Part shown: in pieces, positions 1 to 41,439 of the stretch
Numbering within the stretch: position 1 is the stretch's first letter
Layout: every line of letters starts with the position of its first letter
Assembly (NCBI GenBank): GCA_003166475.1
Contig: PMVV01000165.1
Span: 1,209 to 42,647 of the forward strand
Direction: 5' to 3'
DNA: 41,439 nucleotides
DNA from: Bryobacterales bacterium
GTDB taxonomy: Bacteria > Acidobacteriota > Terriglobia > Bryobacterales > Bryobacteraceae
The notes under the pieces: model-generated
Told to the model about the DNA's origin: nothing
What the model saw: only the letters and a program-made list of their open reading frames with translations
The model's database searches: none
Position numbers and translations under genes: made by a program

Positions 1-90
1 CGCAGACGACAAACAACGATCGTCCGCGCCACGCCGGGCACCTGTACAGTTAGCGAGTTTAGCGGCTTAAATCCCTCAATCCTACCCCCC

Positions 91-120
91 TTGACAACGG
101 TCTTCAAGAATGAGTAACCT
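91..120 (+). promoter_or_regulatory. putative sigma70-like promoter (TTGACA-N18-TAACCT) upstream of the receptor gene
   Basis: ttgaca at 91-96, taacct at 115-120, CDS start at 166. Confidence 0.4.
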
Positions 121-165
121 AACGCGACGTGCGTCTTTACGGCGCACCATTCCGGAGGGGGAGAC

Positions 166-3100
166 ATGTTCAATCGAGTGCGACTCTGTGTGTCGCTATT
201 GTGCGTCGCAGCATGGGGAGTGGTTCACGGCCTGGCGCAGGTGCCGGTGGGATCCTTAAACGGCACGGCGCACGACCAGACGGGCGGTTTGATGCAGGGG
301 GCCACCGTAACGGTGACCAACAAGGATACGGGACGGGCGCGCCAGGTGGTGACGGCCGCCGACGGGTCTTTCCATGTGGCGCCCTTGCTCCCGGGAAGTT
401 ACAGCGTGAAATCCGAAGCGCCGGGATTCCGGACACTGCTCGATAACGCCACGGTGCAGGTGGGCAGGGTGACCACAATCGAGCTGGCCATGCAGGTGGG
501 CGCAGCCACCGAAGTGGTCAGCGTGCAAGGCGAAGCCGCTCAGATCGACTATGACAGTCACACTATAGGGGGCGTGATCACGCGCCAGGAAATCGAGAAC
601 CTGCCGCTCAACGGCCGCAGTTTCCTGAACCTGGCCATGCTGGAGCCGGGCGTGACCGTCTCGGCCAATAGTGTCGGCCAGTACAACCGGCTGTTCGATG
701 TGAATATCCTGGGCGCAGGTTCCGGCAACGGCTCGGTGCGCATCACCGTGGATGGCGCCACCATCTCCGACTCGGTGACCGGCGGCACGCAACAGAATTT
801 GTCGCAGGAAGTGGTGCAGGAGTTTCAGCTTTCCTCGACGAACATGGACCTTTCCAACGCCATTGGCGCCGGGGGCGCGATCAATATCGCGACGCGCGGC
901 GGCACCAACGATTTTCATGGCAGCCTATTCTTCTTCGACCGGGACCACGACTTCTCGGCGTATCCGTATCTGCAGCGCGATCCCAATGAGCCGGCCAGTC
1001 CGTTTTTTGCGCGGCGCCAGTCGGGTTTCGAAGTGGGCGGACCGATCAAGAAGGACAAGCTGTTTTTCTTTTCCGCCCTGGAGCATACCAACCAGGTGGG
1101 GGTCTACAGCTCCGTTCCGAGCGACCCGCTATTTCAACAGTTCTCTTCGTATGCCGCCAGTCCTTTCCACGAAAACGAGATCAACGAGCGGCTGGACTGG
1201 CTCATCAGCGCCAAGCACAGCGCCACTCTGCGCTATTCGCACGACGGCAACAACGGCTATGCCCCGCCCGGCGGCGGCGACCTGCCGTCGGACTGGGTGG
1301 TAAACAAGAACTGGGCGGATTCCGGGGTCTTCGCGCTCACCAGTACGTTGAGTCCCAGCATGACCAACGAATTCCGCTACTCCTACACCTACTGGTCGAA
1401 CTCCAACGAGCCACCCACGGCGGCCCAATGCCCTGCGCCCTGCCTGGGATTGGGAATGCCCAACTTCAGCCTCGTCGGCGTGTCTAACTTCACCATCGGG
1501 AATGCCACCAATGCCCCGCAAACCCGCGTCCTGCGGCGGCACATCTTCGCGGATAACATCAGCAAGACGAAAGGCACTCACTCCATGAAGTTTGGCGCTT
1601 ACTGGGAGTATCAGATAGGCGTCGGGACATACGCTTATGCGGCTCCCGCGGCGGCCGAGCTGTATTCACCGGAGATCGTGCAGTATTTCAATTCCCAGGT
1701 GCCGGCGCCGTTTCAAATCTCGATTCCTTCCTCGTTCAACACCATCAACGACATCCTGCAGCTTCCAGTGGCCGGATTTGAGATGGGCGTCGGCGACATC
1801 AACCAGCCGCCTTCGTATGACCATAGCGCCGCCGATCATGACAATACCATGCACTTCTACTGGCAGGATGCCTGGCGCGTGAAGCCCAAGTTCAGCCTGA
1901 ATTATGGGCTGGCGTGGACTTACGAAAGCAACGCGCTCAACTACGATCTGACCAAGCCCCAGTACCTGGCGCCCATCTTCGGCGCGGGCAATCTGGGGCA
2001 CGAACTGCACCAACCGCACAATTTCAGTCCCATGCTGGGCTTTGCCTGGACCGTGGGCAAGGACAACAAGACCGTGATACGCGGCGGCGCCGGCATTTAC
2101 TACGACACTATGAACCTGGAGATCCGACTGGAGGAGCGGGGCATGATCGGTCCGGCCGGCACTGGGAGGACCCTGCTGGGAGATAGCGTCTTCTTCCCGA
2201 CCATCTCGGCGCTATACGGCTTCAGTCAGTTGCCGGGGCCGCTGCAGCCGACAGCGCTCTCCAGCCAACCCACCACCTTCACCGGGGCCGATCTGAACCA
2301 ACTCGTCCCGGCGTTTTATGCCGGAGCCCAAGCCGAGCTTGGCCCTCCCGGCAACACCAGCCTGGCGGTTCGCAACATCAACATATTCAAGACTGGAACC
2401 GAACTGCTCGCCCAGAATTTCCGGCCGCCTTATTCCGAGCACGCCAGCATCGGAATCCAGCGCGAGGTGCGCACCGACTTGGTGGTCACCGCCGACTTCG
2501 TGTTCCGGCAATACCTGCACCAGATGATTCGCGACACGGACCTCAACCACTTCTACAGCGCGGCCGGACCTGTGATCCCGGCTTGCACCAGCGCGGCCCA
2601 AGCGTTGGACCCGGCCGCCGAATGCTCGACCGGCGTCATCCAGGCCATCGAAAGCGGCGCCCGTTCGCACTATAAGGGACTCCTGCTCAAAGCCAACAAG
2701 CGTTTCTCGCACCGCACCAGCGCGCAGTTGTCGTACGCATATTCCGACCAGGTCGGCTACAACGGCCTGGTGGACGACAACAACTGGCTGGCTTCCTGGG
2801 GGCCGCAAGCGGGCCACCAGATCCTGACCGGCTCCATGACCGTCGAACTGCCGTGGGGCATCACGGTTGCGGGCATCACCTCGTTCCAAAGCGTGGGGCC
2901 GATCGAGCCTTGCATATCGGGCGTGGATTTGAACGGCAACGGCGCGTACGCAGCGGGCGAAACCTGCGGGTCGCCGCTTCCGGGCATAGGCTACAACCAG
3001 CTCGGCATCAACGATGGAAAGGCCGCGCTGATTCAGGCAGTCAATGAGTTCAACCAGACCTACGCCGGGAAGACCACTACCACGGGCGTGATTCCGACTA

Positions 3101-3369
3101 TTGCGCTGCCATCGAACTTTTCGTTGCCGCGCAGCTTTAACTCGCAGGACATTCGCGTGACCAAAGTGTTCAAGCTGGGTACCGAGCGCGCCAAATTGTC
3201 CCTCATTGGCGAGTGTTTCAACGTTTTCAATATCGCCAACCTGGGCGGGTACAGCTACAATCTGGGTTCGTCCGGAGCCGGATTAGGAGTGCCGACCAGC
3301 GCCAGTTCGAACGTTTTCGGCTCGGGCGGACCGCGCGCGTTCCAGTTCGCCGGCCGGTTCTCGTTCTAA
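166..3369 (+). CDS. TonB-dependent receptor/Oar-like outer membrane protein with N-terminal carboxypeptidase-regulatory-like domain
   Basis: 1067-aa ORF; signal peptide MFNRVRLCVSLLCVAAWGVVHGLAQ; N-terminal CarboxypepD_reg-like repeat (GSLNGTAHDQTGGLMQGATVTVTNKDTG); plug-like 'EIENLPLNGRSFLNLAMLEPGV'; ends in aromatic OMP signature GRFSF. Confidence 0.9.
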   Translation: MFNRVRLCVSLLCVAAWGVVHGLAQVPVGSLNGTAHDQTGGLMQGATVTVTNKDTGRARQVVTAADGSFHVAPLLPGSYSVKSEAPGFRTLLDNATVQVGRVTTIELAMQVGAATEVVSVQGEAAQIDYDSHTIGGVITRQEIENLPLNGRSFLNLAMLEPGVTVSANSVGQYNRLFDVNILGAGSGNGSVRITVDGATISDSVTGGTQQNLSQEVVQEFQLSSTNMDLSNAIGAGGAINIATRGGTNDFHGSLFFFDRDHDFSAYPYLQRDPNEPASPFFARRQSGFEVGGPIKKDKLFFFSALEHTNQVGVYSSVPSDPLFQQFSSYAASPFHENEINERLDWLISAKHSATLRYSHDGNNGYAPPGGGDLPSDWVVNKNWADSGVFALTSTLSPSMTNEFRYSYTYWSNSNEPPTAAQCPAPCLGLGMPNFSLVGVSNFTIGNATNAPQTRVLRRHIFADNISKTKGTHSMKFGAYWEYQIGVGTYAYAAPAAAELYSPEIVQYFNSQVPAPFQISIPSSFNTINDILQLPVAGFEMGVGDINQPPSYDHSAADHDNTMHFYWQDAWRVKPKFSLNYGLAWTYESNALNYDLTKPQYLAPIFGAGNLGHELHQPHNFSPMLGFAWTVGKDNKTVIRGGAGIYYDTMNLEIRLEERGMIGPAGTGRTLLGDSVFFPTISALYGFSQLPGPLQPTALSSQPTTFTGADLNQLVPAFYAGAQAELGPPGNTSLAVRNINIFKTGTELLAQNFRPPYSEHASIGIQREVRTDLVVTADFVFRQYLHQMIRDTDLNHFYSAAGPVIPACTSAAQALDPAAECSTGVIQAIESGARSHYKGLLLKANKRFSHRTSAQLSYAYSDQVGYNGLVDDNNWLASWGPQAGHQILTGSMTVELPWGITVAGITSFQSVGPIEPCISGVDLNGNGAYAAGETCGSPLPGIGYNQLGINDGKAALIQAVNEFNQTYAGKTTTTGVIPTIALPSNFSLPRSFNSQDIRVTKVFKLGTERAKLSLIGECFNVFNIANLGGYSYNLGSSGAGLGVPTSASSNVFGSGGPRAFQFAGRFSF

Positions 3370-3406
3370 GTTTGGAGGGCCGGTTCTCGTTCTAAGTTTG
3401 GAGGGC
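3355..3406. repeat. exact 26-bp tandem duplication (cggttctcgttctaagtttggagggc x2) spanning the receptor stop codon
   Basis: 3355-3380 and 3381-3406 are identical. Confidence 0.95.
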
Positions 3407-3493
3407 GGGCAATCCTGCCCGCAGCCCGCTTTCAGCCGGCTTCTGGCCGACGTGGATCTTTCTGCAAGACTGGCCGCAGGAGTGGACTCCTGC
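3405..3493. repeat. REP-like palindromic hairpin element(s) between convergent genes
   Basis: gcgggca-N4-tgcccgc (3405-3422) and gcaggagt-gg-actcctgc (3476-3493). Confidence 0.7.
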
Positions 3494-3499
3494 CCTACG

Positions 3500-6100
3500 T
3501 CACTCAGAGCGGATCGCCGTAATTGGGTCGATCCGCACCGCACGCAGCGCCGGCAGAAGACTGCCCAGCACGGTCATCAGCAAACAAAGTCCGATGGCGC
3601 TCGCGAAAGTGACTGCGTCGCCCGGCTTCACACCCGCCAGTAGCCCTTCCATCGCCCGGCCCGCGGCGTAGGCCAGCGCGATGCCCGGCAGCACGCCGGC
3701 GCCCGCCAGCAAAGCGCCCTGCCGCACGATCATCCCCACGATCCCGCCCGGCCGCGCGCCCAGCGCGATGCGCACACCGATCTCCTGCGTCCGCCGCGAC
3801 ACGGCAAACGACAGCAATCCGTGAATGCCCACGCCCGCCAGCAGAAACGCGATCGCCGCGAAGGCCCCCAGCACGCGCACCTGCGCCGCACGCGACGCGG
3901 TCTGCTCCTCCACGATATCCGCCATCGTGCGCACATCCGAGACCGGCTGCTCGGCATCCGCGCTGCGAATAATCCGGCGCACGGCCGGCAGCAGTGTCCC
4001 CGGCCCGGAGGCGGAATGAATCACCAGGTCCTTCGGCGCATAACCTATTACCCACCCATCCTGCACCTGGCGGTACGGAAGGTAGGCCTGCGGTTCGCTG
4101 TTCCGCTCCAGCCCACGGACGCGAATATCGCCAACCACGCCCACTATCATCCGGTCGTGAAACGCCATCATGAAATGGCGGCCAAGCGGATCCTGGTCCG
4201 GCCAATAGCGGCGCACAAAGGATTCGCTGACCACGGCCGCGAACGGCGCATCCAGGGTATCCGATTCGGCGACGTCGCGCCCGCGGTGGAAAGGAATCCC
4301 CATGGTGGCGAAGAACCCCGGCGTGACGAACCGCAGGCTGGCTTGATGCCCCCCGGATCGCTGCACTTCAACTGCTTTGCCATCCACGGTGATTGGCCAG
4401 ATCCCGCCGCGCATTACCATTGGCAGAAAGCTGATATACGCAGCGCTTGAAACTCCCGGCAGAGCCCGCACCGCGGAGAGCACATGCGTGTAGAACCCAG
4501 CCCGGCGCACCGTTTCGTAGTACTTCGGCATCGGCAGCGCCGTCCGCAGAGTCAGCACGCCTTCCGTGCGAAAGCCGGGATCGGTGGCTTCGATCCGCCA
4601 TAGCGCGCGCACCAGCAAACCCGCGGAGACCAGCAAAACCACCGAAGCCGCGACCTCCGCGACCACCAGGGTGGAGCGCAAGCGTTCCTTGCGCCCCCCG
4701 CCTGCGCGCGCTCCTTCCCGCAGCGCGGTGAAATCGGATTGACGGCAGGCTCGCACGGCCGGGAGCACGCCGAACGCGATCCCTGTCAGGCCGGAGATCA
4801 CACCAGCGAAGATCAGCACGCGCAAATCGATGGATGGCGACTGTGCGATGGGCAGCGAAGCGGGCACCAGCCTGGCGAGCAACGGCACGGCGGCGGCCGC
4901 CACCAGCACGCCCAGCGCGCCTCCCGCCAGCGCCAGCACCAGGCTCTCGGTCACCAACTGGCGCACCAGGCGTTCGCGTCCCGCGCCCATGGCGGCGCGC
5001 ACGGCCAACTCTCTCTGGCGGGCCAGCCCGCGCGCCAGCAGCAGATTCGCCAGATTGGCGCAGGCGATCAGCAGCACACAAATCGCCGCGCCGCTCAGCG
5101 CCAGCAGCAGCAGGCGCGATTGCTGGGACATCTCGTCGCGCAGCAGGTTGACCGAAGCCGAGGTCTCGCGATTTTCTTTCGGAAACTGCCGCTCCAGTTG
5201 AGCCGCCACTACCCCCATTTCCGCGCGGGCCTGCGCCAGCGAAACGCCCGGCTTCAAGCGCGCCACGACATTGAGGTAGTTATTGTTGCGGTCCCGGAAA
5301 TCGTCGCTATGCTCCTGGAATCGCATGGGCGTCCATAGCTCGGCGCTGCGGCTCGGAAAATGGAAATCGCGCGGCATGACGCCGATGATTTCAAACGCCT
5401 CGTTGTCCAGATTCACGCGCCGCCCGATCACACCGGGGTCGCCGCCGAATACCGCCTGCCACAACTGGTAGCTCAGCAGCAGCGTTCCGGGGGCGCCTTC
5501 GCGGTCCTGGGCGGCGGTGAACAGACGCCCCATCGCAGGCTGGACGCCCAGCAGAGGAAACAGATCGGCGGTGATGGCCGCCCCTTCGAGCCGCTCCGGG
5601 TCGCCCTGTCCCACCAGGTTCACCGAAGTATCCCAGAAAGCGCCCATGCCCTCGAAGGACTTGCTCATGTGTTTCCAGTCGACGTAATTGGCGGGCGACA
5701 GCTCCATCTGCGAGTAGCCGGACTCCTTCTCCCAGAGCTTTACCAGGCGGTCCGGCGCGAAAAACGGCAGCGGCCGGATGAGCACGAAATCGGTTACCGA
5801 GAATGCCGCCGTGTTTGCGCCGACACCCAGCGCCAGCACCAGAATCGCGGTGAGCGCGAATCCGGGCGAGCGGGCCAGGGTGCGCGCCGTGTAACGGAGA
5901 TCCTGCCGGAGAATGTCCCAGTGCACAGCCGCGGCATTGAAAAGAACCTCGAAGACGGTTGCGATCCACAGAACGGCCACCGCCGGCGGGCCCGCGGCGT
6001 CGCGCCTGCGTCGCGCCCAGATGGCGCGCATATCGTCGCCGTACTCCGCGCGGAAGGACGCCGGATAGAGCCTCAGAAGCAGATCGTAGAAGCGGATCAT
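3500..6100 (-). CDS. ABC transporter permease, ADOP/MacB-FtsX type
   Basis: 866 aa; ADOP-like N-terminus (LLLRLYPASFRAEYGDDMRAIW), MacB periplasmic core, two FtsX domains ending 'GSLLPALRAVRIDPITAIRSE'. Confidence 0.92.
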   Translation of the reverse strand: MIRFYDLLLRLYPASFRAEYGDDMRAIWARRRRDAAGPPAVAVLWIATVFEVLFNAAAVHWDILRQDLRYTARTLARSPGFALTAILVLALGVGANTAAFSVTDFVLIRPLPFFAPDRLVKLWEKESGYSQMELSPANYVDWKHMSKSFEGMGAFWDTSVNLVGQGDPERLEGAAITADLFPLLGVQPAMGRLFTAAQDREGAPGTLLLSYQLWQAVFGGDPGVIGRRVNLDNEAFEIIGVMPRDFHFPSRSAELWTPMRFQEHSDDFRDRNNNYLNVVARLKPGVSLAQARAEMGVVAAQLERQFPKENRETSASVNLLRDEMSQQSRLLLLALSGAAICVLLIACANLANLLLARGLARQRELAVRAAMGAGRERLVRQLVTESLVLALAGGALGVLVAAAAVPLLARLVPASLPIAQSPSIDLRVLIFAGVISGLTGIAFGVLPAVRACRQSDFTALREGARAGGGRKERLRSTLVVAEVAASVVLLVSAGLLVRALWRIEATDPGFRTEGVLTLRTALPMPKYYETVRRAGFYTHVLSAVRALPGVSSAAYISFLPMVMRGGIWPITVDGKAVEVQRSGGHQASLRFVTPGFFATMGIPFHRGRDVAESDTLDAPFAAVVSESFVRRYWPDQDPLGRHFMMAFHDRMIVGVVGDIRVRGLERNSEPQAYLPYRQVQDGWVIGYAPKDLVIHSASGPGTLLPAVRRIIRSADAEQPVSDVRTMADIVEEQTASRAAQVRVLGAFAAIAFLLAGVGIHGLLSFAVSRRTQEIGVRIALGARPGGIVGMIVRQGALLAGAGVLPGIALAYAAGRAMEGLLAGVKPGDAVTFASAIGLCLLMTVLGSLLPALRAVRIDPITAIRSE

Positions 6101-6456
6101 GCCGTCCCCGCCGCGAATCCGCGATCGCGCGCCATCTTGACCAGCAGCGTGAGCCGGCGAGCCTCGGCCCGCGCCACGGCGGCGCCGAACGGCGTAATCC
6201 GGTAATACCGGCGGCGCTCGTCATCCAGTTCCGGAGCGGGGCGATCCTGAGTTTCGACGACCAATCCTTGTTCGAGCATTCGCTGAATCGAGCGGTAAAG
6301 CGTCCCGGCGCTCAGCTTCAGTTCGCCCGCCGTGCGCGCGGCCACGTCCTGAATGATGGCGTAGCCGTGCCGGTCATCGACGGCCACGGCGAGCAGAATG
6401 TGGAAAGTTGCCGGAGGGAGGGGAAGCAGCGCCTCCGGCCCCGGAGTGTCTGTCAT
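6097..6456 (-). CDS. PadR-family transcriptional regulator
   Basis: 119 aa; 'FHILLAVAVDDRHGYAIIQDVAARTAGELKLSAGTLYRSIQRMLEQGLV'; overlaps the permease start by 4 nt. Confidence 0.92.
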   Translation of the reverse strand: MTDTPGPEALLPLPPATFHILLAVAVDDRHGYAIIQDVAARTAGELKLSAGTLYRSIQRMLEQGLVVETQDRPAPELDDERRRYYRITPFGAAVARAEARRLTLLVKMARDRGFAAGTA

Positions 6457-6462
6457 GGGTTG

Positions 6463-6490
6463 ATTATAGCCGGACTGGATATATTGTCAA
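6463..6490 (-). promoter_or_regulatory. consensus sigma70 promoter TTGACA-N16-TATAAT for padR-permease
   Basis: reverse complement reads ttgaca atatatccagtccggc tataat; overlapped by inverted repeat tatagcc(6465-6471)/ggctata(6492-6498). Confidence 0.75.
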
Positions 6491-6663
6491 TGGCTATAGT
6501 GCGCGTGGCGCCGCCTGCCTCGCCGGGACCCCACAAGCCTTTTGAGAGTATCTCCCGCGTAAACCCACTACCCGTTTTACAAATGGTCGATAAAGGCGGC
6601 TTGGCTTTCGGTTAAAATTACAGACGCGTAGTGTGGCAGATTCCAATTCCGGAGCGCGTCATC

Positions 6664-7386
6664 ATGCTGGAAGCTTGCGCCTTGAGCGACAAAGGCTGCG
6701 TCAGGACAAATAACGAGGATTATTCCCGGATCGATCCGGAGATGGGATTGTACGTGCTGGCGGACGGCATGGGCGGCGCCAAAGCGGGCGAGCGCGCCTC
6801 GCGACTGGCTGTCGATACCGTTTCCGAAAGCATACTGAATGCCCAGAACAGGGATTCGCAGGCGCTGCTGGTGGCTGTCGAGGAAGCCAACCGGCGCGTG
6901 CTGAATGCGGCTGCGAACGACCCCGAACTGGAGGGCATGGGCACCACGCTGGTGGCCGCGCTGGAGGTGGGCGATGAGCTGCTGATCGCCAGCGTGGGCG
7001 ACAGCCGCGCGTATTTATTGGACCACAGCGGCTTCCGCGCGATCACGGAAGACCAGAGTTGGGTTAACGAAGTGGGCCGGCCGCTGGGCCTTAACGAGGA
7101 GATTCTGCGCACGCATCCGATGCGGCATGTTTTGACTATGGCCATCGGGGCGGGCGTGGCGCTGGAGATTAATTATTATCACGACATCCGCCTGCAACCC
7201 GGCGATCTGTTGCTGATGTGCAGCGACGGGCTGCATGGCGTGGTGGAGGAACAGCGCATCGTGGCCATTCTGCGGGGCGGTGCGCCGAACCAGCCGCTGG
7301 AAGAGAAGTGCCGCGAGCTGATCGAAGCCGCGCGCGGCGCCGGCGGTCCGGACAATATTACCGCGGTGCTGCTGCGGGCCGCGTAG
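6664..7386 (+). CDS. PP2C-family serine/threonine protein phosphatase
   Basis: ORF 6631-7386; 'DKGCVRTNNEDYS', 'LYVLADGMGGAKAGERAS', 'GMGTTLVAAL', 'ASVGDSRAYLL', 'CSDGLHGVV', 'GGPDNITAVLL'; start at 6664 (MLEACALSDKG) preferred. Confidence 0.92.
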   Translation: MLEACALSDKGCVRTNNEDYSRIDPEMGLYVLADGMGGAKAGERASRLAVDTVSESILNAQNRDSQALLVAVEEANRRVLNAAANDPELEGMGTTLVAALEVGDELLIASVGDSRAYLLDHSGFRAITEDQSWVNEVGRPLGLNEEILRTHPMRHVLTMAIGAGVALEINYYHDIRLQPGDLLLMCSDGLHGVVEEQRIVAILRGGAPNQPLEEKCRELIEAARGAGGPDNITAVLLRAA

Positions 7387-7391
7387 GGTGG

Positions 7392-7409
7392 CACAGGCTT
7401 CAGCCTGTG
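7392..7409. repeat. REP-like palindrome cacaggct-tc-agcctgtg
   Basis: perfect 8-bp arms, 6 nt after the PP2C stop; same arms recur at 36793-36810 and 38689-38706. Confidence 0.85.
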
Positions 7410-7455
7410 ATTCGCCGCCCGATTCGGCCCCGCGCCCCGCCAGATCGGGTCTTAT

Positions 7456-8190
7456 ATGAATGCGTTTCTTGCAAGGGCGCTGGTTGCAACGTTTCCTTGT
7501 GTGGCGATGGCTCAGGTCGCCGTTCTGCAAATCAAGGTTCTAGAGGGCGAAGGCGCCGTGCATCCGGCCGGCGCGCGCATCGCACATCCCCTCACGGTGG
7601 AAGTGACGGACGAGACCGGACGGCCGGTGGCCGGGGCCGCGGTCAGCTTTCAGCTTCCGCCCGAAGGTCCCAGCGGTCTGTTCTCGAACGGATTGCGCAC
7701 CGACCTGATCCTCACCGATGCGGCCGGCCGCGCCTCCATTCACTCGGTGCAGTTGAACCGGACCGGCGGGCAGTTTCGCATCCGGATTACCGCGGTGAAG
7801 GAGCAGGCTCGCGCGGGCGCGGTTTCCACTCAGTTCATCGGCGAGAACCGCAGTGGGGCGCCGGCGAATACCGCCAAGGCGGGTCCAGCCGCGCCACCAC
7901 GGACTCCGGCTCAGGCTCCGCAGACGGTGCCGCAGACCATGCCGAAATCCGGCGAGATCACGCAGACGACGCCGGCGCAGGGGACGGCCAAATCCGGCGA
8001 GATCACGCCGACCACTACCAAGATGGGGTCCGGGAGCCATAAGAAATGGATCGTGCTGGCGGCCATCGTCGCAGCCGGCGCGGGCGCGGCGTTTGCGGGC
8101 GTAAGCCGCGCCAGTTCGGCGTCGAAGTCGACAGTTTCGAGTTCGGTGGTCAGCATCGGCACGCCCACCGTCACGATAGGCAACCCATGA
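7456..8190 (+). CDS. secreted/membrane-anchored Ig-like (Big-1-type) domain protein
   Basis: signal peptide; 'PLTVEVTDETGRPVAGAAVSFQLPPEGPSGLFSNGLRTDLILTDAAGRASI'; C-terminal hydrophobic helix after SHKKW. Confidence 0.65.
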   Translation: MNAFLARALVATFPCVAMAQVAVLQIKVLEGEGAVHPAGARIAHPLTVEVTDETGRPVAGAAVSFQLPPEGPSGLFSNGLRTDLILTDAAGRASIHSVQLNRTGGQFRIRITAVKEQARAGAVSTQFIGENRSGAPANTAKAGPAAPPRTPAQAPQTVPQTMPKSGEITQTTPAQGTAKSGEITPTTTKMGSGSHKKWIVLAAIVAAGAGAAFAGVSRASSASKSTVSSSVVSIGTPTVTIGNP

Positions 8191-9668
8191 GCCGGCCAGC
8201 CGCTTTCTTCGTGTTTTTGGCGGCGGCGGCATGCGCCTCCGCGCAGGTGACTCTGTCGACGGTCGAGGGCGGCGTGGTAACTCCGGCCGGCCAGGCGGTC
8301 CCATTCGGCTCGGTGTCGCTGGGGAGCGTGGCGGACGTCGAGTTTCAACTGACGAACACCGGATCGGAGCCGGTCCCCCTGTACAGTCTGGGCTTGGCCG
8401 ACACCACGTATTTCTCAATGGCGTGTCCGCTGTCGCCCGACCTATGCGGCGGCGCGCCCGTTCAGGAATTGCCTATCACGATCAACCCTTCGGGTACTCT
8501 GGATTTCACCGTGCAATTCGAGCCGCTCCAACTGGGATCTCCCAGCACCATTCTGACGATCTGTGCCTTGAGCAGCGCGAACTGCACCGACCCAGGCAAT
8601 ACGATTGAGGTCTTCCTGACAGGCACGGGCGTGCCCCCGCTGACGGTGCTTCTCAACAATCAACCGCTGGGGGCCGGGGAAACTATAACTTTCAATAGCG
8701 TCCAGACCGGCTCGAGCCAGACCATCAAGCTGATGTTGGCCAATCGGACGAACCCGCCCATACCGCTCACCGTTCCCGCGATCCCTCCACTGACCGCCGG
8801 CGCCTTCAGCCTGGCAGGCAGCGCACTCTCGGGGCCGACCGTTGCGCCGGGTTCGTCAGCCGAACTGGATGTCATATTCGCGCCCACCGCCATCGGTCCG
8901 CAACAGGCGACCTTAACGATCGGACTGCTCACGTATCCACTGCAAGGCACGGGAGCGGCGCCGCCTCCGCCTGTTTTCCCTGTTCCATCGATCCAACTCA
9001 CTCCAGCCACGCTCGCCAGCGCGCAACAAGGGAGTCTTTCGGTCAGCCTGGCGTCGGGGTCGGTGTCGAGCGGCAGTGGAACGGTGGCTCTCACCTTCCA
9101 GTCCGCAGTCAGCGGCGTCAGCGACGACCCGGCGATCGTCTTCGCCGATGGAACGCGCTCCGTCGCCTTCACCGTGGCGGAGGGGGCGTCGGCCGGGCAA
9201 TTCGCCGCGGGACCGTCCGTTTCGTTCGGGACGGGCACCACGGCGGGCACCCTGACTTTCACCGTGACTCTCGGCAGCCAAAGCGCGCGAGCCAATGTCG
9301 CCATTCCCGCGGCGGCCATCGGCATCGACGCAGCAGTGGCGCAGCGCAACGTCGGTTGCGATCCCAGCGCCGTTTACTGCACGACTACCAACATCCAGCT
9401 TCAAATCAACGGTTGGGATAACACGCGGAGCACATCCCAACTGGTCTTCAGCTTCTTCAATTCCTCCGGCAGCGCCATCGCGCCAGGCAATATCACGGTG
9501 GCGGCCGGTTCCGCATTCGAGCAGTACTTCGCAAGTTCCGCCATGGCCGGAGTCTTTGGATTGACCGCGTTCTTTCCGGTGACCGGCAGTTCCGACGACG
9601 TCGTCGCGGCGGTGGTGCAGCTAACCAACTCCGTGGGCACAGTCGAAAGCGCCACGATCACATTCTGA
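8187..9668 (+). CDS. secreted choice-of-anchor D domain protein
   Basis: ATG at 8187 overlaps upstream stop (ATGA); signal peptide MSRPAAFFVFLAAAACASAQ; ASH-type repeats 'FGSVSLGSVADVEFQLTNTGSEPVPLYSL', 'LDFTVQFEPLQLGS'. Confidence 0.75.
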   Translation: MSRPAAFFVFLAAAACASAQVTLSTVEGGVVTPAGQAVPFGSVSLGSVADVEFQLTNTGSEPVPLYSLGLADTTYFSMACPLSPDLCGGAPVQELPITINPSGTLDFTVQFEPLQLGSPSTILTICALSSANCTDPGNTIEVFLTGTGVPPLTVLLNNQPLGAGETITFNSVQTGSSQTIKLMLANRTNPPIPLTVPAIPPLTAGAFSLAGSALSGPTVAPGSSAELDVIFAPTAIGPQQATLTIGLLTYPLQGTGAAPPPPVFPVPSIQLTPATLASAQQGSLSVSLASGSVSSGSGTVALTFQSAVSGVSDDPAIVFADGTRSVAFTVAEGASAGQFAAGPSVSFGTGTTAGTLTFTVTLGSQSARANVAIPAAAIGIDAAVAQRNVGCDPSAVYCTTTNIQLQINGWDNTRSTSQLVFSFFNSSGSAIAPGNITVAAGSAFEQYFASSAMAGVFGLTAFFPVTGSSDDVVAAVVQLTNSVGTVESATITF

Positions 9669-9670
9669 AT

Positions 9671-9740
9671 GTGGGGCGGGACTCCAGTCCTGCGACCGGC
9701 GTCCACGCCGGCGTGCGCGGCTTTTTTTCTTGCTTTTTTC
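9671..9740. terminator. REP-like double hairpin followed by T tracts; putative terminator
   Basis: gcgggact-cc-agtcctgc (one mismatch), ccggcgt-cc-acgccgg (9696-9711), then ctttttttcttgcttttttc. Confidence 0.5.
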
Positions 9741-9765
9741 AAACAGACGTTTTAAAATACTGTTT
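9741..9765. promoter_or_regulatory. putative TetR operator aaacag-N13-ctgttt
   Basis: 6-bp inverted repeat centred on ttttaaaa, ending 5 nt before the TetR ATG. Confidence 0.6.
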
Positions 9766-9770
9766 TATTC

Positions 9771-10466
9771 ATGCCGGACCGGAACAGATCGCGCAACGGC
9801 GTCCCCCGCGACGCCACCGAAGCCCGCATCCTCGAAGCCGCGGGCCATGTCTTCTCCGAGACCGGCTTCCAGGCGGCCAAGGTGCGCGACATCTGCGCGC
9901 GCGCCGGAGTCAATCTCGCCGCGGTGAATTATCACTTCGGCGACAAACTGGGGCTTTATAACGAAGTGCTCCGTTACGCGGCCTGCGCGGCGGGAGACGC
10001 CGCCAACTTCAATCCGGTTCTGCCGGGCCGTACGCCCGAAGCCAAGCTGCGCGCGTTCGTGCTCGGCCTGCTACAGCATATGTATGGAGAAGAACGGCCG
10101 GCCTGGCCCGTGCGCCTGATGACCCACGAACTGGCGCAACCCACGCCGTCTTTCGATGGCGTGGTCGATCAGATCATGCGCCCCAGGCACAACGCCGTAC
10201 GCGCGCTGGTGGCCGGCGTCATCGGCCGGCCGGTGGACGATCGCCAGACGCGGCTCTGCGCGCAAAGCATTCTGGGACAGATCATCGTTTATGCGCACGG
10301 CCGGGAAGTTCTTAAGAGACTGTGGCCGGACTTCCAGTTCACCCCCGAGACTCTGGAAGAAATCGCCAGCCACATCGCGTCCTTCTCGTACGCCGCGCTG
10401 AAAAGCTTCGCTCGGCGCAACGCGGCGGCAAAACCCAAACAAAAGCAAACTGCGAGGCAAATATGA
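9771..10466 (+). CDS. TetR/AcrR-family regulator, CecR-like (DUF1956-type C-terminus)
   Basis: 'ATEARILEAAGHVFSETGFQAAKVRDICARAGVNLAAVNYHFGDKLGLYNEVLRYA'; heads an efflux operon. Confidence 0.88.
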   Translation: MPDRNRSRNGVPRDATEARILEAAGHVFSETGFQAAKVRDICARAGVNLAAVNYHFGDKLGLYNEVLRYAACAAGDAANFNPVLPGRTPEAKLRAFVLGLLQHMYGEERPAWPVRLMTHELAQPTPSFDGVVDQIMRPRHNAVRALVAGVIGRPVDDRQTRLCAQSILGQIIVYAHGREVLKRLWPDFQFTPETLEEIASHIASFSYAALKSFARRNAAAKPKQKQTARQI

Positions 10467-11680
10467 AGAATCCCCCCCCGATCGATGCGCAGGCAGGGCG
10501 CGCCCGGACCGTGATCATTTTGATTGTCGTCCTGCTGGCCGCCGGCGCCCTCGTGTTCTGGCGTGTGGCGTTGGCCAAGCCTGACGGCTCCGCCAACACC
10601 ATCGTCCTCAGCGGGCGGATTGAGGGAGACGACTCGGCGGTGTCGTCCAAGGCCACGGGCCGGCTGCTCGAAGCCAAGGTGCGCGAGGGCGACGTGGTCA
10701 AGGCGGGAGATGTTATCGCCGTCCTGGACGACCAGCAGTTGCGCGATCGCGAGGCGGAGGCCCAGGCCACCGTGGCGCAGGCCGAGGCGCGGCTGCAATT
10801 TGCCCGGCGGCAAATCGCGGTCCTGGAAGAGCAGTTGCAGCAGAGTTCGGTCGAAACCGGCCAGTCCAAGGTGGATGCCAACGGCCGCGTCAGCCAGGCG
10901 CAAGGGGAACTGGCGGCGGCGGAAGCCGAGTTGGCGCAGCAGGAAGCCGCCTATAAGCTGGCGCTGTTCGATAAGGACGCCTATACGCGGCTGGCGCAAT
11001 CGGGCGCGGTGTCCGAACGCCAGGGCAAGCAGGCGGAGACCACGGCGGAGACCCAAGCGGCGTTGGTGGCTGCGTCCAAGCGCAAGGTGGAGGCCGCGCG
11101 CGGCTCTCTCGCTACGGCCCAAGCCACTTTGAGCAATCCGGACATACGCAGCCTGCAGGCGGCCACTCTGCGCCGGCAGATCGCGCAGCAGGAGGCTGAC
11201 GTCGCCAGTGCGGCCGCCGACGAGCAACACGCGCGGGCGTCGCTGCTGGAGGCCAAAGCCAACCGCAACGATCTCGTCGTTACCGCGCCCTTCGATGGAA
11301 CGGTGGTGACCCGCACCGCCGAACCGGGCGAAGTGCTCACCGCCGGTACGCCCATCGTCACGCTGCTCGACCTGCACAAGGTGTACCTGCGCGGATACAT
11401 TCCCGAAGGGCAGATCGGACGCATCAAAGTGGGCCAGGCGGCGCGCGTGTTTCTGGATTCGAATCCCAAACAGCCGCTGGACGCCTATGTGGTGCGCATC
11501 GATCCGCAGGCCACCTTCACGCCCGAGAATACGTACTTTCGCGACGACCGGGTGAAGCAGGTGGTGGGCGTGAAGCTGGGATTGAAGAGCGGATTCGGCT
11601 ACGCCAAGCCCGGTATGCCGGCCGACGGCGAGGTCCTGGTGGCGGGCGACGCATGGCCGCCGGAAAGCCATCGCAAATGA
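10463..11680 (+). CDS. HlyD-family periplasmic adaptor (YbhG-like)
   Basis: ATG at 10463 overlaps TetR stop; 'IVLSGRIEGDDSAVSSKATGRLLEAKVREGDVVKAGDVIAVLDD', coiled coil, 'VTAPFDGTVVTRTAEPGEVL'. Confidence 0.9.
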   Translation: MKNPPPIDAQAGRARTVIILIVVLLAAGALVFWRVALAKPDGSANTIVLSGRIEGDDSAVSSKATGRLLEAKVREGDVVKAGDVIAVLDDQQLRDREAEAQATVAQAEARLQFARRQIAVLEEQLQQSSVETGQSKVDANGRVSQAQGELAAAEAELAQQEAAYKLALFDKDAYTRLAQSGAVSERQGKQAETTAETQAALVAASKRKVEAARGSLATAQATLSNPDIRSLQAATLRRQIAQQEADVASAAADEQHARASLLEAKANRNDLVVTAPFDGTVVTRTAEPGEVLTAGTPIVTLLDLHKVYLRGYIPEGQIGRIKVGQAARVFLDSNPKQPLDAYVVRIDPQATFTPENTYFRDDRVKQVVGVKLGLKSGFGYAKPGMPADGEVLVAGDAWPPESHRK

Positions 11681-13662
11681 CGGGCGATCGCCAGGGGGGC
11701 GCGGTGGCGCTGGCGGAACCGGCGGAGATCCGCGCGCCGGACCGCGTGGTCATTCATGCGCACGACCTGCGCAAGAACTACGGTCCCGTGGAGGCGGTCA
11801 GGGGCATCGATCTGGATGTTCGCGAGGGGGAGATTTTCGGCCTGATTGGTCCGGACGGCGCAGGCAAAACCACCACCTTCCAAATACTCGCCGGTATCAT
11901 GGAGGCTTCCTCGGGTGTGGTGGAAGTGTTCGGCAAGCCCGCCCGCGAATCGCGTTCCGCGGTGGGCTACCTGACGCAAACCTTCAGCCTGTACCCCGAT
12001 CTGAGCGTCAACGAGAACATCCGCTACGTGGGCGATCTGCGCCGCGTGCCGCCGAAAGAGATTGCCGGGCGCGGCGACCGCTATCTGCAGATGTTCGACA
12101 TGCACCGCTTCAAGGACCGGCTGGCGGGGCAATTGAGCGGCGGCATGCGGCAGAAGCTGTCGCTGGTCTGCGCGCTGGTGGCGCAGCCGCGCGTGCTGCT
12201 GCTGGATGAGCCCACCACGGGCGTCGATCCGGTTTCCCGCCGCGAATTCTGGGACGCGCTCGCGCATCTGGCCGCGGACGGCCTGACCATCCTGGTGGCC
12301 ACGCCTTATCTGGATGAGGCCGAGCGCTGCAACAAGGTCGCGCTGATGCATCTCGGCCTGATCCATCAGACTGGCACGCCCGCCGAATTGCGGGACAGTC
12401 TGGGGATGAAGCGGCTGGAAGTCCACACCGCCGATCTGGCGGAGGCCGAAGACAGGCTCACGGAAGCTGAAGATGGGGTGATTGGAGATGTCCAGCGGTT
12501 TGGCGACCGGCTGGACGTGATTGTGAAAGATCCCGAGGCTGGCCGTAAGGCGGTAGAGGCGACCCTGGCGAAGGCGGGGATCGCCGTGCGCGATATCCGG
12601 GTCGCGGACCCCACACTGGAGAACACCTTCGTGGCGCGGCTGCGCGCCATGGGGCAGGAACTGCACGCACCGCCGTTCCCCGGCCGGCACCCGCATCGCG
12701 ATCTTGTGGGAGAGGTCGCTATCGGCGCGCAGAATCTGACGAAGCGGTTCGGCTCGTTCACGGCCGTGCACAATGTGAACCTGAACGTGCGCTACGGCGA
12801 GGTGTACGGCCTGCTGGGCGCCAACGGCGCGGGCAAGACCACCACCATCAAGATGCTGTGCGGGCTGCTCGAGCCCACCAGCGGCACGCCCCAACTTACG
12901 GGCGGGCAGGGCGGCATCCGGTCCGCGGAGGTGCGCGAGCTGGTCGGGTACATGTCGCAGAAGTTCTCGCTGTACGACGATTTGAGCATTGATGAAAACC
13001 TGGACTTCTTCGCCGGGGTGTATGGCGTGCCGGCCAGCGAGATCGCGGAGAAAAAAAAGTGGGTGCTGGATTTTTCCGGCTTGACGGGGAAAGAGCAGCA
13101 GATCACGGGGAGTTTGCCCGGCGGCTGGAAGCAGCGCGTGGCATTTGGCGCGGCCACCATGCACGAGCCCAGCGTCCTGTTTCTGGACGAGCCGACCTCG
13201 GGTGTGGACCCGCTGGCGCGCCGCGCGTTCTGGCGCATGATCAACCGGCTGGCGGATATGGGCACGGCGATTCTGGTGACCACGCATTATCTGGAAGAGG
13301 CGGAGCAGTGCAATCGCCTGGGCTTCATGGCGGGGGGAGAATTGGTGGCGGAAGGCGCTCCCAGCGCCATCAAAGCGCGGCAGGGCGGACACCTGCTGGA
13401 GTTGCGCGTGGACCAGCCGCAGCGCGCGGCAGACCGGCTGAAAGAACAGATGGAGCGTTGGCGCGTCTCGCTGTTCGGCGACCGGCTACACGTGATCGTG
13501 GATGATGATGTCGCATCCGCCGAAAAGCAACTTACCGAGAAGCTGCGCGACGCGGGCGTGGCGGTCCAAGAGGTGCACGAGGAGAACTACTCGCTGGAAG
13601 ATGTTTTCATCGCGGTAGTGGAGAAGGCCCGCCAGGAAGGCAAGTTTGCCGCAGAGGACTAG
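11677..13662 (+). CDS. ABC transporter, two fused ATPase domains (YbhF-like)
   Basis: Walker A twice (GPDGAGKTT, GANGAGKTT), Walker B twice (LLLDEPTTGVDP, LFLDEPTSGVDP); ORF opens at 11653 but ATG 11677 overlaps HlyD stop. Confidence 0.92.
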   Translation: MTGDRQGGAVALAEPAEIRAPDRVVIHAHDLRKNYGPVEAVRGIDLDVREGEIFGLIGPDGAGKTTTFQILAGIMEASSGVVEVFGKPARESRSAVGYLTQTFSLYPDLSVNENIRYVGDLRRVPPKEIAGRGDRYLQMFDMHRFKDRLAGQLSGGMRQKLSLVCALVAQPRVLLLDEPTTGVDPVSRREFWDALAHLAADGLTILVATPYLDEAERCNKVALMHLGLIHQTGTPAELRDSLGMKRLEVHTADLAEAEDRLTEAEDGVIGDVQRFGDRLDVIVKDPEAGRKAVEATLAKAGIAVRDIRVADPTLENTFVARLRAMGQELHAPPFPGRHPHRDLVGEVAIGAQNLTKRFGSFTAVHNVNLNVRYGEVYGLLGANGAGKTTTIKMLCGLLEPTSGTPQLTGGQGGIRSAEVRELVGYMSQKFSLYDDLSIDENLDFFAGVYGVPASEIAEKKKWVLDFSGLTGKEQQITGSLPGGWKQRVAFGAATMHEPSVLFLDEPTSGVDPLARRAFWRMINRLADMGTAILVTTHYLEEAEQCNRLGFMAGGELVAEGAPSAIKARQGGHLLELRVDQPQRAADRLKEQMERWRVSLFGDRLHVIVDDDVASAEKQLTEKLRDAGVAVQEVHEENYSLEDVFIAVVEKARQEGKFAAED

Positions 13663-13688
13663 CTGAAAGCTGAAAGCTGAAAGCTGAA
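13661..13688. repeat. AGCTGAA heptamer x4 tandem repeat beginning within the ATPase stop codon
   Basis: agctgaa|agctgaa|agctgaa|agctgaa. Confidence 0.9.
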
Positions 13689-13695
13689 ACTTCAT

Positions 13696-14802
13696 ATGAG
13701 ACGAATCTTCTCGCAAGCACGCAAAGAGCTGACGCAGTTGGTGCGCGACCGCCTGGCGCTGGCGCTGGCGCTGGTGCTGCCGCTGATCCTGCTGTTTCTG
13801 CTCTCGACGGCCATCTCGCTGACCGTGCATAACCTCCCGCTGGTAATTCAGGACCTGGACGATTCGTCCGCGTCGCGGCGGTTCGCGGACGCGTTTCGCT
13901 CGTCCCTTTCCTTTCACGTGGTTTCCTGGCCTCCGGATCGCAAGCCCGAGGATGCCCTCACGGCCAACGCGGCGCGCGGCGTACTCATCGTGCCCAGGAA
14001 CTTCGGCCACGACATGGCGCGCGGCGCGAATGTCCAGGTGCAATTGCTGGTGGACGCCACGGACTCCAACACCGCCCGCATCGTGCAGGGCTACGTCAAC
14101 CAGATTACGCACGCCTTCAACCAGGACTCCGGCGCCATGGCGGGCGCCATGCTGGTGGGCGCGCAAGTGCGGCTTTGGTACAATCCCGGGCGCGATTCGC
14201 CGAAGTTCTACGCCCCCGGAATCTTCGTGATGGGCATCTCCATGTTCCCCGCGCTGCTGGCCGCTTTGGCCATGGCCAAGGAAGGCGAGCAGAAAACCAT
14301 TTTGCAGGTTTATGTTTCGAGCATTTCGGCGCACGAATTCCTGCTGGGCAAGATTCTCGCCTTCATGGTGGTCGCGGCCGGCGAATGGCTGCTCGGGATG
14401 ACTACTCTGCTGACGGTGTTCGGCCTGCACATCGCGGGAGATCCGACGCCGTTGATGGTGGGCAGTGTGCTCTACGCGTTTTGCGTAGTCAGCTTCGGGA
14501 CCTTCGTGGGCGCCGGTATTCCCAACCAGGCGGCCGCGATTCAGGCCGTGGCGCTGGCCGGTTTTCTGCTGGTCTTTCTGCTCTCCGGGTTGATCTTTCC
14601 GGTGGAGAATATCCCGGCCGGCCTGCGCTGGGTTTCCTACATTGTGTGGGGCCGGTATTACATCGAAATCGTGCGCGACGCCTTGTTGCAGGGCGGCGGA
14701 TGGCCGGCCACGTGGTTTTCCGTCTTGATGATCGCGGTGCTGGGCGCGGCGTCTTACGCGATGGCTTGGAAGACGATGCGCCGCATGCAGGTGAACGCAT
14801 GA
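13696..14802 (+). CDS. ABC-2 type transporter permease (YbhS/YbhR-like)
   Basis: 368 aa; 'MRRIFSQARKELTQLVRDRLALALALVLPLILLFLLS'; ABC2_membrane C-terminus. Confidence 0.9.
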   Translation: MRRIFSQARKELTQLVRDRLALALALVLPLILLFLLSTAISLTVHNLPLVIQDLDDSSASRRFADAFRSSLSFHVVSWPPDRKPEDALTANAARGVLIVPRNFGHDMARGANVQVQLLVDATDSNTARIVQGYVNQITHAFNQDSGAMAGAMLVGAQVRLWYNPGRDSPKFYAPGIFVMGISMFPALLAALAMAKEGEQKTILQVYVSSISAHEFLLGKILAFMVVAAGEWLLGMTTLLTVFGLHIAGDPTPLMVGSVLYAFCVVSFGTFVGAGIPNQAAAIQAVALAGFLLVFLLSGLIFPVENIPAGLRWVSYIVWGRYYIEIVRDALLQGGGWPATWFSVLMIAVLGAASYAMAWKTMRRMQVNA

Positions 14803-14810
14803 CGCACGTT

Positions 14811-14902
14811 GTGGGCCAGGTTGGCAACCTGCAGGCCGATTGTCGGAACGGCAACCAAAAGCGGCGGCCTGAGAGGCCGCCGCAGGCCACGGGCCTGCCC
14901 CA
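14811..14902. repeat. composite REP-like element with three hairpins, bounded by gtggg...cccac
   Basis: caggtt-ggc-aacctg (14817-14831); gcggcggcct-gag-aggccgccgc (14861-14883); caggcc-acg-ggcctg (14883-14897). Confidence 0.85.
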
Positions 14903-14944
14903 CAAAAAGATTCTGACCAGTCGTCATACCTTGCAGGTGCAAGC

Positions 14945-16087
14945 ATGAGCCGGCTACGCGCCCTGATGGGCAAGGAGTTCAATCAAATCCGGCGGGACAA
15001 GCGCATGGCGATTTCCTTGATCGTCCCGCCTACGCTACAGCTTCTGCTCTTCGGTTTCGCTCTCGATTCCACGGTGTCCCACTTGCGCCTGGGAGCGATC
15101 GACTGGAGCCAGACGCCGGAAAGCCGCGAAATGATTTCCACGCTCACAGAGAGCAAGAGCTTCCGGCTGGGCGGCGATTACGCCTCGGTACAAGATCTGG
15201 AAGCCGCCATCAGCCGGGGAAAGCTGGATGCCGGCATCGTGGTGCCCTACGAGTTTGCGCGCGATCTCAGGCGCGGGACGCCGGTGGATGTGCAGATCCT
15301 GCTGAACGCGGCCAACGCCAACACGGCTACCATCGCGCAGGGCTACGCCGAGGGTGTGATCCTTTCTTACAACCAGACGTTGGCGGGGGAAGGCGTCCGG
15401 CCCAGGATTCGCGCGCTCGGCGGCGCTCCACCGGGGCATCGCGGAGTGGTGGAAACGGTGACTGCGTTCTTATACAACCCAGGCTTGGTGAACGCCTGGT
15501 TCATCGTTACCGGGACGTTTGGCGTGTTGCTGATCCTTAACGGCTCGCTGCTGGCTGCCACCGCCATGGTGAAAGAGCGCGAGCGCGGCACCGTGGAGCA
15601 ATTGCTGATGACACCGGCCAGCACCACGGACATAGTGGTGGCCAAGATCGCTCCGCTGTTCGTGCTGCTGATGGTGATGGCTACGTTAGCGATCGGCATC
15701 ATGCGGCTGTTTTTCGCGGTGCCGGTGCGCGGCAACCTGCTGCTGGTCGCGGCGAGCGCGGGCCTGTGCATCCTGTGCGGCATTGGCATCGGCACGTTCG
15801 TGGCGACGTTTACCAAGTCCGCGCAGCAAGCCATGATGACGGCGTTCTTCATCAATCCACCGCTGGCGACGCTCTCTGGAGCTACCACGCCGGTGGAAGC
15901 CATGCCCTCCTGGATGCAACCCGTTACCTGGCTGAACCCCATCCGCCATTTCACCATCATCGTGCGCGCCACGCTGATGAAGGGCAGCGGCGTCGACGTG
16001 CTTTGGCCCAACTTTCTGGCGCTCATCGGATTCACGGTAGTGCTGGTGTCGCTCAGCATCTGGCGTTTCCGCAAACAACTTGGATGA
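14945..16087 (+). CDS. ABC-2 type transporter permease (YbhR/YbhS-like)
   Basis: 380 aa; 'LMGKEFNQIRRDKRMAISLIVPPTLQLLLFGFALD', 'MVKERERGTVEQLLMTPAS'. Confidence 0.9.
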   Translation: MSRLRALMGKEFNQIRRDKRMAISLIVPPTLQLLLFGFALDSTVSHLRLGAIDWSQTPESREMISTLTESKSFRLGGDYASVQDLEAAISRGKLDAGIVVPYEFARDLRRGTPVDVQILLNAANANTATIAQGYAEGVILSYNQTLAGEGVRPRIRALGGAPPGHRGVVETVTAFLYNPGLVNAWFIVTGTFGVLLILNGSLLAATAMVKERERGTVEQLLMTPASTTDIVVAKIAPLFVLLMVMATLAIGIMRLFFAVPVRGNLLLVAASAGLCILCGIGIGTFVATFTKSAQQAMMTAFFINPPLATLSGATTPVEAMPSWMQPVTWLNPIRHFTIIVRATLMKGSGVDVLWPNFLALIGFTVVLVSLSIWRFRKQLG

Positions 16088-16094
16088 TAAACAG

Positions 16095-17615
16095 ATGACC
16101 AAACGTTATTGCGCAGTTCTCTGGCTCGGGCTGGGATCGATTCTCCAGGCGCAGGCCCCACCGCCGCAGGGTACGCCGGCCGCGCAGTTGCCCCTTTCCG
16201 GACGCCCCGGACAGGGCGGCTCGGTGAACACGGTCGAGACGCCGGTGCCGGGCGTCACGTCCAGCGTCAACACGCTCAACACGTCGGTGCAGGTGCAGGG
16301 TCCTTACGCCGGCAGCGTGGCGGGAAGCGCGAAGCCCTTCAACGGCAAGCTGTCGCTGCGGGACGCGGTGGCGCGCGGCCTGGAATACAACCTGGGCACG
16401 GAGGGGCTGACGCAGGCCATGCGGCAGGCTCGCGGACAGGTCCGCGTGGCGCGCAGTTCCCTGCTGCCGAACGTGAACGGTTACCTGCGCGAGGCGGTGC
16501 AACAGACCAACCTGGCGGCCGAGGGCCTGCGCATCCATGTGCCCATTCCCGGCTTCACCTTTCCCACCATCGTGGGACCGTTCAACTACTACGATCTGCG
16601 CGCCACGCTGACGCAGACCGTGGCGGACTTGACGGCGCTGAACAACTACCGCTCCGCGCAGGAACTGGTGAAGGCCAACGAGGCCGCCTTGCGCGACGCG
16701 CGCGACTTGGTGGTGCTGGCGGCGGGCGGTGCCTATCTACAGGTGATGGCGGCCGAGGCGCGCGTGCGATCCGCACAGGCGCAGATCGATACGGCGCAGG
16801 CGCTCTTCAAGCAGACGCAGGAACGGCGCGCGGTGGGGCTGAATCCGCAGATCGACGTGAACCGCAGCCAGGTCCAGTTGCAGACCCAGCAGCAGCGGCT
16901 GATGTCGCTCCAGAACGACGTGGCCAAGCAGAAGATCAACCTGGCGCGGCTGGTGGGACTGCCGGTGAATGACGGCTACGAAATCACGGACGATATCCCC
17001 TATTCACCTGCGCCCGATCTGACCATCGAGCAGGCGCTCAAGCAGGCGCTGGAGAATCGCGCCGACCTGCAGTCCGCCGAAGCGCAGGTGCGCGCCGCCG
17101 AGCGTACCCGCAGCGCGGCCCGCTGGGAGCATCTACCCTCGCTGGCACTTTCGGCCGACTATGGCGCTATCGGCATCAATCCGGCGCAATCGCACGGCAC
17201 GTTCACGGTGGTCGGCACGCTGCGCATCCCGATCTGGCAGGGCGGGCGGACCGAAGGCGAAGCGCAGGAAGCGGACGCCGCTTTGGGGCAGCGCCGCGCG
17301 GAGCTGGAAGATGTGCGCGGCCGGATCGAAGCCGACGTGCGCAATGCGTTTCTGGATCTGAAAACCGCGGCCAGCCAGCTCGAAGTGGCGCGCAATAACC
17401 AGCAGGTGGCGGGCGATACGCTGCGGCTGACCCGGCAACGCTTCGAGGCCGGTATTGCCGACGCGGTGGAAGTGACCCAGGCGCAGGAATCGGTGGTATC
17501 GGCCGATCTCGATTACATCACCAGCGTGTTTGCGCACAATCTGAGCAAAGTCGCGCTGGCGCGCGCCATCGGGCGGGCGGAAGAACGGCTGGGGCAGTTC
17601 CTGAAAATGCCTTAA
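16095..17615 (+). CDS. TolC-family outer membrane efflux protein
   Basis: 'LSLRDAVARGLEYNLGTEGLTQAMRQARGQVRVARSSLLPNVNGYL', paired OEP repeats; TTG at 16080 or ATG at 16095. Confidence 0.9.
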   Translation: MTKRYCAVLWLGLGSILQAQAPPPQGTPAAQLPLSGRPGQGGSVNTVETPVPGVTSSVNTLNTSVQVQGPYAGSVAGSAKPFNGKLSLRDAVARGLEYNLGTEGLTQAMRQARGQVRVARSSLLPNVNGYLREAVQQTNLAAEGLRIHVPIPGFTFPTIVGPFNYYDLRATLTQTVADLTALNNYRSAQELVKANEAALRDARDLVVLAAGGAYLQVMAAEARVRSAQAQIDTAQALFKQTQERRAVGLNPQIDVNRSQVQLQTQQQRLMSLQNDVAKQKINLARLVGLPVNDGYEITDDIPYSPAPDLTIEQALKQALENRADLQSAEAQVRAAERTRSAARWEHLPSLALSADYGAIGINPAQSHGTFTVVGTLRIPIWQGGRTEGEAQEADAALGQRRAELEDVRGRIEADVRNAFLDLKTAASQLEVARNNQQVAGDTLRLTRQRFEAGIADAVEVTQAQESVVSADLDYITSVFAHNLSKVALARAIGRAEERLGQFLKMP

Positions 17616-17713
17616 AGCTGTCAGCTATCAGCTATCAGCTTTCAGCTTCAGACCCGCCGCCGCGGCTGGAGTGAGAGCTGAAGGCTGACTGCTGAAAGCT
17701 GATCGCTGAAAGC
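17616..17713. repeat. inverted arrays of AGCTGAAA/TTTCAGCT-type repeats between convergent genes; terminator-like
   Basis: agctgtcagctatcagctatcagctttcagcttcag ... gagagctgaaggctgactgctgaaagctgatcgctgaaagct. Confidence 0.8.
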
Positions 17714-18403
17714 TTATCGGCTTTCCTGGCGCAGCCATTCCTTAAACGCGTCGTGATACAAGACAATGCCTTTGCGCGAGTAGCGCAGGTAGCCCTCGCG
17801 CCGGAATTGGTTCATGTAGTGCGTGACGATCTCGCGCGAGGTGCCCACGTATTGGGAAAGCAGCTCATGCGTGAACGGCGCCAAACGCACGGAGCCATCC
17901 GGCTCGGGCGTGCCCAGCCGCTCGCTGAAGCGGATCAAGGACCGCGCCAGCCGGCGCGCGATATTATCCACCGAGAAGCTTTCGATGCGCTGCCCGAACT
18001 CGATGGTCCGCTGCGCCATTATCTGCAATAGCGCCACGGCCAAGCGGGGCCGCTTGGAGACGATGTCCTCGATCTCCGCGGTGCTCCAAGACATCAACCG
18101 GCTGCTTTCCATGGCGGTGGCCTGTTCGGCGCGCTCCGGGAGACGAAGAAGCGCCGGTTCACCGAAGAACTCGTCGGTTTGATAGATGTCCAGGATCACC
18201 TGACGGCCGTCGCCAGCCAGGCGGGAGACTTTGACCTTGCCCTCGATTACCAGGTAGATGCTGGTGGAGGGTTGATCGTCACTGTAAATGCTCTGGCCTT
18301 TCTTGTACTCCAGGATGCTGGAACACGGCAGGTGGGCCAAGGGATCTTCCAACGTTCTTTGGGGTGCGATCACCCTCGCGGTGCTTGCCATTGCCATTGC
18401 CAT
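17714..18403 (-). CDS. Crp/Fnr-family transcriptional regulator
   Basis: cNMP-binding fold ('GQSIYSDDQPSTSIYLVIEGKVKVSRLAGDGRQVILDIYQTDEFFGEPALL') and HTH ('LLSQYVGTSREIVTHYMNQFRREGYLRYSRKGI'); start 18403 from ggagg spacing (ORF opens at 18439). Confidence 0.92.
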   Translation of the reverse strand: MAMAMASTARVIAPQRTLEDPLAHLPCSSILEYKKGQSIYSDDQPSTSIYLVIEGKVKVSRLAGDGRQVILDIYQTDEFFGEPALLRLPERAEQATAMESSRLMSWSTAEIEDIVSKRPRLAVALLQIMAQRTIEFGQRIESFSVDNIARRLARSLIRFSERLGTPEPDGSVRLAPFTHELLSQYVGTSREIVTHYMNQFRREGYLRYSRKGIVLYHDAFKEWLRQESR

Positions 18404-18435
18404 ACTCATTCCTCCATGCGCTTGTGGACTTGGTG

Positions 18436-18774
18436 TCATTTTGGTTGCCCCTCCGATGCGGGAGCGCAGGTATCGGAAACAGTTTCGACGCTCTCGACGG
18501 TCATGACAGGGAGCGGTTCCGCCTTCGCAAGCACTCCCCGTACTGTCACTTTGTGCCCCATATGCCTGGCAAAATTATCCTCAGGCGACCCAGCCGCCGG
18601 CTGCAAACGGGCGGTGGGCTGGAGATTGCTATCGTTGGTCAGCACGTACTGACCGTCGCGCTCATCCACGCAGCCGGTGAGAGAAGCCTTGGCGGCAGGC
18701 CGTGCCTTGCTCGTCTGCGGCGGGGCGGCTGCCACCGAAACAGCGAACATCAGGAATACCAACACGTTCCGCAT
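18436..18774 (-). CDS. small secreted protein, unknown function
   Basis: start MRNVLVFLMFAVSVAAA gives a signal peptide; 'ASLTGCVDERDGQYVLTNDSNLQPTARL...HMGHKVTVRGVL' resembles OB-fold-like secreted families. Confidence 0.55.
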   Translation of the reverse strand: MRNVLVFLMFAVSVAAAPPQTSKARPAAKASLTGCVDERDGQYVLTNDSNLQPTARLQPAAGSPEDNFARHMGHKVTVRGVLAKAEPLPVMTVESVETVSDTCAPASEGQPK

Positions 18775-18972
18775 CCGATTTTCCCTTCCGCGCGCTAGTG
18801 CACTTGGCGTGCCAGATCGCACAGTCGTTACCGTACGGCGTAATACACTGTAGAATCTTACCCTTGGTCCAGTTTCGCACGAAAGCCGGCTGGCGGCGCT
18901 TGTGCAAACCTTGCGCTAGTGCAGGTAATTTCTGCCGGGTGGCCCGCGCGCTATATCATGTAAGAACGCATC

Positions 18973-21681
18973 ATGCGCTATTTTCTGCTGTTTCTGGCAC
19001 TCCCCGTCTGCGCGGCTGAATACTCGGCACCCGCTGGAATCCGGCCCGCCTTGCGCCGCCCCGGCGCGGCCAGCATCCTGCCGGGCGGGCGCATCATTTC
19101 GCCCCTTGGCCATCAGTACGTGACGGGCCCCGGACCCTTCGGACTGGCCATCAGCGCCAGCGGCAAGACCCTGGTATCGGCCAACGGCGGGCCGGACCGC
19201 TTCTCGCTGACGGTGCTCCAGCAGGAGAAAGGCGGCGCGTGGCAGGTGCGCCAATTGCTTGCGCCCAAGAAGAAGAAGGCGAAGGAGGGCGAGCGCGACG
19301 AGAAGAGCGACGATCAGTGGCACAGCGTCTTCATGGGGCTGGCATTCGCCACCGAACATAGCGTCTATGCATCGGAGGGCAACTCGGGCCGCGTGCGGCT
19401 GGTCGATTTGGCCGCCGGAGAGGCTAAGAAGATCTATGACTTGAACCGCGACGGCTTCGCGGACAGCTTCACGGGCGACCTGGCTTTCGACGCCGATCGC
19501 GGCGTGGTCTACGTGCTGGATCAGGCCAACTTCCGCCTGGTGGCGATCGATGTGCGCAAGCAGCGCGTCTTATCGTCGGTGCGTCTGGGACGCCTGCCTT
19601 TCGCGCTGGCGCTCTCGCCGGACAAGCGCACAGCCTACGTCACCAACGTCGGCATGTTCGAATACCAGCCGCTGCCGGGTCTGGATGCCCACAACCTGCG
19701 CGAGACCGGCCTGCCGTTTCCGGCTTTCGGATTCCCGTCGCTGGAATCGCGCGACGGCGCGCGACGCGAGACCGGCAAAGGGCCGGTGGACGTGCCGGGT
19801 TTGGGCGATCCCAACGTGCGGGAAGCCAATTCGCTGGCCGTGGTGGATCTGGCGGACCCGGCGGCGCCCAAGATCGAGACATTCATCCACACGGGGCTGG
19901 CCTTCGGCGAAGGGACCGATGGCGGCAGCAGCCCTTCCGGCGTGGTGGCGACCGCCGATCGCGTGTTCGTCTCCAACGCGCATAACGATTCCATTACCGT
20001 GATCGATGCCAAGACCAACAGCGTGACCGGGCAGATCGACATTCGCATTCCGGGCCTGGACAAGCTGCGCGGCGTGCTGCCCATCGGCATGGCCTACGAC
20101 GCCGCGACCGGCTGGCTGCTGGTGGCGGAGGCGGGCATCAATGCGGTGGGCGTGGTCGACACGCGCGCATCCGGGCAAGCAAAAGTCCTCGGACATCTGC
20201 CGGCGGCCTGGTTTCCCAGCCGCGTGCTGATCGATCGCGACAACGTGTACGTGGCCAGCGTGAACGGCCAGGGTACCGGCCCCAACGTCTGGCAGACCGC
20301 GTTTGCTTCCGGGGAGGCCGGCGCGGAAGGCTTGACTTGGTCGGGCACTTTACGGCGCGGCAGCATTGCGTCTTTTCCGCTGCCGGATGCCGCGGCGGTG
20401 ACCGCCGGGACCGGGACCGTGATGGACAACAACGGCCTGAACCCGCGCGGGGAGACGCCTGGCCCAGGGGGCGCCGCGCTGCCCAGCGGCGTGAAGTACG
20501 TAGTGCTGATCGTGAAAGAGAACCGCACCTACGACGAAGTCTTCGGCGATATCATGCGTCTGCCGAGCGGCGCGACAGTGATGGGTGCGCCGGGGATTGC
20601 GCGCTTCGGACAGGCGGGCCACGCGACGGGCAAAGGCAATCGCCTCAGCCTGCAGCGCGTGAACGTGACGCCGAATCACCATGCGCTGGCGCTGGGCTGG
20701 TCGTTCAGCGACAACTTCTACGCCGATTCGGAAGTCAGCGTGGACGGGCACCATTGGCTGGTGGGCGCGTATCCCGACGCATTGACCGAGACTTCGTTCC
20801 GCGCTTCCTACGCGGATGGCCGGAATTTCCGTTTTCCGACGACCGCGCCGGGGCGGCTGAGCTACGCGGAAGGCAACTCTTCGGTGCATCCGGAGGAGCA
20901 GCCCGAGGGCGGCACCATCTGGCATCACCTGGCGCGCCACGGCATTCCGTTTCGCAATTACGGCGAGGGATTTGAACTGGCGGGCGGCGACGAAGGACAA
21001 GGCTACAAGCCCACCGGCGCGCGCTTCGTGATCAATGTGCCCATGCCCGATCCGCTGTACCGCAACACGTCGCGCGAGTATCCGATGTTCAACATGAACA
21101 TCCCGGACCAGTTTCGCGCCACGCAGTTCATCCACGAGATCGAGGAGAAATACGTGAAGGGCGGCGAACCCTTTCCGCGATTCATCTATATCCACCTGCC
21201 GAACGATCACATGACCGAGCCGCGCCCCCAGGACGGCTATCCGTACGAGGGGTCCTACGTGGCGGACAACGACTACGCGCTGGGACGCATCGTGGAGTTT
21301 CTGTCGCTGACGCCGTGGTGGCGCGAGATGGCCATCTTCGTTACCGAGGACGACGCGCAGGGCGGGCGCGACCACATCGACGCGCATCGCACGGTGTTCA
21401 TGGGGATTGGGCCGTATTTCAAGCGGAACTACGTGTCGCACGTGAACACCAGCTTTCCGGGGATGCTGAAGACCATCTTCCGGCTGCTGGGATTGCCGCC
21501 GCTGAACCTGTTCGATGCGGTGGCCAGCGACTTGAGCGATTGCTTCACGAGTACGCCCGATTACGACGGCTATCAGGTGAGGCGGGAGGATGCGCGGCTG
21601 TTCGATCCGGCGGCGGCGCGGGAACCGCTCGATCCGCGGCCGTCGGTGAAGATGGACGATCCGGCGGAGGTGGTGCGGTAG
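18973..21681 (+). CDS. bifunctional YncE-like beta-propeller / alkaline-phosphatase-superfamily phosphoesterase
   Basis: signal peptide; 40-residue beta-propeller repeats ('RVFVSNAHNDSITVIDAKTNSVTGQIDI'); phosphoesterase segment ('VVLIVKENRTYDEVFGDI', 'HHWLVGAYPD', 'IFVTEDDAQGGRDHIDAHRTVFMGIGPYFKR'). Confidence 0.85.
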   Translation: MRYFLLFLALPVCAAEYSAPAGIRPALRRPGAASILPGGRIISPLGHQYVTGPGPFGLAISASGKTLVSANGGPDRFSLTVLQQEKGGAWQVRQLLAPKKKKAKEGERDEKSDDQWHSVFMGLAFATEHSVYASEGNSGRVRLVDLAAGEAKKIYDLNRDGFADSFTGDLAFDADRGVVYVLDQANFRLVAIDVRKQRVLSSVRLGRLPFALALSPDKRTAYVTNVGMFEYQPLPGLDAHNLRETGLPFPAFGFPSLESRDGARRETGKGPVDVPGLGDPNVREANSLAVVDLADPAAPKIETFIHTGLAFGEGTDGGSSPSGVVATADRVFVSNAHNDSITVIDAKTNSVTGQIDIRIPGLDKLRGVLPIGMAYDAATGWLLVAEAGINAVGVVDTRASGQAKVLGHLPAAWFPSRVLIDRDNVYVASVNGQGTGPNVWQTAFASGEAGAEGLTWSGTLRRGSIASFPLPDAAAVTAGTGTVMDNNGLNPRGETPGPGGAALPSGVKYVVLIVKENRTYDEVFGDIMRLPSGATVMGAPGIARFGQAGHATGKGNRLSLQRVNVTPNHHALALGWSFSDNFYADSEVSVDGHHWLVGAYPDALTETSFRASYADGRNFRFPTTAPGRLSYAEGNSSVHPEEQPEGGTIWHHLARHGIPFRNYGEGFELAGGDEGQGYKPTGARFVINVPMPDPLYRNTSREYPMFNMNIPDQFRATQFIHEIEEKYVKGGEPFPRFIYIHLPNDHMTEPRPQDGYPYEGSYVADNDYALGRIVEFLSLTPWWREMAIFVTEDDAQGGRDHIDAHRTVFMGIGPYFKRNYVSHVNTSFPGMLKTIFRLLGLPPLNLFDAVASDLSDCFTSTPDYDGYQVRREDARLFDPAAAREPLDPRPSVKMDDPAEVVR

Positions 21682-22339
21682 GGGGCTCGCTGCTGAGCGG
21701 ACGAGGGGGCGATCCGGGTTGGCGGCTTTTGTGCATTTTTATGCAGTTTTTTTTGTGCATTGACATTGGTTCGACGGAAAATGTGCCAACCGAACCCAAA
21801 ATGAGATTTGAACAGGGTAATGCGTTGCGGGTAAATAGGTTATATGGTTCCACCCCGCGAGAGTCGTCCCGCGCGGGTGAAGTTTTCAAAGAACCGGCAG
21901 GCGCAGCTTGCAGAACGCCGATGGCGAGTGCATGGCGCCTGAATTTCGGGCGTGGCTGTTGGGGCCACCCGGAACAACAATAGCACGAGCGCCGGCGGGT
22001 GGAGGGGGATTGCGGCGGTTTCGCGTATTGTTTTCATTCGATTAGGCGGGATTGGCGGGCGGTGATTGGCAGTATGGGTTGGTAGCTCATTCCGCAGCGG
22101 TATGGGAGGTTAGGTGCTGCTCGGATTGGGATCGCTGCCGCAGTCTGGCGGTGGCAAACCCGATCCGGCGTTTTGGGACGTTAATGAGCAATATCGTACA
22201 TGAAATGAGGACCTTAGCTCTGGGTGGCGGGGGCAGCAAGCCTAAAGTGGAGTTCGCGAAGTTCCGCGCAGAGTAGTGTAAAGTTGCCGCGTTAGGCAAG
22301 CGGAGCAAGAGGCATAAATGAAGCAGATTTCAAGATAAA

Positions 22340-22635
22340 GGCCAAGTGCTCTTCTCGCAGGGCGACCCCAGCGGATGCCGTCTTTTCGATCCAGAAAGCC
22401 AGAGTTTAAGCTCACCGTCGTCTTCAAACAGAATAAGGAAGCGGTCATGCGATTTTGACGGTTGGTGACTTTGTAGGCGAGGCGTGCTTGGTGGGCCCAC
22501 CGCCGGCACGCATGGCAACTGCATCCGCCATAACCGGGCAAGAGCTATGATCATCTCACGGTCCGACTGCACTGAAATCCGCATTCGAAGCCCGGCCGGC
22601 CTCGCCGGAATCTCGTCGATCAACTGGAGTTGGAA
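22340..22635 (+). pseudogene. decayed Crp/Fnr-family regulator remnant
   Basis: Frame-hopping translation gives VLFSQGDP / PADAVFSIQKARV / KLTVVFKQNKEAV / AILTVGDFVGEACLVGPPPARMATASAIT / LVDQLELE, with frameshifts near 22366-22369, 22405-22407 and 22447 and an in-frame tga after GQEL. Confidence 0.7.
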
Positions 22636-22740
22636 TGCCAAGCCGGACGACCATTTTCGCGAGGCGGGACTGGAAGTCCAGGCCCAGAGGGCTTCGGCGA
22701 GGGCGGCACCGGGATCTACACGCTGGATTGCGAAACGCCG

Positions 22741-24804
22741 CTACTCCGGTTTTGCTTCGAGCAATAAATGCTTCTCGAATTGGACATCCAGCGTGGCGGC
22801 GGGTCCGCGGACCGTTCCCAAATCCTTACCGTCCACGTAGTCTGTAACGCGGTAAGCGCGCGGGGAAAGGCCTCGCAACGTAATTTTGCCGCTCCACCTA
22901 GGCGCATAGAAGGCGTAGTACATACTGCCGTCCTTGCTAACCGCGTGCGTCTCCGGCCGGTCAAAACCGATGTCGTACAGAGTTCCGAGGTACTCTCCGC
23001 GCGAGAGCATTTTCTCTTTATAGATACGAATCCACTTTTCGAAACTCCTCTCGCGTGCCGGCGTAAGGTCGCCCCGCTTCCTCTGGGCCGAGCCTTCCGG
23101 CCAGGTGAAGTTGGTTCCCACGACGCCGCCCAGACCGATGGTGGAGGCGAAATCGTCCTTCGTCATATCGACGTGGTCGCCGAAGTAGGCTACCCGATCG
23201 CCTTGGAGAGCCTTGAGCGTCTTGCCCTTCGTGCGTACCTGCCATGCCGACTCGGGGTCGGACGCAACCGACATGTTCAGGAACGGCAGAGTGAAGAAAG
23301 AGTAGGATGTGCCGCACGGGCAAAACTCGACCAGCGCATCCGGCTTGGTCTGCCGGGCGGTCTCGTAGAGGGCCTGGAAGAACTTGGGCATTCCCTCCAC
23401 GGAATCCTCCGGCCGCGCGTGCTTGTGCGCGGGGTTGTAGCATGGAGGCGCTCCGTTCATGTGCTGGCCGTCGAGCTTCAGCCCGTCGAAACCCCAGTCT
23501 CCGAGCGCCTTCACCACGAAGGCCGTGTGGTAAGCCGTTACTTCCGGATCCGCGGGACACAGATACCACGAGTTCCAGTAGGAAATCTTCCGCTTGCTGC
23601 CGTCCGCATTCAGCAGCAGCCAGTCCGGATGATTCCTGACCAATTCCGTACCCGGATCCGCGGTCAGCGGCGCCCACCACAACTGGGCCTTGAAGCCTTC
23701 GGCGTGGATCTTGTCCACCAGGGCCCGCATATCGGCGTCGCCCTGTGGAAACTTCTGCGGCTGGAGGAACCAATCGCCCTGCGCGGTCTGCCAGCCGTCA
23801 TCCAGCGTGACCCAGGTGAAGCCCAGCTTTTTCACGATCGGAAGCGCGCCGTAGACCTGGCTGGGCGTGAACTTCCGGCCGTATCCCCAGGCGCACCAGA
23901 TGGGGCCGAACGCGCTATCGGGCGATGGGTCAAAATGAATGCCTTGCGCAATCATCATCTCGCGGTAATCGCGCAGCGTTTGAAAGTAGTCGCCTTCGTG
24001 GACGGCGACGAAGCTGCGAAAGGTTTTCAGGGTCGTGCCGGGCTTCAGCGTCCGATTCTGCTTGAACTCCACCGCCACCGAGGCGCGGCCCGGGCCCTGT
24101 TGGGTCACCGGCAAAGAAACCAGCTTCGGCGCCATTTCCAGGAGCCCCACGCCGATGCCGGCGTCGCGACACCATACATCGACGACCGGAGTGCCGCCGC
24201 CGTAATCTGGCGCGTTCATGCCCAGGAAGTTTTCCTGTTTGAAACCCGGCTTCAGCGGCAGTACCCAGTCCGGCCGCTTCTCGTAGGAGCCGCTCTGATA
24301 CGACCAGAACGCCGGTTGCGCGGCTGAAGGAGGAGCGCCGATGGCATGATGCTGGTTGGTCCAGCCGCTCACGGACAGATCCGAGCCTCCCGTATTGGTG
24401 TATGCGACCTCGAAGATCGCTGTGCGCGGAAACGCATCATACACCGTGACGGTCAACACTTTTTTGAGAGACGGAGCGATGCCTGTCAGGATCGTCCGGG
24501 AGCCTGACCCCAACCGATCCCGGACGGGCCCGTGTTTCTGTTCTTGCAAAGAGAAGTCGGTGACATCGCGTCCGGATACGCGGATGAACTCGGAAGGGGT
24601 GAAATCGCCGATGACGCGTTCCTGCCCAGCCAGCACGGCCACCACACGGCTGTGCATGTTGCTGTCGAACTCTATGCGGATATTCTTGCCGTCTACGCGC
24701 GCGCCTTCCGCGGCGAGACACGGGGCGCCCGCGCAGGCAATCACAACCAGTTGCAAGAGAACTCCGTTCGCGGTGGTCCTTTTGGGTGTGGCTTCGTGGG
24801 ACAT
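22741..24804 (-). CDS. alpha-galactosidase-like glycoside hydrolase (GH36/GH27 clan)
   Basis: 'GPIWCAWGYGRKFTPSQV', 'GFTWVTLDDGWQTAQGDW', 'GFKAQLWWAPLTADPGTEL', 'WGFDGLKLDGQHM', 'FCPCGTSYSFF'; start 24804 preferred (ORF opens with TTG at 24840). Confidence 0.85.
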   Translation of the reverse strand: MSHEATPKRTTANGVLLQLVVIACAGAPCLAAEGARVDGKNIRIEFDSNMHSRVVAVLAGQERVIGDFTPSEFIRVSGRDVTDFSLQEQKHGPVRDRLGSGSRTILTGIAPSLKKVLTVTVYDAFPRTAIFEVAYTNTGGSDLSVSGWTNQHHAIGAPPSAAQPAFWSYQSGSYEKRPDWVLPLKPGFKQENFLGMNAPDYGGGTPVVDVWCRDAGIGVGLLEMAPKLVSLPVTQQGPGRASVAVEFKQNRTLKPGTTLKTFRSFVAVHEGDYFQTLRDYREMMIAQGIHFDPSPDSAFGPIWCAWGYGRKFTPSQVYGALPIVKKLGFTWVTLDDGWQTAQGDWFLQPQKFPQGDADMRALVDKIHAEGFKAQLWWAPLTADPGTELVRNHPDWLLLNADGSKRKISYWNSWYLCPADPEVTAYHTAFVVKALGDWGFDGLKLDGQHMNGAPPCYNPAHKHARPEDSVEGMPKFFQALYETARQTKPDALVEFCPCGTSYSFFTLPFLNMSVASDPESAWQVRTKGKTLKALQGDRVAYFGDHVDMTKDDFASTIGLGGVVGTNFTWPEGSAQRKRGDLTPARERSFEKWIRIYKEKMLSRGEYLGTLYDIGFDRPETHAVSKDGSMYYAFYAPRWSGKITLRGLSPRAYRVTDYVDGKDLGTVRGPAATLDVQFEKHLLLEAKPE

Positions 24805-24836
24805 CGGCGATGTACGATGAGCGCGCCCGGTGCGGC

Positions 24837-27800
24837 TCAATAATAGAACTTCAAGCCAAACTGCACCTGGCGCGGCGCGCGCGCGGCCGTGACATAACCG
24901 AAAGAAGGCGTGCCAAACACGGTCGCGTTATTCGAATTCTGCGGCCCCGGCTGCGCGAACAGGAAGTTCGGGTGGTTGAAGATATTGAACATTTCCGCCC
25001 GGAATTGGAACCGCCTGTGTTCGCCGACAGGGAGATCCTTTTGGAACGACATGTCCCACGACTGCAGGCCCGGTCCGCGCACCGTGTTCTGGCCGACGTT
25101 GCCGAACGAGCCGTAGGCCGGGTCGACAAATGCGCAAGTGTTGAAGAACGTGCCGGGGAGGCAGGGCTTGCCGTTGGGGTTCTGTCCCACCACCGCATCC
25201 GGCCGTTGCTGGCCGTCGGAGTTGGCAAAGTTGCCATTGGCATCGGTCACGGTGTACCAGGTGCCATCCGAAATAGTGGTGACACCGGAGAATTCCCAAT
25301 CCCCAAGCACGGCGTTGGCGAATCTGGACGCATCCGGTCCGAAGTGCCTTCCGCGGCCGTACGGCAACTCCCAGATGTAATTGAACACCAGGCGGCGCCG
25401 GACATCGAAGTCCAGATTGCCGTGCTCCCATTCGGGGTGCTCCCACCACCGGAAGGCGTCGTTGTTCTGCGCGCCCAGATTGGCATTGGACGCGTTGCCC
25501 AATGCATGGCCCCATGTGAAATTGGCGAGCAGGCTAAGCCCTCCCGAGAAGCGGTGCTGAAACTTGGTCTGCAGCGCATCGTACTCGGAGTTGCCCGCCG
25601 TATCCAGATAAGAAATGCTGGTGTCGATCGACGGGAACGGACGCCGCGGCGCGTAAGGCGCACTCGGGTCGGCCGTCGGTGCGGCTTGGTTGACGTTGCC
25701 GAAGGTGTACAGCTTGGTACCCTTCGAGCCTACGTAGGCAACCTCCAGCAGGCTGTTAGCGCCGGCCTGATATTGCATCGTGAAATGCCATTGCAATACG
25801 TAGGGCGTGCGCATGTAGGGGTCCATCGAGAACAGCGTGGGCGTGTTGGGATCCACCAGGGAGTTGGCCGGGAATCCTTGAGACAAGAAGCCCAGGCCCG
25901 GCACCGAGCAATCCAGTGCCGCATTGGCGGAAGGCAGTCCACAAGGCGCGGCAAAGGTCTGGCTAACGAAGTACGGCGGATTGAAGCCCTGGCTGGGATT
26001 CGAGTACGGGCCATTCTCCGAGGCGTTATAGAACATGCCGAAAGCGCTGCGGATCACCAGCTTCGGAGCGGCCTGATATGCGAAGCCGACGCGCGGGGCG
26101 AAGTTGTTGAAGTCGGAATGCACCAGGCCGGCGGGCGCGCTGTGATTGACCTGCAACAACTGCGCAAAGGTGGGGGTGAGGGTCACATTGCTGGCGGCGG
26201 GAATATCCAACAGTCCCGTGAGCGGGTTGAAGTTGGCCTGCGAGTCGAAACGTTCCTTGACAACTCCGAAAAACTCGTAGCGCAGGCCCAGGTTCACGGT
26301 GAGCTTATGGTTCACTCGCCAGTCGTTCTGCACGAATACCGCATAGTTCTTGCGCGTGTAATCCACGTTATGCAGGTTGTTGATGCCGCCTCCGTCCGGC
26401 TGTCCCGCCAACAAGGAAGCCAGCCCGCTGCCGCCGGTTCCGGGCTGGGCCGGATTGTCCGTATACACAGGCCCAAAGCTCAAATAACCACGGGAGGCGG
26501 CGGGTTGAAAAATGGTGAACTCCTCCGGCCGGAAATCCCCGCCGAATTTCCAGGTCTGCCCGCCGCGAATCAGGGTGACGGTATCGGAGAGCGAGTAGGT
26601 ATTTTGGATCTCGAGAGAGGGAAGATAAGTCGGGCTTCCCAGGTTCGAGGCATCGCTGAAGGTGAGCTGCGGCAGGCCTCCGTTATCGGTGCCCTGCGAA
26701 AAGGGTACACCCGGAAAACCGACCTGGGCGGCGACGTCCGTGTTGGAGTTCTGCTGGAAACGGCTGGCGCGCAACCGGTTGTACCCCAAGCGCAACTCGT
26801 TCACGCGCGTGGGGCTGAAGATATGCGTCTCGCTGATGGCTGCATTATAGCCGTCGAAATTCTGAATGCCCGCGAAGAATCCGCCGCCATCGGCCAATCC
26901 GGGCAGGGGAGAGGGGATCACGGTGGGCGACTTGGAGATGCTGAACCGGTAGAAGGCATTGTCCCGGCTTGAGAAAACCTGGTCGACGCGCACATCGCCC
27001 TGGTTGCGGTCCTGTTGCAGGACGGGGTTGGAAACGTAGTTGTAGCCGTTTCCGTTAGCGTTGGGCGCCGGAAACAGGGCCACCAGCTTCTGGCCCAGCG
27101 GGTCCTGGCGAGAGGCCGGAATCACGTTGGATGGCGTTCCGTTCGCGCTGTAGCTGAAAGGCACGCCGCAGTATCCGGTCGGCGACGATGCGCTGGCCTG
27201 GGTGAGGCGCGTATCGAACAACTCGCCCGCAAAGGTTGGCATGCCATTGCAGTCCGGCACGCCGGTAGGGGAAGTCAAATCGAGCTGGGAACTGAAATCG
27301 CCGCTGGCCTGCGCGGCAGTCGGCACCAGCGACGTCAGTGTTTGGCCCTGGCGCTCGCGCAGACCTTCGTAGTCGCCGAAGAAGAACAGCTTGTCGCGAG
27401 TCAGGCGTCCGCCCAGGGTGGCGCCAAACTGGTTCTGCTTGTACGGCGGCAGCGAAGGATCGAAAAAGTTGCGCGCATCCACTTTGTCGTTGCGCAGGAA
27501 CTCGTACAGCACGCCATGGAATTCGTTGCTGCCCGATTTCAGCGTGGCGTTTACCACCGCTCCGTTAGCCCGGCCCAACTCCGCCGAGTAGGTTTCCGTC
27601 TCCACCTTGAACTCCTCGAGAGCGTCCACCGAAGGCATCACCACGTAGTTGGCCTCGTTCAGCAGATCCGGCAGATTGGAATTGTCGTCGATGCCGTCGA
27701 GCAGGAAGTTGTTCTGGAGCGATCGGGCGCCGTTTGCCGAGAAACCATAGCCCTGCTCGTCGCGCGCACCCGGCTCGCTGAAAACCACGCCCGCCGTGAG

Positions 27801-28256
27801 TTGCGCAAGCTGCACCGGATTGCGGCCATTCAGCGGAAGCTCCTGCATGTAACGGCTGTTAATTACCTGGCCGCGCTCGGAGTTGTCCGTTTCGAGCACC
27901 GGCGCCATGCCGGTGACTTCGATAGTCTCCCTCAGTTCCCCTGGCTGCAGCGTGAAATTCACACGCGCGCGCTGCTGGATCTCCAGGGTGATGGATTCGA
28001 CCTCGGTTTTGAAGCCTTTGGCGCCCACCGAGATCCGATAAGTGCCGACGCGCACCGGGCTCATGGTGTACTGTCCGGTAGCATCCGTGGCGGCGTTGTA
28101 GATGAAGTTGGTGGCCGTGTCTACAGCCGCGACTTGCGCACCCGGCACGGAGGCGCCGCTTGCGTCCAAAACGGTTCCCACAATTGCGCCGGTATCTTTT
28201 TGCGCGAACAGTATCGCGCCGGCGCAGAGGATCAAGACTGCCATGCGTGTGCACAT
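24837..28256 (-). CDS. TonB-dependent receptor/Oar-like outer membrane protein
   Basis: MCTRMAVLILCAGAILFAQ signal peptide; CarboxypepD_reg domain; 'YMQELPLNGRNPVQLAQLTAGV'; ends FGLKFYY; ORF opens at 28292. Confidence 0.9.
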   Translation of the reverse strand: MCTRMAVLILCAGAILFAQKDTGAIVGTVLDASGASVPGAQVAAVDTATNFIYNAATDATGQYTMSPVRVGTYRISVGAKGFKTEVESITLEIQQRARVNFTLQPGELRETIEVTGMAPVLETDNSERGQVINSRYMQELPLNGRNPVQLAQLTAGVVFSEPGARDEQGYGFSANGARSLQNNFLLDGIDDNSNLPDLLNEANYVVMPSVDALEEFKVETETYSAELGRANGAVVNATLKSGSNEFHGVLYEFLRNDKVDARNFFDPSLPPYKQNQFGATLGGRLTRDKLFFFGDYEGLRERQGQTLTSLVPTAAQASGDFSSQLDLTSPTGVPDCNGMPTFAGELFDTRLTQASASSPTGYCGVPFSYSANGTPSNVIPASRQDPLGQKLVALFPAPNANGNGYNYVSNPVLQQDRNQGDVRVDQVFSSRDNAFYRFSISKSPTVIPSPLPGLADGGGFFAGIQNFDGYNAAISETHIFSPTRVNELRLGYNRLRASRFQQNSNTDVAAQVGFPGVPFSQGTDNGGLPQLTFSDASNLGSPTYLPSLEIQNTYSLSDTVTLIRGGQTWKFGGDFRPEEFTIFQPAASRGYLSFGPVYTDNPAQPGTGGSGLASLLAGQPDGGGINNLHNVDYTRKNYAVFVQNDWRVNHKLTVNLGLRYEFFGVVKERFDSQANFNPLTGLLDIPAASNVTLTPTFAQLLQVNHSAPAGLVHSDFNNFAPRVGFAYQAAPKLVIRSAFGMFYNASENGPYSNPSQGFNPPYFVSQTFAAPCGLPSANAALDCSVPGLGFLSQGFPANSLVDPNTPTLFSMDPYMRTPYVLQWHFTMQYQAGANSLLEVAYVGSKGTKLYTFGNVNQAAPTADPSAPYAPRRPFPSIDTSISYLDTAGNSEYDALQTKFQHRFSGGLSLLANFTWGHALGNASNANLGAQNNDAFRWWEHPEWEHGNLDFDVRRRLVFNYIWELPYGRGRHFGPDASRFANAVLGDWEFSGVTTISDGTWYTVTDANGNFANSDGQQRPDAVVGQNPNGKPCLPGTFFNTCAFVDPAYGSFGNVGQNTVRGPGLQSWDMSFQKDLPVGEHRRFQFRAEMFNIFNHPNFLFAQPGPQNSNNATVFGTPSFGYVTAARAPRQVQFGLKFYY

Positions 28257-28352
28257 GCGGGAAATTGTAGGCCCAATCGCAGCGCCAGTCAACTACGAGA
28301 ATTCTCACCTGTCAAGCCTCGTTAGAAATGTCCCCTTCCTTACTAGAGAAGG

Positions 28353-28399
28353 CGGTGGGAAAGTGGGGAACCTGCTTTCGGTTTTCCACTTTTCCACCG
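28353..28399. repeat. inverted-repeat element cggtgggaaagtgg-N19-ccacttttccaccg
   Basis: 14-bp arms with one mismatch between divergent genes. Confidence 0.8.
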
Positions 28400-28532
28400 T
28401 CTCGTCGCCGGAGCTACGCGCTGAGGCAATTCCCCCACCCCTGTGGGCCTCCGAACTGCGCCGATTCGCGCACCCTGCTGCCGCATGAATTGAAAACAAA
28501 CGGCTTGCAGGTTGGGCATTGAGATGCCATAC

Positions 28533-28558
28533 TAGGCCAAACTGCGGAATCTGGCCTA
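28533..28558. promoter_or_regulatory. operator-like inverted repeat taggcca-N12-tggccta upstream of heme-barrel gene
   Basis: perfect 7-bp arms; inside the maximal ORF but upstream of the preferred GTG start at 28585. Confidence 0.45.
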
Positions 28559-28584
28559 TCCCTTCGGACGAGGCGGAGTCCCCA

Positions 28585-30252
28585 GTGAGGAGGTGGACCC
28601 TGAAACTACGCAAATTGCCCAAGACATTTATCCCTGCAGGTATCCTGATTACGCCGTTGCTACTCTCGACCATCAGCACCAGGAGCTATGCGATTCCGGC
28701 GTTCTCCCGGCAGTACGGCACTTCATGCACGACCTGCCACCTGGACTTTCCCAAGCTCAACGACTTTGGCAAAGCCTTCAAGGATGCCGGGTTCAAATTC
28801 CCGAAAGACGACGAAACGTTCCTGAAGACTCCTCCGGTGATGTTGGGCGCGCCGGCGCAGAAGGATGTCTGGCCGCACACGGTCTGGCCGGGCACCATTC
28901 CGGGCATGCCGCCCATCGGTCTGCGCATGAACAACTTCACGCAATTCACGGGCGCAAACGCGAGCCGCTTCAATGCGCTGGCGGCTCCGGGCACGGTGGC
29001 GCCAGTCATCCCGGGAAGCGATTTCGAGACCGGTTTCTTCAGCGTTTTTATGGCTGGGAACTTCGGCAGCGATATCGCCTTCTGGGTGGATGACGACCTC
29101 AGCGTGGCCGGGGATAACAGCGCGGGCGGCCTGGGAGACGGCTACCTGAAATTTGTCAATGTCGGCCGCTTTCTCAAGCTTCCGACAGACTCGCTTAGCA
29201 TCCGCACAGGCCAATTCGAACTGGACCTGCCGTTCACGCAGGCGCGCAGCATCAACATCAGCCCGTACGACATTTATACCGAAAGCAACGTGGGCGCGAT
29301 CAACTCCATGGTGGCCTTGCAGCAGAACGTGGCGAACCAGTTTAGTTTCGCGGACGGACAGAGGGGCATCGAGTTCAGCGGCGGGCATAGCTATGGCGGT
29401 TACCACTATTCAGTGGCCATCATCGATCAGAACACGACCGGCGTGGATCAAGCCTCCAATGCCAGTATCTACGTTCCCTCGGCCACGGGCGGCTCCAATG
29501 GCGGGGTCGGCTTCGCCTCGGACTCCGGCCTGAAGGATATTTACGCCCGCTTCTCCTACCGGTTTAACCTGGAGCGTGACAGCGAAAGCCGTCACTCTGT
29601 CCAGGCCGCCGGCACGACTGGACCGCGCGACCACACCTTCTTGAGCCTGGGCACGTTCTACCTGCACGGCAAATCTCAACAGGGCGTAGTGGGCGCGGAC
29701 GCCAGCGGGAACCCAAGCACGCTCTACGCGCGCGAGCCCTATTACCGCGCGGGCGGCGATTTCAACTTCAACTACCGCAACTTCAATCTGTTTGGCCTGT
29801 ATATGTTCGCCCGCGACAATAACCTGCTGCCGGTGGATTCGAGCGGTGCCCTGATCCCACTGCCGGTGGGTTCCACTGCCGCGGTACCGGTCGGTTTTAT
29901 TACCAGCGTGCCCGCCAAGTTCAACGGCGGATTCGTGCAGGCCGATTACCTGGTTCTGCCGTGGATCATGGCCATCGGGCGCTGGGATGGCGTCAACTCC
30001 AGCGCCGACCGCATCAACGGACTGGCGCTCAACAGCGGAACGGCTTATTTCGGACCGCTCAACTCCACGCGCAACCGCTTCACGCCCGGCATTCAATTCC
30101 TGATCCACCCGAACATCAAAGCCTCCTTTGAATACCAGTTCCGGCCCAAGCAGTTTGTCCAGACGGTCACCGACCCCTCGACCGGACTGCAGGAGCCGCT
30201 CAGCCCCTTCCGGGTCAATACGGCAGTTGTGGCTCTGGAATTCGTTTATTGA
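28585..30252 (+). CDS. outer-membrane monoheme cytochrome-porin-like protein (Cyc2-like architecture)
   Basis: GTG 28585 behind gaggcggag; signal peptide; 'PAFSRQYGTSCTTCHLDFPKLNDFGKAFKDAGF' (one CxxCH); ~450-aa barrel-like region ending VVALEFVY; maximal ORF starts 28519. Confidence 0.65.
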   Translation: MRRWTLKLRKLPKTFIPAGILITPLLLSTISTRSYAIPAFSRQYGTSCTTCHLDFPKLNDFGKAFKDAGFKFPKDDETFLKTPPVMLGAPAQKDVWPHTVWPGTIPGMPPIGLRMNNFTQFTGANASRFNALAAPGTVAPVIPGSDFETGFFSVFMAGNFGSDIAFWVDDDLSVAGDNSAGGLGDGYLKFVNVGRFLKLPTDSLSIRTGQFELDLPFTQARSINISPYDIYTESNVGAINSMVALQQNVANQFSFADGQRGIEFSGGHSYGGYHYSVAIIDQNTTGVDQASNASIYVPSATGGSNGGVGFASDSGLKDIYARFSYRFNLERDSESRHSVQAAGTTGPRDHTFLSLGTFYLHGKSQQGVVGADASGNPSTLYAREPYYRAGGDFNFNYRNFNLFGLYMFARDNNLLPVDSSGALIPLPVGSTAAVPVGFITSVPAKFNGGFVQADYLVLPWIMAIGRWDGVNSSADRINGLALNSGTAYFGPLNSTRNRFTPGIQFLIHPNIKASFEYQFRPKQFVQTVTDPSTGLQEPLSPFRVNTAVVALEFVY

Positions 30253-30300
30253 CCCCGGGAAGTTCTACAATTAACAGAGATGAAAGGAAGGAACCGTTCT

Positions 30301-30873
30301 ATGAAGAGAGTGGTACTCGTTTTACTCGCAGCTTCGCTGGCCGCTTACGCGGCCAACATCAGCGGTAAGGTCACCGCGGGCAAGGGCACTTCGGTGGTGT
30401 ATGTGGATGCCGTTGCCGGCAAGACGTTTCCCGCACCCGCCAAGCCTCAGGTGATGGATCAGAAGCAGTTGCTGTTCGCGCCGCACATCCTGGTGGTGCA
30501 AGTGGGAACAACGGTGGAGTTTCTGAACAGCGACAAAGTGGCGCACAACATTTTTTGGCCGGCGATCAGCGGCAATAAAAAGCTGGGACACAATCTGGGC
30601 ACTTGGCCCACAGGGCAGAAGCGCGACTTCAAGTTCGACGCGCCGGGAATCGTGCCGTTGCTCTGCAACGTGCACCCGGAAATGTCCGGGTTCCTGGTGG
30701 TGACGCCGACGCCCTATTTCGCCGAGACCGACGCCGAAGGCAATTTCAAAATTGCCGATGTGCCGGCCGGCAGCTACACACTCGTAGCATGGCACGAGGG
30801 CATGAAGACGCCGCAATCGAAGCCTGTAACCGTGGGCGGCGATGTGACGGTCGATTTCGCGCTCTCCAAATAA
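30301..30873 (+). CDS. periplasmic cupredoxin with carboxypeptidase-regulatory-like tail
   Basis: signal peptide MKRVVLVLLAASLAAYA; type-1 Cu ligands 'SDKVAHNIFW' and 'LLCNVHPEM'; 'DAEGNFKIADVPAGSYTLVAWHEGMK'. Confidence 0.82.
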   Translation: MKRVVLVLLAASLAAYAANISGKVTAGKGTSVVYVDAVAGKTFPAPAKPQVMDQKQLLFAPHILVVQVGTTVEFLNSDKVAHNIFWPAISGNKKLGHNLGTWPTGQKRDFKFDAPGIVPLLCNVHPEMSGFLVVTPTPYFAETDAEGNFKIADVPAGSYTLVAWHEGMKTPQSKPVTVGGDVTVDFALSK

Positions 30874-30879
30874 GCTCGC

Positions 30880-32826
30880 ATGCTGACGCGCTTTCGCGAC
30901 AAGAAAGTCGACCGCGACTGGCTGAACAGCAACTTTCCCTGCATGATGGCGTGTCCGGCCGGCACCAACGCCGGCCGGTACGTTTCACTCATCGCGGAAG
31001 GGCGGTTCGAGGAGGCGTATCGCTACGCCCGCGATCCGAACCCGATGGCCAGCATCTGCGGCCGCGTCTGCGCGCACCCTTGTGAAACGGCCTGCCGCCG
31101 CGGCGCCGTGGACAAGCCCATCCAGATCCGCGCCCTGAAGCGCATGCTGACGGAGCGCTACGGCCCGGAATCCCGGCACCCCTTGCGCATCGACCGGCAG
31201 CGTGCCGCGCCGCAACCGTACCGCGTTGCCGTAGTCGGCAGCGGTCCCGTGGGGCTCTCGGCGGCGCACGACCTGGGCCTGATGGGTTACGCCGTCACCA
31301 TCTTCGAAGCCGCACCGGTGGCCGGCGGCATGCTCAAACTGGGCATCCCGGAATACCGCCTGCCGCGCAGCGTGGTGGAAGCGCAGGTGCGCGAGATTCT
31401 GGAAGCCGGCGATATCACGCTCAAGCTCAACCAGGCCGCCGGCCGCGATTTCACGATCTCCGGATTGCGCCAACAGGGCTTCGACGCGGTAGTCATCGCC
31501 GTCGGCGCGCACCGCAGCCGCGACCTTTCCATACCGGGCGTGGATCTCGACGGGGTCCACAAGGCTGTCGATTTTCTGCTCAACGCCAACCTGGGCTACC
31601 GCTTCACTATCGGCAAGAAGGTAGTCGTGATCGGCGGCGGAAACGTGGCCATGGATGTGGCCCGGTCGGCCGCTCGTGAAGTACTGCGGCAGCACGCCGG
31701 CGCTCCGGAAGAAGCCGTTCCGAGCGAGGAGAATGTCGCCGCCCTGGCCGCGCACGAGATGGTGGACGTTTCGCTGTCGGCCCTCCGCCTGGGCGCGCAG
31801 GAGGTCAGCATCGTCTGCCTGGAAAATCGCAAGGAGATGCCGGCGGCCTTGGAAGAGATCGAGGAAGCGCAGACCGAGGGCATCATTCTGCATGACGGCA
31901 GGGGTCCGCATCGCGTGCTGGGGCGCGACGGCAAAGTGACCGGCCTCGAAACATTGAAGACCATGCATGTTTTCGACGCCAACGGGCGGTTCAACCCCGC
32001 ATTCTACGAGAACAGCGAATCCGTCATCGAGTGCGACACCGTCATCCTGGCTATCGGGCAGGCTCCCAACCTGGACTTTCTGAAACCCGAAGACGGCGTG
32101 CGGGTGTCCCCGCGCGGGCTGGTCGTGGCGGACCGCGAAACCCTCATGACCTCGGCGGCCGGCGTGTTCGCGGGCGGAGACTGCGTGTTCGGGCCGCGCC
32201 TGATCATCGACAGCGTGGGCGACGGCAAGCGCATCGCCATCGCCATCGACGAGCACCTCACCGGGCGGAAGCATCCCGATCCGGAGATTGTGGTGGAAGT
32301 GCTCGATCACCACCGCATGTTTGCGGATTTCATGAATTTGTCGCGCCAGCCGGTGCCCATGCTGCCGCTGGAGCGTCGCACCGGCGTGACGGAAGTGGAG
32401 ATCGGCTTCGACGAGCAATCGGCCATGGCCGAGGCGCGCCGCTGTCTACGCTGCTGGGTCAACACCGTATTCGAAGGCAACGAACCGGATGGCTCGCAGT
32501 GCATCCTATGCGGCGGCTGCGCGGATGTTTGCCCGGAGGAGTGCCTGCGGATCGTGCCGCTGGAGCAGATCGAGTTTCCGCCCGAAGTGCTGGGCGAGAT
32601 CCGCGCCAACGAGCAGCTTTACCGCGTGGAGTTGGATGATGTGGCGGCGGAAGAGCTGGGCGTGATTACCGGTTCGGCCATGCTCAAGGACGAAACCCGA
32701 TGTATCCGGTGCGGCCTGTGCGCGGAACGCTGCCCGGTGAATGTGATCACCATGGAGGCGTACAGCATTGTGGGGCAGGATGAAATCCTGCGCGCCGATT
32801 GCCAATCGGCGCAAACTCGCCACTGA
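30880..32826 (+). CDS. GltD/NfnL-like FAD-dependent NAD(P) oxidoreductase with N-terminal [4Fe-4S] domain and C-terminal 2x[4Fe-4S] ferredoxin domain
   Basis: 'CMMACPAGTNAGRYVSLIAEGRFEEAYRYARDPNPMASICGRVCAHPCETAC', Rossmann 'VAVVGSGPVGLSAAHDL' and 'KVVVIGGGNVAMDVARSA', ferredoxin 'CILCGGCADVCPEEC' and 'CIRCGLCAERCPVNV'. Confidence 0.9.
   Translation: MLTRFRDKKVDRDWLNSNFPCMMACPAGTNAGRYVSLIAEGRFEEAYRYARDPNPMASICGRVCAHPCETACRRGAVDKPIQIRALKRMLTERYGPESRHPLRIDRQRAAPQPYRVAVVGSGPVGLSAAHDLGLMGYAVTIFEAAPVAGGMLKLGIPEYRLPRSVVEAQVREILEAGDITLKLNQAAGRDFTISGLRQQGFDAVVIAVGAHRSRDLSIPGVDLDGVHKAVDFLLNANLGYRFTIGKKVVVIGGGNVAMDVARSAAREVLRQHAGAPEEAVPSEENVAALAAHEMVDVSLSALRLGAQEVSIVCLENRKEMPAALEEIEEAQTEGIILHDGRGPHRVLGRDGKVTGLETLKTMHVFDANGRFNPAFYENSESVIECDTVILAIGQAPNLDFLKPEDGVRVSPRGLVVADRETLMTSAAGVFAGGDCVFGPRLIIDSVGDGKRIAIAIDEHLTGRKHPDPEIVVEVLDHHRMFADFMNLSRQPVPMLPLERRTGVTEVEIGFDEQSAMAEARRCLRCWVNTVFEGNEPDGSQCILCGGCADVCPEECLRIVPLEQIEFPPEVLGEIRANEQLYRVELDDVAAEELGVITGSAMLKDETRCIRCGLCAERCPVNVITMEAYSIVGQDEILRADCQSAQTRH
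32775..32812. repeat. REP-like double hairpin inside the 3' end of the oxidoreductase CDS
   Basis: gcaggat-gaa-atcctgc (32775-32791) and gcgccgatt-gcc-aatcggcgc (32792-32812). Confidence 0.9.
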
Positions 32827-32836
32827 AGGAACAAGC

Positions 32837-33307
32837 ATGCCAGAAGACGACAAAACACAACCCACCCGGCGCGAGGCGTTCATCAAGCTGGGAGTCGGCT
32901 CGGTAGCCGTAGCCTGCGCGGGTGCAGGCGTGTTTGGATATTCTTATCTCTCCCCCAACGTACTCTACGAGCCGTCGCCGATCGCCAACGCGGGCAAGCC
33001 GGACCGCTATCCGCTCGGTTCCGTCAACCAGGATCTGGAAGCCGGTATCTACATCATTCATAGCCCGGAGGGTTTCTACGCGCTATCCGCCACGTGTACC
33101 CATCTCGGCTGCCTCACGGTGTGGAATGCCGACCTGGATATCATCGCCTGCCCGTGTCATGGCAGCAAGTTCAGCAAACAGGGCGTGAAGCTGGAGGGGC
33201 CCGCACCGCGCGGCCTGCCCTGGCTCAAAGTCTGGCTCGGCGATGAAGGTGAACTGCTGGTGGATCGCGCCTCCGTCATTCCGCCCAAGCAATACCTGAG
33301 GACCTGA
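32837..33307 (+). CDS. Rieske [2Fe-2S] iron-sulfur protein
   Basis: Tat-type N-terminus '[29 protein letters not shown]'; 'CTHLGC' and 'CPCHGSKFS'. Confidence 0.95.
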
Positions 33308-34035
33308 TGACTCTTCAAGACATCCGCGACACTCGCGTCTGGCGCTCCGTCTTCCGCGGCGGCAGCGGCGCCAACAATCTGCGCCGCTCGATGGCCATCC
33401 AGCAGAACGTCTTCCTGCACCTGGCCTCGGTCAAGGCCCGCGAACGAGCCCTCCAATTCAGCGTGACGTGGTACCTGGGAACGCTCAGTTTCGGCACTTT
33501 CGCGATCCTGGTCGTCACCGGCATCCTGCTGATGCTCTACTACCATCCGTCGGTGCCGCAAGCCTACGCGGATATGAAGGACCTGCAATTCGTGGTCTCG
33601 GCCGGGGTGTTCCTGCGTAACCTGCACCGCTGGTCGGCGCACACCATGGTGCTGCTGGTCTTCGCGCACATGTTCAAGGTGTTCTACCGCGGCGCGTATC
33701 GGAAGCCGCGCGAGTTCAACTGGGTTGTCGGGGTGGTCCTGCTCATCCTCACGCTGCTGCTCAGCTACACAGGCTACCTGCTGCCCTGGGACCAGTTGGC
33801 CTACTGGGCCATCACGGTGGGGTCGAATATTATGTCCGCCGTGCCGGTGATGGGCCAGAAGGTCCGCTTCCTGATGCTGGGCGGCAATACCGTAAACGCC
33901 AACGCTCTGCTGCGCTTCTATGTGTTGCACTGCGTGATTCTGCCGCTGGCGGCGATTCTGTTCATCGCCGTGCACTTCTGGCGCATCCGCAAGGACGGAG
34001 GCCTGTACACGGGCCATAAGGAATCCCATGAGTGA
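33307..34035 (+). CDS. cytochrome b6-type N-terminal subunit
   Basis: '[28 protein letters not shown]' (H-13-H) and '[30 protein letters not shown]' (H-14-H, b6-like). Confidence 0.95.
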
Positions 34036-34735
34036 GCCGCCCAATCCCAAGTTCGCCGCGCAATTCGATTCCGACGCGCGCCGCACGCCGGTGCGCGTGG
34101 CGTTCGTCACGCGCCGCACTTCGCCGCAGGTAAAAGCCCAGGACGATTCCGTGGTGATGACCTATCCGGAAGGCCTCTTCCGGGCGGCCGTGGCCATTGA
34201 GATTCTGGCCATCGCGCTGGTGGTCGTATCGCTGATTTGGGATGCGCCTCTCGAAGAACTGGCCGACGCCATGCACACCCCCAATCCGGCCAAGGCGCCC
34301 TGGTACTTTCTGGGCTTGCAGGAATTGTTGCACTACTTCCCGCCGTTCGTGGCTGGCGTGCTGATTCCAACCATGGTGGTGCTGGCGCTGATCGTGATTC
34401 CGTACTTCGACATCAACATCGAATCCGACGGCGTTTGGCTGCGCAACCGCGAGCGGCGGCTGCGCATTTTCATTGGAGCGCTGGTAGTGTTCACCGCAAT
34501 CATGCTGGTCTTCCACGTCTACGCGGTGCTGATTCCCACGCTGCTGATTGCGGGCTTCATGCTGACCGCCGCGGCGGGTCCGCCGGAGCCCTCGCGCTTC
34601 CGGCGATGGCTGGTTTCGAAACCGCTCTCTTTCTGGATCATGACGTGGTTCCTGGTGCAGGCCGGAATTCTGACGGTGATCGGGACATTTTTCCGCGGCG
34701 CGGGCTGGTCGTGGGTGTGGCCCTGGAGGAGTTGA
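34028..34735 (+). CDS. cytochrome b subunit IV-like C-terminal subunit with APWY motif
   Basis: '[50 protein letters not shown]'; overlaps cyt b6 by 8 nt. Confidence 0.9.
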
Positions 34736-34740
34736 ACGCC

Positions 34741-36780
34741 ATGCGACAGAAGATACAAAAGGTGTGGCAGTTCCTCTTCGGCGATAGCGCGCGCGCTTTC
34801 GGCACGCTCAGCGTGATCCTGCTGATCTGCCTGGCGATCGCCCCGGCCAAGGATCGCTTCCGGGAGTGGACCCGCTATCAGCAGAAGTACCTCCGCCTGA
34901 TTCGCGGGCGTGGCGAAGCCGCCACCCTACAGCGGCGTTTCCAGGGCGGACTGCAGCAGATCTGGATGCCGGAGTTGGGCGTAACGGATCGCTGCGGCAC
35001 CTGTCACCTGGGCTTAAAGGAAGCCAGCCTGTGGGACGTGAGCACGCAACCGTTCCGGCCGCATCCGCCGATTCCGCATTCCCTCACCGAGTTCGGATGC
35101 GTGATGTGTCATCGCGGCCAAGGCGCCGCCACCGGAGTCGAGGAAGCGCACCGCAGCACGCTGGCCTGGGAGCAACCCATTCTGCCCGCGCGCTATTTGG
35201 AAGCTGGGTGCGGTCAGTGCCACGCGAATACGCTGACCGGCACGCCGCAATTGAACCTGGGACGGCAACTGCTGACGCGTTACGACTGCGTGTCGTGCCA
35301 TGTCCTGAAAATGCCTGACGGCCAGCGGATGGCATCCACAACCGATGCTCCCCCACTAACCCATATCGCCGAAAAGACCACCCGCGAGTGGACGTTCGCC
35401 TGGCTCAAGAATCCGCAGGCTTACGCCGTCACCGCGACGATGCCCAACTTCCAACTGAGCGATGCGGATGCGCGCGACATCTCCGCATTTCTGATGTCCA
35501 GTGGGGCAGGCTCTCAGCCTGCGCGGGCCTCTCAGGCCCGCTCCTCCCCCGACGTCGCCGCCGACGCCGCAGCCGGCGCCAGCGTATACGGCGAATCGTT
35601 CTGCGCGTCCTGCCATGCCACCGTGAATGCGGCGGGCATGCTGGTGGGTGGCGACGTGGGACCCGAACTAACGCGCATCGGCTCCAAGGTGAAGCCGGAG
35701 TGGCTCGGCGAGTGGCTGCACAATCCCAAAACCTACGATCCCGGCACCGCCATGCCCCACTACCGCTTCGACCAGAAGCAGCTCGGCCCGCTGCGCGCCT
35801 TCATCGAAGCCAAGACCGATTCCGATTTCCTGGCGAATGTGCACCTGGAACCCGCCACGCCGGAGCAGATAGCGCACGGCAAGGCGTTGGTGACGGAGCG
35901 CGGCTGCGCCTCCTGCCACGAAATCAACGGCATCTCCAAACCTGCCAACTTCGCGCCGGAACTGACCGTGGTGGGCAGCGAGTCGCTCATGAAGATCGTG
36001 TTTGCGCCGGGAGTGGAGCATACGCTGCCGGACTATTTGCGGGCCAAGATCAGGCAGCCGCATGCTTTCCCCAGCGCCAAAATGCCGCAATACACCTTCA
36101 CCGAGGCGCAGGTGGATGCCTTGGTCACGGCCCTGCTGGCGCAGACCGAACGCGCCCGGACCCTGCCGGCTGCGTTGCGCGTGGCAGGCAAGCGCGAATC
36201 CGGTTATCGTCCCGCGGGCAAAGCCGGTCAATTGATGGCCGACATGAATTGTTTCAGTTGCCACGCCATCAACGGCCGCGGCGGCAACATGGCGCCCGAT
36301 CTGACGTGGGAAGGCAGCTCCGTCCAGCGCCGCTGGCTGGTCAGCTTCATGAAGAACCCCAACACGCTGCGTCCCGCGCTGATCCGCCGCATGCCGCGCT
36401 TCAACGTGACGGACGCGGAGGCCGAGACCATCGCGGACTACGTATCGACCGTTTATCAGACGCCCGACTTCGATCGAGACGCGATAGACCCGGCCAAGTT
36501 CAGCGCGGCCGATATCGAACTGGGCAAGCAGTTGTTCTACTCGAAGTATGCATGCCAGTCCTGCCACATCGTCGATCCGCAGAACGACAAGGGCTATATT
36601 GGTCCCACGCTCACGCAGGTGGGCGCGCGGCTCAACGCGGCTTGGATCTTCCATTGGCTGAAAGATCCGCAGGCCTTGCGGCCCGGAACTGTAGAACCCA
36701 ACCGGAACTTGAGCGATGCGGATGCCCGCGCGCTGACGGCCTTCCTGATGAAACAGAACAAGGAGGTGGCTAAGAAATGA
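34741..36780 (+). CDS. membrane-anchored octaheme c-type cytochrome
   Basis: N-terminal TM; eight CxxCH motifs (CGTCH, CVMCH, CGQCH, CVSCH, CASCH, CASCH, CFSCH, CQSCH); maximal ORF from 34237 overruns subunit IV. Confidence 0.92.
   Translation: MRQKIQKVWQFLFGDSARAFGTLSVILLICLAIAPAKDRFREWTRYQQKYLRLIRGRGEAATLQRRFQGGLQQIWMPELGVTDRCGTCHLGLKEASLWDVSTQPFRPHPPIPHSLTEFGCVMCHRGQGAATGVEEAHRSTLAWEQPILPARYLEAGCGQCHANTLTGTPQLNLGRQLLTRYDCVSCHVLKMPDGQRMASTTDAPPLTHIAEKTTREWTFAWLKNPQAYAVTATMPNFQLSDADARDISAFLMSSGAGSQPARASQARSSPDVAADAAAGASVYGESFCASCHATVNAAGMLVGGDVGPELTRIGSKVKPEWLGEWLHNPKTYDPGTAMPHYRFDQKQLGPLRAFIEAKTDSDFLANVHLEPATPEQIAHGKALVTERGCASCHEINGISKPANFAPELTVVGSESLMKIVFAPGVEHTLPDYLRAKIRQPHAFPSAKMPQYTFTEAQVDALVTALLAQTERARTLPAALRVAGKRESGYRPAGKAGQLMADMNCFSCHAINGRGGNMAPDLTWEGSSVQRRWLVSFMKNPNTLRPALIRRMPRFNVTDAEAETIADYVSTVYQTPDFDRDAIDPAKFSAADIELGKQLFYSKYACQSCHIVDPQNDKGYIGPTLTQVGARLNAAWIFHWLKDPQALRPGTVEPNRNLSDADARALTAFLMKQNKEVAKK
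35506..35541. repeat. REP-like double hairpin inside the octaheme cytochrome CDS
   Basis: gcaggct-ctc-agcctgc (35506-35522) and gcgggcct-ctc-aggcccgc (35523-35541). Confidence 0.9.
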
Positions 36781-37514
36781 AGCACCTCAGACCACAGGCT
36801 AAAGCCTGTGCCGCCATGTTGATCTTGCTTGCCGGATGCAACCGGCCGGCCAAGACACCCGCGCCTCTCGCCGCCAAAGCTTTTGGAGCGGCGATTACGG
36901 AAGTCGGCGGAGGCAAGCAGGTCGGCAGTATCGGAGCGGCCCTGGATCAACCGGTCGTGGTGCAGGTCAACGACGCGCAAGGCAGTCCTGTCGCCGGAGC
37001 GCTGGTCGAGTTGCACACCGCCGAAGGAGCCATGGCAGCGCCGGACGCGGGCCTGACTGGCGCGGACGGACAGTTGACCTCCACGGTGACCCTGGGCGGC
37101 AGCGCCGGACGATATCAGATCGCGGCCACCACGCGCGACAAATCCGGCAAGCCCGTGGAGTTGCGGCTCGACGAGATCGCGCTCGGCTACCAGCAGCAGC
37201 AGGGCCGCGTGCTGAACGATCAATACTGCGCGCGTTGCCACGATCCGGAATCCACCCCGGAGCGGGTTTCGAACCACGACAATCTCACCGCCAAGCCGCA
37301 CGCCTTTATCGAAGGCGCCGTGCTGAACGCCATGAGCGATGCGGACCTCGCGTCCATCATCGGTTTTGGGGGGCCGGCTCTGAACAAGTCGCCGGAGATG
37401 CCGCCTTACGGATATACTCTCAAGAAGGCCGACGTGGACGCGCTCATTGCCTACATACGCGCCGTCGCCGATCCACCCTATCGCTTGAAGGGTTTGACGT
37501 ATGCGAAGAATTGA
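36777..37514 (+). CDS. monoheme c-type cytochrome lipoprotein with Ig-like (Big-1-type) domain
   Basis: lipobox MLILLAGC; 'QPVVVQVNDAQGSPVAGALVELHTAEGAM'; 'LNDQYCARCHDPESTPE'; ATG overlaps upstream stop. Confidence 0.82.
   Translation: MKHLRPQAKACAAMLILLAGCNRPAKTPAPLAAKAFGAAITEVGGGKQVGSIGAALDQPVVVQVNDAQGSPVAGALVELHTAEGAMAAPDAGLTGADGQLTSTVTLGGSAGRYQIAATTRDKSGKPVELRLDEIALGYQQQQGRVLNDQYCARCHDPESTPERVSNHDNLTAKPHAFIEGAVLNAMSDADLASIIGFGGPALNKSPEMPPYGYTLKKADVDALIAYIRAVADPPYRLKGLTYAKN
36793..36810. repeat. REP-like palindrome cacaggct-aa-agcctgtg inside the lipoprotein signal sequence
   Basis: perfect 8-bp arms, same arms as 7392-7409 and 38689-38706. Confidence 0.9.
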
Positions 37515-38685
37515 GCTGCTCGCCGGCATGTTGTGCACCGGCCTGCTCTGCGCGCAAGTGGTTTCGCCGCCGGAGATTCGCGATCCGGAATTGCGCGAAT
37601 TACAGGAGAAGCATTTTGCGGAATTGAAGGCTGCGGCCGTGACCATCGCGTCGCACCAGTTCCCCTACCGTTTCTATTTCAGCCGTACGCTGGACCTCGA
37701 CCAAGACCAGCAGAAAACCAGAGACCAGCGGTCCATCCAGTTCGCCAAGTACGGACATCAGACGGTTGTGCAGATCACTGGCAACTACTATGCCGCCTAT
37801 TCCGACGAGTTGATGAAACGAGAGGAACGCGCCCGGCGAACCTTCGAGGATGTGATGCTGCCCCTGCTGCGAGCGGAGGTTCCGCAGTTGAGCGACGAGC
37901 CGAAACTTCAGGGATTCGCTCTGGAGATCTCGCATCACGTGCGCAAGAAGGTGTTGGGAGTCAGCGGGGAACACCCGGAAAACGTGGTCCTGGTGATTCC
38001 GAAAGCCGCCGCGCTGCGCCTGATCGCGGCGCCGGACGAGCCCACACAGGCAATGGCGCTGGAGGAGGGAACGCTATTCATCAACGGCGAAGCGGCCACG
38101 ATTTGGGGACGCATGACCACGGATGCGCCCGCCGCTTCGGTTGCGGTTCCGGCGCCGGTCCCCGCCCCAACTCCGGCGGCAGTGGTGGTGAAGCCTGCCC
38201 CTGCTCCCACCGTTGCCGCGCCGGAACCCACACCCGACGCCTTGAAGGGCCTCCAAACTGCCTATCAGGAAACTCTGGACAAGATGGTCCGCGAGTTAGA
38301 CCAGACAGCGCACTTCGTCAGCTACGCTCCGCCGGTGTTCGTGAACTTTCACAAAGGTATCTACCTGCAGCTTTCCATCGCGACGACCATCCAGTCGCCG
38401 GAACCGTCATCCCGTTACCGCGCGGCCGCGCTGGCATTTGACGAACAGATCGCGCACCTGATCCGTCCCGTGCTCGCCTGCTTCAAGGAAGCGCCCCAAT
38501 TCGCGGGCATCGACTTCAGCACCACCGTGAAGCCCGCGGGTCAGGCCGTGGAATACATCTTCGATATGGCCAATCTGCACTGCTATGCGCAGTTCGACTG
38601 CACCGGCCAGCAGATCGTCAACGCCGGATTCGTGCTGATCAACGGCGAGCGCGTCACGCTGGATCTCGAAGGCGCCGAGCGGTGA
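37501..38685 (+). CDS. secreted protein of unknown function, terminal gene of electron-transfer locus
   Basis: 394 aa; signal peptide MRRIELLAGMLCTGLLCAQ; Pro/Ala-rich linker (PAPVPAPTPAAVVVKPAPAPTVAAPEPTP); overlaps upstream gene by 14 nt. Confidence 0.7.
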   Translation: MRRIELLAGMLCTGLLCAQVVSPPEIRDPELRELQEKHFAELKAAAVTIASHQFPYRFYFSRTLDLDQDQQKTRDQRSIQFAKYGHQTVVQITGNYYAAYSDELMKREERARRTFEDVMLPLLRAEVPQLSDEPKLQGFALEISHHVRKKVLGVSGEHPENVVLVIPKAAALRLIAAPDEPTQAMALEEGTLFINGEAATIWGRMTTDAPAASVAVPAPVPAPTPAAVVVKPAPAPTVAAPEPTPDALKGLQTAYQETLDKMVRELDQTAHFVSYAPPVFVNFHKGIYLQLSIATTIQSPEPSSRYRAAALAFDEQIAHLIRPVLACFKEAPQFAGIDFSTTVKPAGQAVEYIFDMANLHCYAQFDCTGQQIVNAGFVLINGERVTLDLEGAER

Positions 38686-38688
38686 GAT

Positions 38689-38706
38689 CACAGGCTGAAG
38701 CCTGTG
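38689..38706. repeat. REP-like palindrome cacaggct-ga-agcctgtg, 4 nt after a stop codon
   Basis: perfect 8-bp arms. Confidence 0.85.
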
Positions 38707-38711
38707 CCACC

Positions 38712-38855
38712 TTATTCCACCAAGTGTTCCAGCGCCAGATGCACCGAGTAAAGCGCCGCGGGCTGCAGGATTGCCGCCGAAAACTCCTCGCCTTCCTCGC
38801 CCAGCGGTGCCGGGCGGCCGGCTTCCCAGTCGATCAGGGCGTCGAGTGCCGCCAT
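38712..38855 (-). CDS. possible 47-aa small protein or gene remnant
   Basis: MAALDALIDWEAGRPAPLGEEGEEFSAAILQPAALYSVHLALEHLVE; protein-like composition; weak gagagg upstream of the ATG. Confidence 0.3.
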   Translation of the reverse strand: MAALDALIDWEAGRPAPLGEEGEEFSAAILQPAALYSVHLALEHLVE

Positions 38856-39017
38856 CCTCTCAGGAATTCTTGCAGATCATGGATGCGCCGGGGCGCCGAC
38901 AGCGGGCGCGGGATGCGCGTTATTGCCACCCATTGGGATGCAGGTTTGGTTTAAACTGAATGAGACCTGGAAGTCCAAAACAGAAATTCCGGCTTTGTCG
39001 ATTCGGAGGTAGCGTCC

Positions 39018-41294
39018 ATGTCGAAACTCGATCGGCGAGAGTTACTGAAGCTGGGTACTGCGGCGAGCGCCGTCATCGTCTCGCCCGCGCTTGCCGTTGC
39101 ATCGCCGACAGGGGCGCAGGCCGCCGTGAAGCCGCCCGCTTCCGCAGCGCCGTGGAACGCGCGCTGGATCTGGTATCCGGGTCAGCTCGCCTGCCATCTG
39201 CACACCAACGTTTCGCGCGTCGCCTTCGAGCGGGTGTCCAACATCGGTTACCCGGGCTTCTACCAGCGCCCCGAGTACGTGGCATGGTTCCGGCTTCGCC
39301 TGATCCTGGCCGTTGACACTCCCGTCCGCTGGGCCTGGCCGCTGGGCCGCACGCGCGTACGGGTGGACGGTCGAGAAGGGGACATCAGCGTCAACCACCG
39401 CGTGCTGCCTGCGGGCCCCGTTGAGATCCTCGTAATGCAGGACATGATGCTCTCCCTGCCGTGCTTCCTGCTCGAAGGCGGGAACGTATCCACCGGCGAC
39501 GGATGGGAAGCGAGCCTTGACGGCGAGCACTGGACCGCCGCAGAGTTCGCAGAGCGCCTTGCCTCGCCCAGGGCACTCCCCGACAAGGACATCGACGGAC
39601 ACCAACAACTGCTCCCACGCAAAGTCGCTCGCCTTTCTAAAGCGGGTGAGAGAACCGGCGGGTATGAACTCAGCAGTGGCGGGGAAGTGCTACTTGATTT
39701 TCATGAAATCGAGCTAGGCACGGTTGAGTTCACCGCCTCCGGCGCGGGCGAGTTACAGGTGGCCGTGGGCGAGTCCATCGAAGAAGCCACCGCAACGGAC
39801 GAATCGACGTTCGAGCAGGCACCGCTCGTACCCCTGCGACTCGACTCCACGCGGCGTGCCTTCGTGCTGCCCGAACGGGCGATCCGCTTTGTCCGCTTCG
39901 ACGCGACGCAAAGTTGCAGGCTCGAAGGGGTTAGCGTGAATGCGCGTATCTATCCGGTCGAGTACCGGGGATCGTTCGAATCGAGCGATGCACGTCTGAA
40001 CGACATCTGGAAAGTGGGTGCCGCAACACTCCACACCTGCATCCACGACACGACCATTCTTGACGGCATCAAGCGTGACGCTCTGGTATGGCTGTTCGAT
40101 CAGAACATCGATTTCGACGCCGTCGATTGCGTCTTCTTCGATCCCGCCGTGGTGCGGAACACCCTGCTGACGCAGACACCGCCCGCTGGAGCCGGCCTGG
40201 ACCGCATCGGCCTCTTCGAGTTGCTGATGTACTACGTCATCGGGTTTGGTCAAGACTACCTGACCCGCGGCGATGTATCTTTTTCGCAACGCTACCGCGC
40301 CAACGTAACGGAAGTACTCGACCTCTTCACGCGCCTTCAGGACGAGCGGGGATTCATCTCGGCGCGCGCCTTCTCACCCACGAAGACCAGCCCTGGCGGC
40401 CCCCAGGTGGAAGGCGTCGATTATCTCGGAGAGTACTTTCCGGATTGGGCTGCAAAGTCCGATCGCGGCGAGAAGCGCGCTACCGACCTAGACTGCGCCG
40501 GCACGCCCGCCTACGCCCAAATGCTCATCCTGCACTGCTTCGAGATCGGGGCCCTGCTGGCGCGCCAGTGGAGCGACACGGCCCTCGCGGACCGCTATGC
40601 CGCCAACGCCTCGCGCCTCCGCGCCAATATCACAGGCGTCTTCTGGGATAACACCAGGGGCGCTTTCATCAACGGCTTCGATCGCAGCGGTACGCGAGAC
40701 CCGCGCGTCTCCCCGCACGCCCAGACCTGGGGCATTCTGCTCGACCTCGTTCCCCAAGGAAAGACCGACGGGCTTTTCAGCGCGGTCTTTGACGATCCGC
40801 GCAACCGCGCGCGCAACATCAGCATGCAGGCTTACTACGAGTTGATGGCGTACACTAAGGCGGGCCGCTTCCCGAAAGCCCTCGAATACCTGAAGAAGAA
40901 CTGGGGCTGGATGCTCGATAACGGTTTCACGCGCTTCATCGAAGACATCCGCCCCGCTGACGGCCCGCGTGAGCGGCTCATGTTTTACGGCCGCCCGTAC
41001 GGGCTTAGCCTGAACCACGGCTGGACCGGAGCCACTGCCGTCTCTCTACTCATGCGCGGTACCCTGGGTCTGCGAGTTGTCGAGCCGGGCTACCGCCTCT
41101 GTGAGCTACGGCCCAATTGGAAGATCTTCGATTGGGTGAAGGTGAGCATTCCCACGCCGCACGGAAGTCTCGCGCTCGACTACAACCGCGCCAAAGGGGC
41201 GGAGATACAAGTGCCCGGAGGGGTCCGTATCCGCGTGGCCGGCGAAAGCGGCACGGTACAGGAGTTCGCCGGCCCCGGCCGGCACAAGGTCTGA
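39018..41294 (+). CDS. GH78-like (alpha-L-rhamnosidase-type) six-hairpin glycosidase, probable Tat export
   Basis: Tat-like 'DRRELLKLGTAASAVIVSPALAVASPTGAQA'; 'HTCIHDTTILDGIKRDALVWLFDQNIDFDA'; C-terminal 'FYGRPYGLSLNHGWTGATAVSLLMRGTLGLRVVEPGYRLCELRPN'. Confidence 0.8.
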   Translation: MSKLDRRELLKLGTAASAVIVSPALAVASPTGAQAAVKPPASAAPWNARWIWYPGQLACHLHTNVSRVAFERVSNIGYPGFYQRPEYVAWFRLRLILAVDTPVRWAWPLGRTRVRVDGREGDISVNHRVLPAGPVEILVMQDMMLSLPCFLLEGGNVSTGDGWEASLDGEHWTAAEFAERLASPRALPDKDIDGHQQLLPRKVARLSKAGERTGGYELSSGGEVLLDFHEIELGTVEFTASGAGELQVAVGESIEEATATDESTFEQAPLVPLRLDSTRRAFVLPERAIRFVRFDATQSCRLEGVSVNARIYPVEYRGSFESSDARLNDIWKVGAATLHTCIHDTTILDGIKRDALVWLFDQNIDFDAVDCVFFDPAVVRNTLLTQTPPAGAGLDRIGLFELLMYYVIGFGQDYLTRGDVSFSQRYRANVTEVLDLFTRLQDERGFISARAFSPTKTSPGGPQVEGVDYLGEYFPDWAAKSDRGEKRATDLDCAGTPAYAQMLILHCFEIGALLARQWSDTALADRYAANASRLRANITGVFWDNTRGAFINGFDRSGTRDPRVSPHAQTWGILLDLVPQGKTDGLFSAVFDDPRNRARNISMQAYYELMAYTKAGRFPKALEYLKKNWGWMLDNGFTRFIEDIRPADGPRERLMFYGRPYGLSLNHGWTGATAVSLLMRGTLGLRVVEPGYRLCELRPNWKIFDWVKVSIPTPHGSLALDYNRAKGAEIQVPGGVRIRVAGESGTVQEFAGPGRHKV

Positions 41295-41439
41295 ACGGAC
41301 GGGCCCGGCGACAGGCGCCCCAACCGCATTGCCATCCACGCAGCCGGCCGCCAACGGGAATGTTGAGAGCTATGCTGGTCGATTATGGCAGAACCAGCGC
41401 GATCTTCCGCCCGCCAGTTCATGGAAGCCCTTTTTGCAA

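Follow-up and report, generated by a model that had tools for sequence, protein, structure and literature searches.

Related respiratory systems

The formation of NAD(P)H by a Rieske/cytochrome b complex has been proposed, within the literature searched, for anammox bacteria only. In Kuenenia stuttgartiensis, the gene sets Kuste4569-4574 and Kustd1480-1485 encode a Rieske protein, a four-helix cytochrome b6, a subunit IV, a GltD/NfnA-type reductase and a multiheme cytochrome c with 6 or 8 hemes (PMC12954380). According to work cited in that paper, all the Kuste4569-4574 subunits were reported to comigrate. Heme cN is recognised as the weak spot of this proposal, and quinone reduction at this heme was singled out as the chief difficulty for coupling to NAD(P) (PMC12954380).

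Other described systems share different portions of the locus studied here. The extHIJKLMNOPQS cluster of Geobacter (PMC5877670) links a porin-type gene to Rieske, the cytochrome b6 ExtP, the subunit IV-like ExtQ and multiheme cytochromes c. In contrast to the present locus, its porin ExtI is described as heme-free, no GltD or cupredoxin is listed, and other multiheme cytochromes as well as a rhodanese are encoded. In Acidithiobacillus ferrooxidans, the rus and pet operons bring an outer-membrane Cyc2, a cupredoxin and a bc complex into one chain that serves Fe(II) oxidation and was also proposed for Fe(III) reduction (PMC8790237, PMC7735108). There, however, the complex is a canonical bc1, NAD(P) is reached via complex I only and the operons are separate. 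Finally, a study on clade II nos clusters, dealing with Luteitalea pratensis (PMC13122619), places genes for Rieske, a b-type cytochrome, Fe-S proteins and azurin beside nosZ in the Acidobacteriota strain or its comparators, which resembles type C of the platform discussed below. Unlike the present locus, NosZ is the terminal reductase there and a Cyc2-like porin is absent; the passages on these clusters discuss no link to NAD(P).

The window analysed here is a stretch of 41,439 nucleotides from a Bryobacterales bacterium. An earlier note on this DNA had supposed that its whole combination of genes may be undescribed, and no paper on the combination was indeed found in the open-access literature searched; relatives might be covered by ten Brink et al. 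2013, whose subject is multiple Rieske/cytb complexes. The kind of system is known, and its present form appears to be undescribed within that literature.

Organization of the operon

Nine + strand ORFs occupy 28585-38685, each overlapping the next or separated from it by no more than 27 nt (Table 1), with successive gaps from g1 to g9 of 27, 6, 10, -1, -8, 5, -4 and -14 nt. The tight same-strand packing described in the earlier note was thus found again, and an operon-like single unit is supported. The start codon of g1 is ambiguous (GTG 28585 or TTG 28615), and a scan for promoters and terminators gave signals no commoner than in shuffled sequences.

Table 1. Genes of the operon, with window positions and the basis of each assignment
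Gene	Position	Strand	Predicted product	Basis
g1	28585..30252	+	Cyc2-like monoheme fused cytochrome-porin, 555 aa	ORF, one CxxCH, motif comparison
g2	30280..30873	+	type-1 copper protein (cupredoxin), exported; C-terminal carboxypeptidase-regulatory-like domain	Copper-bind + CarboxypepD_reg
g3	30880..32826	+	GltD/NfnA-type FAD/NAD(P) oxidoreductase, cytoplasmic	Pyr_redox_2 + Fer4_20 + two Fer4
g4	32837..33307	+	Rieske [2Fe-2S] subunit; N-terminal TM anchor	Rieske HMM match
g5	33307..34035	+	cytochrome b6	Cytochrome_B HMM match
g6	34028..34735	+	subunit IV-like (ExtQ-like)	Cytochrom_B_C HMM match
g7	34741..36780	+	octaheme cytochrome c, membrane-anchored, replacing cytochrome c1/f	repeated Cytochrom_C
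g8	36777..37514	+	monoheme cytochrome c lipoprotein (LAGC lipobox)	Cytochrom_C + Big_1-like domain
g9	37501..38685	+	secreted protein, no family assigned	

HMM searches of every protein returned matches for g2-g8, which together with the CxxCH counts (eight in g7, one each in g1 and g8) bear out the parts as first named. For g1 and g9, no match was obtained in Pfam or NCBIfam, PHROGs gave none for g9 either, and comparison of their profiles with the PDB retrieved no relative. AlphaFold2 run on single sequences gave mean pLDDT values of 29.5 for g1 and 36.9 for g9, too low to be of use.

Outer-membrane and periplasmic proteins

The N-terminal part of g1 reads AIPAFSRQY-GTS-CTTCH-LDF-PKL, and the protein ends with the aromatic residue of LEFVY. 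Set against 21 relatives and the consensus of Cyc2 fused cytochrome-porins, in which AXPXFAR[Q/K][T/Y] precedes CXXCH and then PXL (PMC8406198), this motif fits with one substitution (A->S), and several orthologs match the consensus exactly (e.g. AIPAFARKY). The single CXXCH is followed by PXL (CTTCHLDFPKL), with C48, C51, H52, P56 and L58 invariant in 22 rows, and the length of 555 aa compares with a Cyc2 criterion of 365 aa or more that include a porin domain of 16 strands. In the same way, Cyc2 and Cyt572 (PMC8406198, PMC7029218) display an N-terminal AxPxF(A/S)R(Q/K)Y, CxxCH and PxL, a long C-terminal part and an aromatic final residue. Apart from the substitution, g1 differs from them in being longer and linked to a Rieske/b6-GltD complex, its function being putative. 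The outer-membrane heme-barrel of the earlier note keeps its single heme and fits the Cyc2 fused cytochrome-porin motif (AxPxF...CxxCH...PxL). The prediction of an outer-membrane barrel rests on this motif, the C-terminal aromatic residue and a marginal Porin_O_P match of one ortholog. A different Cyc2-like gene (AVPSFARQTGLPCSSCH), located at the opposite end of the locus, stands in place of g1 in three genomes, so that a Cyc2-type protein is retained.

The cupredoxin g2 is amicyanin-like in an NCBIfam-level comparison and carries the copper ligand pattern VAHN...CNVHPEM, of which C..H..M was observed in 21/21 type A sequences. In the samples read, g9 was found solely adjoining g1/g2, in families f1, f2 and f28; its relatives occur in 12 of the 101 family genomes, 10 of them as strong matches.

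Rieske/b6 core and the adjacent reductase

The Rieske subunit g4 contains the cluster motif CTHLGC...CPCHGSKF and a TM segment at 14-34. The PDB entries that match it best, 9rk4 and 9rk3, are both Rieske proteins from anammox bacteria, and for the anammox proteins nearest to it potentials above +300 mV were measured. For g5 and g6, the best NCBIfam models are ExtP and ExtQ, and all three Ext scores fall below the curated cut-offs (ExtP 268.3 vs 290, ExtQ 56.7 vs 150 and ExtS 82.4 vs 100 bits). A residue table of 64 homologs and spinach b6 indicated that the four heme b His ligands of g5 are intact and that the interface His38 is kept, the aligned residue in the K. hertensis homolog being His43 (Kuste4571 His43 is a proposed extra heme b ligand). 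This His is also kept in relatives without a nearby GltD gene, so its presence cannot be taken as a specific sign of an NAD(P) branch.

The cysteine that binds heme cN (spinach b6 Cys35) is replaced by Tyr in g5. It was found in 0/38 sequences of this phylum vs 14/14 from anammox and 12/12 from deltaproteobacteria and Nitrospirae. The Qo motif of g6 is of the APWY type and not PEWY, and its hydropathy profile displays about five to six segments, the anammox subunit IV criterion being five TM helices. The subunit IV ligand to heme cN was considered as a further marker and set aside, as the alignment is gapped around spinach Phe40. The cytochrome g7 has exactly eight CxxCH motifs and a TM segment at 15-38, and eight hemes were counted in 21/21 type A sequences. 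The locus thus departs from canonical cytochrome b6f, with its heme cN, PEWY motif and cytochrome f, by the Tyr at Cys35, APWY and the octaheme protein.

The reductase g3 has NfnA 9n5u as its best PDB match, belongs to subfamily PRK12771 and has no TM segment. Sixteen cysteines are kept in 46-48 of 48 homologs, anammox included, and would suffice for four [4Fe-4S] clusters. The position of Kuste4570 Arg511, near a proposed heme, is Gly in g3; among the sequences listed, Arg occurs there in anammox and one NosZ-linked sequence only. Within at most 9 kb of a cytochrome b6 gene and on the same strand lie 77 of the 83 strong GltD matches, in at least three arrangements.

Likeness to the anammox complexes

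The statement of the earlier note that GltD-type subunits are encoded beside Rieske/cyt b genes in anammox was confirmed with Kuenenia, Brocadia and Scalindua loci. Besides their subunits, the Kuenenia complexes (PMC12954380) share with the window the interface His, the 16 reductase Cys, the APWY-type Qo motif and the closest solved Rieske proteins, and the octaheme g7 falls within their range of multiheme partners. On the other hand, the window has lost the heme cN Cys and has Gly for the reductase Arg near the proposed heme, and the reductases are 33-42% identical. The gene order is GltD-Rieske-b6-IV vs Rieske-GltD-b6-IV in Kuenenia, the partner is a Cyc2-like porin with a cupredoxin vs a HAO-like octaheme, and the phyla differ.

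The b6 tree placed anammox together with relatives that have no GltD (94/84), and anammox GltD is 53.5% identical to an unlinked GltD, vs 33-42% to g3. Both observations suggest that anammox and this phylum recruited GltD separately, but AU tests leave this unestablished, as a single clade with anammox was not rejected for g3 (p 0.355) and was borderline for g5 (p 0.056). One acquisition of GltD by these complexes and two are both compatible with the trees.

Conservation and modularity across the phylum

Barrel, GltD and cytochrome b6 occur together in 29 of 297 genomes sampled phylum-wide (15 families), and 20 relatives showed the g1-g8 order. The linkage is thus not due to chance, and the same order of barrel, cupredoxin and oxidoreductase, on whose conservation the earlier note had made its proposal depend, recurs phylum-wide. 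The combination is nevertheless modular. The g1-g2-g9 trio was observed without the complex at three loci (L023-L025), in one of them (L025) between coxB and coxA, g1-g2 alone at two others (L069/L078), and the complex occurs with other partners. At a further locus (L074), the GltD gene is missing and the rest is kept.

The GltD-Rieske-b6 core is a recurring platform in the phylum, other versions of which carry ccoN/ccoO, NosZ with NosD, or a DMSO-reductase type II pair. The partners in these versions are mostly high-potential electron acceptors. In the host genome, two complex I sets were found, with neither RuBisCO nor a sulfite/nitrite reductase (NIR_SIR). The lack of RuBisCO and the two complex I sets fit a heterotroph rather than a lithoautotroph.

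Proposed electron flow and alternatives

As a whole, the earlier interpretation is partly supported: its parts, their linkage and the anammox likeness stand, and the identity of the barrel, the modularity and the direction were corrected. Flow in either direction, as first suggested, is too loose, because the Q-cycle scheme allows NAD(P)H to form only during P-side quinol oxidation in which a high-potential acceptor takes the Rieske electron.

The reading favoured here, held tentatively and at somewhat below even confidence, is that a single NAD(P)-linked complex that oxidises quinol is encoded here, together with its periplasmic and outer-membrane electron route. The heme b, Rieske, Fe-S, FAD and type-1 Cu motifs are intact. 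In this scheme, g4, g5, g6 and g7 would form a Rieske/b6-type complex oxidising menaquinol at the P side, and each quinol would be bifurcated, one electron going to NAD(P)+ and the other to the octaheme and cupredoxin, towards the Cyc2-like protein. The high-potential electron would pass from Rieske to the octaheme g7, then to the lipoprotein g8 and the cupredoxin g2, and on to g1, which would reduce a dissolved high-potential acceptor, e.g. Fe(III) in acid soil. The low-potential electron would move from heme bP to bN, possibly via a heme at the interface His38, and then through the Fe-S chain of g3 and its FAD to NAD(P)+. The operon would then be one version of the platform, others in the phylum feeding a cbb3 oxidase, N2O reductase or type II DMSO-reductase-family enzyme.

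This reading is supported by the conserved g1-g8 order, the placement of GltD near b6 and the acceptor-linked platform versions. It also draws on the nearness of the Rieske protein to high-potential anammox proteins, the kept cysteines, the loss of the heme cN Cys, the retention of a Cyc2-type protein and the heterotroph-like gene content of the host. Outward flow from bc1 through rusticyanin to Cyc2 has a precedent in the proposal made for anaerobic A. ferrooxidans (PMC7735108, PMC8790237). Against it stand the interface His of GltD-less complexes and the Gly at the anammox reductase Arg.

The Cyc2 proteins tested biochemically oxidise Fe(II), which counts against the outward direction. It is conceivable, if unlikely, that g1 acts like Cyc2 and takes electrons from Fe(II) or some other extracellular donor, and that cupredoxin and octaheme deliver them to a Rieske/b6 core which, reversed by pmf, reduces quinone, either with the aid of NAD(P)H supplied through g3 or with NAD(P)H formed subsequently via complex I. 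The Cyc2 motif of g1 and the pairing of Cyc2 with a cupredoxin, as in A. ferrooxidans, would suit such a route, and the trio between coxB and coxA recalls the rus operon with its inward flow. By Q-cycle logic, however, a reversed low-potential branch would consume NAD(P)H rather than make it. Moreover, the other platform versions adjoin electron acceptors, the genome is without RuBisCO, and caution has been urged in assigning Fe(II) oxidation to distant homologs of Cyc2 (PMC8406198).

The same cofactors run both ways, and electrons from NAD(P)H could enter at g3 and reach the quinone pool or the octaheme arm through the b hemes. Such a non-bifurcating NAD(P)H:quinone/cytochrome c reductase could remove surplus NADPH and would agree with the absence of heme cN, but it would be wasteful alongside two complex I sets, an argument also made for Kuenenia (PMC12954380), and we regard it as rather improbable. 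Still less probable is that g3 is an operon neighbour lying electronically outside the Rieske/b6 complex, e.g. as reductant for another step. Its association with the complex is a prediction from gene order, and the L074 locus does without it; yet nearly all strong matches adjoin cytochrome b6, in several arrangements, and the Kuste4569-4574 subunits were reported to comigrate, as cited in PMC12954380. Finally, a separate g1-g2(-g9) unit for porin, copper or iron handling that shares the operon would agree with the loci that carry this head without the complex and with the NtrC-type regulators adjoining some of the relatives' loci, but is very improbable given that head and complex occur together in 15 families and that a divergent Cyc2-like gene at the other end replaces g1 in some.

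Significance

The favoured reading of a bifurcating, NAD(P)-linked complex leads to a wider proposal, possible but doubtful at present, in which a phylum-wide Rieske/b6 platform without heme cN would send its low-potential electron directly to NAD(P)+ and exchange its high-potential arms between O2 (cbb3), N2O (NosZ), a molybdenum reductase and a Cyc2-type protein reached via cupredoxin. NAD(P)-quinone coupling is an unproven candidate function here and in anammox alike. If the proposal is true, making NAD(P)H by bifurcation would count as a respiratory strategy of general use and not as an anammox peculiarity.

Anammox bacteria grow slowly, and to our knowledge no pure cultures exist. A platform without heme cN in another phylum, with three kinds of terminal enzyme and a Cyc2-type porin, is a natural series on which to test the anammox NAD(P)H scheme, and the disputed idea that NAD(P)H is made directly at a Rieske/cytochrome b complex becomes testable elsewhere. 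It would also add an outer-membrane route based on a copper protein and Cyc2 to a phylum of poorly understood respiration, which would bear on iron cycling and, via the NosZ version, on N2O consumption in soil.

Gene content and surroundings of the operon

The nine same-strand genes listed in the earlier note are all present in the window, with overlaps of up to 14 nt and intergenic gaps of no more than 27 nt. Domain searches with HMMs confirmed the identities of g2 to g8, namely a cupredoxin, a GltD/NfnA-type FAD/FeS NAD(P) oxidoreductase, a Rieske protein, cytochrome b6, subunit IV, an octaheme cytochrome c and a monoheme lipoprotein. CxxCH motifs number eight in g7 and one each in g8 and in g1, the predicted outer-membrane protein. 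No relative of the secreted g9 protein was found in Pfam, NCBIfam, PHROGs or a PDB profile search. Its family has 29 invariant positions across 15 sequences and, in the loci read, is accompanied by g1-g2 where the contig is long enough. The functions of the genes being read from sequence and gene context, this is a real conserved operon of predicted respiratory role. A TonB-receptor-like gene, recognised by eye, lies upstream in the opposite direction. On the 3' side, a 332-nt gap precedes the next long ORF, of 758 aa, which is glycoside hydrolase-like by eye and has no NCBIfam match.

Location of the features discussed (L, fetched loci of relatives or of the window's own genome)
Feature	Location	Strand
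TonB-receptor-like gene	window 24837-28292	minus
g9	window 37501-38685	plus
758-aa ORF	window 39018-41294	
g9-g2-g1 trio at the oxidase locus	L025:2242-9585	
NtrC-type regulator and kinase genes	L061:15975-18993	
Own-genome second complex	L159:1023-10179; L160:12617-15338	
Complex beside DMSO-reductase-family pair	L161:2877-12033	
NosZ-linked complex	L162:3017-12719	
AVPSFARQTG Cyc2-like gene	L171:11146-12543; L172:3619-5016	

g1 as a Cyc2-like protein

Cyc2 is defined by AXPXFAR[Q/K][T/Y], CXXCH and PXL (Keffer et al., PMC8406198). The window g1 reads AIPAFSRQY, CTTCH and PKL, and its relatives AIPAFARKY and similar. In an alignment of 22 sequences P38, R42, C48, C51, H52, P56 and L58 are invariant, and the final residue of g1-type proteins is aromatic in nearly all. 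g1 is therefore classed as Cyc2-like, with a predicted barrel; a PDB profile search with g1 gave no match. Fe(II) oxidation does not follow from this assignment, since the function of Cluster 3 homologs was graded the most uncertain (PMC8406198). Leptospirillum Cyc572 clusters with homologs of Acidobacteria and Nitrospira (PMC10654088).

Conservation of the linkage and its exceptions

The window's family was sampled with g9 as bait, and 12 of its 101 genomes gave a match, 10 of them strong. The complete g1-g9 order surrounds four of these matches (L021, L022, L026, L027); in L028 and L029 it is truncated where the contigs end. Loci of g1 relatives elsewhere in the phylum, taken to be Acidobacteriota from the earlier note and overall resemblance, show the same order, either with g9 (L060-L066, L068) or without it (L070-L073, L075-L077, L079), g1 being merely ~25-30% identical in the latter. 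Searches for g1, g3 and g5 were also crossed in 297 genomes of the phylum, and cytochrome b6 was found within 9 kb on the same strand for 77 of the 83 strong g3 matches. A g1-type gene within 6 kb completed the association in 29 cases, from 29 genomes and 15 families. With ~100 g1-type matches in 297 genomes of several Mb, we estimate that chance would give well under 0.1 case; barrel and oxidoreductase are thus not lost at random, and the linkage with the complex proposed in the earlier note is conserved. Genes for an NtrC-type sigma-54 response regulator and a histidine kinase, candidate regulators, adjoin the locus in many distant relatives (L061, with similar ORFs in L062, L069, L070-L077 and L079), none being seen in the window.

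The association of the head genes with the complex is not absolute. The g1-g2-g9 genes occur without it in L023-L025, genome G022 containing both forms, and g1-g2 alone in L069 and L078. In L025, the trio is flanked by coxB and coxA, genes of an aa3-type oxidase locus, and lies on the opposite strand. L074 lacks only the GltD gene. Searches of genomes G107, G372 and G212 gave no full g1 at the head but did give a g1-type heme motif some 5 kb downstream of g3. In the two of these loci read, the gene after g8 encodes a different protein, with the motif AVPSFARQTG. Its matches are plasmid-encoded proteins from Caballeronia, Acidiphilium and A. ferrooxidans (33-39%, covering 86-92% of its length). 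This gene is more canonically Cyc2-like than g1 and would replace the outer-membrane gene at another position.

The GltD-Rieske-b6 core with other partners

In the phylum, the core is also found beside partners other than g1-g2. A cbb3 version (L154-L158) reads Rieske-b6/IV-heptaheme-ccoN-ccoO-GltD, with a metal-transporting P-type ATPase further on. The window's own genome has a second GltD-linked complex, with Rieske-b6/IV-multiheme at the end of one contig and multiheme-ccoN-ccoO-GltD-P-type ATPase at the start of another (contigs C475 and C467, loci L159 and L160). A domain scan covered ccoN, ccoO, GltD and the ATPase, and the pieces are probably one cbb3 version divided by assembly. In the scanned N2O version (L162), GltD-Rieske-b6/IV-pentaheme precedes nosZ-nosD; the NosZ is Sec-dependent and clade II-type, and the GltD ORF includes a CxxCH. 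L164-L167 look alike by sequence. Lastly, GltD-b6/IV-hexaheme in L161 adjoins genes for an alpha/beta pair of the type II DMSO-reductase family, of nitrate/ethylbenzene/selenate-like type. The partners of the first two versions are high-potential electron acceptors.

Comparison with anammox and other Rieske/b6 complexes

The nearest solved proteins to g4 are the Kuenenia Rieske proteins 9rk4 and 9rk3, which we take as Kuste4569 and Kustd1480 from the Ser/Tyr pattern given in PMC12954380. A genome scan with 9rk4 as query provided 74 loci for comparison. Anammox loci read Rieske-GltD-b6-IV, whereas those of Desulfobacterota, Myxococcota, Nitrospirae and Deferribacteres read Rieske-b6-IV-octaheme, with no GltD match in their fetched flanks. 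The Rieske-GltD-b6 cluster of L116 (PBZW01000032.1, labelled Neomarinimicrobiota) is of anammox type, Scalindua-like and almost the same as L119, and its contig is probably misbinned.

The four heme b ligands of cytochrome b6 are conserved throughout, and almost every sequence has APWY as its Qo motif. The heme cN Cys is present in 14/14 anammox and 12/12 deltaproteobacterial/Nitrospirae-type sequences but in 0/38 from the window's phylum, of which 37 are GltD-linked; g5 has Tyr at this position. His38 of g5 is the counterpart of Kuste4571 His43, the suggested ligand of a new interface heme, and is conserved in all sequences but one, whose N terminus fell outside the reading frame used, and in GltD-less complexes too. 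The g3 reductase shares 16 Cys with anammox homologs, which would suffice for the four Fe-S clusters in the published model. In the GltD tree, the proteins of the phylum's core complexes form one clade (support 99/96). AU tests did not reject a single clade with the anammox proteins for g3 (p 0.355) and were borderline for g5 (p 0.056); one GltD recruitment or two would both fit these trees.

Direction of electron flow

In the scheme proposed for Kuenenia (PMC12954380), quinol gives one electron to a high-potential acceptor, while the second reaches NAD(P)+ by way of heme bN, perhaps the interface heme, and the Fe-S clusters. The same paper sees the larger problem in menaquinone being reduced on the N side, close to heme cN. 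Absence of the heme cN Cys would take away that relay, which is not proof of NAD(P)H formation. Under such a Q-cycle, NAD(P)H formation would require simultaneous quinol oxidation and a high-potential acceptor for the electron leaving the Rieske protein. We tentatively favour an outward, bifurcating flow, because high-potential acceptors accompany other versions of the core and because A. ferrooxidans offers a precedent, quinol to bc1, rusticyanin, Cyc2 and Fe(III) (PMC7735108, PMC8790237). Two serious rivals have to be weighed. Inward Cyc2-type oxidation is rather unlikely and finds its strongest evidence in the coxB/coxA neighbourhood of L025; run in reverse, the Q-cycle would consume NAD(P)H in its NAD(P) branch. 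NAD(P)H oxidation by the complex seems slightly less likely again. In the favoured outward flow, g8, g2 and g1 would form the acceptor side.

Compared with the Kuenenia complexes, two defining details, heme cN and the reductase Arg, are missing, and for this reason the complex is classed as a variant and not a member. The operon is best described as encoding a predicted variant of the Kuenenia-type NAD(P)-linked Rieske/b6 complex, one that is Cyc2-linked and has no heme cN site, and it would probably work like the Kuenenia complexes.
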